Assembly (NCBI RefSeq): GCF_000423665.1
Contig: NZ_AUIK01000025.1
Location: forward strand, 63,858 to 127,857
Length of the DNA: 64,000 nucleotides
Source of the DNA: Solirubrobacter soli DSM 22325
GTDB lineage: Bacteria; Actinomycetota; Thermoleophilia; Solirubrobacterales; Solirubrobacteraceae
Reading direction: 5' to 3'
Shown in pieces: positions 1 to 64,000 of this stretch. Under the pieces are notes generated by a model. It was not told the origin of the DNA and searched no databases. It saw nothing but the letters and a program-made list of their open reading frames with translations. How positions within the stretch are numbered: position 1 is the stretch's first letter; each line of letters starts with the position of its first letter. The translations under genes and the position numbers were made by a program.

Positions 1-692
1 GTCACCCGATGGTCGCCGCGCCCGTCGATCCCCACCACGTGCAGCGCCCGGCCGAGCTTCGGCCGCGTCCGCCACGAGTTCCAGCGCATGTAGACGACCT
101 TCGTCCCGTCCGGGGAGACCATCGGCTGGGCCGTGTCGCCGGTGAAGTGGTCGCGGGAGATGATCGTCTTGCCGAACGCGGACCGCGGCTCGGCGACGAC
201 GATCGAGGAGCGCTCGATCTGGTCGACGTCGCCGTGCTGTTTGACGCGGCCCTCCGAGAGCTGCGCGACGATCCGGCCGTCGCGCGTCCAGCTCGGGACG
301 CCGGCCTCGCAGACCGGCTTCAGGCGGCAGCGGATCCTGACCTTGGTCGCCGCCCCGCCGTCGACGTTGACGCGCCAGACGCTGCACGCGCCGGTGGACG
401 AGTCGCACCGTTCGAACGCGATCTCGCGGCCGTCCGGGGAGAAGTCGGGTTGGTCGTCGACCTCGGCCGGACCCGGATGGGTGAGCTGGCGCTCGCCGGT
501 CCCGTCGGGGTTGATCAGGAACACCGCGCCCTGCCGGTGGTCCTGGTCGAGGTAGCGCCGGAAGGCGATCCGGCCGCTCGGCTGCGGCGCCTGCGCGGCG
601 GCGGCCTTCGTGGTCGCGGGGGCGTCGTCGGTCCCGCCGCAGGCCGCGAGCAGGGCCAGCAGGCCCAATGGGAACAAGCGGGTGGAGTGCAT
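1..692 (-). CDS. TolB/WD40-like beta-propeller lipoprotein (3' end missing)
   Basis: Reverse-strand gene that starts with ATG at 692 and leaves the window at its left edge, so only about 230 N-terminal residues are visible. The start reads MHSTRLFPLGLLALLAACGG, a short signal peptide ending in a lipobox (LAAC), so the mature protein should be a lipid-anchored extracytoplasmic protein. The body has repeated blades of the PD40/TolB type, with phrases such as INPDGTGERQLTH, DFSPDGREIAFE and VSPDGTKVVYMRW, which are typical beta-propeller repeats. No enzyme motif is visible. It is divergent from the binding-protein gene at 800. The function is unknown beyond a likely ligand-binding or scaffold role outside the membrane. 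The open frame and lipobox make the gene itself certain. Confidence 0.8.
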   Translation of the reverse strand, partial: MHSTRLFPLGLLALLAACGGTDDAPATTKAAAAQAPQPSGRIAFRRYLDQDHRQGAVFLINPDGTGERQLTHPGPAEVDDQPDFSPDGREIAFERCDSSTGACSVWRVNVDGGAATKVRIRCRLKPVCEAGVPSWTRDGRIVAQLSEGRVKQHGDVDQIERSSIVVAEPRSAFGKTIISRDHFTGDTAQPMVSPDGTKVVYMRWNSWRTRPKLGRALHVVGIDGRGDHRV

Positions 693-725
693 GCGGCGGA
701 CGCTAGGTATGGCGCGGCCCGCGAT

Positions 726-767
726 CACGAGGGCACGCCCTCGACCGTTCCAGGGCTGGCCCTCGTG
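726..767. promoter_or_regulatory. Nested inverted repeats between divergent genes
   Basis: The arm CACGAGGGC (726-734) is followed closely by GCCCTCG (737-743) and later by GCCCTCGTG (759-767). The first arm can therefore pair perfectly with either downstream copy (7 bp or 9 bp). The element lies about 35 bp upstream of the binding-protein start at 800 and about 35 bp from the divergent start at 692. It could be an operator with repeated half-sites or an RNA switch between two hairpins; the sequence does not decide. Confidence 0.5.
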
Positions 768-799
768 TGCCGGCCCGGCGGCGGGCGTAGGGTCCGCCT

Positions 800-2239
800 A
801 TGCGCCGTCGATGGCTGCTCCTCGCGCTCGCGCTGGCCGGCTGCGGCGGCCACGACGCGGCGGGCGGGACGTCCGCGGACGACCTGAAGATCGAGATCGC
901 GCTGCGCGACGGCTCGCCCGAGATCCTGACGGCCTACAGCGAGGAACTGGCGCGCGAGAACATCCGCGTCACCCCGCGCATCAAGTGGCGTGAGCGCGAC
1001 CCGCGCCCGGAGGCGGGAACCCTCGCCGACGTGCGGTCGGGACGCCTGTCGTTCGCGTTGGTGGCCGCGCGGGCGTTCGACACGCTCGGCACGGACGCGT
1101 TCGAGCCGCTCTTGACGCCGTTCAGCGTCGACTCGCTCGCGCTGCAGCGCGCGGTGCTGGAGAGCCCGCTGGCCGGCGCGGCCCTGCGCGAGGTCGATGC
1201 GTCGGGGGTGGTCGGCGTCGCGGTGCTGCCCGGGCCCCCGCGGCACGTGCTCGGCCTCCGCCGGCCGCTGCTGACCCCGCGCGACTTCGCGGGGGCGCGC
1301 ATCGGCGTGCGCGACTCGCGGTTGTCGGCCGAGACGTTCCAACGGCTCGGGGCGACGACGGCTCCGTTCGTCGCCGACGACCGATCGGGCTTCGACGGGG
1401 TCGAGATCGATCTCACCGCGATCGAGCAGACCCGCGCCGACGAGGGCGCGGCGGTCATCGACCCGGACCTCGTGCTGTGGCCGCGGATCATGGTCCTGAT
1501 CGCCAACCGAGCCGCGTGGAACCGGCTCGCCGCCACGCAACGCTCGCGGCTGCGCGATGCCGCCCGGGCGGCGCTCCCGGCGACGCTGGCCGGCATCCGC
1601 GCGCTCGACGACGAGTCCTACGACATCATCTGCGCCCGCGGGTCGGTCACGTTCGCGCACGCCGACGTGACGGCGCTGCGGCGCGCCGTCGGGCTGCGCG
1701 AGGATCCGCGGATCGCGCGGCTGCGCGCGGACCTGCCGCCGGAGCCGCCGCACCGTGCGTGCACGCCGAGCCGGCGCGCCGTCCAATCCGGTCCGACGAA
1801 GATCGACGGGGTCTGGACGTTCACCAGCGACCGCGACGACCTCGTCCGCCACGGCGTCCGCGGCGGCGGTCTCACCCCCGAGAACTGGGGCCATCACGTG
1901 CTCGTCTTCTCGCGCGGGCGGTTCGCGATCACCCAGGAGGAGCCGGCGGCACCGGCGTGCACGTGGGTGTACGGGACGTACGCGGTCCGCGGCCGGCGGG
2001 TCGTCTGGGACGTGATCGACGGCGGCGGCTACGGACCGCAGAGCGCGACCAATCGCCCGGGCGAGCACTTCGTCTACACGTGGAGCCGTTTCAAGGACAC
2101 ACTCGAGCTCGGGCCGGTGCGCGGCGCGATCTCGGCGTTCAACTTCGACGCCAAGCCGTGGCGGCGGATCGGCGACGACCCGGCCCGCGCGCCGCTGTCG
2201 CGCACGTGCCCGCCACCCGCGCCGGCGCGTCAGTTCTGA
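800..2239 (+). CDS. DctP-like solute-binding lipoprotein with extra C-terminal domain
   Basis: A 479-residue protein starting at ATG 800. The signal peptide MRRRWLLLALALAGCGG ends in a lipobox, so it is probably a lipoprotein. Residues about 25-310 resemble the DctP family of TRAP-transporter binding proteins, including the alternating helices near NRAAWNRLAATQRSRL and DESYDIICARG. From about residue 330 there is a second domain beginning around IDGVWTFTSDRDDL, rich in Trp and beta strands, which resembles a lipocalin-like fold and is not part of ordinary DctP proteins. No TRAP permease gene is nearby. The gene converges on the response regulator with a 10-bp overlap. A ligand sensor feeding the adjacent two-component system is one possibility, which is inference from position only. 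Confidence 0.7.
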   Translation: MRRRWLLLALALAGCGGHDAAGGTSADDLKIEIALRDGSPEILTAYSEELARENIRVTPRIKWRERDPRPEAGTLADVRSGRLSFALVAARAFDTLGTDAFEPLLTPFSVDSLALQRAVLESPLAGAALREVDASGVVGVAVLPGPPRHVLGLRRPLLTPRDFAGARIGVRDSRLSAETFQRLGATTAPFVADDRSGFDGVEIDLTAIEQTRADEGAAVIDPDLVLWPRIMVLIANRAAWNRLAATQRSRLRDAARAALPATLAGIRALDDESYDIICARGSVTFAHADVTALRRAVGLREDPRIARLRADLPPEPPHRACTPSRRAVQSGPTKIDGVWTFTSDRDDLVRHGVRGGGLTPENWGHHVLVFSRGRFAITQEEPAAPACTWVYGTYAVRGRRVVWDVIDGGGYGPQSATNRPGEHFVYTWSRFKDTLELGPVRGAISAFNFDAKPWRRIGDDPARAPLSRTCPPPAPARQF

Positions 2240-2883
2240 CGCGAGCGCAGGAAGGTCAGGACCGCGAGCACACGCCGGTGCCGGTCGGGCGAGTCGCGCA
2301 ACCCGAGCTTCATGAAGATCAGCCGCACGTGGCCCTCGACCGTCTTCGGCGAGACGTAGAGGGCATCGCAGATCGCCTGGTTGGAGCGGCCCTCGGCCAT
2401 CAGCTCGAGCACCTCACGCTCTCTCGCGGTGAGCTCGTCGAGGGGATCGTGAGCGCGGCGGGCGCCGATCAGCCGCGCGACGATCGTCGGGTCGACCACG
2501 CACCCGCCGTCGTCGATCCGCCTCAGGGCATCGACGAGCACCGCGACGTCGCTCACCCGCTCCTTGAGCAGGTAGCCGGCGCGCTCCGGGGCCTCCTCGA
2601 GCAGGCGCAGCGCGTAGCGCGACTCCACCACGTGCGAGAGCACCAGGACGCCCGTGGCGGGATGCACCCGGCGGATCTCCTGCGCCGCGAGCAGCCCGTC
2701 ATCGGTGCCGTTCGGGGGCATCCGGATGTCGAGGATCGCCACGTCCGGGCGGGTCAGCGCGACCGCCCTGAGCGCTTCGGGAGCGGTCCCCGCCTTGCCC
2801 ACGACGTCGATGCCGGCCTCGCCCAGCAGGTGCGCGAGACCGTCGCGGAGCAGGCCTTCGTCGTCGGCGATGACTACCCGCAC
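2230..2883 (-). CDS. NarL/FixJ-family response regulator
   Basis: 217 residues, ATG at 2883. The receiver domain begins MRVVIADDEG with the acidic pair, has the phosphoacceptor Asp at about residue 52 (VAILDIRMPP), and carries the conserved Lys in LLKERVSDV. The C-terminal LuxR-type helix-turn-helix (LTAREREVLELMAEGRSNQA ... SPKTVEGHVRLIFMKLGL) is complete. It is therefore a DNA-binding output protein. It is the last gene of a four-gene reverse-strand operon and overlaps the upstream kinase by 10 bp, which implies translational coupling. The likely phosphodonor is one or both of the two unusual kinases encoded just upstream. Confidence 0.92.
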   Translation of the reverse strand: MRVVIADDEGLLRDGLAHLLGEAGIDVVGKAGTAPEALRAVALTRPDVAILDIRMPPNGTDDGLLAAQEIRRVHPATGVLVLSHVVESRYALRLLEEAPERAGYLLKERVSDVAVLVDALRRIDDGGCVVDPTIVARLIGARRAHDPLDELTAREREVLELMAEGRSNQAICDALYVSPKTVEGHVRLIFMKLGLRDSPDRHRRVLAVLTFLRSRQN

Positions 2884-4496
2884 GGGAGCTCCGCGGAGAT
2901 CGTGCCCGGCGCCGCCTCCAGGGCGCCGCCGAGCGCGCCGACGTGATCGTCGAGCGCGACGAGGTCGACCCGTTCGACCGCGACGCCGGTGACACGCAGC
3001 CTGAGCCTGCCGCGCTCGCGGACGGCGTGCACCGCGGCGCCCGCGGGCTCCGCGTGGCGGATCGACTCGGTGAGCACGCGATACGCCGTCGTCTCGATCT
3101 CCGGGGGGAACCGGCCCTCCGGCAGCGGCCCGTCGATCCGCACGTCGGCGGCCTCGGCGAACGCCTCAACGGCGCGCGCGAGGCCCTCGTCGGCCAGGAC
3201 CGGCGGCACCAGGCCGCCGGCGATGTCCCGGAGCGCCGCCAACGCGGCCCGCACCTGTCCCTGCGCGGCGAGGAGCGCGCCGGCGTCGCGTGACCCGCCG
3301 GCCGTCCGCTCCGCCCGCAGCCGAGCGACCTCCAGCGTGACCGCAAGCGTCGCCAGGCGCTGCTGGGCGCCGTCATGGAGGTCGCGCTCGAGCCGGCGGC
3401 GCTCGGCGTCGGAGGCCGCCACGATCCGGGCACGGATCGCGCGCAGCTGCGCCGCTCGCACGACCTGTTCCGCGCGCAGGCGCTCGTTGTGCAGCGGAAG
3501 GCGCGCCGCGGCGGCGATCGCCGCGGCGAGCCCGGCGTCCACGGCTCCAGGAGCGTGGGCGAGCTCCGCCCGGCCCTCGGGCAGCGGCGTCAGCTCCCGC
3601 CCCGCACCCGGAGCGAGCGCGCGGCCGTTCGCGTCGTAGAGCCGCCCGTCGGAAAGCCGATAGCCGAGCTCGAGCTCCGGGTCGCCGAGCGCGCCGGCGA
3701 TCGCCTCGCCCAGGCCGCGCGGCGCCGGGTGCGCTTCGAGCTCGACGATCAGCCGCGCGAGCCGCGCCCGGGCCGCGCGGCGCCGGAGCGGTTCGCGGGC
3801 GGTGCCCGCCGCGACCGCCAGCAACGCGAGTCCCTGCAAGGCCCACAGGCCGCGGTCGAGCGGGTCCGTCGAGACGTAGCCGCGCGCAAGGCCGTGAGCG
3901 TACTGGGCGGCGACCAATGCGAGGTAGAGCGCGACCGCGGGCGCCCGACGCAGGGTGGCGAGCGCGACCGCGACCGCCCCGGCCAAGCCCAGCCACACGC
4001 CCGCGCGCTGCAGCGCGTCGTACGCGGTGCCGTCACCGTGGACGAGCAGCAGGTTCGCGGGGCACGCCTCGCAGGCGGCCGGATCGAAGAGGACCGCGGA
4101 CAGGGGCCCGAGCACGAGCGCCGAAGGGACGAGCAGCGGCCACGCCCGGGTCGGCGCCGCCCAGGCCACCGCCACCGGCGTCGCCGCCCCGAGGACGAGA
4201 CCGGCGGTGAACGCCACGCTCCCGGGCGCGGCCGGGCCGGCCAGCTGCGCGAGCGGCCACACGACCGCCACCGATAGCCAGCGCGGCTCCCGGATCGCCG
4301 CCAGGGCGAGCGCGACGGGAACGAGCACGAGCAGCGCGACCATCCACGGCCGCGGACCCGCCAGCGTCAGGTCGGCGTCGCGGGTGGACGCCGCGAGCGC
4401 GCCGGCGAGCGCCAGGGCGGCCAGCCCGAGCAGTCCTGCCCGGCCGTCCGCCGCCGCGGCGGGCCGCGCGCCCGCGACCTGCGAGGGCGCGGTCAT
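2874..4496 (-). CDS. HisKA_3-type histidine kinase with intact His but degenerate ATP-binding domain
   Basis: 540 residues, ATG at 4496. Residues about 20-235 contain roughly eight hydrophobic segments, then a coiled region and the dimerisation segment AERRRLERDLHDGAQQRLAT with the phosphoacceptor His at about residue 374. The catalytic domain is abnormal. Where relatives read SEALxNVxKHA, this protein reads TESIRHA, so the N-box Asn is missing through a short deletion. The DxGxG box is replaced by TGVAVE, and the ATP-lid glycine loop is absent before HVGALGGALEAAPG. The reading frame and codon use are normal, so it is not an obvious pseudogene. It overlaps the neighbouring kinase gene by 4 bp (ATGA). 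I infer it can receive phosphate but cannot phosphorylate itself. Confidence 0.88.
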   Translation of the reverse strand: MTAPSQVAGARPAAAADGRAGLLGLAALALAGALAASTRDADLTLAGPRPWMVALLVLVPVALALAAIREPRWLSVAVVWPLAQLAGPAAPGSVAFTAGLVLGAATPVAVAWAAPTRAWPLLVPSALVLGPLSAVLFDPAACEACPANLLLVHGDGTAYDALQRAGVWLGLAGAVAVALATLRRAPAVALYLALVAAQYAHGLARGYVSTDPLDRGLWALQGLALLAVAAGTAREPLRRRAARARLARLIVELEAHPAPRGLGEAIAGALGDPELELGYRLSDGRLYDANGRALAPGAGRELTPLPEGRAELAHAPGAVDAGLAAAIAAAARLPLHNERLRAEQVVRAAQLRAIRARIVAASDAERRRLERDLHDGAQQRLATLAVTLEVARLRAERTAGGSRDAGALLAAQGQVRAALAALRDIAGGLVPPVLADEGLARAVEAFAEAADVRIDGPLPEGRFPPEIETTAYRVLTESIRHAEPAGAAVHAVRERGRLRLRVTGVAVERVDLVALDDHVGALGGALEAAPGTISAELPCG

Positions 4497-5863
4497 GCCG
4501 GGACCACCGCCGTCAGCGTCGTACCGGCTCCTTCCGCACTGGTGACGGAGAACGTGCCGCCCTGGGCGTGGACGCGGTCGTGCAGGCCGCGGAGGCCGTG
4601 GCCCTGGGCGACGTCGGCGCCGCCGCGGCCGTCGTCGGTGACGCGGGCCTCGAGGCCGCCGTCGCGCTCGGCGATCTCGACCTCGACCCTGGTCGCCCCC
4701 GCGTGCTTGACGACGTTGGCGAGCGCCTCCGAGCAGACGAAGTAGACGGTGGTCTCGACCAGCTCGGAGAAGCGCCGGGTGGGGACGACGAGTCCGACGG
4801 GCACCGAGGAGTGCGCCACGAGCTCGCCGAGCGCGGCCGCGAGCCCGCCGGACGCGAGGGCCCGCGGGCGCAGGCCCGCGGCGAACGCGCGCAACTCGTC
4901 CCCCGCCGCCGCGGTCTCCCGCGCCAGCGCCGGGTCGACCACCGCGAGCGTCGCCGCGGCGGTGACCAGCCGTGCGTGCGCCTCCTCGGAGACCTCACGC
5001 GCCAGCCTCCGGCGCTCGGTGTCGGCGGCGCTGACGAGCCGGCGGGCGGACGCCTCGAGCTCCACCACCTGGGCGGCCGCCTCGTCCTGCAACGCCGCGT
5101 TGCGCAGCGCGATGCGGGCGGCGGCGACCGTCGCCTCCGCGACCGCGGAGTCCGCGAGCGCCTCCGGCGCGTGGAGCAGCACGACGTCGTCCCCGACCGC
5201 GGTCGCGACTCGCCTCCCGGGGACGACCCGCCCTCCCGCGCGATCGACGAAGCCGTCGCCGTCGCGCCACGCCAGGGCGAGCGTCGGGTCACCGACGGCT
5301 CGGCCCAGCTCGCGGCGGCCGAGGCTCTCGAGCAGCGCCACTGTGATCGATTGCGTCCAGCGGCCGAGCCAGAGCTCGCCGGCCAGGTAGGCGGCGCAGA
5401 GGACGATCGCGAGCTCGTAGCCCGCGAGCGCGGCCGCCGGGTCCGCGCCGGCGGCACGGGCGATGGTCGCCCCGGCGAGCGCGAGCGCCAGCAACGCCGC
5501 GCCCACCAGCGCGGCCCGCGCCGCACGGCGCTCGATCCCCGTGGCGACCCGCCGGCGCGCGACCGCGGCCGCCACGACGGCGGCCGCCAAGGCGACCGTG
5601 ACCGCGCCCGCCGCGCCGACCGGCTCGATCAGGGCGGCCGCGTAGCCGCACGCCACGAGCCACGACCAACGCCGCGCGCGCCACGCCGGGTACGCCAGGA
5701 CGAGCTGGATGAGCGGCCCGCGGTGCAGGAAGACGAACACGTCGACCGCGCACCCGAGCAGCCACGCCCCGCCCGCGGCCGCCAGCAGCGTCGCGGTCGG
5801 GCGCCCGCGCCCAACGGCGACGGCCGCGCAGGCGAGCAGGGCGATGCCGGTCGCGACGTCCAT
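4493..5863 (-). CDS. HisKA_3-type histidine kinase with intact ATPase but no phosphoacceptor His
   Basis: 456 residues, start codon at 5863 overlapping the receiver gene's stop. The N-terminal about 165 residues contain several membrane segments, followed by a GAF-like linker. The catalytic domain is complete: the N-box SEALANVVKHA (Asn about 383), DDGRGG (about 410) and the lid GHGLRGL (about 421). The dimerisation helix reads TERRRLAREVSEEAHARL; aligned with the usual ERRRxxRDLHDGxQ, the phosphoacceptor His is Ser (about residue 292). A His occurs four residues later and could in principle substitute. The pattern is the mirror image of the next gene, suggesting the pair works as a heterodimer in which this subunit phosphorylates the other. 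Confidence 0.88.
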   Translation of the reverse strand: MDVATGIALLACAAVAVGRGRPTATLLAAAGGAWLLGCAVDVFVFLHRGPLIQLVLAYPAWRARRWSWLVACGYAAALIEPVGAAGAVTVALAAAVVAAAVARRRVATGIERRAARAALVGAALLALALAGATIARAAGADPAAALAGYELAIVLCAAYLAGELWLGRWTQSITVALLESLGRRELGRAVGDPTLALAWRDGDGFVDRAGGRVVPGRRVATAVGDDVVLLHAPEALADSAVAEATVAAARIALRNAALQDEAAAQVVELEASARRLVSAADTERRRLAREVSEEAHARLVTAAATLAVVDPALARETAAAGDELRAFAAGLRPRALASGGLAAALGELVAHSSVPVGLVVPTRRFSELVETTVYFVCSEALANVVKHAGATRVEVEIAERDGGLEARVTDDGRGGADVAQGHGLRGLHDRVHAQGGTFSVTSAEGAGTTLTAVVPA

Positions 5864-6201
5864 CAGCCGAGCAACGCGACGAGCGCCGGCCCGGTGAGCT
5901 CGCCCTTGGGGATGAATCCACGCGCGGGCGTGTCCTGGAGGCGACGTCCGGGCGCCCGGCCCGAGACGAGGACGACGGCGCCCGGGTACCCGCTGTCCGC
6001 GAGCCGCGCGGCGACCTCGAAGCCGTCGATTCCGGGCAGCTGGACGTCGAGCAGGATCGCGTCCGGCGTCAGCTGACCCGCCGCGCGCAGCGCGGTCTCG
6101 CCGTCCGCCGCCTCACCGACGACGTCGTAGCCCTCGGCGGTCAGCAGCGCGCGGGCGGCGGCTCGGAACGGCGCGTGGTCGTCGACGATCAGGACGCGCA
6201 T
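5863..6201 (-). CDS. Single-domain response regulator (receiver only)
   Basis: About 112 residues from ATG at 6201 (MRVLIVDDHAPFRAAARALL); a TTG start nine codons upstream is possible but would add an atypical leader. It has the acidic pair, phosphoacceptor Asp at about residue 52 (AILLDVQLPG), Ser in VLVSGRAP and the conserved Lys in GFIPKGEL. There is no output domain. It is the first gene of the four-gene operon and overlaps the next kinase by one base (TGATG). Single receivers often act as phosphate sinks, relay intermediates or allosteric partners of kinases; which applies here is not visible. Confidence 0.88.
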   Translation of the reverse strand: MRVLIVDDHAPFRAAARALLTAEGYDVVGEAADGETALRAAGQLTPDAILLDVQLPGIDGFEVAARLADSGYPGAVVLVSGRAPGRRLQDTPARGFIPKGELTGPALVALLG

Positions 6202-6227
6202 CGCCGCGATCGTCCCACAGCCGATCA

Positions 6228-6243
6228 ACCCTCACACGAGGGT
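6228..6243. promoter_or_regulatory. Short inverted repeat upstream of the two-component operon
   Basis: ACCCTC (6228-6233), acac, GAGGGT (6238-6243): a perfect 6-bp stem with a 4-base loop. It lies between the antiporter gene stop (6256) and the receiver start (6201), both read on the reverse strand. It may end antiporter transcripts, although no T-run follows, or act as an operator. It shares CACGAGGG with the repeat at 726-767. Confidence 0.4.
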
Positions 6244-6255
6244 CGCCCCTGGTCT

Positions 6256-7392
6256 CTACACGAAGTAGAAGACGACGCCCAGGACGACGTAGACGGCGAG
6301 GAGCTGCACGCCCTCGAACCACGTCGACTCGCCGTCCTGGGAGACGTGTGACGCGATCAACACAGCGAGCAGGATCGCCCCCAGCTCCAGGCCGCTGAAC
6401 TCCAGCGAGAGCGGGAACGGCCCGAGCACGAAGCTCAGCAGCACCAGCACCGGCATCACGAACAGCGCGATCTGGGCGCTCGAGCCGATCGCGATGGCGA
6501 TCGCGATGTCCATCTTGTTGCGGGCGGCGAAGTAGACCGCGACCCAGTGCTCGGCCGCGTTGCCGACGATCGCGACGATGATCAGCGAGACGAAGAACGG
6601 CGACAGGCCGATGCCGGCGGACGCCTCCTCGATCGAGCCGACGAGGATCTCGGACATGAAGCCGACCGCCACGCCGGCGCCCGCGAGCAGCCCGACGCTC
6701 TTCTTGATCGACCACGCGTGCGCCGCGGTGTCCTCATCCTCGGTGTCCGGGTTGAACACGTCACGGTGGGTCTTGAGCGAGAACCACAGCCCCGCGAAGT
6801 AGGACATCAGCAGGACGATCGCGACCGCGAAGGACATGTGCTCGACGCTGGACGGGAAGTTCGTCGCCTCGTCGGAGAGCTGGGGCAGCTCGCCGCCGCG
6901 CGCGAGCAGGAACATCGCCGGCAGCAGCAGCGCCGTGACGGCCAACAGCAGCATCGTCGCCTGCGCGCTCGCCGCCTCGGCCACGAACTTGTTGCGCTCG
7001 CGCCCCCAGCCGCCGATCAGGAAGGCGGCGCCCATCACCAGCAGCAGGTTGCCGAGGATCGAGCCGATGATCGAGGCCTTGACGACCTCCTGGAGCCCTT
7101 TGTTGAGGGCGAAGAGCGCGATGATCAGCTCAGGCGCGTTGCCGAAGGTGACGTTCAGCAGGCCGCCGATGCCCGGGCCGGCGCGGTGCGCGAGCTCCTC
7201 CGTCGCCCGGCCCATCAGCGCCGCGGTCGGCACGACGCCGAGCGCGGAGGAGAAGAACACGATGATCGGGTCCGCCTCGAGCTGGTCGAGGACGATCGCG
7301 ATGACGATGAACGGGACGAGCAGGTACGGCCAGCCCTGCCCGCTGAAAAGGAACGAGCGCAGGTCGGTTTTGGAGGCGCTGGCGTCGCTCAC
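6256..7392 (-). CDS. cax: Calcium/proton antiporter (CaCA family)
   Basis: 378 residues, ATG at 7392, with about ten to eleven hydrophobic segments. The two inverted alpha repeats that form the ion site are clear: GGLLNVTFGNAPELIIALFA near residue 85 and VAIVGNAAEHWVAVYFAARN near residue 270, both containing the GNAxE signature with the essential acidic residue. The central acidic loop DTEDEDTAAH separates the two halves. Length and layout fit cytoplasmic-membrane Ca2+:H+ exchangers of the Cax/ChaA group, which extrude Ca2+ using the proton gradient. It precedes the two-component operon on the same strand but with its own gap, so it is probably transcribed separately. Confidence 0.93.
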   Translation of the reverse strand: MSDASASKTDLRSFLFSGQGWPYLLVPFIVIAIVLDQLEADPIIVFFSSALGVVPTAALMGRATEELAHRAGPGIGGLLNVTFGNAPELIIALFALNKGLQEVVKASIIGSILGNLLLVMGAAFLIGGWGRERNKFVAEAASAQATMLLLAVTALLLPAMFLLARGGELPQLSDEATNFPSSVEHMSFAVAIVLLMSYFAGLWFSLKTHRDVFNPDTEDEDTAAHAWSIKKSVGLLAGAGVAVGFMSEILVGSIEEASAGIGLSPFFVSLIIVAIVGNAAEHWVAVYFAARNKMDIAIAIAIGSSAQIALFVMPVLVLLSFVLGPFPLSLEFSGLELGAILLAVLIASHVSQDGESTWFEGVQLLAVYVVLGVVFYFV

Positions 7393-7438
7393 CGCGGCGG
7401 AGGATACGGACCGCGGTCGGTGAGAGGTGCGTGAGTCC

Positions 7439-8524
7439 TTAACCGGACAGCAGGTCGGCGCACTTGCGCGCCTTGGCCGCGTCGCCCTTGGCCGCTTCGA
7501 TGCACGTGGCGTACTTGTCCACGTTGTTGGGCGTCTTCGAGCTGTTCGGGACCGTGGAGTCGCTCGCTCCGCCCGGGGCGGCGCCGCCGAGCCCGAGGTT
7601 CGCCAGGCCGGCCGCGTCGACGGCCTTCAGCAACTCTGTGAAGGGCTTCGGGTTGGAGGGAGCGGTGATCGTCTGCTCCTGACCCACCTTCGTGAACGTC
7701 ACGTCCAGCGACAGGCCAGCGTCGATCTTCGAGCCGGCGTCCTGGAGGTCGGCGTTGACCACCAGCCGGCGCAGGATCGAGTCGTCGACGCCGGTGTAGA
7801 CCTCGACCGTCAGGTTCTTGATCGCGTTCTCGGCCGCGGCCTTCTGCTCGGGCGTGAGCTTCTGCGGCAGCCGGCCGCTCGCTCCCGGGACGTTGAGCGC
7901 CGACGCCTTCTCGGTGATCTTCTCGAGGTCGGCGATGACCTGCTTGACGTCGGCCTGGCCGGAGATCTTGATCGTCTTCGCGTCGCCGACCTGGGTCTCG
8001 CCCTCGTTGGAGGCGTTCGGCAGCCACTTCGTGAAGTCGATGCCGAGGGTGCCGAGCACGAGGCCGCCCTGGGCCTTCTGCCGCGTCTTGAGCGACTGCT
8101 CGTAGCCCGCGACGAACTGCCTGGTCACGAGGTCGGAGACCACGTACGGCGTGCCCATCAGCGCCACGTACGCCTTGGACCCGTCGTAGGTCGCGCCCGC
8201 GTTGAACGTCTGGCCGCCGGACGTCAGCTCGGCCGTGAAGGCGAACTTCGGCAGCTTGTTCTGCCCCTGGGTCGCGAACGGGCCGGACAGGTGCGCGGTG
8301 ACGGGGCCGTCGCCGGACTTGCGCGGCACGATCTTGAGCTGCATGTCGACGGTCGCCGACTGCATCTTCGAGACATTGGCGAACGTCGTGCGCAACAGCG
8401 CGTTCACGTCCGACGTGGCGCTGGCGCGCTGTGCCGGATCGGCGGTGTCCTTGCTGTCGGAGCCGCACGAAGCGAGCACGAACGCGGCGACCAACGGCAC
8501 GATGCAACGGAGACTGCGGGTCAT
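7439..8524 (-). CDS. LppX/LprG-like lipoprotein
   Basis: About 361 residues from the ATG at 8524 (MTRSLRCIVPLVAAFVLASCGS); this start is preferred over the one seven codons upstream because it gives a proper signal peptide with lipobox LASC. The mature part has the alternating strand/helix pattern of the LppX-LprAFG lipoprotein family, with DVNALLRTTFANVSKMQSAT and ATYDGSKAYVALMGTPYVV. Those proteins bind lipids and move them across the cell envelope. The C-terminus has a small Cys pair (ATCIEAAK, ARKCADLLSG) that may form a disulfide. The gene is divergent from the epimerase-like gene. Lipid carriage is a family-based guess. Confidence 0.7.
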   Translation of the reverse strand: MTRSLRCIVPLVAAFVLASCGSDSKDTADPAQRASATSDVNALLRTTFANVSKMQSATVDMQLKIVPRKSGDGPVTAHLSGPFATQGQNKLPKFAFTAELTSGGQTFNAGATYDGSKAYVALMGTPYVVSDLVTRQFVAGYEQSLKTRQKAQGGLVLGTLGIDFTKWLPNASNEGETQVGDAKTIKISGQADVKQVIADLEKITEKASALNVPGASGRLPQKLTPEQKAAAENAIKNLTVEVYTGVDDSILRRLVVNADLQDAGSKIDAGLSLDVTFTKVGQEQTITAPSNPKPFTELLKAVDAAGLANLGLGGAAPGGASDSTVPNSSKTPNNVDKYATCIEAAKGDAAKARKCADLLSG

Positions 8525-8551
8525 CGGCACGGCCGAGCCTAGCATTGGGAA

Positions 8552-9907
8552 ATGCGCCTACGACGCAGTCTTTGTTGTGGTTTTGCGACGATTTTGTGCA
8601 GTGTTTCGATCGTCGGAACCGCAGACGCCGCGAAGCGCCTGACGGTCCCCGGAGAGCTCAAGCGGCTCGCCGCCGAAGGCAAGCTGACGCCCGACGACGC
8701 CGCCGCCAAGCGGGCGATCTATGACGACGCGAAGGCGATGGAGAAGAAGCTGACCGGGAGCCGCAAGGTCGAGCTCGGCGGCGTCATCCGCGACCTCGAC
8801 GGGATGGCCGAGCGCGGCTCGTTCTCCCAGCCGAGCCGGCTGCCGGCGCTGTTCCTCACGCTGCAGCGCAACCGCGAGTACTGGGCATCGCAGCCGCTGC
8901 TCAACGCGGGCGCGCGGATCAGCTTCCCCGGCTCGGAGCTCGTCTACCAGCTCTACCCCGGCCACGGGCTGCAGATCCAGTGGCTGGGGACCTTCGGCAA
9001 GCTCAACGGCTACTGGAGCGGCGGCAAGCGCTACGACGCGCGGGCGGGCGCGCTGCTCGACGAGGCGCTGCCGCTGGCCACCGAGCGCGCGGGCGGGCTC
9101 GCGTGGGAGTACCTGTTCCCGTTCGACGGGCAGAACCCGCCGTGGGTGTCCTCGCTCGCCCAGGGCACGGGCCTGCAGGCGATCGCGCGCTCGGCGACCC
9201 GCCTGCAGCGCCAGGCCGACGTCTTCCCGATCGCCCTGCGCGGGCTCGGGATCTTCGAGACGCCCCCGCCCGCCGGCGTGCGCGTCCCGGACGGGAACGG
9301 CGCCCACTACCTGCAGTACTCCGGGCTGCCGAACCTCTTCATCATCAACGGCTTCGTCCAGTCGCTGGTCGGCCTCTATGACTTCGCCGCCCTGACGGGG
9401 GACGCGACGGCGCGCGCGCTGTTCGACGCGGGCGACCTCGCCGCCCGCAAGGAGGTCCCGACCTTCGACACCGGCGCCTGGTCGCTCTACAGCCGCGGCT
9501 CGACGACCTACGAGTCCGACCTCGGCTACCACAAGCTGCTGCGCGACTTCCTCACCCAGCTGTGCAAGCGCACGGCGACCGTCCAGTACTGCAGCGCCGA
9601 GCAGCACTTCACCCAGTACCTGACGACGCCGCCGGTCGTGTCGGTCCTCCCGCGCTCGCTGGTCGCCAAGAGGGCCGGGAAGCTGCGCTTCAAGCTCTCG
9701 AAGATCTCGCGGATCAACCTCACGGTCCGGCGCGGCGAGACGGTCGTGGCGCAGATCAACCCGGGCGTGCTGGGGCGCGGGACCAAGACGATCAACTGGA
9801 CCGCGCCGAAGAAGACCGGGGCCTACACGCTGACCGTCATCGCGACCGATCTGAACAACAACAAGACGAGCGCGTCCGGTGAGGTGACGGTCTCCAAGCG
9901 CCCGTAG
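8552..9907 (+). CDS. Secreted D-glucuronyl C5-epimerase-like protein
   Basis: 451 residues from ATG 8552 with a signal peptide ending around GTADAAKR. The central region (about 130-330) contains the segment GLAWEYLFPFDGQNPPWVSS followed by LAQGTGLQAIARSATRL, which matches the C-terminal catalytic domain family of D-glucuronyl C5-epimerases, and later DTGAWSLYSRGSTTYE. The last 85 residues form an Ig-like or FlgD-like strand-rich domain (SKISRINLTVRRGETVVA ... GAYTLTVIATDLNNN). In animals such enzymes epimerise uronic acids in heparan; here the substrate is probably a surface polysaccharide or the domain acts as a binding fold. It starts 27 bp from the divergent lipoprotein gene. Confidence 0.75.
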   Translation: MRLRRSLCCGFATILCSVSIVGTADAAKRLTVPGELKRLAAEGKLTPDDAAAKRAIYDDAKAMEKKLTGSRKVELGGVIRDLDGMAERGSFSQPSRLPALFLTLQRNREYWASQPLLNAGARISFPGSELVYQLYPGHGLQIQWLGTFGKLNGYWSGGKRYDARAGALLDEALPLATERAGGLAWEYLFPFDGQNPPWVSSLAQGTGLQAIARSATRLQRQADVFPIALRGLGIFETPPPAGVRVPDGNGAHYLQYSGLPNLFIINGFVQSLVGLYDFAALTGDATARALFDAGDLAARKEVPTFDTGAWSLYSRGSTTYESDLGYHKLLRDFLTQLCKRTATVQYCSAEQHFTQYLTTPPVVSVLPRSLVAKRAGKLRFKLSKISRINLTVRRGETVVAQINPGVLGRGTKTINWTAPKKTGAYTLTVIATDLNNNKTSASGEVTVSKRP

Positions 9908-9919
9908 TATGGATTGTTC

Positions 9920-11089
9920 GTGCGGCCGCGGACCATCCTCTACACGGGCAAGGGCGGAGTCGGGAAGACGTCGGTGGCGGCAGCGACCGCGCGCCGCTGC
10001 GCGGCCGCGGGCCTGCGCACGCTGGTGATCTCGACCGATCCCGCCCACTCGCTGGCCGACGCGCTGCAGACCGACGTCGGCGGCACGCCGACGAAGGTGG
10101 GCAAGAAGCTCCAGGCACAACAGGTCCAGGCGCAGGACGAGCTCGAGGTCCACTGGAGCGCGGTCTCGGAGTGGCTCGGGTCACTGCTGGTGGAGCGCGG
10201 CGTGGACCGGATCGCCGCCGAGGAGCTGACCGTCCCGCCCGGCGGCGACGAGCTCTTCTCGTTGCTGGTGCTCAAGGGCCACGTCGAGTCCGGCGAGTGG
10301 GACGTCATCGTGGTCGACTGCGCACCGACCGGCGAGACGCTGCGCCTGCTGTCCTTCCCCGACGCCGCCCGCTGGTGGCTGGACAAGGTCCTGGGTAAGG
10401 AACAGTCGATGATGTCCGCCGCGCGGCCGCTCGCGCGCATGTTCCTCGACGTTCAGCTGCCCGACGAGAAGGTGCTCGCCGAGGTCCAGCGCCTCGTGGG
10501 CAACCTGGTGGCGATGCACGAGCTGCTGCGCGACGGCGCGCGGGTGTCGATGCGGCTGGTGATGACGCCGGACCGGATGGTCGTCGCCGAGGCGATGCGC
10601 ACGTACACGTACCTGAACCTGTACGGGTACCTGACCGACGCGGTGGTCGTGAACCGCGTCTTCCCGGATGAGCTGTCGGAGGGCTACTTCGGCGCCTGGC
10701 ACGCCGTCCAGCAGGAGCAGCTGGCGCTGGTCGCGAGCGCGTTCGCCGTCCCCGTGCTCAAGGCGCCGTACTTCGCGAACGAGGTGATCGGGGCCGAGCG
10801 GCTGGACGATCTGGCGGGCGCGATCTTCGCGGAAGCCGACCCGGCGGCGATCCTCCACGACCGGCTGACGCAGGAGCTGTCGATGAACGGCAGTTCGGCC
10901 TCGCTGCGGCTGGATCTGCCGTTCGCGGAGCGTGGGGACGTGTCGCTGAAGAAGATCGGGCTGGAGCTGCTCGTCCGCGTCGACGGGCACAAGCGGACGA
11001 TCGTGCTGCCGGGCGCGCTGGCGGGCTTCAAGCCGACGTCGGCGACGCTCGAGGGCGGGTCGCTCGTGGTGGGGTTCGAGGATGCCTGA
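9920..11089 (+). CDS. ArsA/GET3-like ATPase with C-terminal HSP20-like domain
   Basis: About 389 residues. GTG at 9920 is preferred (TTG at 9914 is the alternative); TAGTAT at 9905-9910 could be a -10 box giving a nearly leaderless message. The deviant Walker A KGGVGKTS appears within 15 residues of the start, with switch motifs VISTDPAHSLADAL and VIVVDCAPTGETLRLL. The last about 80 residues (LRLDLPFAERGDVSLKKIGL ... VVGFEDA) form the HSP20-like domain often fused to actinobacterial ArsA paralogues. There is no arsenic operon nearby and no Cys metal site, so a chaperone or ATPase-switch role is more likely than arsenite export. It overlaps the next gene by 8 bp. Confidence 0.85.
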   Translation: MRPRTILYTGKGGVGKTSVAAATARRCAAAGLRTLVISTDPAHSLADALQTDVGGTPTKVGKKLQAQQVQAQDELEVHWSAVSEWLGSLLVERGVDRIAAEELTVPPGGDELFSLLVLKGHVESGEWDVIVVDCAPTGETLRLLSFPDAARWWLDKVLGKEQSMMSAARPLARMFLDVQLPDEKVLAEVQRLVGNLVAMHELLRDGARVSMRLVMTPDRMVVAEAMRTYTYLNLYGYLTDAVVVNRVFPDELSEGYFGAWHAVQQEQLALVASAFAVPVLKAPYFANEVIGAERLDDLAGAIFAEADPAAILHDRLTQELSMNGSSASLRLDLPFAERGDVSLKKIGLELLVRVDGHKRTIVLPGALAGFKPTSATLEGGSLVVGFEDA

Positions 11090-11426
11090 GCCCGACCGCG
11101 CGGCATACGAGGCGGCGGAGAAGCTCGTGCGCGAGGCGCAGGAGCGCGCCGAGCAGGCGGCCAACGAGGCGGCGCGCGACGTGCCGCCGAACGGCTGGAG
11201 CTCCGGCTCGCCGCCGCCATCGAGCAGCGCGTTCCCGGACCTGGGCGCCCTGCTCGGGCTGATCGAGGGCCTGCGCGGCCAGCTCCCGCCCGAGCTCGCC
11301 CGCCAGCTGGCCGACGCGCTGCGCGAGCTGCTGATCGCGATCCGGGCGGTGCTCGACTACACGATCGAGCGCCTCGACACGCCGCCCGCGCCGGAGCGCG
11401 AGGTGGAGGACATCCCGATCCAGTGA
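11082..11426 (+). CDS. Small hypothetical protein linked to ArsA-like ATPase
   Basis: 114 residues, ATG 11082, overlapping the ATPase gene. The first 35 residues form a charged Ala/Glu-rich helix (AAYEAAEKLVREAQERAEQA). A Pro/Ser-rich linker follows, then a second amphipathic helix (LRGQLPPELARQLADALREL). No membrane segment, signal or catalytic motif is visible. Its position between the ATPase and a membrane protein, with overlaps on both sides, suggests the three gene products work together. I do not recognise a family. Confidence 0.7.
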   Translation: MPEPDRAAYEAAEKLVREAQERAEQAANEAARDVPPNGWSSGSPPPSSSAFPDLGALLGLIEGLRGQLPPELARQLADALRELLIAIRAVLDYTIERLDTPPAPEREVEDIPIQ

Positions 11427-12187
11427 GTCTGTCCAAGGTCTCAAAGGAGATGCAGCTGGCGGGCCTGGCGGCGATCCTGCTCGCGTTGTCGGAGCTGCTG
11501 CCCTGGTATCAGAAGTCGTACTTCCAGGCGGGCAAGGTCGTCCAGGCCAACGTCAGGGCTCTCGGGGTCTTCACGTTCGTAGAGGCCGCGGTCCTGCTCG
11601 TCGCGGTCGCGGTGCTGTTCCTGGTCTGGGCGCGTTCGCGCGAGAAGGCGTTCCACCTGCCGGGCGGGGACGGCGTCGCGATCACGCTGGCCGGTGGGTG
11701 GGCGGTCCTGCTGCTCGTCTGGCGGCTGTTCGACAAGCCCGGCATCCAGGGCGCGGGCGCGACGATGGGCATCCAGTGGGGGATCTTCGGCGCGCTGCTG
11801 GCCGCGGGGCTGCTGATCGCCGCGGGCGCGCGTGTCCGCGCCGCTCACGCTCCCGAGCCGCCGAACCCGGCGGCGGACGACACGGGCTGGGTCGCTCCCC
11901 CGCAGCGGGAGCCCGACCGGCGGCCCGACCGGCGCCCGCGCGACGCCACCGCGGTCACCGAGATGCTGCGCGAGCGGCCGACGTGGGAAGAGCAGACCAC
12001 GCGCCTGGACGAAAGTACGACGACACGGCTTCCCGACCCCGCGGATGCGCGCACCGAGCGCCTCTTCGACGATCCCTCGCGCGCCAAGACCACGCGTTTA
12101 CCCGAAGATCCCGCGGACGCCCCGACCCGGCGCCAGCGGCGGCCTGAGGACACGCCGCCGCTCTGGGAGGACGACCCGCCCCGTTAG
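11423..12187 (+). CDS. Four-TM membrane protein with charged cytoplasmic tail
   Basis: 254 residues from GTG 11423, whose GTGA overlaps the preceding stop. Four hydrophobic segments occur in the first about 135 residues (AGLAAILLALSELLPW, VEAAVLLVAVAVLFLVW, AITLAGGWAVLLLVW, IFGALLAAGLLIAAGA). They are followed by a long hydrophilic tail rich in Arg, Asp, Thr and Pro with repeated TTRL/TERL phrases. It completes a three-gene unit with the ArsA-like ATPase. The function is unknown; the Thr-rich tail could be a phosphorylation target of Ser/Thr kinases, which is speculation. Confidence 0.75.
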   Translation: MSLSKVSKEMQLAGLAAILLALSELLPWYQKSYFQAGKVVQANVRALGVFTFVEAAVLLVAVAVLFLVWARSREKAFHLPGGDGVAITLAGGWAVLLLVWRLFDKPGIQGAGATMGIQWGIFGALLAAGLLIAAGARVRAAHAPEPPNPAADDTGWVAPPQREPDRRPDRRPRDATAVTEMLRERPTWEEQTTRLDESTTTRLPDPADARTERLFDDPSRAKTTRLPEDPADAPTRRQRRPEDTPPLWEDDPPR

Positions 12188-12198
12188 GCGGCCTATAG

Positions 12199-12222
12199 CT
12201 CATCGGCCGATCGGCCGATGAG
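12199..12222. promoter_or_regulatory. Perfect 24-bp palindrome before the globin chemoreceptor
   Basis: CTCATCGGCCGA followed immediately by TCGGCCGATGAG, a perfect 12+12 palindrome with no spacer, also containing two direct CGGCCGAT units. It starts at the end of a TATAGC hexamer (12194-12199) and ends 6 bases before the GTG start at 12229, covering the expected transcription start and ribosome-binding region. It is a strong candidate operator or RNA hairpin. Confidence 0.65.
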
Positions 12223-12228
12223 GGGGGC

Positions 12229-13767
12229 GTGACCCAGTCTGCCGCTTCCATCTACCAGATCGACGAGCGCGGGCTAGAGCTGCGTCGCTCCTATATGCGT
12301 ATGACCGCCGCCGAGTTCGAGCTCCTCGCCGGAATGCAGGCGTGGGCGGACCGCAACGCCGACGAGATCGGCAAGGCCCTCGCCGAGCACACGTTCACGG
12401 CCGGGCCCGCCGGCGGCTTCCTGCGCGAGTACGCGAACGGGAAGGGCATTCCGCTCGAAGGGCTCAAGAAGGGCTGGGGCTCCGCCCAGGCCGGGCACTT
12501 CAAGGACATCTTCAAGGAGGCCGCCAAGCCGGGCGGCTTCGGGGTCAAGTACTTCGAGGGCCTGCTGGGCGTCGGCGCCCTGCACTCGAAGATCAACCTG
12601 CCGCTGAAGTGGTTCCTCGGCACCTACCCCGTCTTCATCGACCTCGTCCACGACGCGATGCTCGCCGACGTGCCGGAGCCGGCGCGGGTGGTCAAGAAGG
12701 GGTTCGGCCGCAAGGGCGAGGGCATCGACTTCGCGGTGCTGGCCGCCGCCGAGCGCGCGCTGAGCCGCATCTTCAACTACGACTCGCAGGCGATCGTCGA
12801 GTCCTTCTACTACGACACGTTCGCGTCGATGGGCGTGAACCTGAAGATGATGGGCCAGGCCGGCCCGGGCCGCGACATCTCCGACCTCTTCGGCGCCGTG
12901 CGCACCACGATGCACGAGACCCTGCAGACCTTCGGCGCCTCGACCTTCGAGGTCCAGGACATGTGCTCGACCATGAACGTGCGCCTGTCCGAGACCGGCC
13001 AGGCGATCAACGAGATGGCCGAGAGCGCGTCGCGGGTCGCCGAGGCGTCCGCCCGCCAGGCCGACGTCGCCGTCCAGGGCCGCAACTTCGTCGATCAGGC
13101 CTCCAGCGCCGCCGCGACCGCGACCGAGCACAGCCGCACCGGCATCGACGCCGCGATGGGCGCCACCGCCGCCCTCAACGACGCGCGCGAGCGCATCGAT
13201 GAGGCCGCCACCGCGATCACCGCGCTGGCCGGCCGCTCCCAGCAGGTCGGCGGCATCGTCGAGGCGATCCACGACATCGCCCGCCAGACCAACCTGCTCG
13301 CGCTCAACGCCGCCATCGAGGCCGCACGCGCCGGCGAGCGCGGCAAGGGCTTCGCGGTCGTCGCCGACGAGGTCCGCCAGCTGGCCGAGCGCGCCGGCAA
13401 GTCCGCCGCCGACGCCGGCGAGCTGATCGCGGGCATCCAGTCCGAGACCGACCAGGCCGTCCAGCTCGTCCGCAACGCCGCCGACCAGACCCAGGTCGGC
13501 ACCGAAGGCTTCTCCCGCGCCAAGGCGACCCTCGAGGAGATCGACGGCGCCGTCGGCCTGATCACCGTCGAGCTCGACGGCATGTCCAAGCTGACCGCGG
13601 ACATCGCCACCAACGCCGAGGAGACCGCCGCGTCCGCCGAGCAGATGTCGGCGACGACGCAGCAGACCAACGCCTCCACGCAGGAGATCGTCGCATCGGT
13701 CGCGCAGCTCTCGGATCACTCCGAGAAGCTCTCCCGCCTCACCGAACAGCTCGACCTGGCGCGCTAG
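12229..13767 (+). CDS. Soluble globin-coupled methyl-accepting chemotaxis protein (HemAT-like)
   Basis: 512 residues, GTG 12229. Residues about 1-190 form a protoglobin/globin sensor domain; [17 protein letters not shown] carries the likely proximal haem ligand His119 and the Trp/Tyr pattern of that family. There is no membrane segment. From about residue 225 a long helical signalling domain follows, with the MCP hairpin [20 protein letters not shown] then [20 protein letters not shown], the contact site for CheA and CheW. The layout matches HemAT aerotaxis sensors that bind O2. No che or flagellar genes lie in the window, so the partner array must be encoded elsewhere. The gene ends 4 bp inside the convergent gene. 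Confidence 0.92.
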
Positions 13768-14306
13768 CCGTCGCGCTCGAGGGCGGGGAAACCCGCCCTC
13801 GCCCACGCGCCCGGACCTTCCAGGATCGACGCGAGGTCCGCGCGGGCTTCGGCCAGCACCGCCGGCACCGGAACCTCGGGGGGAACGGGCTTGCCCGGAC
13901 CCCAGTGGGTCCATTGCGTCTCGAACGGCGCCGCGAACCACGCGGCGGGGTCGACGTGCTCGAGCAGGACGGCGTTCTCGCCCGCCGGCCGCCCGCGCCA
14001 GCGTGGGCCGACGGGGACGCGGCCGGCGTAGCCCGGTCCGAGCAGTTGGACGCCGAACGCATCCGGCGCGAGCACCGCCTCGAACGCTTCCTTGGAGAAT
14101 CCGCGGCCGCGGTGCTTTGAGCGGCGATCCGGCCAGTCGGCTCCGACCATCCCCTGTACGCGCAACGTCTCACCTGGTGAGCGTCCGCGCCACACGCGTC
14201 CGTACGCGAGCCGCCCGGCGTGGCGTTCCAGGAAGGCGGCCAACTCGCTGAGCGTCGCCTGCCACCAGTCGGGCGTCTCGTCCTCCGTCCCGACGATCAG
14301 ATCCAC
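13764..14306 (-). CDS. Hypothetical protein, second of an overlapping pair
   Basis: About 180 residues if started at GTG 14306, which overlaps the stop of the upstream gene (10-bp overlap). The frame stays open further upstream, but that part is arginine-rich shadow sequence of the neighbour. The protein begins [20 protein letters not shown] and is hydrophilic with many Trp and aromatic residues ([20 protein letters not shown]). There is no signal peptide, membrane segment or recognised motif. The tight coupling with the upstream gene suggests a two-protein unit; the domain style recalls paired accessory or immunity-type proteins, but nothing proves that. Confidence 0.65.
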
Positions 14307-14875
14307 CGCCCGGAGAACGGGATCGCCGCCATGCCCCGGAACGCCGCCCCCCGGCAGGCCATCACCTCTGGGTGCGACCCGCGATCGGCGACCTGCTCGC
14401 CGGGCTCGACGTCGAAGAGGCCCGCGTCGACCCGGAGCGAGCAGCGGTCCGCGGCGCCGTCGAACCGGGCCCACTCGACCGCGTGCGCGACCACCGCGCG
14501 GTGTGCTTCCGGGTCCGGATGCCAGCGGTACCAGCGGTTCGCCTTACTCTCCCGCTCGCCGCGGACGCACACCCGGACCGCCAGCATCGCCGCCCGCCAA
14601 GGGAGCACATAGGGATCGCGCGGCGCGAACACCGACACCGTCCCGTCGACCGTCAGCCGGTCCGCGATCGCCGGCAGCGCCAGGTCGAAGACGTCCCATT
14701 CGCCGAAGGTCTCGTCAAACGGCTTCGCGACCGCCCGAACTGCCGCCCGCATGGCCCGTTGGGCCTCGGCGAGATCGCCGTCGTCGGGTACGAAGAGGAG
14801 CAGCATGCTCCACGTTGCGCCGGCGTCGGCGACCTTCTCGCGCCAGACGGTCCAGACGTTCTCGCGGATCCGCAC
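14297..14875 (-). CDS. Hypothetical protein, first of an overlapping pair
   Basis: 192 residues from GTG 14875 (VRIRENVWTVWREKVADAG). Soluble, with about equal acidic and basic residues and no signal peptide. Segments such as AEAQRAMRAAVRAVAKPFDE and EWDVFDLALPAIADRL suggest an alternating alpha/beta fold, but I do not recognise a family. The stop codon lies inside the start region of the next gene, so the two are probably translated together. A palindromic repeat sits just upstream at 14883-14911. Confidence 0.65.
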   Translation of the reverse strand: MRIRENVWTVWREKVADAGATWSMLLLFVPDDGDLAEAQRAMRAAVRAVAKPFDETFGEWDVFDLALPAIADRLTVDGTVSVFAPRDPYVLPWRAAMLAVRVCVRGERESKANRWYRWHPDPEAHRAVVAHAVEWARFDGAADRCSLRVDAGLFDVEPGEQVADRGSHPEVMACRGAAFRGMAAIPFSGRWI

Positions 14876-14882
14876 GCGCGAA

Positions 14883-14911
14883 AACCTAAAGGGGCCAGGC
14901 CCCTTTAGGTT
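14883..14911. repeat. REP-like palindrome, copy 1 (AAGGGGnCAGnCCCCTT family)
   Basis: AACCTAAAGGGGCC (14883-14896), a single A, then GGCCCCTTTAGGTT (14898-14911): a perfect 14-bp inverted repeat in the gap between two reverse-strand genes. Its core AAGGGG-C-CAG-G-CCCCTT matches two other copies at 38967 and 39031. It could also stop transcripts of the FMN-reductase gene that ends at 14918. Confidence 0.75.
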
Positions 14912-14917
14912 CTGCAG

Positions 14918-15466
14918 TTACACCGCGACGCGGTCGCGCGTCTCGGCGCGCAGCTCTTCGAGAATGCCGGCGAGGGCCAGTGACAGGTCCTCGTCGACGA
15001 GGGCGCCGTGCGGGTGGAAGGCGTCGTCGGCCATGCCGACCGGCAGCTCGCGGTCGATGACGCGGGCGCCGATCGCGGAGAGGACCTTGCGGGCCTCGGC
15101 CTGCGCCCAGACCGCGCCGAAGAGGCCGGTGGAGGCGCCGACGACCGCGGCGGGCTTGTTGCGCAGCGGCGAGTCCGCCAGCGGGCGCGAGAGCCAGTCG
15201 AGGGCGTTCTTGAGCTGGCCCGGGATCGAGTGGTTGTACTCGGGCGTGGAGACCAGGACGGCGTCGGCTTCGGCGATGGCGTCGAAGAGCGCCTGGACCT
15301 CGTCGGGGCGGGTGTGCTCGTCGTCCTCGTCGAACGGCGGGATCAGCTTGAGCCCATCGAACTCGACGAGCTCGGCCTCCCCGGGCAGCAGGTCGCCCGC
15401 CGCCCGGAGGAGCTTGGAGTTGTGGGAGCCGGCGCGCAGGCTGCCGGAGAGACCGAGAACCTTCAT
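14918..15466 (-). CDS. NADPH-dependent FMN reductase
   Basis: 182 residues, ATG 15466, a flavodoxin-like fold of the NADPH-FMN/chromate reductase family. The N-terminal MKVLGLSGSLRAGSHNSKLL holds the GSLRxxSxN phosphate-binding loop for FMN, and VLVSTPEYNHSIPGQLKNAL is the family signature in the middle. Length is typical. Such enzymes reduce flavin, quinones or oxidants in the cytoplasm using NADPH. It lies six bases downstream of the yceI-like gene stop on the same strand, so the two may share a transcript from the promoter near 16090. Confidence 0.92.
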   Translation of the reverse strand: MKVLGLSGSLRAGSHNSKLLRAAGDLLPGEAELVEFDGLKLIPPFDEDDEHTRPDEVQALFDAIAEADAVLVSTPEYNHSIPGQLKNALDWLSRPLADSPLRNKPAAVVGASTGLFGAVWAQAEARKVLSAIGARVIDRELPVGMADDAFHPHGALVDEDLSLALAGILEELRAETRDRVAV

Positions 15467-15472
15467 CGCTCG

Positions 15473-16024
15473 TTAGGCCTTCGCCAGCTCGAGCTCGACG
15501 ACCAGCTTGACCTCGTTGGCGAGCGCGAAGCCGCCCTTGGGGAGCGGGGCGTTCCAGTCGAGGCCGTACTCGGTGCGGTCGACGATCGCCTCGAGCTCGA
15601 TGCCGACCTTCTCGACGTCGCCGAAGGTGACGGCCGGCTCGGAGATCGTGCCGCGCGCCTCGATCGGGCGGGAGTTGCCCTTGATGGTCAGCTCACCGTC
15701 GACGATCAGCGCGTTGCCCTCGGCGCGGATCAGCGTCGAGGAGAAGGTGACGTACGGGTGACGCTCGGTGTCGAAGAAGTCCGGCGCCTTCAGATGGGCG
15801 GCGAGGTTCTCGTCCTTGACCGAGATCGAGTCGGCGGACACGCGGCCCTCGAGGCGCAGGGTGCCGTCCTCGTTGGCGGTGAGGGTCGCGTCGTAGTCCT
15901 CAAAACGGCCCCGGAACGTCGAGACGACCATGTGCTTGACGGCGAAGCCCACGTTGGAGTGGACCTTGTCGACCGCCCACGTCGTGCCGGCGGGGATCGG
16001 GGTGGTGGAGGTGATGGCGCTCAT
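15473..16024 (-). CDS. YceI-family lipid-binding protein
   Basis: 183 residues from ATG 16024 (MSAITSTTPIPAGTTWAVDK). The frame is open further upstream but that would cross the promoter region. It has the hallmark pattern of YceI proteins: TWAVDKVHSNVGFAVKHMVV, then FRGRFEDYDA, DFFDTERHPYVTFSST and a C-terminal VKLVVELELAKA, forming a lipocalin-like barrel that binds isoprenoid or lipid chains. No signal peptide is present, so it is cytoplasmic, as in many actinobacterial members. It is divergent from a TetR-family gene; two operator-like repeats lie in the gap, so it is probably repressed by that regulator. Confidence 0.9.
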   Translation of the reverse strand: MSAITSTTPIPAGTTWAVDKVHSNVGFAVKHMVVSTFRGRFEDYDATLTANEDGTLRLEGRVSADSISVKDENLAAHLKAPDFFDTERHPYVTFSSTLIRAEGNALIVDGELTIKGNSRPIEARGTISEPAVTFGDVEKVGIELEAIVDRTEYGLDWNAPLPKGGFALANEVKLVVELELAKA

Positions 16025-16053
16025 GGGGTTGGGGTGTCCTTCTGGCTCGTATC

Positions 16054-16067
16054 CGGACCGTGGTCCG
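16054..16067. promoter_or_regulatory. TetR-type operator 1
   Basis: CGGACC-gt-GGTCCG, a perfect 6+6 inverted repeat with a 2-base centre, located 30 bp upstream of the yceI-like start. Its centre is 41 bp from that of operator 2, close to four helical turns. Read on the reverse strand it falls just after the -10 candidate. Confidence 0.6.
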
Positions 16068-16083
16068 CTTGATGCAGGTACTG

Positions 16084-16113
16084 TAGCACCTGATCGGACT
16101 ACGGTCCACTTAG
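16084..16113 (-). promoter_or_regulatory. Candidate yceI promoter overlapping operator 2
   Basis: Operator 2 (16095-16108) reads CGGACT-ac-GGTCCA, differing from operator 1 at three positions. On the reverse strand TGGACC (-35, within operator 2) and TACAGT (-10) are separated by 17 bases, an ideal promoter spacing for the yceI-like gene. A repressor bound here would block the -35 element. On the forward strand TATAGT at 16115-16120 is a separate -10 candidate for the regulator's transcript. Confidence 0.5.
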
Positions 16114-16127
16114 CTATAGTTGTTCTC

Positions 16128-16211
16128 ATGACAACCGCCCCCGACACCGCCCGAGCAGCCGCCGCAGCGCGGCGCGAAGACGCGCGGGCGCGCGAGCGGT
16201 GGTCGGCGTGA
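16128..16211 (+). CDS. Possible 27-residue leader peptide ahead of the TetR gene
   Basis: ATG 16128 opens MTTAPDTARAAAAARREDAR and runs 27 codons to a TGA that overlaps the GTG start of the regulator (GTGA at 16208-16211). TATAGT at 16115-16120 ends exactly seven bases before this ATG, as expected for a leaderless message, which is common in Actinomycetota. The peptide is Ala/Arg-rich and resembles no family. Translation of it could couple to the regulator. An alternative is that it is simply the untranslated leader. Confidence 0.4.
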   Translation: MTTAPDTARAAAAARREDARARERWSA

Positions 16212-16828
16212 GCGCGCTGCCGATGGCGGGCGGGGCGTTGCCGTTGGCGGGCGGCGAGCGGCCGGAGCGGGCGGATGCGGCGGAGAACCGCCGGAAGGTC
16301 CTCGCGGCGGCGGAGCGGCTGTTCAACGGCGGCAGCCCCGACTGCGTGACGATGGACGCCGTCGCCGCGGAGGCGGGCGTGGGCAAGGGGACGCTGTTCC
16401 GGCGTTTCGGCGACCGCGCGGGCCTCGTGCGCGCGCTCGTGTCGGAGACCGAGTCGCGCCTGCAGGACGAGATGATCCGCGGGGCGGCACCGCTCGGCCC
16501 GGGCGCGCCCCCACTCGAGCGCCTGCTGGCCTTCGGCCGCGCCTACATCGAGTTCCTCAGCCGCCACGGCGAGCTGCTGCGCCTTGCCGAGAACTCGCTC
16601 GACGGCCAGCTCGAGAGCTCGCCCTACGTCTTCTACCGCACCCACGTCACGATGCTGCTGCGCGAGGCGGGCCTCGGCGATCGGTCCGAGTTCCTCGCCG
16701 ACGTGATCCTCGCCCCGCTGCGGGCGACGATGTTCTCGTACCTGCGCGGCGTCCGGCGGCTCAGCTGCGCGGAGCTGGCCGACGCGCACGCGGACCTCTG
16801 CACCCGCCTCCTAGACTCAACCCGATGA
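16208..16828 (+). CDS. TetR-family transcriptional repressor
   Basis: About 206 residues using GTG 16208; GTG 16199 is an alternative. The DNA-binding domain follows a short leader: AAENRRKVLAAAERLFNGG, then VTMDAVAAEAGVGKGTLFRR with FGDRAGLVRALV, the classic TetR helix-turn-helix. The C-terminal ligand domain includes LLRLAENSLDGQLESSPYVF. It likely binds the two CGGACC-type palindromes between itself and the divergent yceI-like gene. Its stop overlaps the start of the MoxR gene by 4 bp, so it appears to be co-transcribed with the ATPase and VWA genes and may autoregulate them. Confidence 0.9.
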   Translation: MSALPMAGGALPLAGGERPERADAAENRRKVLAAAERLFNGGSPDCVTMDAVAAEAGVGKGTLFRRFGDRAGLVRALVSETESRLQDEMIRGAAPLGPGAPPLERLLAFGRAYIEFLSRHGELLRLAENSLDGQLESSPYVFYRTHVTMLLREAGLGDRSEFLADVILAPLRATMFSYLRGVRRLSCAELADAHADLCTRLLDSTR

Positions 16829-17703
16829 GCGATCCCGTCGTCCCCGCGTCCGTCGACGAAGTCGCCGACGGCCTGCAGGGCGTCGGCTACCTCCCCGGGG
16901 AGTCGACGGCGCTCGTCTCCTATCTCGCCGCCCGCCTCGGCAAGCCGGTGCTGGTGGAAGGTCCCGCCGGCGTCGGCAAGACCGAGCTCGCCAAGGCCTT
17001 GGCGAAGTACCTCGACCGAGAGCTCGTGCGCCTGCAGTGCTACGAGGGCCTGGACGAGGCGAAGGCGCTGTACGAGTGGAACTACCGCAAGCAGCTGCTG
17101 CGCATCCAGGCCGAGGCCGAGGGCACGGGCTGGCAGGCGGTGCAGGACGACATCTTCGGCGAGGAGTTCCTGCTCACCCGCCCGCTGCTCACCGCCATCA
17201 GGAGCCCAGAGCCGGTCGTCCTGCTGATCGACGAGATCGACAAGACCGACCAGGAGTTCGAGGCGATGCTGCTCGAGCTGCTCTCCGACTTCCAGATCTC
17301 GATCCCCGAGCTCGGCCGCATCGAGGCGCGCACCCACCCGGTCGTGCTGCTCACGTCGAACAACTCGCGCGAGCTGACCGAGGCGCTCAAGCGCCGCTGC
17401 CTCTACCTGTGGCTGGACTACCCCACGCCCGAGCGTGAGCTCGAGATCGTCCACCTGCACGCGCCCGGCCTCCCGGAGACCGTCGCGCAGCGGCTCGTCG
17501 AGGTCGTGGCGATGGTGCGCGAGCTCGACCTCAAGAAGCCGCCGTCGATCGCCGAGTCGATCGACTGGGCGCGCGCGCTGCTGCTGCTCGGCGCAAACGA
17601 CATCGACCAGAAGACGTTCCGCGACACGCTGTCGATCATCGTCAAGCACCGCACGGACCTCGACACCGTTGCGGAACGGGTCGGCGTCCGCCTTGCCGCT
17701 TAG
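16825..17703 (+). CDS. MoxR-type AAA+ ATPase (CoxD-like)
   Basis: 292 residues, ATG 16825. Walker A GPAGVGKTELAKAL near residue 50, Walker B VVLLIDEIDKTD near residue 135, sensor-1 VVLLTSNNSRELTEALKRRC and a helical lid (PPSIAESIDWARALLLLG). The overall shape matches the MoxR group, especially the CoxD subgroup that acts with a von Willebrand factor A protein as a maturation chaperone. The VWA partner follows 54 bp downstream. No carbon-monoxide dehydrogenase genes lie nearby, so the client protein is unknown. Confidence 0.92.
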   Translation: MSDPVVPASVDEVADGLQGVGYLPGESTALVSYLAARLGKPVLVEGPAGVGKTELAKALAKYLDRELVRLQCYEGLDEAKALYEWNYRKQLLRIQAEAEGTGWQAVQDDIFGEEFLLTRPLLTAIRSPEPVVLLIDEIDKTDQEFEAMLLELLSDFQISIPELGRIEARTHPVVLLTSNNSRELTEALKRRCLYLWLDYPTPERELEIVHLHAPGLPETVAQRLVEVVAMVRELDLKKPPSIAESIDWARALLLLGANDIDQKTFRDTLSIIVKHRTDLDTVAERVGVRLAA

Positions 17704-17757
17704 GAGCCTGGCCCACGGCAGCCTAGGGATCGTGCGCAGGTTTCAGGCATCCCGGGT

Positions 17758-19131
17758 GTGGTTGCGGTGATATCGACCCACGTCATCGGCTTCGCCGACG
17801 CGCTCAGACGCGAGGGCGTGGCGGTCGGCACGTCAGAGCTCAACGACGCGTTCGCGGCGCTCGGAGAGGTCGAGTGGACCCGCCCGACGCCGTTCAAGGA
17901 AGCACTGGCGGCGACGCTGGCGAAGTCGCCGGACGACCGCCGCGTCTTCGACCTCGTCTTCGATCGCTACTTCTTCCGCGCCACCGAGGGCGCCGCGCTC
18001 GAGGCCGGGATCGGTGAGGCCGACGCCCAGGCGCGCGGCGCCGAGACCGGGGACCGGATCGACTTCGACGCCCTGCGCGAGCAGATCCTCGAAGCGATCC
18101 GGGCGGGCGACGAGGCCGCGCTGCGAGACCTCGCCCGCCTCGCGATCGCCGCCTTCGGCCGCCGTGGCGAGGGCTCCGGCGTCCTCGGCGTCGACGTCCA
18201 GCGGATAAGAAGGGCCCTGGGGCTGAAGTCCGAGCCATCCGGCCTGGTCAAGGGCGAGGGCGCTCCGCAGGAGCTGCCGCTGACCCGCGACCAGATCCGC
18301 AAGTTCGAGGCGCACCTGCGGCGCGAGCTCGAGCGCGCGCAGATCGAGCGCACCCAGGCGCTCCCGCCCTCCCGTCCGCTCAACGAGCTCGACCGCGCGC
18401 TCCCCTCCGGCCCCGCCCAGGACCTCGCCGCGGTGCACAAGGTCGTGATGCAGCTCAAGCGGCGCCTGGCGAGCCAGGGCCACCAGGCCCGCGGCCACAC
18501 CCGCCACGCCCACGTCGACGTACGCAAGACGATGCGCGCCAGCCTCGAGACGGGCGGCGTCCCCGTCGTCCTGAAGTACAAGCCCAAGCGGCCAAGACGC
18601 CCGGAGCTCTACGTCCTCTGCGACGTGTCCACGAGCGTGACGAGCGCGAGCGTCTTCTTCCTCTCAGTGCTCCACGCCCTTCACGACAGCTTCCGCAAGA
18701 TGCGCAGCTTCGTCTTCGTTGAGCGCATCTCCGAGGTCACCGACGTCTTCGAGCGCGAGCGCTCCTTCAAGGCCGTCAACGACGCGATCTCCAAGGACGC
18801 CGGCGTCGCCGACGTCTCGGGCTACACGGACTACGGCCGCGTCTGGCGCGAGTTCCTGCAATCGGTCGAGGACGACCTGCACCCGCGCGCGACCGTGATC
18901 GTCCTCGGCGACGCCCGCACCAACGGCCGCGACCCGCGCGCGGACATCTTCGCCACGATCGCCGAGAAGGCCGGCCGCACGTTCTGGCTGAACCCGGAGC
19001 CGAAGCTCTACTGGAACTACGGCGACAGCGTGATCAGCGCCTACACGCCGTTCTGCGAGGCCTACGAGTGCTGGACGACCCGCCAGCTCGAGGACTTCGT
19101 GAAGGCGCTCACCCGCCCGACCACCGCCTAA
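17758..19131 (+). CDS. CoxE-like von Willebrand factor A protein
   Basis: 457 residues from GTG 17758 (GTG 17770 is possible). The N-terminal half is the helical CoxE region (FADALRREGVAVGTSELNDA), followed by a basic linker and a VWA domain starting at RPELYVLCDVSTSVTSASVF with the metal-ion site motif DVSTS; later TDYGRVW and IVLGDARTNGRDPRADIFAT complete the fold. MoxR ATPase plus VWA proteins form remodelling pairs that insert metals into or activate client complexes. Spacing and strand agree with co-transcription behind the TetR gene. Confidence 0.9.
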   Translation: MVAVISTHVIGFADALRREGVAVGTSELNDAFAALGEVEWTRPTPFKEALAATLAKSPDDRRVFDLVFDRYFFRATEGAALEAGIGEADAQARGAETGDRIDFDALREQILEAIRAGDEAALRDLARLAIAAFGRRGEGSGVLGVDVQRIRRALGLKSEPSGLVKGEGAPQELPLTRDQIRKFEAHLRRELERAQIERTQALPPSRPLNELDRALPSGPAQDLAAVHKVVMQLKRRLASQGHQARGHTRHAHVDVRKTMRASLETGGVPVVLKYKPKRPRRPELYVLCDVSTSVTSASVFFLSVLHALHDSFRKMRSFVFVERISEVTDVFERERSFKAVNDAISKDAGVADVSGYTDYGRVWREFLQSVEDDLHPRATVIVLGDARTNGRDPRADIFATIAEKAGRTFWLNPEPKLYWNYGDSVISAYTPFCEAYECWTTRQLEDFVKALTRPTTA

Positions 19132-19377
19132 TCGAAGATCTGCGCGTTGGTCGGCAAGCTCGGCCTCTTCAGCGACGCTGCCAGATGGTGCAGAAGCTCG
19201 GCGCGGAGACCGGGACGCGCTTGAGCCGCAGGTCATGGATGGTGCCGCGGCGCGCGCAGCGTCTCGCCGTCGCTCGACGACGGGCGAAACCGCGACAAGG
19301 AGGCTGGCGAGCGCAAGGGCGCGGCGTCCGGTGCTGAGCATGTCGCGGACAACAGGCGCGACGAGTGCGCCAGGGGG

Positions 19378-21537
19378 TCACTTGGCGGGCTCCGGGTGGT
19401 CCTTGGCGTACTGCGCCTCGCCTTCGCCTTCCTTCTTGGACTTGTACCGCTCGAGCGCGGCGTGGATCTTCGCGCCGTTGCCCTTGTTGCGCATGTCGAA
19501 GTGCATGACGTCGCCGTACGATGCGCCCCAGTCGAGGCCGATCTCCTCGACCAGGCGCTTGTCGAGGTCCAGCAGCCCGCCCGCCTCGATCGCCGCCTTC
19601 TGCGCCGGCTGCTTGCGCTCCCATTTCGTCGTCACGAAATCGAGGTCGGCCTGGATCTTCTTCTTGACGTCCGCGGCGGTCGACTCGTCCTTGAGCAGCG
19701 CGAAGTAGTCCTCGAGCAGCTTGTCGAGCTCGGCCAGGTCGTCGTAGCTCATGCCGTTGCGGAAGCCCTTGACCGAGCGGCCGAGCTGCTTGTTGGCGCG
19801 GGCGAACACGTCGTTGGCCGACGCCGAGATGAACGGGTTGGTCGTGTAGTTGATGTCCAGCGCGAGCCCGAACAGGTGCATCGAGAGCGCCGCGCTGGTG
19901 GGCGCGTGGCGCGAGCCGATGATGCTCTCCTTCAGCCCGAGCGCCTTGCCCGCCTCCTCCGGCTTGCCGCCGCCGTACTTGGTCGCGAACGACGCCTCGA
20001 CGGTCTTCAGGTGCGCGACGAGATCGGCGTGGATCGGCTCGGCGACGGTCTTGCCGAGGAACGTCGTCGACTGGAAGTTCGACAGCCAGTCGGCGGGCAC
20101 GCCCGCGTCGGCGATGATCGCGGGGACGAAGTCCGACGGCGCGGCGCTGACCGCCGAGCGCTTCTTCTTCTCGTCGGCCTTGACCACGACGACCGGGTCT
20201 TGCGAGAGGTCCCACGGCGCGCGGGCGAGCTTGGGCGAGACGGTCGCACCGGCCGCCGGGGCGAGCGCGCCCGCCTTCTCCAGCGACGCGAGCGCGCGGC
20301 CCAGGTTGTTGGCGGAGGTGGCGAGCGCGTTCTCGTGCGTCGAGCCCGGGAAGAACTGCGCCTGGTAGTGCGCCCACAACGTGTCCAGCAGCGCGGAGTG
20401 GCCGTTCGCCGCCGCGGTCAGCCGCTTCGCGTTGCGCTGCCACCACTCGAGGATCTTGGTCCGCACCGACAGCGTGCGGTCCTTGTAGCCGCCGAACCCG
20501 CCGAACGCGACGACGTGCAGGGCGCCCTGGAGGTACGCGGCCTGGGCCTTGAAGGTGTCGGCGTCGCTCGCGCCCTTGCCGCGCTCAGCCTCAAGCGCCT
20601 TCAGGTCGGCCTCCAGACGGCCGGTGACGAAGGTCGCGTAGTTGTCGACGTCGCCGTGCAGCGCCTCGAACAGGAAGACGCCCTTCAGCCGCGCCGGCAG
20701 GCCCTTGCCGCTCGACAGCATCCCGCCGAGCGGGAGCCCGCCGCCCGAGTGCGCGCTCATGATCACGTCGCCGGGCGTCGACCCCGACGGCAGCTCGCCC
20801 GCCAGCCCGGCGAACGCCGCCTTGACGAACGCGTCGGTGTCGAAGTTGCCGAAGCTGACGCCGTAGACGGTCTTGTCGTCCTTGGTCTTGCCCTCGGTCT
20901 GGATGCCGATCGGCAACAGCGCGACGATCTTCGCCCCAGGGCGCGCGGTGACGAACGCGTCGAGCTGCTGCTCGATCTCGTAGTGCTGGACGTCGCGCGG
21001 GTTGTCGTTGCGCTCGCGCAGCGCCTTGCCGATGCCGTGCAGGTGCACGACGACCGTGACCTCCCCACCGGGCGCCGCCTTCATCGCCCGCGGGACGATC
21101 GCGATCGCGCGGCCCTTCAGCCCCGCGCCGGTCCCGGCCGTGTCCGACACGTCGCCGCCATGCGTCGGCGCGCCCGAGGAGTTGGGCTGCTGGCTCTGGT
21201 TGCCGGGCATGCCCTCGAGCAGGATCCGGTCGACGCCGCCGACCGTTCCCGACGACTGCGCGCCGCTCTTGTCGCTCCACCCGCCCGGGAGCGAGGCGTC
21301 GGGCGCGACCCGCGACTTGTCCGGGTCGGTGACGTTCGCCCCCGCGGGCAGCGGATCGGCGGGCAGCGTGACCCCCGCGGGCGGGTCGGGCGCGGAGCGC
21401 TGCAGCAGCGCGCGCGTGACCGCCTGGTTGCCCGCCGAGCGCTGGAGCGCGAGCACCGGGGGCACACGCGCCGCCTGCGGCGCGACCGGCTGCTTGGTCT
21501 CGTCCGGTTCCCGCTCGCGCTCGAACGTCCGAGTCAC
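19378..21537 (-). CDS. Candidate injection-system cargo: tag, alpha/beta-hydrolase-like region and M15 peptidase domain
   Basis: 719 residues, ATG 21537, with no signal peptide or membrane segment. Residues about 28-47 read VLALQRSAGNQAVTRALLQR, the LQRxxGNxAVxxLLQR motif found at the start of many actinobacterial DUF4157 and contractile-injection-system-associated proteins. Residues about 160-300 look like an alpha/beta hydrolase (VVVHLHGIG, then SAHSGGGLPLGG with Ser264). The C-terminal part has the zinc site of M15 D,D-carboxypeptidases: SMHLFGLALDI (His554, Asp561) and DVMHFDMR (His679). I infer a multidomain toxin or wall-lytic cargo delivered by an injection particle encoded elsewhere. 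No immunity gene is evident. Confidence 0.8.
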   Translation of the reverse strand: MTRTFEREREPDETKQPVAPQAARVPPVLALQRSAGNQAVTRALLQRSAPDPPAGVTLPADPLPAGANVTDPDKSRVAPDASLPGGWSDKSGAQSSGTVGGVDRILLEGMPGNQSQQPNSSGAPTHGGDVSDTAGTGAGLKGRAIAIVPRAMKAAPGGEVTVVVHLHGIGKALRERNDNPRDVQHYEIEQQLDAFVTARPGAKIVALLPIGIQTEGKTKDDKTVYGVSFGNFDTDAFVKAAFAGLAGELPSGSTPGDVIMSAHSGGGLPLGGMLSSGKGLPARLKGVFLFEALHGDVDNYATFVTGRLEADLKALEAERGKGASDADTFKAQAAYLQGALHVVAFGGFGGYKDRTLSVRTKILEWWQRNAKRLTAAANGHSALLDTLWAHYQAQFFPGSTHENALATSANNLGRALASLEKAGALAPAAGATVSPKLARAPWDLSQDPVVVVKADEKKKRSAVSAAPSDFVPAIIADAGVPADWLSNFQSTTFLGKTVAEPIHADLVAHLKTVEASFATKYGGGKPEEAGKALGLKESIIGSRHAPTSAALSMHLFGLALDINYTTNPFISASANDVFARANKQLGRSVKGFRNGMSYDDLAELDKLLEDYFALLKDESTAADVKKKIQADLDFVTTKWERKQPAQKAAIEAGGLLDLDKRLVEEIGLDWGASYGDVMHFDMRNKGNGAKIHAALERYKSKKEGEGEAQYAKDHPEPAK

Positions 21538-21597
21538 CGCCCAACCGTACAGACGAGCGGTGGGGCGGCGGGGAAAATCCCCGACGCCCTCGCGCGC

Positions 21598-24312
21598 TCA
21601 GGGCGTCGTGGTGCTCAAGGTGAACGTCAGCGTCTTCGAGTACGTGCCCGTCCGCAGCGCGTCGTTCGCGTTGACCCGCTGCTTGAACGTGATCGTCACC
21701 GGGTCGTTGGACACCGGCGCCGTCCAGCTCGCCTTCGAGAGCTCCACCACCAGCGGTTGCGGCAGGGTGAACGGGCCGTTCGCCAGGCGGCCGGGATCGG
21801 ACACCGTCAGCGCCGCGTCGCCCGCGGTCGAGATGACGTTCGCGGATGTCGTGGCCGTGTAGTCCTTCCCCACGCCGGGCGTGAACGCGCCGAAGTTCGC
21901 CGGCGCGCCGAGCGTCAGCGCCAGCGTCGCCGGGACCGTGCCGCTCGGCGTGCTGGTCTCACCGATCGCGACGTCCTGCGTGCGCACCGGCTCGAGGTTG
22001 CCCGCCGCGTCGACCGAGAACCACTTGAACGTGGTCGTCTGCTCGACCCACAGGGTCTCCCCCGGCTCGCGGAACTCGGTCTCCTTGTACCGCGGCGAGT
22101 TCAGCGTCGGCGTGGTCCCGTCGGTCGTGTAGTAGATCGTCGCGGGCTCCGAGGTGTCGAAGCGCACGCCCTTCGGCGAGTCCGACTGACCCGCGTTCAG
22201 GAGCGAGGTCGTCGCCGGCGTCTTGTCCGCGCCCCAGTCGGAGGCGATCCGGAACATCTCGATCACGCCGTTGGCGTACTCCATCGTCTCGTCGTGGCCG
22301 GAGACGAGCCCGCCAGCGACCCACGGCGGCTGGAACGAGCCGTCCTGGAAGTTGCCGGTCGCCGGGTTGTAGACCGAGCCGCCGACCTCCCAGCCGAACG
22401 CGTAGACGCCGTAGTTGAAGTACAGCTCCTCGCGCACGTTGCCGGCGCTCGAATAGAGCACGTCGGACGAGCCGCCGACGTTCTCGGGCGTGACCACGGT
22501 CTGCCGCGACGCGCGCACCTGCGAGAGGATGCGGTTGGCGGACTGCCAGTAGAACGCCTCGTGGCCGAGCGGCGGCCGCGGCGTGGTGATGCGGCCGTTG
22601 GCGATGTACGCGCCCGGCTGCCAGAACAGCTGCCCGCCGTTGGAGTGCACGGACATCATGAACTTGATGTTCCGGTTGCGCTGGACGAGGTCGATGATGT
22701 TCTGCGACTCGGGCTCGGAGAGCTCGGCCGGGCCCTGGAACGTGTCGCTGATGCAGCTCGTCGAGGCGCCGTCGTAGCCGTCGAAGCCGGACGCCACGCT
22801 GTAGTTGCGGTTCAGATCGACGCCCCACGCGTTGCGCCGCGCCGGATCGGCGTTGTCGTCCGGGCAGTGGTTGGTCATGTTCCGCCGCTGCGAGGCGAAG
22901 TTGTAGAAGGAGTAGTTCGCGCCGTCCGGGTTGTTGGACGGGATCAGGAAGAGGTCGGTGGTGTCGACGATCTTCTTGGTCTCGGGATCGGTGGCGTAGT
23001 TGCGCACGAGCCGCTCGGCGGTCTCGAGCGTGATCGTGATCGGCACCCACTCGCGCGCGTGATCGTTGGCCTGGATCAGCACGCCGGGCTTGGAGCCGTC
23101 GCGGAACTTGCCGATCCGCAGCGCGCGGACGGAGTACGGGCCCCGCGGCGGGTCACCCGCGGGCGCGCCGGTGCGCTTCTGATCGAGGAAGTCCGTCAGC
23201 GCGGTCGGCGCCGCCGCCTGCACGACGCCCGTGCCCGCGTTGGTCCGGTACGGGTGTGCGCGATCGATGAGGCCCTGTGACTGGGTCTCCAGGGCGGCCG
23301 CGACCTGCGCCGCGGTCGAGGCGAGCGCGCCCGCCGCGTTCTTGGCCAGCAGCACGCGGATCGCCTTGCCGTTGATCTCGACGCTCAGCGGCAGGTCGGC
23401 GCCGGGCCGGTTGACGAACTCGACCGTGATGTCGTTGCCGCCCTCATGGCCCCACGCGGCGGAGCTCATGACCACCGCGGCCTGGCCGGTCCCGCCGATC
23501 GTCGCCTGCGCCTTGCGCTGGTAGCCGTTGGTCTTGTTCTTGAGCGGGACGATCTCGGCGATGTCCGGGTACTGCTGCGCGATCTGCTCGAAGCGCGCGT
23601 AGACCTGCTGCGGCGTCTTGTAGTCGTCGACGAAGTCGGACTGGTAGCCGGGCGTCGCCGTCAGCGGCGTCACGTCCTGCAGCCAGTTGGAGACCTTGCC
23701 CGTGGCCACCCCGCCGGTGCTCGAGCTGACGCGGATCATGTCCGGCCGCGTCGCGAGCTTGAAGAGGTTGCGGTGGAACATGTAGACGCCGGAGTCGACG
23801 AAGCGGCTCATCGCGCGCGCCGAGATGAACTCGGTGCCCGGGCCCTGGTCGTTCTCGAGCGTCATGCCGACGATCGGCGTGGTCTGCGACCCCTGTGTCG
23901 TGCGGGCCTCGACGTAGAGGAAGCCCTGGCCCTTCGTGGTGAACCAGTCGGCGCGGACGATCCGCACCGTCGGGTCCGCCGGCCGCGGCAACGTCAGCGT
24001 CTTGGCCTTGACGGTCCGCCACGTGAATTCCTGTCCTTGCTCGACGATCCGCGCCCCGCGCGCGATCAGGTCGAGCTCCTGCTGATCGGTGACGATCGCG
24101 TCGACCTCGATCCCCGTCGGCACCCGCACGAGCCCGCCGGAGAAGTCGAAGCCTTCGCTCTCGAGCTTCGAGAGCGCCACCGCACCGTCCACGTGCACAC
24201 GTACCTGCTGGACCGCGTCCGGCGTCTCCAACGGAGAACGCTGTTGAGCCGCGGCCGGGCTGACCACCGTCGCGGCTAACGCGAGCACCAGCAAACGAAT
24301 GCGCATGCGCAT
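21598..24312 (-). CDS. Secreted zinc carboxypeptidase (M14) with C-terminal sugar-enzyme-like domain
   Basis: About 904 residues from ATG 24312 (MRMRIRLLVLALAATVVSPA), giving a signal peptide cleaved near AAAQQ. After an N-terminal prodomain, the M14 peptidase domain lies roughly at 200-670: QANDHAREWVPITITLETAE supplies the first zinc His and Glu, later MMSVHSNGGQLFWQPG the third zinc His, and YFNYGVYAFGWEVGG the likely catalytic Glu. Then come a chitobiase C-terminal-like segment (TIYYTTDGTTPTLNSPRYKE) and a terminal Ig-like region. It should degrade peptides outside the cell. It reads on the same strand as the tagged peptidase gene and starts about 107 bp from the divergent repeat-protein gene. 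Confidence 0.92.
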   Translation of the reverse strand: MRMRIRLLVLALAATVVSPAAAQQRSPLETPDAVQQVRVHVDGAVALSKLESEGFDFSGGLVRVPTGIEVDAIVTDQQELDLIARGARIVEQGQEFTWRTVKAKTLTLPRPADPTVRIVRADWFTTKGQGFLYVEARTTQGSQTTPIVGMTLENDQGPGTEFISARAMSRFVDSGVYMFHRNLFKLATRPDMIRVSSSTGGVATGKVSNWLQDVTPLTATPGYQSDFVDDYKTPQQVYARFEQIAQQYPDIAEIVPLKNKTNGYQRKAQATIGGTGQAAVVMSSAAWGHEGGNDITVEFVNRPGADLPLSVEINGKAIRVLLAKNAAGALASTAAQVAAALETQSQGLIDRAHPYRTNAGTGVVQAAAPTALTDFLDQKRTGAPAGDPPRGPYSVRALRIGKFRDGSKPGVLIQANDHAREWVPITITLETAERLVRNYATDPETKKIVDTTDLFLIPSNNPDGANYSFYNFASQRRNMTNHCPDDNADPARRNAWGVDLNRNYSVASGFDGYDGASTSCISDTFQGPAELSEPESQNIIDLVQRNRNIKFMMSVHSNGGQLFWQPGAYIANGRITTPRPPLGHEAFYWQSANRILSQVRASRQTVVTPENVGGSSDVLYSSAGNVREELYFNYGVYAFGWEVGGSVYNPATGNFQDGSFQPPWVAGGLVSGHDETMEYANGVIEMFRIASDWGADKTPATTSLLNAGQSDSPKGVRFDTSEPATIYYTTDGTTPTLNSPRYKETEFREPGETLWVEQTTTFKWFSVDAAGNLEPVRTQDVAIGETSTPSGTVPATLALTLGAPANFGAFTPGVGKDYTATTSANVISTAGDAALTVSDPGRLANGPFTLPQPLVVELSKASWTAPVSNDPVTITFKQRVNANDALRTGTYSKTLTFTLSTTTP

Positions 24313-24419
24313 CGTTCCCACCCCCCAGTTTCGCCCTCCAAATGCCACTGCCGGCGGGCCCCGCCGCGCCGGATGTTTTCACTGGATGTTCATATCCGCA
24401 ACCAACTACCCTCGATTCC

Positions 24420-25268
24420 TTGCTTCGTCTGACATTCCTGACCCTTGTGGTCGGCCTCGCGCTCGCCGCTCCTGCCAGCGCCGCCTCGACCGCCGACTAT
24501 GTCCGCGGCGCCCAGAACTCCGACGGCGGCTTCGGCATGACCCAGTCCGGCGGCTCCTCGCAACTGGCGACGGGCTGGGCGCTGCTCGGGCTCGCCGCGA
24601 CCGGCACCAAGCCCGGACCCGCGGCGCTCGGCTACATCAAGCGCGGGCTCGGCTCGCTGACCGCGATCGGCGACGTCGAGCGCACCGTGCTCGTGGTCCG
24701 CGCCGCCGGGCAGGACCCGCGCAAGTTCGGCGGGCGAAACCTGCTCAAGGACATCCTCCGCCACCGCCGCTCCGACGGGTCCTTCGACGGCTACGTGAGC
24801 TACACGTCGTTCGCGATCTTCGCGCTGCGGCGCTCAGGCGCGAGCCCGAAGACCGTGGCGAGCGCCGCGCGCTGGATCGAACGCCACCAGAACTCCGACG
24901 GCGGCTTCAACGTCGGCGGGCGCGGGGCGAGCGGCATCGACGACACCGCGACCGCCGTGCAGGCGCTCAAGCTCGCCGGGCGGACGGCCGCGGCCCGCCG
25001 CGGCGCGACGTTCCTCGCCCGCCAGCAGCAGGCCAACGGCGGCTTCCCGCTCTCGCGCGGCGGCGCCGCGAACTCGCAGTCGACGGCGTACGCCGTGCAG
25101 GGGCTCGTCGCGGTCGGCGGCCATGCGGGCGCGGTCAAGAAGGGGCAGTCGTACATCCGCTCGCTGACCGAGGCGAACGGGCTCGTGCGCTACTCGCGCA
25201 CCGGGCGCCAGACGCCGGTGTGGGTGTCGGCGCAGGCGCTGCTGGCGCTCAACCGTCGAACCTTCTAG
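24420..25268 (+). CDS. Secreted prenyltransferase/squalene-oxidase-repeat protein
   Basis: About 282 residues. TTG 24420 is chosen because it gives a clean signal peptide (LLRLTFLTLVVGLALAAPAS); an ATG at 24342 would put 26 odd residues in front. The mature part contains at least three QxxDGGF-type repeats, AQNSDGGFGMTQSGGSSQLA, RHQNSDGGFNVGG and QQQANGGFPLSRGG. These mark the alpha/alpha toroid shared by terpene cyclases and protein prenyltransferases. The catalytic Asp cluster of cyclases is not seen, so a binding or scaffold role is likelier. It overlaps the convergent cyclase gene by 20 bp. Confidence 0.82.
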   Translation: MLRLTFLTLVVGLALAAPASAASTADYVRGAQNSDGGFGMTQSGGSSQLATGWALLGLAATGTKPGPAALGYIKRGLGSLTAIGDVERTVLVVRAAGQDPRKFGGRNLLKDILRHRRSDGSFDGYVSYTSFAIFALRRSGASPKTVASAARWIERHQNSDGGFNVGGRGASGIDDTATAVQALKLAGRTAAARRGATFLARQQQANGGFPLSRGGAANSQSTAYAVQGLVAVGGHAGAVKKGQSYIRSLTEANGLVRYSRTGRQTPVWVSAQALLALNRRTF

Positions 25269-26352
25269 CCCGGTACGCGCGCACGGGCGCCGAGAAGCCC
25301 TTGAGCTTCTTGCGCCCGGCGTCGGAGAACTCGAACCGGCCGTCCACGGCGGCTTTGACCTCCTCGGCGACGAGGACCGTCGACGGACGGGCGCGGGTCG
25401 TCAGGCGGCTCGCGAGGTTGACCGGCGTGCCGAACCAGTCGCCCCAGCGGTGGACCGCCTGGCCGCTGGCGATCCCGGCCCGCAGCGGCGGGTAGGCCTC
25501 GTCCTCGGCGGCGGCCTCGACGAGCCGCAGCACGACGTCGAGCATCGGCTCCGGCTCGGGCGAGACGAGCATCACCGCGTCGCCGATCAGCTTGACGATC
25601 TTGACCGGCGGCTCGAGCGCGTCGACCGCGAGCGTGTTCAGGCGCCCGGCGACGCTGCCGAGCTCCTCCACCGGCACGCTCTCGCCCAGCGCGGTGAAGC
25701 CGACGAGGTCGGCGAAGGCGATCACGGCCTCCTGCGTGTCGTCGAGCTTGCCGGCGCGGCGCTGCTCGTGGGTGAGTGCGTCCGAGCGCAGGACCTGCTG
25801 GAGGTGCAGCGCGAACACGTGCTCGAGCCACGGGCCGGCGAGCGGCATCAGCTGCTCGGCGACGACGCGGTAGCGGTGGGCGAGCTCGTGCTCGTCCAGG
25901 CCCGGCTCGATGAAGGTGCGGCCGACCAGCGCACGGGTGGCCTCGGCGTAGCGCGCCATCCCCTGGCCGAGCACGCGCGCGACCTCGAGCGCGTCCTCGT
26001 CGTCGAACCCCGTCTGGCGGTGGAACGAGCCGAGCTCGGCGGCCTCGAGGTCGGTGTCGCCGTAGACGCGCTCGTCCGGGTCGGCGACCGGCAGGCCCAG
26101 CGCGCGGCGGCTGGCGGTGAGGAACTCGAGGCCGATGCCGGTCCGCTCGGCGATCTCACGCGCCGTGTAGCGGGCCTCGGAACTGAGCGCGCGGGCGACC
26201 GGCGCGAGCACGAGCTTGTCCTCGGCGACGGTGCGCCGCAGCTCCTCGAGGTCCATCCCGCTCTTATGCAGCTCGTCGAGCAGGCGCATGCGCGCCTCGC
26301 GTGCGGCGTCGTCCTCGAGGCCCTCCAGGAGCCCTTCCGCGTCCCAGTCCAT
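25249..26352 (-). CDS. Class III adenylate cyclase with N-terminal regulatory domain
   Basis: 367 residues, ATG 26352. The C-terminal catalytic domain (about 205-365) has both metal Asp residues (AFADLVGFTALGE and KLIGDAVMLVSPE), the substrate-selecting Lys in VKLIGDA and the transition-state pair in TPVNLASRLTTRARP. It therefore looks active and should make cAMP. The N-terminal part (EARYTAREIAERTGIGLEFL ... HRYRVVAEQLMPLAGPWLEH) resembles the autoinhibitory, pH-responsive domain of mycobacterial Rv1264-type cyclases. There is no membrane segment. It is convergent with the repeat-protein gene and divergent from the riboswitch-controlled importer. Confidence 0.9.
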   Translation of the reverse strand: MDWDAEGLLEGLEDDAAREARMRLLDELHKSGMDLEELRRTVAEDKLVLAPVARALSSEARYTAREIAERTGIGLEFLTASRRALGLPVADPDERVYGDTDLEAAELGSFHRQTGFDDEDALEVARVLGQGMARYAEATRALVGRTFIEPGLDEHELAHRYRVVAEQLMPLAGPWLEHVFALHLQQVLRSDALTHEQRRAGKLDDTQEAVIAFADLVGFTALGESVPVEELGSVAGRLNTLAVDALEPPVKIVKLIGDAVMLVSPEPEPMLDVVLRLVEAAAEDEAYPPLRAGIASGQAVHRWGDWFGTPVNLASRLTTRARPSTVLVAEEVKAAVDGRFEFSDAGRKKLKGFSAPVRAYRARRFDG

Positions 26353-26395
26353 GCGTGGCGCTCAAGGTACCGGGTACTCTTTGGGACGAACTTCA

Positions 26396-26487
26396 AACAG
26401 GGGGGCTGGGAGGAACGCCCGGCTGAGATAGCGCCACGTACCGGCGCTGACCCTTCGAACCTGTGGGGTAATGCCCGCGGAGGGAGC
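26396..26487 (+). ncRNA. TPP (THI-box) riboswitch
   Basis: The conserved core is clear: GGGGGCTGGGAGGAACGCCC, then GGCTGAGATAGCG with the CUGAGA pyrimidine-sensing element, a variable stem, CGCTGACCCTTCGAACCTGT and GGGGTAATGCCCGCGGAGGG. These match the consensus of thiamine-pyrophosphate riboswitches. The 3' end contains GGAGGGAG (26479-26486), the ribosome-binding site for the ATG at 26490, so TPP binding should hide the site and switch off translation of the importer operon. Confidence 0.96.
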
Positions 26488-26489
26488 GG

Positions 26490-27242
26490 ATGGTGACCGA
26501 GGTCGAGGCTCCTGTGAAGGAGCCTCCTTACGTGAGCGGAGTGACGCTCTCCGGCGTGCGCAAGGCGTTCGGGGACGTCGTGGCGCTGGACGGGGTCGAC
26601 CTGCGGATCGGCGCGGGCGAGCTCGTCGCGGTCGTCGGGCCGAGCGGGTGCGGGAAGTCGACACTCCTCGAGATCGTGTGCGGGCTGGCGGCGCCGGACG
26701 CGGGGACGGTGTCTGCGCCGCCGGCGGCGCTGATGCCGCAGCGCGACGGGCTGCTGCCGTGGCTGTCGGCGTTGGACAACGCGGCGTTGGCGTTGCGGGT
26801 GGGGGGCGCGTCGCGGGCTTCTGCTCGCGCAGCCGCGCACGGGCTGTTCGCGACGTTCGGGCTCGAAGGGTTCGAGCGGTCGCGGCCCTCGGCGCTGAGC
26901 GGCGGGATGCGCCAGCGGGTCGCGTTCATCCGCACGCTGCTCGCGGGACGGCCGCTGCTCTGCCTCGACGAGCCGTTCGCGGCGCTGGACGCCTTGACCC
27001 GCGCGCAGGCGCAGACGTGGCTCGGCTCGGCGCTGGAGCGTGAGCCGCGCACCGTGCTGCTGGTCACGCACGACGTCGAGGAGGCGGTGCTGCTCGCCGA
27101 CCGCGTCGTCTGCCTGTCGCCGCGCCCGGGGCGCGTGGTCCTCGAGTTGGACGTCGCGCTGCCGCGCCCCCGGGTACGGACGGATGCCGCGGTCGTCGAG
27201 CTGCGCGAGCGCGCGCTCGCCGCGTTGGGGGTGGACTCGTGA
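26490..27242 (+). CDS. thiZ: Thiamine-precursor ABC transporter, ATP-binding protein
   Basis: 250 residues, ATG 26490. Walker A VGPSGCGKSTLLEI, Q-loop LMPQRDGLLPWLSAL, signature ALSGGMRQRVAFIRTLL and Walker B LLCLDEPFAALDAL are all present, with the switch His in LLVTHDVEEAV. The Q-loop and signature are those of the SsuB/TauB/ThiZ group of small-organic-molecule importers. The TPP riboswitch directly upstream identifies the substrate as thiamine or, more likely, its pyrimidine precursor HMP. The next gene's GTG overlaps the stop codon. Confidence 0.93.
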   Translation: MVTEVEAPVKEPPYVSGVTLSGVRKAFGDVVALDGVDLRIGAGELVAVVGPSGCGKSTLLEIVCGLAAPDAGTVSAPPAALMPQRDGLLPWLSALDNAALALRVGGASRASARAAAHGLFATFGLEGFERSRPSALSGGMRQRVAFIRTLLAGRPLLCLDEPFAALDALTRAQAQTWLGSALEREPRTVLLVTHDVEEAVLLADRVVCLSPRPGRVVLELDVALPRPRVRTDAAVVELRERALAALGVDS

Positions 27243-28096
27243 GCGCGCCGCGCCCGCCCGCCGGCGGCTCCGCCCCACGCTCCCCGGCCTCGCCGGGCCC
27301 CGCCGCGCCGGCCACGCCCGCGCCGCGCCGCTCCACGCCCGTGGGCCGCGGGGCCGCGCGCTTCGTCGCGCCCGGCCTCGTCCTGCTCGCCCTCTTCGCG
27401 GTCTGGGAGCTCATCGTCCGGGTCGGGTGGGTCGACGAGCTGCTCCTTCCCGCGCCGACGCAGATCGCGCAGGCGCTGTGGGAGGACCGGTCGCTGCTCG
27501 CGCCCGACCTGTGGACGACGACGTTCGAGGTCGTGCTCGGCCTCTTGGCGTCGGTGGTGCTCGGTGTCGGGCTGGCGGTCGCCATGCACATGGTGCCCGC
27601 GGTCGACCGTGCGCTGCGGCCGCTCGCGATCGGCTCGCAGGCGGTGCCGATCCCGGTGGTCGCGCCGCTGTTCGTGCTCGTGCTCGGGTTCGGGCTGGCG
27701 CCGAAGATCCTGATCATCGCGCTGATCTGCTTCTTCCCGATCGTCGTCAACGTGTCCGACGGGCTGCGCAAGTCCGACGCCGACGCGCGCAAGCTGCTGC
27801 GCTCGCTGGACGCGTCGCCGTGGCAGCGGCTGCGGTTCCTCGACGGGCCGTCGGCGCTGCCGGCCGGCTTCACCGGGCTCAAGATCGCGGCCGCGGTGGC
27901 CGTGATCGGCGCCGTGCTGGCCGAGTGGGCGGGCTCGGACGCCGGCCTCGGGCACATCCTCGTCACCGCCAACGGGCAGCTGGAGACCGCGCGCGCCTTC
28001 GCCGCGACCACGCTGCTGATCGCTGAGGCGATCGCCCTCTACGCGCTGTTCGCGTGGCTCGAGCGGCGGGTCGTCACGTGGGAGCCAAAGACATGA
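27239..28096 (+). CDS. thiX: Thiamine-precursor ABC transporter, permease
   Basis: 285 residues, GTG 27239 overlapping the ATPase stop. After an unusually Pro/Ala-rich N-terminal tail of about 38 residues come about six membrane segments (FVAPGLVLLALFAVWELIVR first). The coupling EAA-like loop is LRKSDADARKLLRSLDASPW, typical of the BPD/SsuC permease family. It pairs with the ATPase and the binding protein as a three-gene importer. The long Pro-rich head is unlike usual relatives but in keeping with other proteins in this window. Confidence 0.92.
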   Translation: MSAPRPPAGGSAPRSPASPGPAAPATPAPRRSTPVGRGAARFVAPGLVLLALFAVWELIVRVGWVDELLLPAPTQIAQALWEDRSLLAPDLWTTTFEVVLGLLASVVLGVGLAVAMHMVPAVDRALRPLAIGSQAVPIPVVAPLFVLVLGFGLAPKILIIALICFFPIVVNVSDGLRKSDADARKLLRSLDASPWQRLRFLDGPSALPAGFTGLKIAAAVAVIGAVLAEWAGSDAGLGHILVTANGQLETARAFAATTLLIAEAIALYALFAWLERRVVTWEPKT

Positions 28097-29121
28097 AGAA
28101 GACGTTGCTCGTTGCGCTGCTCGCGGCCTTGCTGGCCGGGTGCGGCGAGAAGGCCGAGCCGAGCGGGAACGAACCCGCGAAGCTCGAGCCGTTCACCGTG
28201 ATGCTCGACTACATCCCGAACGTCGACCACGCCGGCATGTACGCCGCGCTCGAGACCGGCCTGTACCGCAAGGCCGGGCTGGACGTGAAGCTGCAGCCGC
28301 CGCCGGACCCGTCCTCGGTGCTCAAGCTGCTGCAGGCCGGGCGCGCCGACCTGGCGATCTCCTACGAGCCCGACCTGCTGATCGCGCGCGACCAGGGGGC
28401 GGACACGCTCGTCGCCGTCGGCGCGCTCGTGCAGACGCCGCTGACGTCGCTGATGTCCTTGCCGAAGGCGGGCGTGAAGTCGCCCGCCGACCTGAAGGGC
28501 AAGCGCGTCGCCACCGCCGGCATCCCCTACCAGAGCGCCTACCTCAAGACGATCTTGGAGAAGGCGGGCGTCGATCCCTCCACCGTCAAGGAGACCAACG
28601 TCGGCTTCAATCTCGTGCCCGCGATGGTCTCCGGCAAGGCCGACGCGACCCTCGGCGCCTTCTGGAACGTCGAGGGCGTGCAGCTGCAGCAGCAGAAGCG
28701 CGACCCGGTGATCCTGAAGATGCCCGACCTCGGCGTCCCGACCTACAACGAGCTGATCTTCGTCGCCCGCCGGCAGTCGCTGGACGCCGCCGGCTCCTCG
28801 CGGCTGCGGCGCTTCATCACCGCCACCGCGGCGGGCGCGCGGCTCGTGCGCGAGGACCCGACGGTCGGCGCCCAGTCGCTCACCGCGGTCGAGAAGGACC
28901 TCGACCCGAAGGACCTCGCACCCCAGCTCGAGGCCACGATCCCGACGTTCTTCCCGACCGACTCCGAGCAGCCCTGGGGCTGGATGGAGCCCGTCGACTG
29001 GGCCAACTACGAGCGCTGGATGCGCGCGGAGAAGCTGCTCAAGCAGCCGCCGTCCGAGGCGCCCCCGCTGACCAACGAGTTCCTGCCCGGAGAGGGCCTG
29101 GGATCGTCCTCGCGCGGATGA
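28093..29121 (+). CDS. thiY: Thiamine-precursor (HMP) binding lipoprotein, NMT1/THI5-like
   Basis: 342 residues from ATG 28093, overlapping the permease stop (ATGA). Signal peptide MKKTLLVALLAALLAGCGE with lipobox LAGC. The mature part begins VMLDYIPNVDHAGMYAALET, GLYRKAGLDVKLQPPPDPSS and LAISYEPDLLIARDQG, the signature of ThiY/NMT1 proteins that bind formylamino-HMP or HMP. This confirms the substrate class suggested by the riboswitch. The 3' end overlaps the convergent glycosylase gene by about 83 bp. Confidence 0.93.
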   Translation: MKKTLLVALLAALLAGCGEKAEPSGNEPAKLEPFTVMLDYIPNVDHAGMYAALETGLYRKAGLDVKLQPPPDPSSVLKLLQAGRADLAISYEPDLLIARDQGADTLVAVGALVQTPLTSLMSLPKAGVKSPADLKGKRVATAGIPYQSAYLKTILEKAGVDPSTVKETNVGFNLVPAMVSGKADATLGAFWNVEGVQLQQQKRDPVILKMPDLGVPTYNELIFVARRQSLDAAGSSRLRRFITATAAGARLVREDPTVGAQSLTAVEKDLDPKDLAPQLEATIPTFFPTDSEQPWGWMEPVDWANYERWMRAEKLLKQPPSEAPPLTNEFLPGEGLGSSSRG

Positions 29122-30157
29122 GATAGCTCGCGGCGAGGCCGGCATACGGCGCGTAGGGCGCGAAGAACCCACGCACCTCGGCCTCGTCCGCGATCGCCTT
29201 CGGCCGCCCGGTGGTGAGCCGCCCGACGAGCTTCAGGTACCCGAGGTCCCCCGCGGGCACGACGTCGAGCCGCCCGAGCCCGTGCAAGGCGAGCATCTCG
29301 ACGGTCCACGGCCCGATCTCCGGGACGGCCAGGAGGCGCGCGAAGTCCGCGTGCTCGCGCAGCGACGCGACGACGGCATCGCGCTCCGTCGCGGGCGGCG
29401 AGAGGTCGCGCGGGGCGGCGCCGCCCGGCGCGGCGGCGCGCGGCGCGGCGGCGCGCGGCGCGGCGGCGCGCGGCGCGGCGGCGCTCGTCGCGGCGGGGCC
29501 GCCCGTCGCGGCGGCGCTCGTCGCCGCGGGGCCGCCCGGCGCGGCGGCGCGCGGCCCCGCGGTGCCGCCCGGCGCCGCGGCGCGGCTCTCGCCGCGCGCG
29601 AGCGCGACGCGGCCGGCGGCGACCTCGCGGGCGCAGCGGATCATCGCCAGCGCGCGCTTGGCGTGCAGGCCGCAGGCCTCGAGCTCGGCGGGTGCGCGGG
29701 CCGCGATCGTCTCCGCGGACGGCGAGTCGCGCAGCCCGTCGAAGCGGCCGCCGTACGCCGCGGTCATGCGGCGCTGGATCGCGACCGCGCGGGTCAGCTC
29801 GATCAGCTGCTCCGTGATCGAGAACATCAGCGTCTCCCACGGGTCCGGATTGCGGCGGACCCGTACGGCGGGGTCCGCGCGAACCGCACGGCCGATCACC
29901 GGGTCGTCGCGAAAGCGCGCGTGGAAGTCGGCGAGGTCGTCGTCGATGCCCGTCGCGAAGCGCATCCGCGCGATCCCCTCCCGCGCGGCCCCCTCAGTTC
30001 GCGCCCGCGCCGCGAAGACCGTCCCGGCCACGGCCACCACGACCGGCGCCCCGTCCACGTGCAGGAGCCGGACGAACCCGTTCCCGCGACGTCGCGCCAG
30101 CCCACCGGCGACACCGGGCCGGAACGGCGCCCAGCGAGGCTCCACGACCTCGCGCAC
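29039..30157 (-). CDS. AlkA-like DNA-3-methyladenine glycosylase with low-complexity insert
   Basis: About 372 residues using GTG 30157, which has GGAGGG nine bases upstream; the frame is open further upstream but those residues are repeat-like. The HhH-GPD region is recognised from TLMFSITEQLIELTRAVAIQ, the hairpin LLAVPEIGPWTVEMLALHG and the catalytic Asp in VVPAGDLGYLKLVG. The enzyme excises alkylated bases. Between its two halves, after ALARGESR, lies an Ala/Pro/Arg/Gly insert of roughly 55 residues with repeats such as AAPRAAAPRAAAPR, absent from normal AlkA proteins. It converges with the importer operon. Confidence 0.85.
   Translation of the reverse strand: MREVVEPRWAPFRPGVAGGLARRRGNGFVRLLHVDGAPVVVAVAGTVFAARARTEGAAREGIARMRFATGIDDDLADFHARFRDDPVIGRAVRADPAVRVRRNPDPWETLMFSITEQLIELTRAVAIQRRMTAAYGGRFDGLRDSPSAETIAARAPAELEACGLHAKRALAMIRCAREVAAGRVALARGESRAAAPGGTAGPRAAAPGGPAATSAAATGGPAATSAAAPRAAAPRAAAPRAAAPGGAAPRDLSPPATERDAVVASLREHADFARLLAVPEIGPWTVEMLALHGLGRLDVVPAGDLGYLKLVGRLTTGRPKAIADEAEVRGFFAPYAPYAGLAASYLIRARTIPGPLRAGTRWSAGAPRTAAA
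29415..29585. repeat. GC-rich tandem repeats inside the glycosylase gene
   Basis: A run built mostly of the 15-base unit GCGCGGCGCGGCGGC, repeated several times near 29430-29485 and then in diverged copies. The unit length keeps the reading frame, encoding Ala/Pro/Arg pentads in the reverse-strand protein. It looks like slippage expansion inside an exposed loop. Copy number is likely to vary between strains. Confidence 0.75.
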
Positions 30158-30419
30158 GAGCACGAACCCTCCAGCGGTGCCGGCCGCGGAAGGGGGTGCG
30201 TAACGAGAAGGTCCTGAGCGGACGCCCGCGTTACGCACCCCTCCCGGACCAGGCGCGGAGAGACGCGCGCGGGGGGCGGCGTCGCCGTCGGCCGCGGGGT
30301 GGCGCCGCGCGGAGGGATGCGCGCGGGGCGCGGCGTCGCCCCGCGGCGACGCGAGCGTGCTTGCCGCGGACGCCGGCGCGTACCGTCCCCGCGACGCGGC
30401 GTCACCGCGCGGTGACACG
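30158..30419. other. Gene-free gap with a 13-bp inverted repeat and GC-rich repeats
   Basis: No convincing gene. GGGGTGCGTAACG (30194-30206) and CGTTACGCACCCC (30230-30242) form a perfect 13-bp stem with a 23-base loop, about 37 bases upstream of the glycosylase start, so it could be part of its leader or an operator. From about 30250 to 30418 the DNA is made of diverged GC-rich repeats whose reverse-strand translation contains SPRGDA/DAAPRA phrases, similar in style to the inserts at 29415-29585 and 40190-40300. Confidence 0.6.
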
Positions 30420-30707
30420 CTAGTCGCGGCGCAGCAGGTGGACGTCGACCAGGAACGAGCGCGACGAGACGATCTCGCCGATCGGGCCCGAGCGGCGGCT
30501 CTTCTTCAAGGCCTTCTTGGTGCGGTGGCGCGAGACGACGGCGACCGTCGCGGCACCGGCGACGAAGCCGGTGGCGGCCAGCGCGGCGACCTGGGCCGGC
30601 GCGAGCGCGCCGATGGAGCGCTCCTCGATCACGCCGGACTCGGTGACGACGGGCAGGCCGTCGACGACCTCGGCGTCCTGAACGACTTCTTCAGCTTCCT
30701 CAGCCAC
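30420..30707 (-). CDS. Small single-TM protein
   Basis: 95 residues from ATG 30707. An acidic N-terminus (MAEEAEEVVQDAEVVDGLPV) is followed by one hydrophobic helix (PAQVAALAATGFVAGAATVA) and a basic stretch RHRTKKALKKSRR. I do not recognise a family. It lies just downstream of the hydroxylase-like gene on the same strand with a 12-bp gap, so it may belong to the same lipid-related transcript. No catalytic residues are seen. Confidence 0.65.
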   Translation of the reverse strand: MAEEAEEVVQDAEVVDGLPVVTESGVIEERSIGALAPAQVAALAATGFVAGAATVAVVSRHRTKKALKKSRRSGPIGEIVSSRSFLVDVHLLRRD

Positions 30708-30719
30708 GAAGTGAAGACA

Positions 30720-31334
30720 CTAGCGGCCGCGGCGGACGTGCATGGTGCCGAACACGCGATCCCAGTACGGAGCGCTGATCCCGAAGCCGCGCTCGTCGTC
30801 CTGGAAGTGATGGCGCATATGCAGCTCACGCAGCCACTTCCCCATCCGCGTGCGGGGGGTGTGGTGGTGCAGCGCGTAGTGGATCATGTCGTAAGCGAGA
30901 TAACCGGCCAGGAAGCCCGCGCCGAACGCGAAGGCCCGATCCGCGCCGAGCACGACGTAGAACGCCGCGTAGAAGATCAGCGCGAGCGGGACCGACGCGG
31001 CGGGCGGCATCACGAGCCGCAGCGGGTCGTTCGGGTGATCGTGGTGCACGCCGTGGACCATCCAGTGCAGCCGCGCACCGATCCCGTCCTCCGGCTCGAA
31101 GTGGAAGATCACGCGGTGGATCCAGTACTCGGCGAGCGTCCACAGCAGGTAGCCGCCGAACGCGTAGCCGAGCGACTGCACGAAGCCGACGCGGTCGATC
31201 CCGTAGGCGAACAGGATCGCGATCGCCGGCAGGAAGATCACGACGGGCACCAGGTGATGGACGCGGGTGAACTTGTCCAGCACGCCCGACTTGAACATCG
31301 GCGGGGAAGCCTTCAAGAACTCCGAGCGGTCCAT
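30720..31334 (-). CDS. Fatty-acid hydroxylase / sterol-desaturase family membrane enzyme
   Basis: 204 residues, ATG 31334, four hydrophobic segments. All histidine boxes for the di-iron centre are visible: HRVIFH, HWMVHGVHHDH, HYALHHH and ELHMRHHFQ. The spacing most resembles FA2H/Scs7-type 2-hydroxylases, which hydroxylate the fatty acyl chain of ceramides. It is downstream of a GNAT acyltransferase and near a serine-palmitoyltransferase-like gene, so a sphingolipid-type substrate is plausible. Carotenoid or sterol hydroxylation are alternatives because those use related boxes. Confidence 0.88.
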   Translation of the reverse strand: MDRSEFLKASPPMFKSGVLDKFTRVHHLVPVVIFLPAIAILFAYGIDRVGFVQSLGYAFGGYLLWTLAEYWIHRVIFHFEPEDGIGARLHWMVHGVHHDHPNDPLRLVMPPAASVPLALIFYAAFYVVLGADRAFAFGAGFLAGYLAYDMIHYALHHHTPRTRMGKWLRELHMRHHFQDDERGFGISAPYWDRVFGTMHVRRGR

Positions 31335-31344
31335 AAGGGAAACC

Positions 31345-32469
31345 TTACAAAACCCGTTCGTAGACCCGGAAACGCCGCACGATGCGGCCGCCCATGGCCT
31401 CCATGGCTCGATTCATGTTGCGGTTGGTCTCGAGGATCCAGCCCATCTCGCCCCACTTCTGCGGGACGCGCGAGGCGGTGTCGAAGTGCTCCACGTACAG
31501 CGCCGCCGCGACCCCCGTGTGCTGGTAGGCGTGCTTGACACCGAGGAAGCCGACCCGCACCCGATCCATGATCGACGCGCGCCGCAGGAAGTACCACCAG
31601 CCGAACGGCAGCAGCCGCCCCTGCATCTTCATCAGGACCTGGTTGATGTCGGGGATCGTGATCGCGATCGCCGCCGTCTCCCCCGCCGCGTCCTCGGCGA
31701 CCATGAACCAGTTGCGGTCGAAGACGAGCTGCATCTCCTGCGCGTAGACGTCCAGGTCGCGCTTGGAGTACGGGACGAAGCCCCAGTTCTCGCTCCAGGC
31801 CTCGTTATAGACCTCGGCGAAGCGGTCCATGTCGCGGCGCAGCGTCCGCCGCGACATCCGCCGGATCGTGATCCCGTGCCGCGGTTGCACCTGCTCGGCG
31901 AGCTTGAAGACGATCGGGAGGATCTTCGTGCGGTCGGAGATCACCAGCTCGTACATGAACAGGTCGACGGCCTTGTCCAGCCCCGCCTCCTCGCAGCGCG
32001 TGCCGTAGTACGGCGGATGCCACGGCTGGCGCACGAACGGCATCCGGTCGAAGCCCTCGAGCATCACGCCGGACTCGTCGTTCATCGTGAAGTCCATCGG
32101 GCCGATCATGCGGTCGCGGCCGTGGGCGCGAAGCCAGATCGACGCGGCCTCCAGCAGCGGCGCCACGATGTCCGGCGCGTCCTCGAACTCGAGGAACCCG
32201 AACATGCCGTCCCGGTTGGAGTGGTAGGCGTTGTAGTTGTCGTCGTACTGGGCGGAGATCCGCCCGACGACGCGCCCGTCGCGCCACGCGAGGAACAGCT
32301 GCGCGTCGCCGTGCGAGAAGAACGCGTTCTGCGACCGCATCAGGAACAGGTGGCGCTCCAGCTTCAGGGGAGGCACCCAGACCCCCGAAGTAGAGTGCAA
32401 CCGGTACGGGAGATTCACGAATTCCCGGCGGTCCCGCCAGCCAGAGACGGGACGGACGACCACGCTCAC
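31345..32469 (-). CDS. GNAT-fold acyltransferase, possible ceramide-synthase-like
   Basis: About 374 residues using GTG 32469 (AGGG nine bases upstream); TTG 32487 is an alternative. It is a long GNAT-like protein with two halves; FLAWRDGRVVGRISAQYDDN and GMFGFLEFEDAPDIVAPLLE lie in the first, and AAIAITIPDINQVLMKMQGR and FLGVKHAYQHTGVAAALYVE in the second. Proteins of this size and type sit beside serine palmitoyltransferase genes in several bacteria, where a GNAT-like enzyme N-acylates the sphingoid base. Here it is divergent, by 17 bp, from a serine-palmitoyltransferase-like gene and is followed 10 bp later by a fatty-acid hydroxylase. The specific activity is inference. Confidence 0.8.
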   Translation of the reverse strand: MSVVVRPVSGWRDRREFVNLPYRLHSTSGVWVPPLKLERHLFLMRSQNAFFSHGDAQLFLAWRDGRVVGRISAQYDDNYNAYHSNRDGMFGFLEFEDAPDIVAPLLEAASIWLRAHGRDRMIGPMDFTMNDESGVMLEGFDRMPFVRQPWHPPYYGTRCEEAGLDKAVDLFMYELVISDRTKILPIVFKLAEQVQPRHGITIRRMSRRTLRRDMDRFAEVYNEAWSENWGFVPYSKRDLDVYAQEMQLVFDRNWFMVAEDAAGETAAIAITIPDINQVLMKMQGRLLPFGWWYFLRRASIMDRVRVGFLGVKHAYQHTGVAAALYVEHFDTASRVPQKWGEMGWILETNRNMNRAMEAMGGRIVRRFRVYERVL

Positions 32470-32486
32470 GGAGACGGACCCTACCA

Positions 32487-33734
32487 ATGCCGACTGCCAC
32501 TGACGTCTTCGCCAAGGTGCGCGGGCACGAGCGCTCAGAGCAGCTGCGCGCCGCCCGCGAGGCGGACCTCCTCCCGTACTTCCGCCGCTTGGAGGGCCCG
32601 GCGGGCCCCGTGGTGGAGATGGAGGGCGCCGAGCGGATCATGCTCGGGTCGAACAACTACCTCGGCCTGACCGCCGACCCCCGCGTCAGGGAGGCCGCCC
32701 GCGAGGCGCTCGACAAGTACGGGACCGGGCTCACGGGCAGCCGCCTGCTCAACGGCACGCTCGATCTCCACCTCGACCTCGAGCGCGAGCTCGCCGAGTG
32801 GATGGGGACCGAGGAGGCGATCGTCTTCTCGACCGGCCACCAGGCCAACGTCGGCACGCTCGGCACGATCCTCGCCCCCGGCGACACCGTGATCGTCGAC
32901 TCCGCCGACCACGCCTCGATCCTCGACGGCTGCCTGATCTCCAAGGCCAAGCTGCGCCCGTTCAAGCACAACCGCCTCGACCGCCTGGAGAAGATGCTCC
33001 AGCGCGCCAACGAGGACGGCGGCGGCGTGCTCGTGGTCGTCGACGGCGTCTTCAGCATGGAGGGCGACATCGCCCCGCTGCCGAAGATCGTCGAGCTGGT
33101 CAAGCAGTACGGCGCGCGGCTGATGGTCGACGAGGCTCACGGCGCCGGCGTGCTCGGCGCGCGCGGTGCGGGCGCGTCGGAGCTCTTCGGCGTCGAGGCC
33201 GACGTCGACCTGCGCATGGGCACGTTCAGCAAGTCGCTCGCGTCCTGCGGCGGCTTCATCGCGGGCTCGCACGAGGTCATCGACTTCCTGCGGATCTCGA
33301 GCCGCGCCTTCCTCTTCACCGCGAGCGGCGTTCCGGCGGCCGTAGGCGCCGCTCTCGCGGCCTTGCGGATCATTCGCAGCCCGGAGGGTCCGGAGCTGTT
33401 CGCGCGCGTCCTGGACAACGCGCAGTACCTCTCAGCCGGTCTGCGCGATCTCGGCTTCCGGGTCATCCAAGGCGAGCCCGCGATCACGCCCGTCGTCCCG
33501 ATCCTGGTCGAGGACGACTGGAAGGCGGTGCTCCTCTGGCGCGCCCTCTACGACGCCGGCGTTTACGTCAACGTCGCGATACATCCCGCCGTACCACCTG
33601 GTGGTGCATTGCTGCGAACCAGCGTCATGGCGACGCATGACCGGGAAGTCCTGGATCGCGCATTGGTTGCATTTCAAAACGTCAAACAGAAGTTCGAATC
33701 CGAGCACGGCGCGTTGCCGTCACCGGCCGCATAG
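32487..33734 (+). CDS. PLP-dependent alpha-oxoamine synthase, serine-palmitoyltransferase-like
   Basis: 415 residues, ATG 32487. The alpha-oxoamine synthase family is clear: MLGSNNYLGLTADPRVREAA, GTGLTGSRLLNGTLDLHLDL, the cofactor-stacking His in VDSADHASILDG, LMVDEAHGAGVLGARG and the PLP Lys in MGTFSKSLASCGGFIAG. The family includes AONS (biotin), KBL, ALAS and serine palmitoyltransferase. The EMEGAERIMLGSNNY start and the 400-plus length fit bacterial serine palmitoyltransferases better than BioF. No biotin genes are nearby, but a GNAT acyltransferase and a fatty-acid hydroxylase are, favouring the lipid role. Confidence 0.88.
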   Translation: MPTATDVFAKVRGHERSEQLRAAREADLLPYFRRLEGPAGPVVEMEGAERIMLGSNNYLGLTADPRVREAAREALDKYGTGLTGSRLLNGTLDLHLDLERELAEWMGTEEAIVFSTGHQANVGTLGTILAPGDTVIVDSADHASILDGCLISKAKLRPFKHNRLDRLEKMLQRANEDGGGVLVVVDGVFSMEGDIAPLPKIVELVKQYGARLMVDEAHGAGVLGARGAGASELFGVEADVDLRMGTFSKSLASCGGFIAGSHEVIDFLRISSRAFLFTASGVPAAVGAALAALRIIRSPEGPELFARVLDNAQYLSAGLRDLGFRVIQGEPAITPVVPILVEDDWKAVLLWRALYDAGVYVNVAIHPAVPPGGALLRTSVMATHDREVLDRALVAFQNVKQKFESEHGALPSPAA

Positions 33735-34042
33735 CAGATTCACCGAACGGCAACACCAGCAGAAAAAAGGGTGCTCTTTGCGGGTGCGGAGGGTGGTTGA
33801 GCGTTGATAGGCAGGGCGGGGTCGGGCTAGCCTCCTCACCGGTCGAAGCGCGACACGGAATGTCCCGGGTGAGGGACGCACGGGACGTGCAGGGCTGGAA
33901 ATCATCGGGTGGCCGTCGGAGACGCGCACTGTCGGGTGCACGTTCTCCAAAGCGGCGCTCGTTGCCGTGCCCGCGAATCGACCGAGGACATGCAAACGAC
34001 GGATCCGCGCAAGACGGAGCGGGGATCCAGCGGGGAGGTTCG
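33735..34042 (+). promoter_or_regulatory. Promoter and long leader of the IHF gene
   Basis: About 308 bases without a gene. TTGATA (33804-33809) and TAGCCT (33828-33833) with an 18-base spacer form a reasonable sigma-70-like promoter reading towards the IHF gene, which would leave a leader of roughly 200 bases. GGGGAGG (34032-34038) is the ribosome-binding site. The AT-richer stretch before the promoter (33740-33780, with a run of six A) may help its opening or end the upstream transcript. No riboswitch family was recognised in the leader. Confidence 0.45.
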
Positions 34043-34384
34043 ATGGAAGCAACTGCGACAGCACCTGCGCCACAACACATGCGGGCGCTCGCGCAGGCAA
34101 ACCGCGTGCGGCTTGCGCGCGCCGAGCTCAAGCGCCAGGTGGCCGAGGGTGAGGCGTCGGTGGCCGAGATCGTGCTCGAGCGGCCTTGGGAGGCGGAGAG
34201 CATGAGCATCGCGGACCTGCTGATGAGCCAGCATCGCTGGGGACGCACTCGCTGCCGCCGGTTCCTTGCCCAGATCCCGATGGTGGAGACCAAGACCATC
34301 GGGTCCATGACCGAGCGTCAGCGCAACGAGCTCGCGAAGCGGTTGAGCGGGGACCACGAGCAGGGCTTTGCCCTGATCGCATAG
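34043..34384 (+). CDS. mihF: Actinobacterial integration host factor (mIHF-type)
   Basis: 113 residues from ATG 34043 with a strong ribosome-binding site. The basic helical segment ANRVRLARAELKRQVAEGEA and the S13-like helix-two-turn-helix region SIADLLMSQHRWGRTRCRRF followed by GSMTERQRNELAKRLSG match mIHF, an essential nucleoid protein of mycobacteria and streptomycetes that bends DNA and is unrelated to HU-type IHF. It strongly supports an actinobacterial origin. It usually sits next to guanylate kinase; it does not here, so this may be a rearranged locus or a paralogue. Confidence 0.9.
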   Translation: MEATATAPAPQHMRALAQANRVRLARAELKRQVAEGEASVAEIVLERPWEAESMSIADLLMSQHRWGRTRCRRFLAQIPMVETKTIGSMTERQRNELAKRLSGDHEQGFALIA

Positions 34385-34421
34385 CGCGGCCCTTTGGAAG
34401 CGGCGTCGGCGAGTTGGTCCG

Positions 34422-34859
34422 CTAAGCGGGCGGCCCGCCGGCGCCGAGACCGGACATCCGCGTGGCGATCTCGACGATGTGGCCGTCGGGATCGCTGACA
34501 TAGATCGAACGGAACTCGCCGCGGTCGAAGACGTCCGTGCACTCGACGTCGTGCTCGCGCAGGTAGTCCCGCCACGCCTCCTGCTCCTCTTCGGAGTCCA
34601 CCCGCAGCGCGAAATGGTGCGTCGACCCGCGGCCGACGACGCCGTCGGGCATCCGCGGGTACTCCATGAAGCTCACGTAGGTTCCGTCGCCCGAGCCGAA
34701 CCACACGTGGCGGGCGTCCGGATCGTCGTCCGACGGCGCGTCGTGGACGATCGCCAACCCGAGCGTGTCGCGGTAGAACGCGATCGTCCGCTCGATGTCC
34801 CCGCTGATCGCGGTCACGTGGTGCAGCCCACGCAGCCGCATGCGTTTGTCATCCGCCAC
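34422..34859 (-). CDS. Glyoxalase/dioxygenase (VOC) superfamily protein
   Basis: 145 residues from GTG 34859; an ATG six codons in is also possible. A single-chain VOC protein with two beta-alpha-beta modules. Metal ligands are probably His in LRGLHHVTAISGDIERTIAF, His in STHHFALRVDSEEE and Glu in DGHIVEIATRMSG, which fits ring-cleaving dioxygenases and their relatives. FYRDTLGLAIVHDAPSDDDP is characteristic. Substrate unknown. The start overlaps the membrane-protein gene by 11 bp, so they are co-translated. Confidence 0.87.
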   Translation of the reverse strand: MADDKRMRLRGLHHVTAISGDIERTIAFYRDTLGLAIVHDAPSDDDPDARHVWFGSGDGTYVSFMEYPRMPDGVVGRGSTHHFALRVDSEEEQEAWRDYLREHDVECTDVFDRGEFRSIYVSDPDGHIVEIATRMSGLGAGGPPA

Positions 34860-35316
34860 GCGGCGGAAGGATAGGCGCCGCCCGCTCCCACACGCGACGC
34901 AGCACGACGAAGGCGGCCAGGAAGACGGCGAGCAACAGGATCACCACGACGATCGGCGGCGCGCCCGCGAGCGCGCTCAGGACGGCCACGGCGACGGCCG
35001 GGAACGCCGCCAGCACGAGCGTGTGCGAGCGGTAGCCGGCCCAGTGCTCGCGCACGGTGGTGTCGAGGCCGCCGAGCGCGCCGAGGATGAAGCCGAGCGC
35101 CAACACGAGCCGCCCCATCGGGCTGTCGCGGGAGAAGAAGCCGACCGCGATGCAGACGATCCCGATCAGCACGCAGATCTCGACCAGCGGGACCGGGTGC
35201 CAGGGCGCCTTGGGGCGCGCGTCGATCCGCTCGACGCCGCGGGGCGGGCGCGGCGGGACCTGCGGCGACGTGCTCTTCGGGCGCCGGCGGCGCTTGCCCT
35301 TGTTGTGCCGGCTCAC
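34849..35316 (-). CDS. Small membrane protein with basic head
   Basis: 155 residues from GTG 35316. A very basic head (MSRHNKGKRRRRPKS) is followed by four hydrophobic segments (VEICVLIGIVCIAVGFF, MGRLVLALGFILGALGG, TLVLAAFPAVAVAVLSALAG, IVVVILLLAVFLAAFVVLRR). No family recognised. It overlaps the VOC gene downstream and is divergent from another small membrane protein at 35346, with 29 bases between. Confidence 0.72.
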   Translation of the reverse strand: MSRHNKGKRRRRPKSTSPQVPPRPPRGVERIDARPKAPWHPVPLVEICVLIGIVCIAVGFFSRDSPMGRLVLALGFILGALGGLDTTVREHWAGYRSHTLVLAAFPAVAVAVLSALAGAPPIVVVILLLAVFLAAFVVLRRVWERAAPILPPRGG

Positions 35317-35345
35317 GTGCTCCGAGCCTATCTATCCTCGACAGG

Positions 35346-35822
35346 GTGCCGCGCAACGATCCGACGGACACCGGCGGGCTCTTCATCGGGCGCCGTCCGG
35401 GGACAGGGCCGGTGCACCTCCGCGGCACGCCGGAGCGCGGCGGGGACGCGCGTCGGCGGGCCGACGGCGTGCTCGCGGCGGCGATCCTGTTCGTCGAGGC
35501 GCTGCTGTGCCTCTCGGTGTGGGGGCCGCAGCCGCTGGCGTGGCTGTGGATCGGCTCGCAGGCCGACTACTGGCTGGACTCGCACATGGGCGGGATCGTG
35601 GTCGCGTTCGCGGGCATCCTCGCCTCCCTGTTCGTGACGCTGTCGATCTGCTCGCGGCTGGACCGCATGTGGCGGATGGTCCGGCGCGCCGCCGGGCACG
35701 AGCAGCGCGACGGCGCCCTGGCGCGGATCTTCGGCGCCTCGGCGGTGATCGCGCTGGTCGCGTTCGGCTTCTGGTTCCTGATCATCCAAGGCCCCGCTCC
35801 CTCGCTGTCGGCCGGGGGATGA
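35346..35822 (+). CDS. Small membrane protein
   Basis: 158 residues from GTG 35346. A polar head of about 40 residues, then three hydrophobic segments (ADGVLAAAILFVEALLCLSV, GIVVAFAGILASLFVTLSIC, ASAVIALVAFGFWFLIIQG). No recognised domain. Its stop overlaps the start of the aminotransferase gene by 4 bp, so the two are translated together. It may anchor or modulate something made by the downstream enzymes; that is a guess. Confidence 0.68.
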   Translation: MPRNDPTDTGGLFIGRRPGTGPVHLRGTPERGGDARRRADGVLAAAILFVEALLCLSVWGPQPLAWLWIGSQADYWLDSHMGGIVVAFAGILASLFVTLSICSRLDRMWRMVRRAAGHEQRDGALARIFGASAVIALVAFGFWFLIIQGPAPSLSAGG

Positions 35823-36781
35823 AGCGGCTCTTCGGCTACTACCGGCAGTTCGACGAGCTGTCGCCCGAGGAGGTCTCGCGGGAGCTGCTGGAGCGGCGCG
35901 ACGAGGAGCGCCGGCGGCACCCGGTCGGGCTGCCGCCGCTCGACCTCTCGGGCGCGGCGCTGCACCTCGCCCCACACGCGGAGGCGATCAACGCCGCGAC
36001 GTTCGCCCTGCGACGAGCGGCGAACAGCTACCCCGACGCCTCGGCGTTGCGGGAGGCGATCGCCGCCTCGCACGGGATCGCGCCCGCGCGGGTGATGATC
36101 GGGCACGGCGCGGGCGAGCTGCTGCGGGCGGCGCTGCGGGCGGTGGCGACGGACACGGTCGAGATCGTCTGGCCCGGCTGGGGCCTGCTGCCGCAGCTGG
36201 TATCCGAGGCGGGCGCGACGCCGGTGCCGGTGAGCGAGGTGTCAGGGACGCGGACGGCGGTGTCGTGCCGGCCGAACGACCCCACCGGCGCGGTGCCTGA
36301 CGTCGCTCCCGGCGACGCGTGGCTGATCCTCGACGAGGCGCTCGCGGGGTTCGCGGACCTCGACGTGATCGACCACCCGCGCGTGATTCAGGTCCGCTCG
36401 TTCTCCAAGGTGCACGCGCTCGCGGGGCTGCGGATCGGCTACGCGATCGTGCCGGAGGACGGACCCTCGCTTACGCCGGCGCTCGGCGTGGGGGCGCCCG
36501 CGCTGGCCGCGGCGCGGTGGGCGGTGGAGAACGGCGGCGAGGCGGCGGCTCGGCGCGCCGCGCAGGTGGCGGAGCAGCGGGCGCGGCTCGCGGCCGAGTT
36601 CCCGGTCGCCCCGGGCGTCGGGCCGTACGCGTGGCTGGAGCTGCCGGTCGCCGAGGAGCTGGCCGCGCGGCGCATCTACGTCGCGCCCGGGTCCGCGTGG
36701 GGCGACGAGCGTCACGTGCGGGTGACGCTGGGGGACGCCGCGTCCACCGATCGCCTGCTGGCGGCGCTGCGGGAGCTGTGA
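35819..36781 (+). CDS. Class I/II PLP aminotransferase (HisC/CobD-like)
   Basis: 320 residues, ATG 35819. Short for the family, like HisC and CobD decarboxylase types. Cofactor-site features include GHGAGELLRAALRAVATDTV, the phosphate/ring contact RPNDPTGAVPDV, and DAWLILDEALAGFADLD followed by the PLP Lys in VRSFSKVHALAGLRIGYAI. The N-terminus has an unusual charged helix (SPEEVSRELLERRDEERRRH). A substrate cannot be assigned; a histidinol-phosphate-type or threonine-phosphate-type reaction are both possible. A GNAT gene follows with a one-base overlap. Confidence 0.85.
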   Translation: MKRLFGYYRQFDELSPEEVSRELLERRDEERRRHPVGLPPLDLSGAALHLAPHAEAINAATFALRRAANSYPDASALREAIAASHGIAPARVMIGHGAGELLRAALRAVATDTVEIVWPGWGLLPQLVSEAGATPVPVSEVSGTRTAVSCRPNDPTGAVPDVAPGDAWLILDEALAGFADLDVIDHPRVIQVRSFSKVHALAGLRIGYAIVPEDGPSLTPALGVGAPALAAARWAVENGGEAAARRAAQVAEQRARLAAEFPVAPGVGPYAWLELPVAEELAARRIYVAPGSAWGDERHVRVTLGDAASTDRLLAALREL

Positions 36782-37221
36782 TGCGGATCGAGCGCCGGCC
36801 GTTCGACGATCCCGACGCCGCTGTCCTGCGCGACGAGCTCGAGGCCTACGTGATCGAGACCTACGGCTTCGACAACGAGCCGGGCGTGAAGCCGTCGGTG
36901 TCCGACACGGCGATCTTCCTCGTGGCGGTCGACGAGGAACCGCTCGGCTGCGCCGGCCTGCGGCTGTTGGACGACGGGGTCGCGGAGCTCAAACGGATGT
37001 GGGTGCGGCCGCAGGCCCGCGGGCGCGGCGTGGGCCGCGCGCTGATCGCCGCGATCGAGGCGGAGGCCACCGCGCGGGGCGTGACCACGATGCGGTTGGA
37101 GACCGGCTTCCTCCAGCACGAGGCGGTCGCCTTGTACGAGCGGGTCGGCTATCGGCCCATCGCATGCTGGGGCGCGTACGCCGGATGTGAAGATTCGCTC
37201 TGCTTCGAGCGGCATCTCTAA
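36781..37221 (+). CDS. GNAT-family N-acetyltransferase
   Basis: 146 residues, ATG 36781 overlapping the aminotransferase stop by one base. Motif A of the acetyl-CoA site reads MWVRPQARGRGVGRALIAAI, followed by MRLETGFLQHEAVALYERVG and YRPIACWGAYAGCEDSLCFE. Size and pattern are those of single-domain acetyltransferases acting on small amines or peptides. The coupling to the aminotransferase suggests they modify the same small molecule, perhaps to detoxify or mature an amino compound. Confidence 0.9.
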   Translation: MRIERRPFDDPDAAVLRDELEAYVIETYGFDNEPGVKPSVSDTAIFLVAVDEEPLGCAGLRLLDDGVAELKRMWVRPQARGRGVGRALIAAIEAEATARGVTTMRLETGFLQHEAVALYERVGYRPIACWGAYAGCEDSLCFERHL

Positions 37222-37234
37222 TAGAGTTCTCATC

Positions 37235-37783
37235 GTGCCACCCGAACGCTGGTCCTGGCTGGGCGAGCCCCTCGCGGTCGATTTCGCGAACACCGTGCGC
37301 CGCCGCGGCGGCGACTACACGGAGCTGCTCGCGTCAGGCGCCGACCTGCGGGCGTGGGTCGAGCATGAGGCGTCGCGCGTCCCCGGCCCCACCGAGTCCG
37401 CCGCGGACACCCGGCTGGAGGAGGTTCGCGAGCTGCGCGACGCGATCTTCGCGCTGCTGCTCGCCGCGGCGAACCGCGAGCCCGCGCCGCCCGGCATCGA
37501 GCGGCAGGTGAACGCGGCGCTCGCCGCCGTGCCGCTCGTCCCGCAACTGCGCGACGGCACGGTCGAGCTGGTCGCGCCGCCGGAGACCGACCCGCTCGAC
37601 GAGCTCCTCGCCCGCACGGCGATGTCGGCCGTGGAGCTGCTCGCCTCCCCCGCACTCGCGTACTGCGACGCGCCGAGCTGCGGCCAGTTCTTCATGCGCA
37701 GCCGCCGCGACCAGCGCTGGTGCGGGCCGGCCTGCGGGACCCGCACGCGGGTCGCCCGGCACGCGAGGCGCGCCCGGGCGTAG
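37235..37783 (+). CDS. CGNR zinc-finger / ABATE-domain protein
   Basis: About 182 residues using GTG 37235 (GTG 37187 would overlap the acetyltransferase). The N-terminal ABATE domain begins SWLGEPLAVDFANTVRRRGG, and the C-terminal CGNR-like zinc finger is visible as YCDAPSCGQFFMRSRRDQRW then CGPACGTRTR, with four Cys. These are actinobacterial-style small regulators thought to be stress-linked transcription factors. The usual Asn-Arg of the CGNR motif is CGT-R here. It follows the acetyltransferase closely. Confidence 0.87.
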   Translation: MPPERWSWLGEPLAVDFANTVRRRGGDYTELLASGADLRAWVEHEASRVPGPTESAADTRLEEVRELRDAIFALLLAAANREPAPPGIERQVNAALAAVPLVPQLRDGTVELVAPPETDPLDELLARTAMSAVELLASPALAYCDAPSCGQFFMRSRRDQRWCGPACGTRTRVARHARRARA

Positions 37784-37794
37784 TCGCGCCGCGC

Positions 37795-38376
37795 CTACGC
37801 AGAGGCGCTGATGTCGTAGGCCGTGTAGACCGCTTCCTCGACCGTGATGTCGGCGATACCGGGCGCGGTGACCGCGTAGAGCGTGATGTGGCGCGTGGCG
37901 CGGGTGGCGGCGACGTCGCGTCCGATGAGGCGGCGGTTCGGCCAGCGGCCGGTCTTCGCGCCCGGCTCGACGAACAGCGGCACGAGCGGCCCGTCGTCGT
38001 CGACGATCTCCTCGCCCGCGAGACGTGGGATGCCGGTGACGCGGTCGGCGTCGAGGGCGTAGACGGCGACCTCGGTGTCCATCGTCGCGATCAGCAGCGC
38101 GTCGCGCAGGACGCCGCGCGAGCGGTACTGGCCGCGGATCAGGCGCTTGATCGTCAGCTCCTCGGCGGGGCTGCGCTCGACGCCGTAGTGGGTGCGGTAG
38201 GCCTGCGGGACCTCGCGGGTGCGCTGGGTGATCGCGCGGGCGCCGCCGTGGCGGTCCGAGAGCGCGTTCAGCCGCCGGCGCAGGTCGCGCGGCGATCGGC
38301 GCACCGGGTTGCGCTCGACCGCGAAGGTGCACGTGGCGATCCCGGGCCCGAACGCGATCGGCGGCTCAGCGGACAA
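37795..38376 (-). CDS. B3/B4-domain protein (PheRS-beta-like editing fold)
   Basis: 193 residues, ATG 38376. The run EVPQAYRTHYGVERSPAEEL, TIKRLIRGQYRSRGVLRDAL and DADRVTGIPRLAGEE resembles stand-alone B3/B4 domains related to the editing module of phenylalanyl-tRNA synthetase beta. Such free-standing proteins may clear mischarged tRNA or act on amino acids. It overlaps the thioredoxin-like gene by 11 bp at its 5' end and is convergent with the zinc-finger gene. Confidence 0.6.
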   Translation of the reverse strand: MSAEPPIAFGPGIATCTFAVERNPVRRSPRDLRRRLNALSDRHGGARAITQRTREVPQAYRTHYGVERSPAEELTIKRLIRGQYRSRGVLRDALLIATMDTEVAVYALDADRVTGIPRLAGEEIVDDDGPLVPLFVEPGAKTGRWPNRRLIGRDVAATRATRHITLYAVTAPGIADITVEEAVYTAYDISASA

Positions 38377-38965
38377 TCCGCTGCACCCAGGCCTCGATCG
38401 TCTGCTCGCCGAGTGGCCCGACGGTCGACCCGGCGACCTTCCCGCCCGCGCGCACGAAGGTGATCGTCGGGCAGACCACGACCGCGTACTCGTTCGCGAC
38501 CGCGCCGTCGTTGTCGTAGCCGACCGGCAGCGTCGAGCGCAGGGCGCGCGCGTCCGCCGCGGTGCCGCGCACGGCGACGATCCGGAACTCGACGTCGGGG
38601 TTGCGCTCGGCCGCCGCCTCGAGCAGCGGGACCTGCGCCCGGCAGCGCTCGACCGGCGTGAACACGAACGCGAGCACGAACGGGCCGCCCTCCGCGAGCT
38701 CGCACACGTTCAGCACGTCCTTCCCACGCACCTCGCAAGCGGGCTTGGACCCCGCCGCGCCCTGGTCGGCCTTGGTCGCCACGTTCGCGTCGCAGCGCCC
38801 GGTGCAGCTCGACGTCGACAACGGCATCGCGAACGGCGGCAGCGCCTCCCCGGGCTGAAGCCCCTTCGACCCCGCCGTCTCCGTCGCCGCCGAGTTGAGC
38901 GCGATCCACCCGAGCAGCGCGACGACGAACGCCGCAACGATGACCCCAGGCCGCGCCCCCCTCAT
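38366..38965 (-). CDS. Membrane-anchored thioredoxin-fold protein without CXXC
   Basis: About 199 residues from ATG 38965; the upstream extension falls inside a palindromic repeat. One N-terminal membrane anchor (GVIVAAFVVALLGWIALNSA). The thioredoxin/AhpC-TSA-like fold follows, with FVLAFVFTPVERCRAQVPLL where a TlpA protein would have a WCxxC site; here one Cys remains. The cis-Pro loop is VVVCPTITFVRAGGKVAGST. An extra Cys-bearing segment (SSCTGRCDAN, KPACEVRGKD, NVCELA) is present before it. It may be a peroxiredoxin-like or single-Cys carrier outside the membrane. Confidence 0.78.
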   Translation of the reverse strand: MRGARPGVIVAAFVVALLGWIALNSAATETAGSKGLQPGEALPPFAMPLSTSSCTGRCDANVATKADQGAAGSKPACEVRGKDVLNVCELAEGGPFVLAFVFTPVERCRAQVPLLEAAAERNPDVEFRIVAVRGTAADARALRSTLPVGYDNDGAVANEYAVVVCPTITFVRAGGKVAGSTVGPLGEQTIEAWVQRIVR

Positions 38966-38966
38966 C

Positions 38967-38983
38967 AAGGGGTCAGACCCCTT
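38967..38983. repeat. REP-like palindrome, copy 2
   Basis: AAGGGGTC, a single A, GACCCCTT: a perfect 8-bp inverted repeat abutting the start codon of the thioredoxin-fold gene, so it probably forms part of that gene's leader. It has the same AAGGGG-n-CAG-n-CCCCTT core as copies 1 and 3. Confidence 0.75.
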
Positions 38984-39030
38984 AACCAAGCGAAATCGCT
39001 GTGAGCAGGGATTTTCATGCGAACAAGACG

Positions 39031-39051
39031 TTAAGGGGACAGGCCCGTTAA
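39031..39051. repeat. REP-like palindrome, copy 3
   Basis: TTAAGGGGACAGGCCCGTTAA, cut short here as an imperfect inverted repeat 48 bases from copy 2 and in the same orientation. The segment between them (38990-39025) is AT-richer than the surroundings. The pair fills the gap between the MMPL gene end (39063) and the thioredoxin-fold gene. Confidence 0.65.
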
Positions 39052-39062
39052 TGATCGCGCGT

Positions 39063-41762
39063 TCATGCCGCGACGGCCCGGGAGCGGGCGCGGCGGCGCG
39101 CGGTGCGCTGTTCGGCCGCCACGAGGACCGCCGGGAGGACGGCGAGGACGCCGAGCAGCGAGACGGCGAGGTCGATCACGGTCACGAGGCCGAAGTCGCG
39201 CAGCATGGCGACGTCGGAGGCGATCAGGACCGCGAAGCCCGCGAGCGCCGTGACGCCCGAGGCGAGCACGGCCGCGCCGGTCGAGGCGTACGTGGCGGTG
39301 AGCGCGTCGGGTGGGGCGAGGCCCGCCTCGCGCTCCTCCCGGTAGCGGGCGCTGAGCAGGACGGAGAACTCGGTCGAGATCGCGATCACGAGCGCGCTCA
39401 GCGCGGCGGACATCGGGTTCAGCGGGATGCCCAGCAGCCACAGGACGAGCGCGGACCAGCCGGTGGCGAGCGCGATCGGCACCAGCGGCACCCACGCCCG
39501 CGCCCACGAGCGGTAGACCGCGAACAGGGCGAGCGCGACGGCGACCAGGCCGGCGAGCGCCGTCAGCGCCCGCCGGAGCGGGTCGCTCAGCGCGTGGTTG
39601 GCGTCGGCGACGAGCACGGGCAGCCCGGCGACGGTCGCCGTCACGCCCGCGGGCGGGTGGAGCCGCGCGCGCATGTCCTGGATGACGGCGCGCTGTGCCT
39701 CGAGCGACTGCAGGCGGATGCCGAACGCGAGCACCGCGGTCTTGCGGTCAGGCGTGACCGCTGCTTGGGAGAAGTACGGCGGAACCGCGTCGAGCAGCGC
39801 CCGGATCTGCTCCCGGGTGGCCGACAGCGCGGGCGTGCGGAAGAGGTCCGGCAGCGAGAGCGCGGGACACAGCTCGCCGCCCGAGCAGCCCTTCTGCGCG
39901 TTGTAGCCGTGACGCGTGAGCAGCTCCTGCTGGTACGCCCGCATCCACGCGATCATCTTCGGGTCCGTCAGGTCCTTGGCCTCGACGAGCACGTCGACCT
40001 CGCCCGCCACGCCCGTGTCCTTCTGCAGCGCGTCGAGGTCGCGCACGGCCGCGAGGTCCTGCGGCACGAGCCGAGGCAAGTCGGAGACGACGCCGATGCG
40101 CGCGTCCAGCGCCCACCCGCAGATGGCGAGGGCGGCCGCGACGACAAGGACGCGCTCAGGGTGGCGCGCGAAGAGGCGCAGCGCGGCGGCGACGCCGCGC
40201 GGGGCGGGCGCGCCGCGGGGGGCGGACGTCTCACGCGGGGCGGACGCGCCGCGGGGGGCGGACGCCTCGCGGGGGAAAGACGCGCCGCGCGGGGCCGCGG
40301 TGCGCGGCGCGCGCCGGCGGAGCCGCGCCCAGACCGCGGCGGAGCCGCGCCGCGAGCGCCGGCCGGCCCCGGCCGCGCCGGTGGCGACGCCTCGCGCGGC
40401 GCCGTCGAAGAGCTCGCCGGCGCCGCGCAGCGAGCGCGCGACCGGGCCCGACGACCCGCGGCGTCGGGCGGCCAGGACCATCACCGCCGTGCCCGCGGTC
40501 AGCGCGACCGCCAGCGACACACCCACGCCGACCACCAACAACGCGCCGAACCCACGCACCATCGGCACCGGCGACAGCAGCAGGACGAGGAAGCCGACCG
40601 CCGTCGCCAGCGCGGCCGTGCAGATCGACCGCACCGCCGCCGGCCGCGCCTGGTACTGGATGCCGTAGTCGACCGCCAGGCCCATCAGCACCGGCAGCAC
40701 CGCGATCGACGCCATCGTCAGCGGCAGCCCCAGCAGCGTCAGCGCCCCGAACAGGATCGCCACCGCGCAGAGGGCCAACCCGAGCGGGAGCAGCCGCAGC
40801 CGCGCCCGGAAGAGGAGCGCCAGGACCAGCGCCATCACCGCCACCGCGACCAGCAGCAGCCGGAGCGTCGACGACGCGAGCACGTCCGTGAGGTCCCCCG
40901 CGAGCACCGGCACGCCCGTGACCACGTAGCGGCCGCCGCCGTCCAACTTCCAGTCGGGCATCGCCACGGCCGCGCGGATCAGCGCCACCGCCCGCGCGCG
41001 CTCGGAGTCGCTGAGGCCCGCCTTCAGCCGCACCGACACGAGCGCGGAGTCCGCCGACGGGAACAGGTACGCGAACCGCGCCTTGGGCTCGCGTGCGCCG
41101 CGCGCCGGGTCGAACACGAGCGAGTAGACGAAATCGGGGTCGTTGAGCTTCGGCGCGCCCGTCAGGTTGAGCCCGTACTTCGCGTTCAGCGCCAGCAGGT
41201 CGCGGGCGAACTGCGCGTAGACGAGCTGCTCGGCCTGCTTGCCCAGCCGCTTCGCCTCGGCCTGCGAGCGCCCCTCGGCCAGCGCGAGCTTGCGCGCCGC
41301 CTCGTTGGCCCGGTCCGCCTGCGCCGCCCGCGCCCGCGTCTGCGCCTGCAGCTGCTTGGTCAGCTCCTCGACCGAGGAGTTGATGAACGTCCCCGGCCCG
41401 TACACGACCCGCACCGGCTTCATCCGCGCCAACCCCGCACACGGGCCGGACGCCCCACCCGGCACCGCCGCCCCCGACGGCACATTGCCTGCTAGGCAGC
41501 CTTCGAGACCGAGCAGCCGGTTCAGGTCGGACGTCAGGACCAGCCGCGCGAGGTCGCCCCGCACGAGCACGTAGACGGCGTCGTCCCCGAACCGCGCGTG
41601 CACGACGTCGGTCGCCCGGCCGGCGGACGAGCCCGAGCCGACCAGGGTCGACGTCGCCGCCGACGGCGAGAGCCGCCAGACCGCCAACCCGCCGCCGACC
41701 AGCGCCAGCGCCAACACCACCGCGAGCGCTCGCACGGGCCGCGCTGCCGCCCACCGGACCAC
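39063..41762 (-). CDS. MMPL/RND-family transporter at the end of the mce operon
   Basis: About 899 residues from GTG 41762, four bases after the last mce stop. It has the RND double layout: a first membrane helix (LAVVLALALVGGGLAVWRL), a large external domain, about five helices including LLGLPLTMASIAVLPVLMGL with VDYGIQ, then a second half with ALSALVIAISTEFSVLLSAR. The VDYGIQ and ISTEFSV segments hold the acidic residues used for proton coupling in MmpL-type pumps. A Pro/Arg-rich repeat insert lies in the middle. Fusion of MMPL to an Mce operon suggests lipid export or hand-off on the same route. Confidence 0.9.
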   Translation of the reverse strand: MVRWAAARPVRALAVVLALALVGGGLAVWRLSPSAATSTLVGSGSSAGRATDVVHARFGDDAVYVLVRGDLARLVLTSDLNRLLGLEGCLAGNVPSGAAVPGGASGPCAGLARMKPVRVVYGPGTFINSSVEELTKQLQAQTRARAAQADRANEAARKLALAEGRSQAEAKRLGKQAEQLVYAQFARDLLALNAKYGLNLTGAPKLNDPDFVYSLVFDPARGAREPKARFAYLFPSADSALVSVRLKAGLSDSERARAVALIRAAVAMPDWKLDGGGRYVVTGVPVLAGDLTDVLASSTLRLLLVAVAVMALVLALLFRARLRLLPLGLALCAVAILFGALTLLGLPLTMASIAVLPVLMGLAVDYGIQYQARPAAVRSICTAALATAVGFLVLLLSPVPMVRGFGALLVVGVGVSLAVALTAGTAVMVLAARRRGSSGPVARSLRGAGELFDGAARGVATGAAGAGRRSRRGSAAVWARLRRRAPRTAAPRGASFPREASAPRGASAPRETSAPRGAPAPRGVAAALRLFARHPERVLVVAAALAICGWALDARIGVVSDLPRLVPQDLAAVRDLDALQKDTGVAGEVDVLVEAKDLTDPKMIAWMRAYQQELLTRHGYNAQKGCSGGELCPALSLPDLFRTPALSATREQIRALLDAVPPYFSQAAVTPDRKTAVLAFGIRLQSLEAQRAVIQDMRARLHPPAGVTATVAGLPVLVADANHALSDPLRRALTALAGLVAVALALFAVYRSWARAWVPLVPIALATGWSALVLWLLGIPLNPMSAALSALVIAISTEFSVLLSARYREEREAGLAPPDALTATYASTGAAVLASGVTALAGFAVLIASDVAMLRDFGLVTVIDLAVSLLGVLAVLPAVLVAAEQRTARRRARSRAVAA
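40190..40300. repeat. 18-bp tandem repeats inside the MMPL gene
   Basis: On the reverse strand the DNA encodes consecutive hexapeptides: APRGAS, FPREAS, APRGAS, APRETS, APRGAP, APRGVA. The unit is 18 bases (GCCCCCCGCGGCGCGTCC-like), in frame, inside a cytoplasmic loop between membrane segments. The wording is close to the APR-rich insert of the glycosylase gene at 29415-29585. Confidence 0.75.
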
Positions 41763-41766
41763 GGCA

Positions 41767-43359
41767 CTACTTCCCGTCGGAGCGCGCGACGATCTGCGGG
41801 TACTGCGTCTTCTTGCCCCCGACGTCGAACGGCCCCTGCTTGCGGCACGGCGGTGCGACCACGCCGGTCGTCCCACCGAAGGCGTACTGCTGGATGCGGG
41901 CGAGCAGCTCGTCCGGGATCAGCGCCTCCGCCTGCTCGGGCGTCAGCGGGACCTGCGGGATCGGCGGCAATGTCGCCGTCAGCCCGCCGACGACCGTGGC
42001 GACCGGCGCCGCGACGTCCGAGACCAGCTGCAGCGGCTGGTTGGTCACCGTCGGCACCAGCGTCCCACCGGTGCACTGGCGGTCCTCGTAGACCGACAGC
42101 CCCTGATTCATCTCGTCAAAGCCGCCGGGCAGCCGGTACGGGTTCGGCCGGTTGGTCGGCAGGCGCTTGGGATAGACCGCGAGGTTCTCCGGGTTCAGCG
42201 GGTTGCTCGTGCGCAGGTAGTGCACGCCGGTCGGCAGGCCGGTGGCCTGCGTCGCCGCCACCGTGTTGGCGAAGAACGAGGTCAGCTCGCGCTTGTAGAG
42301 CCCGATGAAGTCGACCGCCGGGGTGAGCTGCGCGGTCGCCGGGTCGAGCTGGGCGACGAGCGGCCGCAGGTCCTCGAGCGTCTGCTCGGCGGCCGGGAAG
42401 CCCTTCACCGACGCGTCGATCAGCGGCTCGAGCTGCTCGAGCAGGTTGCGCAGGTCCGGCGCGATGTCCCCGAGGTCCTCCAGCGTCGGCGACAGCTCGC
42501 GCGCCGCCGGGCGCAGCTGCGTGATCAGCGGATCGGTGTCCGCGGCGAACTCGTCGAGCCGCTTGAACGTCTTCTCCGACTCCTTCTCGAACGTCGGCAG
42601 CGCCTTGAACGCCGCCTGCAGCTCCGCGTCCCGCGAGGCCGTCGTCGAGAACACCGAGTTGGTGTTCTCGATCAGCGAGCGCAGCTGCCCGTCACGCTCC
42701 GAGAGCGCGCCGAACACGACCCCGGTGTTGGAGATCAGGCGCGAGACCGCGCCCTCCTGCTTGTTGAGGATCGACAGGATGTCCGAGGTGTCCTCGGCGA
42801 ACGGCGCGAGGTTGCCGAGCGCGTCGTTGAGGTCGCGCCCGCGGTTCCCGATCGCGACCGCCTGCGTCTGCATCCAGTCCTGGAACGCGGCGCGGGTCTG
42901 CGGGTCGAACGCGCGCAGGATCTCGTCGAGCTCGACCGTGTCGGACACCTGTGAGGCGGGCAGCTCGCCGCCTTCGGGGATCGGCTTGACCCGTGCGTGC
43001 CCCGGCGTCAGCTCGACGTAGGTCTCGCCGAGCAGCGTCTTCTGGCGCAGGATCGCGCGCGCGTCCGACGGCAGCGGCGCGTAGCGCGACCGCAGCTGGA
43101 TGACGACGTCCGCCCGCCCGGTCTGCTTGTCCGGCGTGATCGTCTTGACCTTGCCGACCGGCACGCCGGAGATCCGCACGTCGGCCTCGAGCGCCAGCTG
43201 CCCGGCCTCGGCGAACGACGTGTGGAACCGGTAGCCCTTCGGCTTGAGCGGCACCGGCCCGCCGAACGCGAGCCAGAGGAACAGCAGCAGCCCGAAGCAC
43301 GACAGCGCGAACAGCACCATCGCCGCGATCTTGCCGAAGGAGGGAGCGTCCTTGACCAC
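41767..43359 (-). CDS. Mce protein, sixth of the operon
   Basis: 530 residues, GTG 43359. One N-terminal membrane helix (MVLFALSCFGLLLFLWLAFG), then the MCE/MlaD domain (KGYRFHTSFAEAGQLALEAD, VRISGVPVGKVKTITPDKQT) and a long helical tail with coiled segments around LRNLLEQLEPLIDASVKGFP. Mce proteins form a hexameric tube across the envelope through which lipids reach the permease. The C-terminal 120 residues are less helical and contain paired Cys (RQCTGG, PPCRKQ). It precedes the MMPL gene by 4 bases. Confidence 0.93.
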   Translation of the reverse strand: MVKDAPSFGKIAAMVLFALSCFGLLLFLWLAFGGPVPLKPKGYRFHTSFAEAGQLALEADVRISGVPVGKVKTITPDKQTGRADVVIQLRSRYAPLPSDARAILRQKTLLGETYVELTPGHARVKPIPEGGELPASQVSDTVELDEILRAFDPQTRAAFQDWMQTQAVAIGNRGRDLNDALGNLAPFAEDTSDILSILNKQEGAVSRLISNTGVVFGALSERDGQLRSLIENTNSVFSTTASRDAELQAAFKALPTFEKESEKTFKRLDEFAADTDPLITQLRPAARELSPTLEDLGDIAPDLRNLLEQLEPLIDASVKGFPAAEQTLEDLRPLVAQLDPATAQLTPAVDFIGLYKRELTSFFANTVAATQATGLPTGVHYLRTSNPLNPENLAVYPKRLPTNRPNPYRLPGGFDEMNQGLSVYEDRQCTGGTLVPTVTNQPLQLVSDVAAPVATVVGGLTATLPPIPQVPLTPEQAEALIPDELLARIQQYAFGGTTGVVAPPCRKQGPFDVGGKKTQYPQIVARSDGK

Positions 43360-43362
43360 GCC

Positions 43363-44688
43363 TCAGCCCCCCGCCGTCGGACAGATCTGCGCCGGGGCGG
43401 GCGCGTTGAGCAGGGCGACGAGCGTGCCGAGCTGCGGGTTGGCCTGTGCGACGGAGTCCAGCAGCTGCGCGGAGTTGCACGTCAACACGACGAGGCCGCG
43501 CCGGATCGGCCCGTGCGCGTCCGCGGTGGAGAAGATCGCGTTGCCCGCGTGGTTGACCCACGACTGCCAGAAGAGGTAGCCCTCGTCCTTGTCGCCGGGC
43601 GGGTTGTAGGCGACCTCGTTGAGCAGCCGGTTGAGGACCTTGAAGGAGTCGGTCAGGTCCGGCGTCGCCGCGGCCAGGTCGCGCATCGCCGGCCGCAGCT
43701 CCTGCACGGTCGGCAGCGCGGCGCGCGTGAACGGGCGGATCTCGTCGCGGATGATCGGGGTCGACTCGCGCAGGAACGGCCGCGTCTGCCGCAGCGACGG
43801 CGCCAACGCCACCGCCGCCGGATGCAGCGCGTCCAGCGTCGGCCCGAGCTCGTCGGCCATCGTCTCGACCTTGCCGAGCGTCGTGGTCGTCGTCTGCAGC
43901 GTGCCGGGGAGCTTGCGCAGGATCTGCCGCAGCGACGCGTCCTGCCCGGCCAGCGTGTCGAACACCGCGTTGTTGTTCTGCACGAAGCTCGCCAGTTGCG
44001 TGTCGCGCCGGCCGAGCTCGTCGGTCAGCAGCGAGAAGTTGTGCACGACCCGCGCGATGTTCTTGCGCCGCAGCGCCAGCCCCTCGTTGATCTCGCGCGC
44101 GTACTGGGCGGTCGGCTGGAGCTGTCGGATCGCCTGCGAGAGCTCGCGGCCCTTGGCCTTTGACCCGAGGCCCTGCGCGCCGTCGTTGAGCAGCAGCAAC
44201 AGGTAGTCGCGGGTGTCGGCGTCGAGCGCCGAGAGGATCTCGTCGAGGTTGACGTCGGGCAGCGTCTGCGAGACCGGGATCACGCCGCCCTCGTCCATGC
44301 GCCCGGCGTCCGGCGTGCCGGGCGTGAGCTCGGCGACCATGTCCTTCAGCCCCGTCTTCGGGCGCAGCAGGACCGTCGCGTTCTTGTAGATCCGGTCGTA
44401 CTTGGGCCGGATCCGCATGCCGATGATCGCCTTGCCGTCTCGCAGCTTGACCGAGGAGATCTCGCCGACCTCGACACCCGCGATGTTGACGGTCTGCCCC
44501 TGGCCCGGCGTGACGGCCTGCGCGGTCGTCATCTCCGCCTCGATCACGAAGAAGTCCTTGCCGACCAGCGGCACCCAGCCGGGCAGCGCGAGCCGCTGCT
44601 TGCCCAGGATCACGGTCGAGACCGCGGCGGCGATGACCAGCAGGCCCAGGATCGCCAGGAAGTCCAGGTAGTGCTTGCGGATCGCCAT
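43363..44688 (-). CDS. Mce protein, fifth of the operon
   Basis: 441 residues, ATG 44688, two bases after the previous stop. Membrane helix DFLAILGLLVIAAAVSTVIL, then the MCE core (AVTPGQGQTVNIAGVEVGEI, SSVKLRDGKAIIGMRIRPKY) and the helical tail (LRRKNIARVVHNFSLLTDEL, ATPDLTDSFKVLNRLLNEV). It is one of the shorter family members here. The gap to the next gene is only three bases, consistent with one polycistronic message and a matched set of six tube subunits. Confidence 0.93.
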   Translation of the reverse strand: MAIRKHYLDFLAILGLLVIAAAVSTVILGKQRLALPGWVPLVGKDFFVIEAEMTTAQAVTPGQGQTVNIAGVEVGEISSVKLRDGKAIIGMRIRPKYDRIYKNATVLLRPKTGLKDMVAELTPGTPDAGRMDEGGVIPVSQTLPDVNLDEILSALDADTRDYLLLLLNDGAQGLGSKAKGRELSQAIRQLQPTAQYAREINEGLALRRKNIARVVHNFSLLTDELGRRDTQLASFVQNNNAVFDTLAGQDASLRQILRKLPGTLQTTTTTLGKVETMADELGPTLDALHPAAVALAPSLRQTRPFLRESTPIIRDEIRPFTRAALPTVQELRPAMRDLAAATPDLTDSFKVLNRLLNEVAYNPPGDKDEGYLFWQSWVNHAGNAIFSTADAHGPIRRGLVVLTCNSAQLLDSVAQANPQLGTLVALLNAPAPAQICPTAGG

Positions 44689-44690
44689 CC

Positions 44691-46235
44691 TCACCGCGTC
44701 TGCCCCGTCTTCTTCGCGGTGCCGAACGGGTTGAGCTTCTTGCGGACGGCGTTGAGGTCGGCCTCGCGGATCAGCTTGTCGCGCGCCGACTTGACCTGGG
44801 CCGTCTCGGCGGGCGCGCCGGTCGGCAGCGACTTGGCGGCGGCGGGACCGTTGAGGTCCGGGATCTTCTGCTTGTAGCAGGGCGCGTCGGGCTTGTACGG
44901 CGGCTTCTTGCCCGGGTAGGCGGGCCGGTTGCCGAGCGGCACCTGCACGTTGTTGCCGAAGAGCTGCCCGGTGCTCGCCGTCTGGGATCCGAGCGAGACC
45001 GTCTGCGAGCCGCCGCCGGTCTGGAAGCGCACGTACATGCCGTTGCCGTCGAAGTTCTGGCCCTCGCCAGAGATCCCCGCCAGCGCGTAGAAGAACTCCT
45101 TGTAGTTCTCCTTGCCGGTCATGAACTCGTCGTTGATGACGACGTCGCCGGCGGGCAGGACGACGTCGCGCAGGCACTTGGAGGCGAGGTCGGTCTGCGG
45201 CAGCAGCTCGGTCGCGCGGTCGATCAGCCTCGCGAGGTCCTGCGTCGCCGGCGAGAGCTCCTCCGCGAGGCCGCCGAGCTCGTCCTTGCCGACCAGCTTG
45301 CGCGTCTGCTCGATCCACGGGAACGCGGCGTCGATCGTCGCGGGCGTCTCGCGCACGCCCGGGCGGATGTCCCGCGCGAAGCGGCGCGTGGGCGGGAACG
45401 CGGCGTTGAGCGAGTTGAACGCGGAGTTCGCGCTCGCCAGCGTGCCGGGGAGCAGCCGGATCGTCGAGCGCAGGTTCGACTGCTCGGACGCGAACGCCGC
45501 CGTCGTCAGGTTGAGGTTGGTGATCAGGTCCTTGAGATCGGACTCGGACCGCGAGAGCTCGTCGGCGGTGTTGGCGGTGCCGCGGATCAGCCGCGCGACG
45601 TCACGCCCCGGCTCGGTCCCGAGCAGCGCCTCGAGCACCTCCGCGGTCGACTTCTCGGCCTGCGGGATGTCGTCGAGCGCCTGGTTGAACGACTGCGCCG
45701 CGGTCTCGCCGGAGGCGTCCTTGGCGTTGAACGCGGTGTTGAGCCCGGTCAGCACCGCCTGCAGGTCCTCGCGCGAGTCGCTCTGCAGCGAGGTCAGCAC
45801 CTCGTCGAGCTGGACCGGCGTGGCGGTCTGGGTGATCTTGATCGTGTCGCCGGAGTGCAGCGTCGGCGAGCCCGGCGTCCCCGGCTTGAGGTCGACGAAG
45901 AAGTTGCCCTCGAGGAAGATGCGCGGCCGGATCTTCGCCGTCGCGTCCGCGTGCAGCGGCAGCGCCGTGTCCTTGAGCTCCATCGTCAGCACCGCCGCGT
46001 TGGAGCCCTCCATGCCGTCGACGGACTTGACCTTGCCCACCTCGACGCCCGCGATGCGCACCGGCGAGTTGGGCCGGATCGAGTTCGCCGACTCGAACTG
46101 CGCCTTGAGGATGTAGCCGTGCGTGAACGGGATGTCCTTGGTGAAGCCGAAATACAGCACCAGGGCGGCGAGCAGCAGCGCGATCAGCCCGATGAAGGCG
46201 TTCGAGCGGCGGGGGGCGTGGCGGCGGGCGGCCAT
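44691..46235 (-). CDS. Mce protein, fourth of the operon
   Basis: 514 residues from ATG 46235, which shares one base with the previous stop. N-terminal basic patch MAARRHAPRRSNAF and helix IGLIALLLAALVLYFGF, followed by the MCE domain (SANSIRPNSPVRIAGVEVGK, then SGDTIKITQTATPVQLDEVL) and long helices. The C-terminal third (GNGMYVRFQTGGGSQTVSLG) is strand-rich, followed by a charged tail. The TPVQLDEVL stretch recurs in the other members as TPVELDEFL and TVELDEIL, marking the start of the helical tube section. Confidence 0.93.
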   Translation of the reverse strand: MAARRHAPRRSNAFIGLIALLLAALVLYFGFTKDIPFTHGYILKAQFESANSIRPNSPVRIAGVEVGKVKSVDGMEGSNAAVLTMELKDTALPLHADATAKIRPRIFLEGNFFVDLKPGTPGSPTLHSGDTIKITQTATPVQLDEVLTSLQSDSREDLQAVLTGLNTAFNAKDASGETAAQSFNQALDDIPQAEKSTAEVLEALLGTEPGRDVARLIRGTANTADELSRSESDLKDLITNLNLTTAAFASEQSNLRSTIRLLPGTLASANSAFNSLNAAFPPTRRFARDIRPGVRETPATIDAAFPWIEQTRKLVGKDELGGLAEELSPATQDLARLIDRATELLPQTDLASKCLRDVVLPAGDVVINDEFMTGKENYKEFFYALAGISGEGQNFDGNGMYVRFQTGGGSQTVSLGSQTASTGQLFGNNVQVPLGNRPAYPGKKPPYKPDAPCYKQKIPDLNGPAAAKSLPTGAPAETAQVKSARDKLIREADLNAVRKKLNPFGTAKKTGQTR

Positions 46236-47641
46236 CACTTGCTCTCCGGGTATCCCTCGGTCTTGTCCTGCTGCGTGCCCGGCACGTTGGACGTGACCGT
46301 CTGGCCGCGCAGGAACTGCTCGTTGCCCGCCTCGCACTCCCGCGGCTGGCCGGGCGCGGCCGTGTTCGGGTACGGGTTGGTGTGCAGGTGGTTGGACTCC
46401 GTCGGCCCGTTGGCGGGTCCTGACGACGGGCCGCCTTCGTTGTTCGGGCCCTGCGGCGTCGTGACGATGATGAAGCGCTGCCAGGTGCCGTTGCGATCGC
46501 CCACGCTGAGCAGCGAGGAGATGTTGCGGAACCACAGCGTCACGTAGTTGCAGACGGTCTGCGTGGGCGCGAGGTAGTCGAGCGTCGGCTTCAGCGAGTT
46601 CACGAGCTCGGTGGTGTGCTGGATGCCGCGCGGGACCAGCGGGTCGTCGGCGAAGGTCTTGACCTCCTGCAGCAGCGAGTCGAGGCGCTTGTTGAGCGGC
46701 GGCGTCTTGGGCAGCACCCGGACGCCGGCCTCCAGCGCGCCGGCGATGTCGGGCGCCGTGGTGCGCAGCGCGCGCACGCCGGGCTGCAGCTCGCGCATCA
46801 GGCCTTCGGTGTTGGCCAGGAACGGCCGCTGGCGCGGCAGGCTCTCGATGCCGGCGTCGAGCGCGGGCTTGCCTCCGACGATCGAGTCCTGGATGTACGG
46901 CCGCGCGACCGCACGCAGCGCGGCCATCGTCACGTCGAGGTTGCGGAACAGCGATGCCTGCGTCTCGGACGCCGGCGCGACGATCGCGGTCGTGTCCGAG
47001 AGCTCCTGCACGAACGTCCCGAGCCCGGTCCGCGGGTCCGAGAGGTTGCGCATCACGGGGATGAGGTCGGTCAGCAGCGGGCGGAAGGCGCCGATCGCGG
47101 TGTTGATCGACTCGCCGCGGCCCGCGAACGCCGTCCCGAACCCTTCGAGGTTCGCCTGCGAGGCCGCGCGGGTGCGCTCGTCGAACATGTTCAGGAACTC
47201 GTCGAGCTCGACGGGGGTCTGGGCGTGCGCGAGCGTGATCGTGTCGCCGTCGGCGAACGTCTGCTGCGAGCTCCCGCGGGTGATCTCGACGTACTTGAGC
47301 CCGAGCGCGGAGCGCGGCCGCACGAGCAGCGTCGAGTCGCGCGGCAGCGGGCCCGCGTTCTTGTCGAGCGTGAGCCCGAGGACCGCGATGACCTGCCCGT
47401 TGCGCAGCGTCCGGGGCGAGATCTTCGTGACCGCGCCGACCCGCGTGCCGCCGATCTTCACGTCGTTGCCGACGACGAGCTGGGCTGCGCTCGGGACCTC
47501 GGCGTTGACCTGGTAGGTCGGGACGAACGGCAAGCCCTTGTTGGCGTTGTAGGAGAGGAAGACCGCGACCAGGATCACGAGCACCGTGGCGGCGCCGATC
47601 AGGACGGGGTTGCTCGCGATGCCGCCGCCGCGCCCTCTCAT
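46235..47641 (-). CDS. Mce protein, third of the operon
   Basis: 468 residues, ATG 47641 overlapping the previous gene by 4 bp. Helix VLIGAATVLVILVAVFLSYN, MCE core (VPSAAQLVVGNDVKIGGTRV, GAVTKISPRTLRNGQVIAVL) and tail TPVELDEFLNMFDERTRAAS. The C-terminal 70 residues are Asn/Gly/Pro-rich and lack helices (TPQGPNNEGGPSSGPANGPT), probably an extended periplasm-side segment. Tight overlaps with both neighbours imply fixed subunit ratios. Confidence 0.93.
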   Translation of the reverse strand: MRGRGGGIASNPVLIGAATVLVILVAVFLSYNANKGLPFVPTYQVNAEVPSAAQLVVGNDVKIGGTRVGAVTKISPRTLRNGQVIAVLGLTLDKNAGPLPRDSTLLVRPRSALGLKYVEITRGSSQQTFADGDTITLAHAQTPVELDEFLNMFDERTRAASQANLEGFGTAFAGRGESINTAIGAFRPLLTDLIPVMRNLSDPRTGLGTFVQELSDTTAIVAPASETQASLFRNLDVTMAALRAVARPYIQDSIVGGKPALDAGIESLPRQRPFLANTEGLMRELQPGVRALRTTAPDIAGALEAGVRVLPKTPPLNKRLDSLLQEVKTFADDPLVPRGIQHTTELVNSLKPTLDYLAPTQTVCNYVTLWFRNISSLLSVGDRNGTWQRFIIVTTPQGPNNEGGPSSGPANGPTESNHLHTNPYPNTAAPGQPRECEAGNEQFLRGQTVTSNVPGTQQDKTEGYPESK

Positions 47642-49275
47642 CCGTCGCCTCCGAACAGGTAGTCGAGCAGCGCGTCGGACGGGTCGGGCGCGGGGGTCGC
47701 GGTCTCCGCGGGCGCCTGCGTCGCGGTCGGCGCGGCGGTCTCGGCCGGCGGCGCGGGCGCGGCGGGATCGGCCGGAGCGGCGGTCGCGGACGGGTCGGGC
47801 GGGACGGTCGGGACGGACTCCAGCGGCGAGCTCGTGTCCTCCTTCGCCTGCTTGCGCTTGACCTTGGCCTTGGGCTCCTTGGCGTCCTTCTGCTTGGCCG
47901 CCTGTTCCTTCTTGGCCTTGTCGATCTCCTGCCCGAGCGCGCGCGCCAGCGCGATCGCGGTCGCGCGCAGCACGGGGTCGTCACCGGCGGCGTCGATCGC
48001 GCTCGACGCGGTGGCGGTCGCGCCCGAGCTGGTGGCGCTGTAGTCCGGGAACCGCGCCGAGCAGCCGCCGACCGGCGTCACCGCGTACGTGGAGCACGTG
48101 TTGACGATCAGGCCCGCGCGCAGGTAGTGGCCGACCGCGTCGAACCCGTTGATCGCGGCCACTTGGTAGAAGATGTAGTCCATCGCGCGCTCGATGCCGC
48201 CGGTGTCCTGGAAGGACACGAGCACGTCGCGCAGGGTCGCCCCGACGGGCCGCACGGCCTTCGCCAGCCCGCGCAGGTCGGCGATCACGGGCCGCGCGTC
48301 GGTGACGGCGGGCGTGCCGTTCTTGGCCGCCTCGCCGAGCGAGTCGACGGCCGGCAGCGCGGCCTTCGAGAACGGGCCGAGCAGGCGCACGATGTCGTTG
48401 ATGTTGCCCGCCTGCGCGTGCAGGTCGGTCAGCACCGGCGTGGTCTGGTCGGCCAGCGATCCGAGCCGCACCATCGTCGGGTCGAGCTCGTCGAGGAACC
48501 GCGGCAGCGTCTGGATGTCGTCCGCCAGCGCCCCGCTCTTCTCGGCGGTCGCCTTGGCCACCTCGCTCGTGTTGCGGATCGAGCTCGCCACCCGCGCCCG
48601 GTCGCGCGCGAGCGGCGCGAGGATCGTGTCGGAGTTGACCGCGAGCTGCTCGAGCTGGTCGTTCTGGCGAGCCAGGATCTCGAGCACCTTGTTGGTCTCC
48701 TGCAGCGCCGGGTTCGCGCGCCGGATGACCTCGTTGAGGTCCTTGCCGCGGCCCGCCAGGCCGGTGCCGAGCTCGTTGAGGATCAGCGACAGCCGCTCGC
48801 GCTCGGGCTCGCGCATCGTGTTGCCGATCAGGTCGATGTCGACCGTCTGCATCGTGTTGGTGACCGGCAGCAGGTACTGGCCCTCGCCCGGCCCGCGGTC
48901 GATCTTGCTCAGGCTCGGCGGCGCCTGCGCGGTCGCGGCGCGCGGCTGCGTCGGCTTGCACTCGACGAACCGCTCGCCGATCAGGTTCTGCGGGCGCACG
49001 ATGCAGCTCGCGTCGCGGCGGAAGTCCTGGTAGCCGGGCTCGGTGATGTCGAGCACGACCGCCGCCTTGAAGTCCGGCGTCACGTCCAGCGAGGCGACCT
49101 TGCCGACCTTGACGCCCGCGATCTTGACGTCCTCGCCGGGGATCACGAACCCGGCGTTGTCGAAGATCGCGCGCACCTGGTAGCCCTGCTCTGAGTCGTC
49201 GCGGGCGACGATCAGCACGACCGCCACCACGATCACGGCGAACACGAGCAGGATCGGGACCAGTTTGCGGATCAT
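47638..49275 (-). CDS. Mce protein, second of the operon, with long Pro/Ala tail
   Basis: 545 residues from ATG 49275 (MIRKLVPILLVFAVIVVAVV), overlapping the previous stop (ATGA). The MCE core (FDNAGFVIPGEDVKIAGVKV) contains an unpaired Cys in DASCIVRPQNLIGERFVECK. The helical tail ends near residue 420, and the last about 110 residues are Lys/Glu-rich (EQAAKQKDAKEPKAKVKRKQ) then Pro/Ala/Thr-rich. That tail is longer than usual and could bridge the wall or bind other envelope proteins. Confidence 0.92.
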   Translation of the reverse strand: MIRKLVPILLVFAVIVVAVVLIVARDDSEQGYQVRAIFDNAGFVIPGEDVKIAGVKVGKVASLDVTPDFKAAVVLDITEPGYQDFRRDASCIVRPQNLIGERFVECKPTQPRAATAQAPPSLSKIDRGPGEGQYLLPVTNTMQTVDIDLIGNTMREPERERLSLILNELGTGLAGRGKDLNEVIRRANPALQETNKVLEILARQNDQLEQLAVNSDTILAPLARDRARVASSIRNTSEVAKATAEKSGALADDIQTLPRFLDELDPTMVRLGSLADQTTPVLTDLHAQAGNINDIVRLLGPFSKAALPAVDSLGEAAKNGTPAVTDARPVIADLRGLAKAVRPVGATLRDVLVSFQDTGGIERAMDYIFYQVAAINGFDAVGHYLRAGLIVNTCSTYAVTPVGGCSARFPDYSATSSGATATASSAIDAAGDDPVLRATAIALARALGQEIDKAKKEQAAKQKDAKEPKAKVKRKQAKEDTSSPLESVPTVPPDPSATAAPADPAAPAPPAETAAPTATQAPAETATPAPDPSDALLDYLFGGDG

Positions 49276-50618
49276 GGGCCGACCACCACCTGCGTGGGGT
49301 CGCAGTCGAGGTTGCCGCCCGTGTCCCGCCACGGCGCGGAGCCGTCCGCCGCGGGCTGCGAGGCCGAGCCCGGGCAGCGCCGCAGCATGCCCGTCTGCAG
49401 GCCGTCGAGGCGCTGGGCGACCGGCAGCGGGACCAGCTGCGGCGGGCCGGCCGGGAGCTCCTCGAGCTGGAAGGCGTTGAAGATCGGCTGGATGCGCGCG
49501 TAGTGCCCGTTGGCGTCGTAGTTGGCGGCGCCGGCGCCGAAGTCGCGGAACCAGCCGACGAGCTCAGGGATGTAGGGGCGGGCGAACTCGAGCACGGGCT
49601 GGCCCTTCTTGAGCGCGCCGGTGCCGCTCGCGAACGCCGGGCTGGCGACCTTCTGGAAGCCGGGCAGCTTGCGGGTCGCCTCGACGAGGTCGTTGTCGGG
49701 GCCTGGCCGGCGCAGGAGCGTGCTCAGGTCGGCGACCGTCGGCTTCGCGTCGCGCACCAGCGGGCGCAGCTCGCGCAGGAACGGCGCCAGGTCCTTGGTC
49801 GCGACCTTGGAGTCGGCGACCAGCGGGTCGAGGTCGTCGAGCGTCGCGCGCAGGTTGACGAACGTGGAGTTCGCGCGCCGCAGCGTCGTCGGCAGCAGCG
49901 CCAGGGCCTGGCTCAGCGCGCGGTTCTCGGAGGCGATCGCGCCCGTCGTGGCGTTCGCGTTGCCGACGAGGTCGGCGAGGTCGTCGCGGCGGTCCGCGAT
50001 CGCGCTGACGGTGCGCGAGCTCGACACGATGAAGCGGGTCAGCGCGTCCTCGTCCTCGGTCGTCTCGTTGACGAGCCGGCGGGCGCTCGAGAGCAGCGGG
50101 TTGAAGTACTCGGTCGCCGCGGCGGCCTGCGGGCCCTTGCCGTCGAGCTGGGTCTTGAAGCCCTCGATGACGCCCTGGAGGTCCTTGCGCGCCTGCGGGT
50201 CGAGCGTGTTGAACAGCTGGTCGAGGTCGACGGAGGTCGTCGTCTGCGAGATCGGGATCGTCGTGTGGTCGGGCAGCGTCCGGCTCGCGTCCGGCCCGGG
50301 CGAGATCGCCACGTAGCGGTTCGCGATGCCCGACAGCGACGTCAAGCGGATCACGGCCTGCGTGCCCTCGCGCAGCGGCGCGTAGGGCTCCTCGACGTCG
50401 ATGCGGATCGCCGCCTGGTTGTTCGACGTGAGCTCGATCGAGCGCACGCTGCCGACCGCGCGCCCGCCGATCTGCACGTTGTCGCCCTTCACCAGCTGAC
50501 CCGCGTTCTCGAAGATCAGCGTGTACTCATGCCCGCCACCGCGCACGGCGAAGAGGTAGATCGCCAGGGCAGCGACGAGCGCGACGGCGATCAGGACGGC
50601 GGTGCGGGCGAGCGTCAA
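49272..50618 (-). CDS. Mce protein, first of the operon
   Basis: 448 residues. The start is TTG 50618 with GGAG nine bases upstream; no better codon is available. Helix AVLIAVALVAALAIYLFAVR, then the MCE domain (IFENAGQLVKGDNVQIGGRA, VGSVRSIELTSNNQAAIRID) and helices including SVDLDQLFNTLDPQARKDLQ. The C-terminus has two Cys in RRCPGSAS and LDCDPTQV. It is directly downstream of the ATPase gene and overlaps the second mce gene. Confidence 0.93.
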   Translation of the reverse strand: MTLARTAVLIAVALVAALAIYLFAVRGGGHEYTLIFENAGQLVKGDNVQIGGRAVGSVRSIELTSNNQAAIRIDVEEPYAPLREGTQAVIRLTSLSGIANRYVAISPGPDASRTLPDHTTIPISQTTTSVDLDQLFNTLDPQARKDLQGVIEGFKTQLDGKGPQAAAATEYFNPLLSSARRLVNETTEDEDALTRFIVSSSRTVSAIADRRDDLADLVGNANATTGAIASENRALSQALALLPTTLRRANSTFVNLRATLDDLDPLVADSKVATKDLAPFLRELRPLVRDAKPTVADLSTLLRRPGPDNDLVEATRKLPGFQKVASPAFASGTGALKKGQPVLEFARPYIPELVGWFRDFGAGAANYDANGHYARIQPIFNAFQLEELPAGPPQLVPLPVAQRLDGLQTGMLRRCPGSASQPAADGSAPWRDTGGNLDCDPTQVVVGP

Positions 50619-50622
50619 ACGA

Positions 50623-51441
50623 TCACTCCATGCCCAGCGGGCCCTTCGAAGCCCCGGACAGGAACTGGGAGACGAACTGGTTGTCGGACTCGAAGAGCTC
50701 CTCGGCCGGCCCGGACTCGACGATCCGGCCCTTCCAGAGGACGGCGATGTACTCCGCGACGCGCCTGGCGCTCATGATGTCGTGGGTGATGACCACGTAG
50801 GCGCCGCCGTTCTCCTCGTGGATCTCCTGGATGAGCTCGCACAGCAGCGCGGTGCGGACCGGATCCAGGCCCGAGTCGGGCTCGTCAAAGAGCACGATGT
50901 CGGGGTCGAGCACGAGCGCGCGCGCGAACCCGGCCCGCTTGCGCATCCCGCCCGAGAGCTCGTTCGGCATCTTGTCCGCGGAGTTCTCGAGACCGACCTC
51001 GCGCAGGCGCATGTTGACGATGTCGGCGATCTCGTCCTCGCCCTTGTCGGTGTGCTGGCGCAGCGGGAACGCGACGTTGTCCCACAGGTTCATCGAGCCG
51101 AACAGCGCGCCGTCCTGGAAGAGCACCCCGAACTTCTTGCGCATCTCGAACAGGTCCTCGTCGCGCATGCCCGGCACGGACTCGCCGTGGACCAGGACGT
51201 CGCCCTGGTCGGGGTACAGCAACCCGACCATGTGCTTGATGCAGACGGACTTCCCGGTGCCCGAGGGCCCGAGGATCATCGAGATCTTGTCCTCGGGGAT
51301 GCCCATGTTCAGGCCGCGCAGGATCTTGTTGCGCCCGAACGCCTTGTGGACCTCGACGAACTCGACGGCGTCCGGAACGCCCGACGGGCGCTTCTTGCCG
51401 GTGTGCCACTTGTATTCGTCGTCGTGGTGTTGCTCACTCAC
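50623..51441 (-). CDS. Mce/MlaF-type ABC ATPase
   Basis: 272 residues from GTG 51441, one base after the permease stop; the frame is open a little further upstream but would overlap the permease. It has Walker A ILGPSGTGKSVCIKHMVGLL, Q-loop VLFQDGALFGSMNLWDNVAF, signature NELSGGMRKRAGFARALVLD and Walker B IVLFDEPDSGLDPVRTALLC. This is the MlaF/MceG group that powers lipid uptake. In mycobacteria the single MceG is encoded away from mce operons; here it lies inside the operon between permeases and tube subunits, as in Gram-negative mla loci. Confidence 0.94.
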   Translation of the reverse strand: MSEQHHDDEYKWHTGKKRPSGVPDAVEFVEVHKAFGRNKILRGLNMGIPEDKISMILGPSGTGKSVCIKHMVGLLYPDQGDVLVHGESVPGMRDEDLFEMRKKFGVLFQDGALFGSMNLWDNVAFPLRQHTDKGEDEIADIVNMRLREVGLENSADKMPNELSGGMRKRAGFARALVLDPDIVLFDEPDSGLDPVRTALLCELIQEIHEENGGAYVVITHDIMSARRVAEYIAVLWKGRIVESGPAEELFESDNQFVSQFLSGASKGPLGME

Positions 51442-51442
51442 G

Positions 51443-52240
51443 TCAGCCTCCGATGGGCGCTCGCGGATTCGCGCCCCAGAAGACCTGGGTGCCGAGCATG
51501 CCGATGAGATGTACAAGGACGATGTTGAGAACCATCGACTTTGCGGTTGCGGTTCCGACCCCGACCGGGCCGCCGCTGGCCGTGTAGCCGTAGTAACAGC
51601 CGACGAGCACGATGACCGTGGCCATCGCCATCGCCTTGATGAGGCTGAATAAGAGGTCCGGCGGGTTCTGGAACATCCAGAAGATCAGCGAGTAGCCGCC
51701 GCTGGAGACCTCGCCTATCTGTTCGACCACCGCCAGATAGCTCGCCAGGAAGCCCGCGCCGATGCCGGCCAGGTAGACGAACGGCAGCACCAGCCAGGAC
51801 GCGATCAACCGGGTCGCGCACAGGAACGTCATCGAGCTGATGCCCATGACCTCGAGCGCGTCGATCTCGTCGGAGATCCGCATGCTGCCGAGCTCGGCGA
51901 CGATGCCCGTCCCGACCTTGGCGGACATCATGTAGCCGAACGCGTACGGGATCAGCTCGCGCAGGTCGCACCAGGCGGCGAACACGCCCGCGTAGGCGGG
52001 GGCGCCGGTCGCGCGGTTGAAGTACGCGGCCTCGATGCCGCACTGCAGGCCGATGATGAACGTCAGGCCCCAGATGACGAGCGTCGAGCTCAGGATCAGC
52101 ACGCCGGCCTGGCGCAGCGCCTCGCCGAAGTACTTGAGGACCTTCAGCCCGAGGACCTCGCCGACCACGCGCCCCGAGAAGCGGACGATGTCGCCGAAGG
52201 ACGCGATCCAGTCGCGCGGGACTGCGAGCCACTCGTTCAC
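51443..52240 (-). CDS. YrbE/MlaE-type permease, second copy
   Basis: 265 residues from GTG 52240, whose GTGA overlaps the first permease's stop. About five hydrophobic segments; the family signature is MSAKVGTGIVAELGSMRISD with EIDALEVMGISSMTFLCATR, the cytoplasmic coupling loop that meets the ATPase. Two different permeases are usual in actinobacterial mce operons, where they form a heterodimer (YrbEA-YrbEB). Confidence 0.94.
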   Translation of the reverse strand: MNEWLAVPRDWIASFGDIVRFSGRVVGEVLGLKVLKYFGEALRQAGVLILSSTLVIWGLTFIIGLQCGIEAAYFNRATGAPAYAGVFAAWCDLRELIPYAFGYMMSAKVGTGIVAELGSMRISDEIDALEVMGISSMTFLCATRLIASWLVLPFVYLAGIGAGFLASYLAVVEQIGEVSSGGYSLIFWMFQNPPDLLFSLIKAMAMATVIVLVGCYYGYTASGGPVGVGTATAKSMVLNIVLVHLIGMLGTQVFWGANPRAPIGG

Positions 52241-53043
52241 TTGATGTTGAGGATGTCGGGGTGGGTCGCCAGCAGCGTCTGCGTGAAGACGTAGTTGAAC
52301 GCGAAGACGCCGAGCGTCGAGATGACCACGGCCTGGTTGACGGCGCGGCCCACGCCGGCGGCGCCGCCGGAGGCCGTCATGCCCTTGTAACAGCAGACCA
52401 CGGCGATGATCGCCCCGAACAGCGTGCACTTCAGGACGCTGCCCCAGAGGTCCGGGATGCTCGCGTTGGTCAGCAGGTTGGCGAAGAACGGGCCGACCGG
52501 CTGCTGGTTGACGCCGTTGGCGACGAGGCCGCCGAAGATGCCGAACAGCACGGCGAAGACGTCGAACATGCCGGTGACGAGCATCAGCGCGAGAAACCGC
52601 GGCACGACGAGGTTCTTCACCGGGTCGACGCCGAGCACCTGCAACGCGTCGAGCTCCTCGCGGATCTTGCGCGCGCCGAGGTCGGCGGTGATCGCGGTGC
52701 CGGCCACGCCGGCGAGCACGATCGCGGTCACGAACGGCGCGAACTCGCGGATCGAGGCGAGCACGAAGAACCCGCCGAGGCGGTCATTGGCGCCGAAGAG
52801 CGTGAGGAAGTTGGACGCCTGCAGGCCCGGCGCGGCGTAGCCGAACGCGATCGTCGAGATCATCAGCGGGAACCAGCAGAGCCGCAGCGCGAACAGGAAC
52901 TGCTGGACGAACTCGCCGCCGTAGGGGTAGGGAGGACGAAGCGCGGAGACGATCGTCTTCCCCGTCAGGATCATCATGTCCCCGACTTCCTCCAGCAAAC
53001 CCTTTGCCGGTAGGAAGACGCGGTCGGCGGCGCTGCGAACCAA
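52237..53043 (-). CDS. YrbE/MlaE-type permease, first copy
   Basis: 268 residues. Start at TTG 53043, with AGGAG five bases upstream; no in-frame ATG is better placed. The same fold as the second permease, with LAGVAGTAITADLGARKIRE and ELDALQVLGVDPVKNLVVPR as the coupling loop. It opens the ten-gene operon: permease, permease, ATPase, six mce, MMPL. A -10-like CATAAT lies about 30 bases upstream. Confidence 0.93.
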   Translation of the reverse strand: MVRSAADRVFLPAKGLLEEVGDMMILTGKTIVSALRPPYPYGGEFVQQFLFALRLCWFPLMISTIAFGYAAPGLQASNFLTLFGANDRLGGFFVLASIREFAPFVTAIVLAGVAGTAITADLGARKIREELDALQVLGVDPVKNLVVPRFLALMLVTGMFDVFAVLFGIFGGLVANGVNQQPVGPFFANLLTNASIPDLWGSVLKCTLFGAIIAVVCCYKGMTASGGAAGVGRAVNQAVVISTLGVFAFNYVFTQTLLATHPDILNIK

Positions 53044-53074
53044 CTGTCTCCTCTCCCCTCTCGGAAGCGCCTAG

Positions 53075-53080
53075 ATTATG
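53075..53080 (-). promoter_or_regulatory. Possible -10 element of the mce operon
   Basis: CATAAT on the reverse strand, 32 bases before the first permease start, in an unusually AT-rich patch. No good -35 hexamer lies at 16-18 bases, so either an alternative sigma factor or an activator is needed. The gap to the acetyltransferase stop (53105) is only about 60 bases, so read-through is also possible. Confidence 0.3.
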
Positions 53081-53104
53081 GGCTGCAAACGTGTTGACGC
53101 GCCG

Positions 53105-53650
53105 TTACTTGCGCAAACGGGCCAGGATCATCACGTCGACCCGCCGCCCGCGCTCAAGGTTGCGCGCGATCATCACACCTTCCTCGCTGAAGCCGAGCGA
53201 CGTCGCCAGCGCCCGCGCGGCACCGTTGTCGGGTGTCGTGGTGATCTCGATCCGCTCCAGGCCGAGCTCGTCGAACGCCCATTCGACCAGCAGGGACACC
53301 GCTGTGCCGCCGATTCCGCGCCCGCGCGCGGCCGGGACGAGCCAGTAGCCGATCTCCGCTCGGCGGTGGCGCCACGCGAGCGTGTGCAGCATCACGTGAC
53401 CCAGGAACGGTCGCCTGGACTCGTCGGTCACGGCCAGGCCGAGGAACTCGCCGCGCGCCCGCAACCCAGGTTGTCGCGCGATGAAGCGACGCACCCCGTT
53501 CTCCGTCGGGTCCTCGTCGGCCCCGATCACCACGCCCAGCTCGGGGTCGTCGCGGAACGCGGCCGCGAACGGGCCGGCGTCACGCGCGCGCAAGCGCCTC
53601 AGCGCGACGCCGTCGCGCTCGAGGCCTTCGGGAACCGGCAGGCTGGGCAC
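53105..53650 (-). CDS. RimJ/RimL-type GNAT acetyltransferase
   Basis: 181 residues from GTG 53650 (VPSLPVPEGLERDGVALRRL); longer upstream frames overlap the divergent lipoprotein gene. The acetyl-CoA loop is WLVPAARGRGIGGTAVSLLV, followed by LGLERIEITTTPDNGAARAL and ATSLGFSEEGVMIARNLERG, typical of ribosomal-protein-type or general amine acetyltransferases. It lies just upstream of the mce operon on the same strand but the gap and AT-rich patch suggest separate control. Confidence 0.9.
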   Translation of the reverse strand: MPSLPVPEGLERDGVALRRLRARDAGPFAAAFRDDPELGVVIGADEDPTENGVRRFIARQPGLRARGEFLGLAVTDESRRPFLGHVMLHTLAWRHRRAEIGYWLVPAARGRGIGGTAVSLLVEWAFDELGLERIEITTTPDNGAARALATSLGFSEEGVMIARNLERGRRVDVMILARLRK

Positions 53651-53675
53651 GGCGACGATGGTACGTTTGCGCGCG

Positions 53676-54266
53676 ATGCGCCGTCTGGCTCTCGTGTGCG
53701 CCGTGATCGTCGCCGGCTGCGGCGGCGGGGCGCGCCAGGACGCCGACGAGCCCTCGGGCGAGTTCAAGGTCGAGATCGTCTCGGCCTCGTTCCCGAAGGC
53801 CCAGCACATCGGCCAGGCGGTCCAGCTGCGCGTGCGTGTGCGCAACGCCGACTCCAAGACCCTGCACAACGTCGCGGTGACCGTGGAGACCAAGCCCGTG
53901 GAGGGCACCGCCGCGGTCGCGTTCGGCCAGCACGCGGTGAACCCGGCGCTGGCGGACTCCGCGCGGCCGGTCTGGGTGCTCGACCAGGGCCCGATGGGCG
54001 GCGACGTCGCCACCGTCAACACGTGGTCGGCGGGGACGCTGGGGCCGAGCGAGTCCAAGGTGCTGGTCTGGAAGCTCGTCGCCTCCAGGGCCGGCAGCTA
54101 CACGCTCGGCTACCGCGTCTCCCCCGGCCTGACCGGCAAGGCGAAGGCCGCCGCCGGCGACACCAGCGGCTCCTTCGACGTCACGATCGACGACGAGCCG
54201 GTCCCCGCCCGGATCGGCGAGGACGGCGAAGTCGAACTCGTGGGTGCTAGATCGCCGTCACGTTGA
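53676..54266 (+). CDS. Secreted lipoprotein with CARDB-like strand domain
   Basis: 196 residues from ATG 53676. Signal peptide [18 protein letters not shown] ends in a lipobox. The mature part ([40 protein letters not shown], then [20 protein letters not shown]) has the paired strands of CARDB/Ig-like adhesion domains, so it probably binds another surface component. It overlaps the cold-shock gene by 20 bp at its 3' end. Confidence 0.82.
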
Positions 54267-54450
54267 CGGCTTTGGGGCCCTTCGGCCCAGCCTCCGAGTC
54301 GTAAGAGACACGGGCGCCTTCACGCAAGGTGCGGAAGCCGTCGGCATTGATGCCGGAGTGATGGACGAAGAGGTCGGCGCCCTGGTCGTCGGGTGTGATG
54401 AACCCGAAGCCCTTGTCGTCGTTGAACCACTTCACGGTGCCGGTCGGCAT
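54247..54450 (-). CDS. cspA: Cold-shock protein
   Basis: 67 residues from ATG 54450; the reading frame is open 12 codons further upstream but the universal start is [20 protein letters not shown]. The RNA-binding motifs GFGFI and DLFVHHS are intact, so it binds single-stranded nucleic acid. Family members act as RNA chaperones in the cytoplasm and are often constitutive in Actinomycetota. The region upstream (54487-54518) contains a GCCCGGCCGGGC palindrome that could end the RTX-like gene. Confidence 0.94.
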
Positions 54451-54518
54451 TGTTCTGGTGTCTCCGCTGAGATATCGCCGGGTCACATGCCCGGCCGGGC
54501 GGCGGAAAAGTACCAGTG

Positions 54519-55298
54519 TTATCCACGTGAGTGGTGCTTGACATGCTCACAGTGGGTGAGTTTGTCGCGCGTGTCCGCGTAAACCGTGTCGTTTCCCGGC
54601 CCGCAGTCGATGACGTCGCGCTCGCCATCGCGGGCGTTAATCGTGTCAGCACCCGCCCCGGACTCGACCTTGTCACGCCCCGTCCCAGGCGTGATCCGGT
54701 CGTTCCCGCCGCCCGAGGAGATCTCGTCGTCGCCCGTCCCGCCGTCGATCGGGTCGTTGCCGGTCTCGGTCGCGATCATGTCGTCGCCGGCGCCCGCCTT
54801 GATCGTGTCCGAGCCAGGACCAGTCGCGATCCAGTCGTCCCCGTCGCCCGCGTCGATCTTGTCGATCCCGGTCCCGCCGTCGATCTCGTCGTCGCCCTCG
54901 CCTCCGAGGATCTCGTCGTTGCCGGAGTCGCCCGAGAGCGAGTCGACCCCCGGGCCGCCGTCGACGAGGTCGTTGCCGCGCCCGCCGAGCAGCACGTCGT
55001 CGCCGTCGCCGCCGCGCAGCGTGTCGTCGCCGCCGGAGCGATCGTCGTCGTCGGTGCACTGCTCCGGCCGGACGGCACCCGCCTCGCAGGTGCCGTCGCC
55101 CTGGATGCGGTCGTTCCCCGGCCCGCCGTTGATCCGGTCGGCGCCGCCGAGGCCGAAGACCGTGTCGCCCCCGCCCTTGGCCAGCACCTGATCCTCGCCG
55201 GCCGTGCCGACGAGGAAGTCGCCCAGATCCGTCCCTTCGATGGACCCGGCGGCGAGCGTCATCACGGCGAGCCCAGCCGCCATCCATCCACGCGTCAT
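54519..55298 (-). CDS. Secreted RTX-type calcium-binding repeat protein
   Basis: About 259 residues from ATG 55298 ([19 protein letters not shown]), with a signal peptide. The mature part is almost entirely tandem nonapeptide repeats of the GGxGxDxLx type, for example [13 protein letters not shown]-like and [18 protein letters not shown], about 18-20 copies in all, which fold into a calcium-binding beta-roll. A small Cys pair ([11 protein letters not shown]) interrupts them. There is no enzymatic domain, so it may be a binding or structural surface protein. Confidence 0.9.
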
Positions 55299-55337
55299 CC
55301 CGAGCAAGAAACCCAGGATGACGCGAGAAGGTTCGGT

Positions 55338-56543
55338 CTACCTATGCAAACGAGGAGCGATGATGCGGTACGCCTTCAGGCCGAGGCCCAGCCGCTCACG
55401 GTCCTCCGAGAGCAGCGGGTCCAGGCCCGTCAGCTCCTTCACCCGCTCCAGGCGGTACGCGACCGTGTGACGGTGCGCGTAGATCGCCGAGGCGGTGGCG
55501 TTCATGTTGCAGTTGCGCTCCAGGTAGGCGCTCAGCGTGCCCACGAGGTCCGTCGAGTACTGCGCGTCGTAGGCCACCAGGGGCGCGACCGTGTCCTCGT
55601 AGAACGAGCGCACCTCCTCGGGGTGCGACGCGAGCACGCGGAACAGCAGCCGATAGGTGCCGGTGCCGATGTCCTCGTCGATCGGGACGTCCGAGCGGCG
55701 CAGGACGTCGAGCACGAGCTCGGCCTCCTGGATCGCGCGGCCGAGATCGGCGACGTCGGCGTAGAAGGACGAGACCCCGACCGTGCCGTGCCGCTGGAGC
55801 CGCGCCGCGAGTCGCCGAGCAGCGGTGAGCGTCGCCGAAGCGTCCGCCCCGCCGACGGCCGGCAGCAGCGCGTACACGCGCCCCGACCCGCCGCCGCCGT
55901 CCATGTGCTGTGCCAGCGCGCCCGGATGCTCCCCCGCGATCGTCGCGACCACGTGGCGCGGCCGATCCGAGCTGAGCTCCGCGCACAACGCGACCGCGCC
56001 CCGCGAGAGGTCGCAGCCGAGGCGAGCCGCACGCCGCAGCACCTCATCGGCCTCGAGGTCGTCGCGCCCGCGCAGCTCCTCCAGGAACGAGCCGCGGAGG
56101 TTCTGCTCGACCTCCAGCCGCGCCTCCTCGACAGCGACCTCGGTCAGGCACGCGACCGCGGCGACGTGCAGGAACTCCAGCGCCTCGGCGGCCGGCTGAT
56201 CCTCGCCGAGCAGCAACACGGCGCCGAGCTGCTCGTCGCCCGAGGCGATCGGCACCTCCGCGACCACGCCGCTCGGCACGGCGGCGGCACGCGACCGCGC
56301 TCGCTCTCCCACGTAGCGGCGCAGCCCCGCGAGGTCGGCGACCGGTCCGGACGCCGCCGCCGCGCCAAGGCGCGGAACGACGATCGCCACGACACCACCC
56401 GTCTCCGAGGCGGCCAGACCGGCCACGCCCTCGAGTCCGTCGCCGCTCAGGACCGCGTCCACCATTCGCAGGTGCACCGCCCTGACCCGCTCCATCACGG
56501 TGGCCCCGCGATCTTCGGGCTGGACCTCCATCGCCACGTTCAA
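55338..56543 (-). CDS. PucR-family transcriptional regulator
   Basis: About 401 residues; the start is uncertain between TTG 56543, GTG 56537 and ATG 56531, with GGAGG nearby. The N-terminal GAF-like domain (VVAEVPIASGDEQLGAVLLL) is followed by a CdaR-type central region and the PucR C-terminal helix-turn-helix, seen in LVGTLSAYLERNCNMNATAS and AIYAHRHTVAYRLERVKELT. Such regulators respond to nitrogenous metabolites such as purines or allantoin. It sits between the RTX gene and the PII-Amt pair, so a nitrogen-status role is likely. Confidence 0.88.
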   Translation of the reverse strand: MNVAMEVQPEDRGATVMERVRAVHLRMVDAVLSGDGLEGVAGLAASETGGVVAIVVPRLGAAAASGPVADLAGLRRYVGERARSRAAAVPSGVVAEVPIASGDEQLGAVLLLGEDQPAAEALEFLHVAAVACLTEVAVEEARLEVEQNLRGSFLEELRGRDDLEADEVLRRAARLGCDLSRGAVALCAELSSDRPRHVVATIAGEHPGALAQHMDGGGGSGRVYALLPAVGGADASATLTAARRLAARLQRHGTVGVSSFYADVADLGRAIQEAELVLDVLRRSDVPIDEDIGTGTYRLLFRVLASHPEEVRSFYEDTVAPLVAYDAQYSTDLVGTLSAYLERNCNMNATASAIYAHRHTVAYRLERVKELTGLDPLLSEDRERLGLGLKAYRIIAPRLHR

Positions 56544-56560
56544 TACGCCTCCTTCAATAC

Positions 56561-56588
56561 GCGGGGCGGCTGTGGTGGGCCGCCCCGC
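56561..56588. terminator. Hairpin after the PII gene
   Basis: GCGGGGCGGC (56561-56570), an eight-base loop and GCCGCCCCGC (56579-56588): a perfect 10-bp stem downstream of the glnB-like stop at 56616 on the reverse strand. No T-run follows, which is usual for high-GC actinobacterial terminators. It separates the amt-glnB transcript from the PucR gene. Confidence 0.6.
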
Positions 56589-56615
56589 GAGATCCGCCTG
56601 TGGTCAGGTGGCCTC

Positions 56616-56990
56616 TTACGAGGCCGCCTGTGCGGCGACCCCTGGGTGGGCCTGCAGGGTCTCCTCGCCGGACTCGCCTGTGCGAATCCGGTAGGCCTCC
56701 TCGACCGGCAGGACGAACACCTTGCCGTCGCCGATGGAGCCGGTCCGGGCGTGCTTGAGGATCGCGTCGACGACCGTCTGCACGTCACCGGAGGCGACAA
56801 CGCACTCGAGCTTGACCTTCGGCCGCAGCCAGTTCGTCAGCTCGGCGCCGCGGTAGCGCTCGGTGATGCCCTTCTGGCGTCCTGACCCCTTGACCTCGGA
56901 GATCGACAGGGACGGGAAGCCGAGTTCGAGCAGCTCCATCCGAATCGGCTCGAACGCCTCGTGCCGGATGAATGCCTCGATCTTTTTCAT
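56616..56990 (-). CDS. glnB: PII nitrogen-regulatory protein lacking Tyr51
   Basis: 124 residues, ATG 56990, overlapping the amt stop (ATGA). The PII trimer fold is clear, with the T-loop KGITERYRGAELTNWLRPKV and the B-loop TGSIGDGKVFVLPV. Numbering from Met1 the T-loop has Tyr46 but Leu at position 51, where PII proteins normally carry the Tyr that is uridylylated or adenylylated (YRGAEY). Lys58 and the ATP-contacting glycines are kept. So covalent control at that site is impossible; regulation must rely on ATP/ADP and 2-oxoglutarate binding. Position next to amt marks it as the transporter's partner. Confidence 0.93.
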   Translation of the reverse strand: MKKIEAFIRHEAFEPIRMELLELGFPSLSISEVKGSGRQKGITERYRGAELTNWLRPKVKLECVVASGDVQTVVDAILKHARTGSIGDGKVFVLPVEEAYRIRTGESGEETLQAHPGVAAQAAS

Positions 56991-58462
56991 GCGGGAACCT
57001 CACGGGTCGTGGCCGCGGGCGCCGCGCCGGACTTGACCGGCATACCCGCCGGCGCATACCCGACGAGCTCCGGAGCCGGGATGAACTGCTCCGGATACCC
57101 GTACATGCCGTGCTCGGAAATGTCCAGTCCGGCGTCCTCCTCTTCCGCGGAAACCCGCAGCCCGATCGTCTTCTTGATCAGGTAGAAGGTGAGGAAGGAC
57201 AGCGCGAACACGAACACGAACGCGGACACGACGCCGACGAACTGGCCCCACAGCTGGTGGAGCGAGCCCGTGTAGAAGAGGCCGCCTTCACCGACGGCGT
57301 TCTTCTCGGCCAGGCGCGGCGCGGTGAACAGGCCGCACGAGAGCGTGCCCCAGATGCCGGCCAGGCCGTGCGCCGAAAGGGCGCCCACCGGGTCGTCGAT
57401 CTTCTTGTCGATCGCGAGGACGCCGTAGACGACGATCACGCCGGCGACGGCGCCGATGATCGGGGCGGCCCACAGCTCCACGTAGCCCGAGGGCGCCGTG
57501 ATCGCGACGAGGCCGGCGATCGCGCCGTTGCCCGCCATGCCGATGTCGATCCGCTTGGTCTTGACGTACATCACCGCGACGGCGGCGATCACGCCCGCGG
57601 CGGCCGCGAGGTTCGTGACCATCGCGATCTCCGGGAAGCGCCCGTCGAGCGCGGTCAGGCCGGAGCCCGGGTTGAAGCCGAACCAGCCGAGCCACAGGAT
57701 CAGCACGCCGAGACCGAACAGGGGCATGTTGTGGCCGGGGATCGCCCGCGGCTTGCCGTCGGCGCCGTACTTGCCGCGACGCGGCCCGAGCAGCAGCAGC
57801 ACGGCGAACGCGCCGGTGGCGCCGATCAGGTGGACCACCGTCGAACCGGCGAAGTCCTGCACCGAGAACTGCGTGGCCAGCCAGCCGCCACCGAAGATCC
57901 AGTGGGCGCCGATCGGGTAGATGACCGCCGAGAAGACGATCGCGTAGATCACGTAGACGCCGAACTTGACGCGCTCGAGCGTGGTGCCCCAGACGATCGC
58001 CAGCGACACTGCGCAGAACACGAACTGGAAGAACCACAGGGTCTCGACCGTGATCGAGCCGTCGCCCAGGTTGATCAGGGCGAAGTCCTTGCTGACGTCG
58101 GCGCCGGCCAGGAAGAAGCCGGATGTTCCGATGATCTCGTTGCCGTTGCCGAAAGCAAAAGCGAAGCCGACGGCCCAGAAGCAGATCGCCGCGATCGAGA
58201 AGTTGACCAGGATCTTCGCGATCACCGTGCCCGCGTTCTTGCCGCGGGAGAAGCCGATCTCCAGGAAGGCGAAGCCCGCCTGCATGAACATCACGAGGAT
58301 GCCCGCGACGAGCACCCAGACCGAGTTGATCCCTGTCTCGATCGGCAACTTGCCGTCGGTGTACAGGTTCAACGTCATCCCATCGGCGAGCGCCGCCCCA
58401 GGCAGCGCCAGTAGTGCGAGCAGACCGGCCCCCACACCGGCGGCCCAGCGGGTCCTACGCAT
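56987..58462 (-). CDS. amt: Ammonium transporter (Amt)
   Basis: 491 residues from ATG 58462 with GAGGAGG upstream; the frame is open further upstream but that part is untranslated leader. Signal-like N-terminus then about eleven membrane helices. The pore His pair is visible as STVVHLIGATGAFAVLLLLG and ALSAHGLAGIWGTLSCGLF, with the Phe gate region LWFFQFVFCAVSLAIVWGTT. The C-terminal cytoplasmic tail (ISEHGMYGYPEQFIPAPELV) is the segment that PII docks on. The following glnB overlaps it, the normal actinobacterial arrangement. Confidence 0.95.
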   Translation of the reverse strand: MRRTRWAAGVGAGLLALLALPGAALADGMTLNLYTDGKLPIETGINSVWVLVAGILVMFMQAGFAFLEIGFSRGKNAGTVIAKILVNFSIAAICFWAVGFAFAFGNGNEIIGTSGFFLAGADVSKDFALINLGDGSITVETLWFFQFVFCAVSLAIVWGTTLERVKFGVYVIYAIVFSAVIYPIGAHWIFGGGWLATQFSVQDFAGSTVVHLIGATGAFAVLLLLGPRRGKYGADGKPRAIPGHNMPLFGLGVLILWLGWFGFNPGSGLTALDGRFPEIAMVTNLAAAAGVIAAVAVMYVKTKRIDIGMAGNGAIAGLVAITAPSGYVELWAAPIIGAVAGVIVVYGVLAIDKKIDDPVGALSAHGLAGIWGTLSCGLFTAPRLAEKNAVGEGGLFYTGSLHQLWGQFVGVVSAFVFVFALSFLTFYLIKKTIGLRVSAEEEDAGLDISEHGMYGYPEQFIPAPELVGYAPAGMPVKSGAAPAATTREVPA

Positions 58463-58514
58463 CGATCCTCCTCTGTCAAACAGCATCCGGTAGGAGAATC
58501 GCTTCGGACCTAGC

Positions 58515-60824
58515 TCACGACATTGTCCCCGTGTCGAAGATTCGATCTGCCCCGTTGTCCGCGCGGTCGAGCGCGGGCTCTCGCACCTGTACGACGAGTA
58601 CGGCCACGTCGTCGCGGACCGCGCCCGCACCCGCTTCGAGCGCGCTGGCGAGCGCGCCCTGCGCGGTCTGCGCCGCCGTCGCGCGCCGCACTTTCGCGAG
58701 CAGTGCAGCGACTTCCTCGGTGGTCATCGTCGATTCCGGGGCGTTGGCCTCGGTCAGGCCGTCCGTGTAGAGCAGGAGCGTGTCGCCCGGGTGGAGGTCG
58801 ACCGTCGAGTCCGCAATTTGCGGCTCGTCGACGACACCCAGCAGCGTCCCCGCGCAGCCGAGCTCGCGACGGGCGCCATCGGCGTCGACCACGACCGGCG
58901 GCGGATGGCCGCCGCACGCCAGCGTCAGGCGGAAGCTGCCGTCCCCGAGCCCGATCAGGCGCGCGAAGATCGCGGTCAGGAACTGCCCCGGCCGGCTCTC
59001 GTCCAGCACCGCGCGGTTGAGCGTGTGCAGCACCGCGGCCGGCGACTCGCTCGCGTGCGCGGCGGCGCGCACGGTGTGGCGGGCGAGCGCGGTCAGCGCG
59101 GCGGCGTCGACGCCCTTCCCGCAGACGTCGCCGATCGCGATCCCCCATACGCCATCGGCGATCGCGAACGCGTCGTAGAAGTCGCCGCCGACCTCGACCC
59201 CCTTCGCCCCGGACTCCAGGCGCCCCGCGAGGTCCAACCCGGGGATCTCCGGAAGCGCGCGCGGGAGGAGCGACTTCTGCAGCGTCTGCGAGACCGCGTG
59301 CTCGCGCTCGTACAGCTGCGCGCGAGCGGCCGCGATCGCCGCCTGCGCGGCCAGCGCCGCGAGCAGGTTGCGCTCGTCGGAGTCGAACGCGATCGGCCGC
59401 GTGAAGCCGAACGAGAGCACGCCCAGCGTGCGTCCGTAGGCGACCAGCGGCACCGCCGCGTAGGCGCCCGAGCGCGGGTACGGCGCGCCCTCGAGGTTCG
59501 GGAAGCGCTCGAGCAGCGCGGCCTCGTCGGGGAGGAAGATCGCCTGCCCGAGCCGGGCCGCCTCGGTGGCGGGCATCGGCTCGCTCAGCGGGAGCGTGCC
59601 CCAGCGGTCGCGGGCCTGGCCGCCGAGGTTGCGGTCGGCGGCGATCTCGAGCACGCCGCGCTCGGCGTCGAGCAGCAGCAGGACCGCCGCGTCGGCGTCG
59701 AGCGCCTGGGCGGCCTGCTCGACCGCGACCGCCGCGACGTCGGCGACCGTGACCGCGCCCGCCAGCGCCTCGGTCGCCTGCTGCAGCCGCTCGCGCGCGG
59801 CCTCGGCGCGACGGCGGGCGGTGACGTCGATCATCGCCTTGCCGACCGCGAGCAGCTCTCCGCGGTCGTCGCGGACGGCGAAGTAGCTGACCTCGAACCG
59901 GCGGCCGTGCAGCGCGGTGTCGACCTCCAGGAGCGACTCGCCGCTCGCGATCACCGCGCGCAGCGCGCGCTCGATCTCGTACTGGCCGGTCACCTCGCCC
60001 ACCGTGCGGCCGAGGTGCTCCTCGGCGGGGACCTGGTTCATCCGCGCGAGCGCCTCGTTGACGCGCACGAACCGCAGGTCGAGGTCCAGGAACGCGATTC
60101 CCACCGGGGAGTCGCGGAAGACCGCGTCGAGCTCGGCCAGGTGGCGGTCGGTGGCGCGCTGCAGGTTCTCGGCGGTGACGTTGAACGCGCGTGCCACCTC
60201 CGCGGTCTCGGGCGGGCCGGTCTCGGGGAGGCGGGTGCCGAACCGCCCGGCGCCGAGCTCGCGGGCGAAGCCCTGGAGCCGGTTGACGGGCACGACGATC
60301 GCCCGTACCGCCGCGAACGCCAGCACCGCGATCAGCACGAGCAGGACCGCGAGCCCGCCCGCGGCGATCCGCTCCGCCCGCGTCCGCAGGTGCTGGCTCT
60401 CGGCGCGCAGCGCCATCTGCTGCGCCCGCTTGGCACCGGAGAAGCGCCGCACCGCGTCGCGGAACGGGGTCAGGGTCGAGTCGCTCGGCTGCGCCGCGTA
60501 GGCCTCCAGACGGCGGCCGACGGCCTGCGCCTGGGCGCGATCGGCCGCGGTCCTCTGCGTCGCGGTGAGCTTCGCCACAGCCGCCGGCACCGCGGCCCGC
60601 GCCCGCGCCGACGCGGCGGGGCCGGCGCTGTTCTCGATCTCGAAGGCGAGCCGCTCGAGCATGGCCGCCTGGTTGACCCCGTCGGTGACCGACCGGCCCT
60701 TCGTCGCCAGGCTGCTCTGGTCCGACAGCCCGTTGAGCAGCACCCCGAACGTGATCAGCGAGACGACGGCGATGACGCCGGCGGCCGCGAGCACGCGAAA
60801 ACGGAGGCCCCAAGGTCGGCGCAC
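58515..60824 (-). CDS. Membrane SpoIIE-type protein phosphatase with HAMP, PAS and GAF
   Basis: About 769 residues using GTG 60824 (VRRPWGLRFRVLAAAGVIAV). TACAGT on the reverse strand ends seven bases before this GTG, so the message may be leaderless. Two membrane helices flank an external domain, then HAMP (VRAIVVPVNRLQGFARELGA), a PAS fold (VFRDSPVGIAFLDLDLRFVR), a GAF domain (AVEQAAQALDADAAVLLLLD) and a C-terminal PP2C/SpoIIE phosphatase with metal Asp residues in GDFYDAFAIADGVWGIAIGD and GDTLLLYTDGLTEAN. Such proteins dephosphorylate anti-sigma antagonists, tying nutrient signals to sigma-factor release. It lies 52 bp upstream of amt. Confidence 0.9.
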   Translation of the reverse strand: MRRPWGLRFRVLAAAGVIAVVSLITFGVLLNGLSDQSSLATKGRSVTDGVNQAAMLERLAFEIENSAGPAASARARAAVPAAVAKLTATQRTAADRAQAQAVGRRLEAYAAQPSDSTLTPFRDAVRRFSGAKRAQQMALRAESQHLRTRAERIAAGGLAVLLVLIAVLAFAAVRAIVVPVNRLQGFARELGAGRFGTRLPETGPPETAEVARAFNVTAENLQRATDRHLAELDAVFRDSPVGIAFLDLDLRFVRVNEALARMNQVPAEEHLGRTVGEVTGQYEIERALRAVIASGESLLEVDTALHGRRFEVSYFAVRDDRGELLAVGKAMIDVTARRRAEAARERLQQATEALAGAVTVADVAAVAVEQAAQALDADAAVLLLLDAERGVLEIAADRNLGGQARDRWGTLPLSEPMPATEAARLGQAIFLPDEAALLERFPNLEGAPYPRSGAYAAVPLVAYGRTLGVLSFGFTRPIAFDSDERNLLAALAAQAAIAAARAQLYEREHAVSQTLQKSLLPRALPEIPGLDLAGRLESGAKGVEVGGDFYDAFAIADGVWGIAIGDVCGKGVDAAALTALARHTVRAAAHASESPAAVLHTLNRAVLDESRPGQFLTAIFARLIGLGDGSFRLTLACGGHPPPVVVDADGARRELGCAGTLLGVVDEPQIADSTVDLHPGDTLLLYTDGLTEANAPESTMTTEEVAALLAKVRRATAAQTAQGALASALEAGAGAVRDDVAVLVVQVREPALDRADNGADRIFDTGTMS

Positions 60825-60959
60825 GCGGGGGACTGTAGGGGTTCGTTGAGGGATGGTCGGCCCGACCGGGGTGGTGCAGCCGCCAGTGGCTCGGGTCGCA
60901 CGCGCTCGCGATGCGGCCCTCTGGGCCGTGAGCAGCGTGGGTGGCGCGAGACGCTGCGG

Positions 60960-62165
60960 ATGTGCCGCACCGGGCGTGCCGGTATCCCTCAACGGGCCCC
61001 TGGGGTTGCCCGTGCGTGTCACTACTGGAAGGATCGCCAGCGGAGGCCCTCGATACCGCCATCAGCACCATTCCCCGGCGGCGCCGAGGCCGCCCACGCC
61101 GAGCGGCTGTTCGCGCTCTCCCAGGACCTGCTGGGCGCGGCCGACGCCAACGGCTACCTGCGCTGGGTCAACGCGGCGTGGGAACGAACGACCGGTTGGA
61201 CGCCCTCGGAGCTCTACGAACGCCCATACCTGGACTTCATGCACCCCCAGGACCGCGCGAAGGTGCTGGCGTTCGCGCAGCGGCTCGAGCACATGCCGCG
61301 CGGGGAGAGCGAGGAGGTCGAGGCGCGGGCGCTGTGCCGGGACGGGACCTTCCGGTGGTTCCGCTGCAGCGCGGTCGTCGCCGACGGCTCGGAGCCGCTG
61401 GTCTACCTCTCCGCCAAGGACGTCACCGACCTGCGCGAGGCGGTCGAGCAGCTCGCGGGCGAGCGGACGCGCTCGGTGCGCCGGACGGCCGAGCTGGAAC
61501 GCTCCAACGCGGAGCTCGAGCGGTTCGCCTCGGTGGTCTCGCACGACCTGCGCCAGTCGTTGACCGCGGTGTCGGGGTTCCTCGCCCTGCTCGAGACGCG
61601 CTACGGCGCGGAGCTGCCCGCCGGGGCCGCCGAGCTGCTCGGCCTGACGCGCGAGGGCTCCGACCGGATGCACGCGCTCGTGGAGGACCTGCTCGCGTAC
61701 GCGCGCGTGGGCCACTCCGGCCGTGGGCCCGAGCGCGTCGACGTGAACGAGCTCGTCCACCGGATCGCCCCGACGGCGGCCTCCGGCGCGTTGCTGGAGA
61801 TCGGCGAGCTGCCGGTGGTGCTGGCCCGCCCGCGCGAGTTCGAGCAGCTTTTGACGAACCTGATGTCCAACGCCGTCAAGTTCGTCGCGCCGGGGATCAA
61901 GCCGCGCGTGCGCGTGACCGCGGTGCCCGAGGGCGCCGGCTGGCGCTTCCAGGTGGCCGACAACGGGATCGGCGTCGCCGCCCCGCACGCCCAGCGGATC
62001 TTCGGCATGTTCGCCCGCTCGCCCGCGGGCGAGCAGTATCCGGGCACCGGGATCGGGCTCGCGATCGCCCAGAAGGTGGTCGAGGCCGCGGGCGGGCGGA
62101 TCTGGGTGGAGCCCCACCGCGGCGGCGGTAGCGTGTTCTGCTTCACGTGGCCGGGCCTCACCTGA
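60960..62165 (+). CDS. PAS-domain sensor histidine kinase
   Basis: 401 residues from ATG 60960; the first about 40 residues are unusual (Arg/Pro-rich) and a later start cannot be excluded. A PAS domain ([20 protein letters not shown] and DLREAVEQL) precedes an intact HisKA helix with the phosphoacceptor His in [20 protein letters not shown], and a complete HATPase domain ([18 protein letters not shown]-box, [37 protein letters not shown]). No membrane segment. It is divergent from the SpoIIE gene; no response regulator is encoded beside it, so the output partner is elsewhere. Confidence 0.9.
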
Positions 62166-62183
62166 GTCGAACCCGAAGCCCGT

Positions 62184-62207
62184 CTCTTTGGACACGTGGA
62201 CAAAGAG
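62184..62207. terminator. Inverted repeat between the kinase and glutamine synthetase
   Basis: CTCTTTG (62184-62190) and CAAAGAG (62201-62207) around a central CACGTG. It could end the kinase transcript or serve as an operator for the glutamine synthetase promoter; TAGGGT at 62226-62231 is a possible -10 element downstream of it. Confidence 0.4.
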
Positions 62208-62271
62208 GCCCGCGGCGCGCCCGCCTAGGGTAAGGCGCGCTGTCTCGATCCTGAGGAGGATTCCGCCCGAA

Positions 62272-64000
<1,729 letters not shown>

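Follow-up and report, generated by a model that had tools for sequence, protein, structure and literature searches.

A probable split sensor kinase of the HisKA_3 class encoded with a DctP-type binding protein in Solirubrobacter soli

The analysed window, a stretch of 64,000 nucleotides of Solirubrobacter soli DSM 22325, encodes two overlapping membrane histidine kinases, KinA and KinB. The kinA gene (4493..5863, minus strand) encodes 456 residues with an intact ATPase domain and a degenerate acceptor helix, and kinB (2874..4496, minus strand) encodes 540 residues with an intact acceptor helix and a degenerate ATPase domain. The coordinates, lengths and four-base overlap of the two genes (ATGA at 4493-4496) were correct in the initial annotation. 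Pfam also bore out the neighbours that it had assigned to the pair: a receiver-only protein of 112 residues (5863..6201, minus strand; Response_reg, E 1.4e-19), which overlaps the start of kinA by one base (TGATG), and a NarL-type response regulator with receiver and GerE domains (2230..2883, minus strand), which starts with GTG and overlaps kinB by ten bases. Both receivers have the Asp and the Lys. A fifth gene of the module, not previously linked to the kinases, lies at 800..2239 on the plus strand. It encodes a DctP-type solute-binding lipoprotein of 479 residues with a C-terminal beta-strand domain, assigned from Pfam (DctP, E 8.2e-13), homologues in related modules and the predicted fold.

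We compared 16 related loci, spread over five or more actinobacterial orders; in this small sample, picked by similarity to the window kinases, 14 KinA and 14 KinB were scorable. The alignment gives KinA a complete ATP-binding domain and places Ser292 (in EVSEEA; codon at 4988..4990, minus strand) in the column of the acceptor His, in agreement with the first reading of the sequence. The N-box Asn383 (codon at 4715..4717, minus strand) and, in the G1 box DDGRGG (residues 410-415; 4619..4636, minus strand), D410, D411, G412, G414 and G415 were invariant in the nine aligned KinA, and both boxes were kept in all 14 scorable ones. Pfam found HATPase_c in KinA and no HisKA_3 match at E ≤ 1; its kinship with HisKA_3 kinases is drawn from the alignment. 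The acceptor His was replaced in 11 of the 14, by eight different residues (that of L142, E, is less sure because its column lies within a gapped stretch), and HDxxxQ was kept in none. The three KinA that retain the His (L076, L211 and L212) lack the phosphatase Gln. KinA could in principle autophosphorylate on another His, e.g., His296, which lies four residues past Ser292. This position is His in the window KinA but in none of the 13 other scorable sequences, so that a substitute acceptor here is not conserved. We rejected His296 in this role, and consider autophosphorylation of KinA on another His very improbable.

KinB has lost the opposite half. As initially described, its acceptor helix is perfect (DLHDGAQQRL, containing the HDxxxQ motif and the presumed acceptor His374, codon at 3375..3377, minus strand), and its vestigial ATP-binding domain (residues 432-540; 2877..3203, minus strand) lacks the N-box Asn, the DxGxG box and the lid. 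Pfam found HisKA_3 (E 6.4e-10) and no HATPase_c match at E ≤ 1. The helix was invariant in the nine aligned KinB, with His374 and the HDxxxQ phosphatase motif present in all 14 scored. A comparison of related pairs, made to see whether both kinases of any pair have all their boxes, turned up none: the N-box Asn was seen in none of the 14 scored KinB. Part of the G1 box was left in four of them (DxGxG in L210; D-x-G in L076, L211 and L215); these remnants and the His kept in three KinA are counterpoints to a complete division. The structure model of KinB reached moderate confidence, with a mean pLDDT of 73 and a pTM of 0.40, and matched PDB entries with low TM-scores throughout, the top match being a bacteriophytochrome, followed by DesK. 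The vestigial domain still resembles the catalytic parts of DesK and VraS, again with low TM-scores. Towards the N-terminus, the loop FDPAACEACPAN (4053..4085, minus strand) contains D138, P139 and C145, a D-P...C pattern invariant in the nine aligned KinB. Helices 116-136 and 156-181 of the model flank this loop, which is probably extracytoplasmic and a candidate contact for the binding protein.

The whole phosphatase motif of KinB, together with the alternation between kinase and phosphatase states described for DesK-type kinases (PMC6798134), would also suit a module acting only as a phosphatase. KinB would then dephosphorylate a NarL regulator charged by another kinase or by acetyl phosphate, and the ATP of KinA would only switch the conformation of KinB. 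We think this unlikely: a pure phosphatase would be freer to lose the His that no KinB has lost, and the ATPase boxes of KinA would have to persist for a role without phosphotransfer.

Neither window kinase carries the acceptor His and the N and G1 boxes in one chain, and the same division, with ATP-binding residues on KinA and acceptor His on KinB, was found in the related loci. Every box was present in 182 of 193 other kinases, so that the recurrent division is more than chance. We also examined 20 regions with tandem or related kinases, which held 61 kinase frames; 54 of these had every box. The other seven were four frames without the His (L237, L248, L249 and L252) and three pieces, and no complete frame had the pattern of KinB. 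We thus rejected a generic trait of tandem HisKA_3 kinases. The box scan merges aligned pieces; the KinB motif of L214 and L215 was hidden by a spurious upstream piece in one small re-scan and was read from the other results. Some loci, on draft contigs, have KinA without KinB (L148 and L213) or KinB without KinA (L215), and the final part of kinA in L143 is unlike that of the others. Damaged draft copies, i.e., kinB of L212 and kinA of L067 (which contains unknown bases), could suggest that both genes are degenerating paralogues heading to loss. Yet the opposite halves are each strictly conserved at a mean pairwise identity of 42% for KinA and 37% for KinB, the window frames are open, and the same pattern occurs in several orders. 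Conservation and the control kinases led us to reject decay of both genes, which we regard as extremely improbable. The residues invariant in the nine aligned sequences of each protein, i.e., the ATPase residues of KinA and DLHDGAQQRL of KinB, indicate instead that opposite halves are under selection.

The two kinases co-diverge: their distance matrices correlate with r 0.91 over 11 loci, a value reached in none of 10,000 permutations. This bears on a wider network in which another complete kinase of the cell would phosphorylate His374 and KinA would be a pseudokinase modulator. In favour of it, the window genome gave 35 matches to KinB (35 of 121 candidates were scored), and the paralogous Corynebacterium kinases ChrS and HrrS heterodimerise in their native forms (PMC9491836). 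But KinA and KinB remain in one module, and KinA retains its N and G1 boxes despite the loss of the acceptor motif, which makes this explanation rather improbable. The neighbours are also conserved. The NarL regulator was present at all 13 loci where the sequence past kinB was covered, a receiver-only homologue preceded kinA at 12 of 16 loci (with Asp and Lys kept in all 12), and a DctP-type homologue occurred at 15 of 16. As complementary losses recur in distant actinobacteria together with the DctP protein, the sequences indicate that KinA and KinB very probably function solely as a pair.

In the tree, kinA formed a clade with support 94/96 (13 rows, without L116) and kinB a single group with 62/99; the bootstrap was not yet stable, and one kinA row had only 13% of its positions filled. 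KinB therefore likely arose once, although the support for this is not firm. The KinA of L076, L211 and L212, with a His but no phosphatase Gln, fit an order of events in which KinB lost its ATPase first, and the acceptor of KinA was lost afterwards on several occasions. In Acidimicrobiales, another pair (L087 and L110) has complementary losses with different sensors. Complementary loss may have arisen at least twice, in the DctP-type modules and in the Acidimicrobiales pairs, in which case evolution could repeatedly take this route from duplicated sensor kinases. In a sample of 396 genomes of the phylum, the DctP protein with the C-terminal domain was found in the same five genomes as a recognised KinB. 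Broad occurrence in the G063 family was rejected, as none of 249 genomes gave a match at E ≤ 1e-110, a weak empty result with the best six candidates scored per genome. Since the profile searches scored the best three to six candidates per genome, modules can have been missed.

The model of the binding protein resembles TRAP binding proteins (TMt 0.67-0.78 among the 50 matches listed), with additional strands at residues 337-458. This C-terminal beta domain had no match in Pfam or among the 50 Foldseek matches listed, all of which fall on the DctP part; the label 'lipocalin-like' was a guess, and we dropped it. Three DctP genes were found in the window genome, and each lies in a different one of its three modules. 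Of the TRAP transporter (DctP-DctQ-DctM), DctP was present, whereas DctM had no match in this draft genome (95.44% complete, 8.08% contamination); in the control, DctM was found in seven of 14 genomes. The DctP-type lipoprotein is the probable receptor of the module, and likely an additional sensing part of it.

We consider it probable that the module encodes a split, heterodimeric membrane kinase of the HisKA_3 (NarL) class with a binding-protein receptor. The exported lipoprotein would bind a small ligand and dock on the membrane sensors of KinA, KinB or both. The kinases would pair through their acceptor-helix bundles, and KinA would provide ATP and the catalytic domain to phosphorylate His374 of KinB, from which the phosphate would pass to the NarL regulator. 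The HDxxxQ motif may make KinB also the phosphatase of the regulator, in which case free or homodimeric KinB would turn the regulator off. The receiver-only protein may be a second phosphate acceptor, a sink or brake. Such a pair could plausibly perform AND-type sensing of two signals. An even chance, in our view, attaches to a broader class of actinobacterial receptors in which a DctP protein, once part of a transporter and now extended by a beta domain, controls two membrane half-kinases that form an obligate heterodimer, each half reading its own input through its own sensor, with kinase activity confined to the pair, phosphatase activity in one subunit, and complementary losses at least twice within HisKA_3.

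Rv0600c/Rv0601c is a split kinase of the HisKA class whose gene is cut between domains, unlike KinA/KinB, and NarX is of the same HisKA_3 kind as DesK and VraS. NarX, DesK and VraS form homodimers, every chain having both halves. DesK and VraS share with our pair the acceptor and catalytic fold, HDxxxQ and a NarL-type regulator (PMC6798134), and the Mycobacterium tuberculosis system Rv0600c/Rv0601c/TcrA also joins two kinase genes to one regulator (PMC9274095). A close known system is CheA3/CheA4 of Rhodobacter sphaeroides, where neither protein autophosphorylates alone and the acceptor protein is also a phosphatase (PMC3591291). There too, one protein binds ATP and another provides the acceptor, as predicted for KinA/KinB, but CheA3 and CheA4 belong to the chemotaxis class and a cytoplasmic cluster, and whole domains are missing from them, P1 from one and P3/P4 from the other. 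KinA and KinB are instead membrane kinases of the HisKA_3 type, both of full length, in which degenerate remnants persist. Hik36-Hik43 of Synechocystis likewise forms one histidine kinase from two genes and acts on a response regulator, but is described as a divided cheA homologue, one of whose two proteins carries the HPt, and not as paralogous sensor kinases (PMC7656254). ChrS/HrrS of Corynebacterium glutamicum is an actinobacterial pair that natively heterodimerises and in which one partner can lack the ATPase domain; that ChrS came from a laboratory evolution experiment, however, and HrrS is complete (PMC9491836). The His of the ChrS pseudokinase was dispensable and the truncated protein was negative in a two-hybrid test, a counterpoint in which a degenerate kinase may act as regulator rather than as acceptor (PMC9491836). 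DctB-DctS of Bacillus subtilis combines an accessory C4-dicarboxylate co-receptor with a sensor kinase, but involves one kinase and the transporter DctA (PMC6978683), whereas our module has a split kinase in a genome that gave no match to DctM.

Among the open-access papers surveyed, most of them judged from their listing, we found no split HisKA_3 pair, no membrane form linked to a binding protein and no link to DctP. Since split kinases have already been described (PMC3591291), what is new here is the class of kinase, the presence of two full membrane sensors, and the link with a binding protein. Sensor kinases are generally homodimeric (PMC9491836). If confirmed, a natural, conserved and obligate HisKA_3 heterodimer would show directly which subunit phosphorylates which and how asymmetry serves the system, and whether the output becomes switch-like when kinase and phosphatase are separated, as in the model of CheA3/CheA4. 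The intermediates, with every scored KinB devoid of the N-box Asn and KinA with or without the His, make the route of complementary degeneration testable. Finally, no DctM could be detected in a genome that encodes this DctP protein, which suggests that an annotation as the binding part of a transporter can fall on a pure receptor.

In the window, the membrane kinases KinA (456 residues; 5863-4493, minus strand) and KinB (540 residues; 4496-2874, minus strand) are encoded by genes overlapping by 4 bases, as the initial annotation had stated, and are flanked, again as described there, by a receiver-only protein (6201-5863, minus strand) and a NarL-type regulator (2883-2230, minus strand). From the receiver-only gene through kinA and kinB to the regulator gene the overlaps are 1, 4 and 10 bases, which suggests that the four genes form one operon. 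A DctP-type binding lipoprotein (800-2239, plus strand) faces this cluster. Pfam matched only HATPase_c in KinA, besides HATPase_c_2 below the cut-off and a single chance match, and only HisKA_3 in KinB. Alignment with related kinases bore out the reciprocal losses read from the sequence: Ser292 occupies the acceptor column of KinA, and the N-box Asn, the DxGxG box and the lid are all missing from KinB.

A scan of named genomes, further genome searches and fetched regions yielded 16 loci of this module type: the window, L141 and L142 (both in the window's own genome), L061 (labelled Streptomyces olivochromogenes), L062 (Humibacillus), L067 (Micromonospora), L076 (Solirubrobacterales), L116 (Acrocarpospora), L143 and L148 (the window's family), and L209, L210, L211, L212, L213 and L215 (other families of the phylum). 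Five orders are represented among the five named loci (L061, L062, L067, L076, L116). Both kinases are open frames in 11 loci (window, L141, L142, L061, L062, L076, L116, L143, L209, L210, L211); the terminal part of kinA in L143 is unlike other kinA sequences. Both are present with one damaged in L067 (unknown bases in kinA) and L212 (frame-broken kinB). KinA stands without KinB at L148 and L213, and KinB without KinA at L215; L213 and L215 belong to different genomes of a single genus, and the genome of L213 also has a partial KinB (L214) at the end of a contig. The window's genome (G000, 9.3 Mb assembly) has three module paralogues, and genomes G144 and G082 have two each. At L142:5665-10302, kinB faces the opposite way to kinA and the gene for the binding protein, and the fetched stretch showed no receiver-only gene.

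Complementary loss is well supported as an evolutionary pattern, and the division of labour was seen again at the related loci. The box counts come from loci selected by similarity to the window's kinases, and describe the KinA/KinB family rather than kinases at large. HDxxxQ was found in 14 of 14 KinB rows and the N-box Asn in none of them; the corresponding L212 region, a separate piece, also lacks the Asn. Four of the 14 KinB have D-x-G at the G1 place (L076, L210, L211, L215), and L210 still has the full DxGxG. Among 15 KinA rows, L067 was left out for its unknown bases; all 14 scorable KinA have the N-box Asn and G1 box. Only three retain the acceptor His (L076, L211, L212), the other 11 having S, R, E, A, G, R, Q, N, R, Q and Y. 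Since these three lack the Gln, HDxxxQ is absent from every scorable KinA; L212 lacks the Asp as well, though the His is present. KinB probably lost its ATPase before KinA lost the acceptor His, because the printed tree, in which several nodes are weak, implies about six separate KinA His losses if loss is irreversible.

For controls, 342 kinase frames were scanned; removing 50 that were short or truncated at a locus end, and merging repeats, left 224 distinct kinases: 27 module members, 4 from pairs in Acidimicrobiales and 193 others. The His, N-box Asn and G1 box are all present in 182 of these 193; the incomplete ones are 5 without His, 4 without the G1 box and 2 without the N-box Asn, one of the latter being a broken piece of L067 kinA. 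Every box was present in 10 of 10 kinases from nine genomes of the class (KinA profile E of 5e-122 to 1e-110), and in 54 of 61 frames from 20 regions of other genomes where kinases stand singly or in tandem (4 lacked the His, 3 were pieces). Tandem arrays of HisKA_3-type kinases in other actinobacterial genomes (L237-L256), often with 4-base overlaps, are mostly intact; occasional members lack the acceptor His (DIREGPQ, RIEDGAR, QLGSGAQ).

The Acidimicrobiales loci L087 (3330-8968) and L110 (3432-7858) encode neighbouring kinases that overlap by 4 bases, with sensors different from the module's. One partner has DLDSGPQ and an intact ATPase, the other DLHDGAQ and a broken ATPase (in L110 the acceptor protein has an ambiguous N-box). 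Together these four kinases form a separate tree group (100/100), within which like halves pair; this complementary pair is a probable independent split. The stretches fetched for the two loci contained no DctP gene.

A NarL regulator follows kinB at 13 of 13 loci where the downstream stretch was covered, and at 12 of 16 loci kinA has a receiver-only gene ahead of it (none was seen at L142, L061, L116 or L215). In the alignments, all 13 regulator rows and all 12 receiver-only rows keep the receiver Asp and Lys.

The binding protein occurs at 15 of 16 modules, the exception (L213) adjoining a contig end, and its gene sits between kinA and kinB in L209, L210, L212, L141 and L142. When 236 loci were searched with its profile, 34 frames matched, and every matching locus overlaps a module. 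Several such genes lie in a row beside KinB at L215:6182-11761 (G301), and contig C114 of G331 likewise has three. About 300 residues of the structure model matched TRAP binding proteins, and the model has extra C-terminal strands (beta domain). In the window's genome PF03480 matched three genes, one per module, and PF06808 (DctM) matched none; a control search found DctM in 7 of 14 genomes. With the best 3-4 candidates per genome scored, the profile matched through the C-terminal end in 5 of 396 phylum genomes (G000, G082, G144, G301, G331), the same five in which KinB was recognised; KinA matched at full length in four of them, with none in G301 at E ≤ 1e-110.

Split kinases are established: CheA3/CheA4 are described in PMC3591291, which also reports 1556 of 42417 HisKA proteins in SMART without a HATPase domain, a count of missing domains in the HisKA class. 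KinA/KinB would be a variant of this known arrangement among HisKA_3-type kinases. PMC9491836 reports two-hybrid tests in which the native forms of ChrS and HrrS heterodimerise. It also describes an effect of ATPase-less ChrS, exerted via HrrS, for which the ChrS His was not needed; this truncated ChrS did not score in the two-hybrid test. In the open-access literature, where absence is weak evidence, we found neither a HisKA_3 pair with conserved complementary losses nor a DctP link to one.

We consider it likely that KinA and KinB form a heterodimer with trans-phosphorylation and the binding protein as receptor, contact and phosphotransfer being the parts that we infer; our confidence is slightly reduced because four KinB retain part of the G1 box. 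The KinB structure model keeps long acceptor helices with a stripped catalytic domain, and its PDB matches include DesK structures and the VraS catalytic domain, with low TM-scores. In HisKA_3 kinases, the residue after the His forms the catalytic dyad, and the phosphatase residue is the Gln of the HDxxxQ motif (PMC6798134); KinB keeps the His, the next residue and the Gln, and no scorable KinA keeps all three. KinA and KinB distance matrices correlate (r 0.91, 11 loci; 0 of 10000 permutations reached this value), a correlation to which shared descent contributes. The DesK phosphotransfer complex is described as strongly asymmetric, with one kinase dimer per one regulator (PMC5231405). From the KinB model, this asymmetry, the HDxxxQ division and the distance correlation, KinA would trans-phosphorylate KinB, which would pass the phosphate to the NarL regulator and may act as a phosphatase. 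The DctP protein may dock on the kinase sensors, perhaps at a conserved D-P...C loop of KinB. An obligate heterodimer would fix a DesK-like asymmetry genetically.
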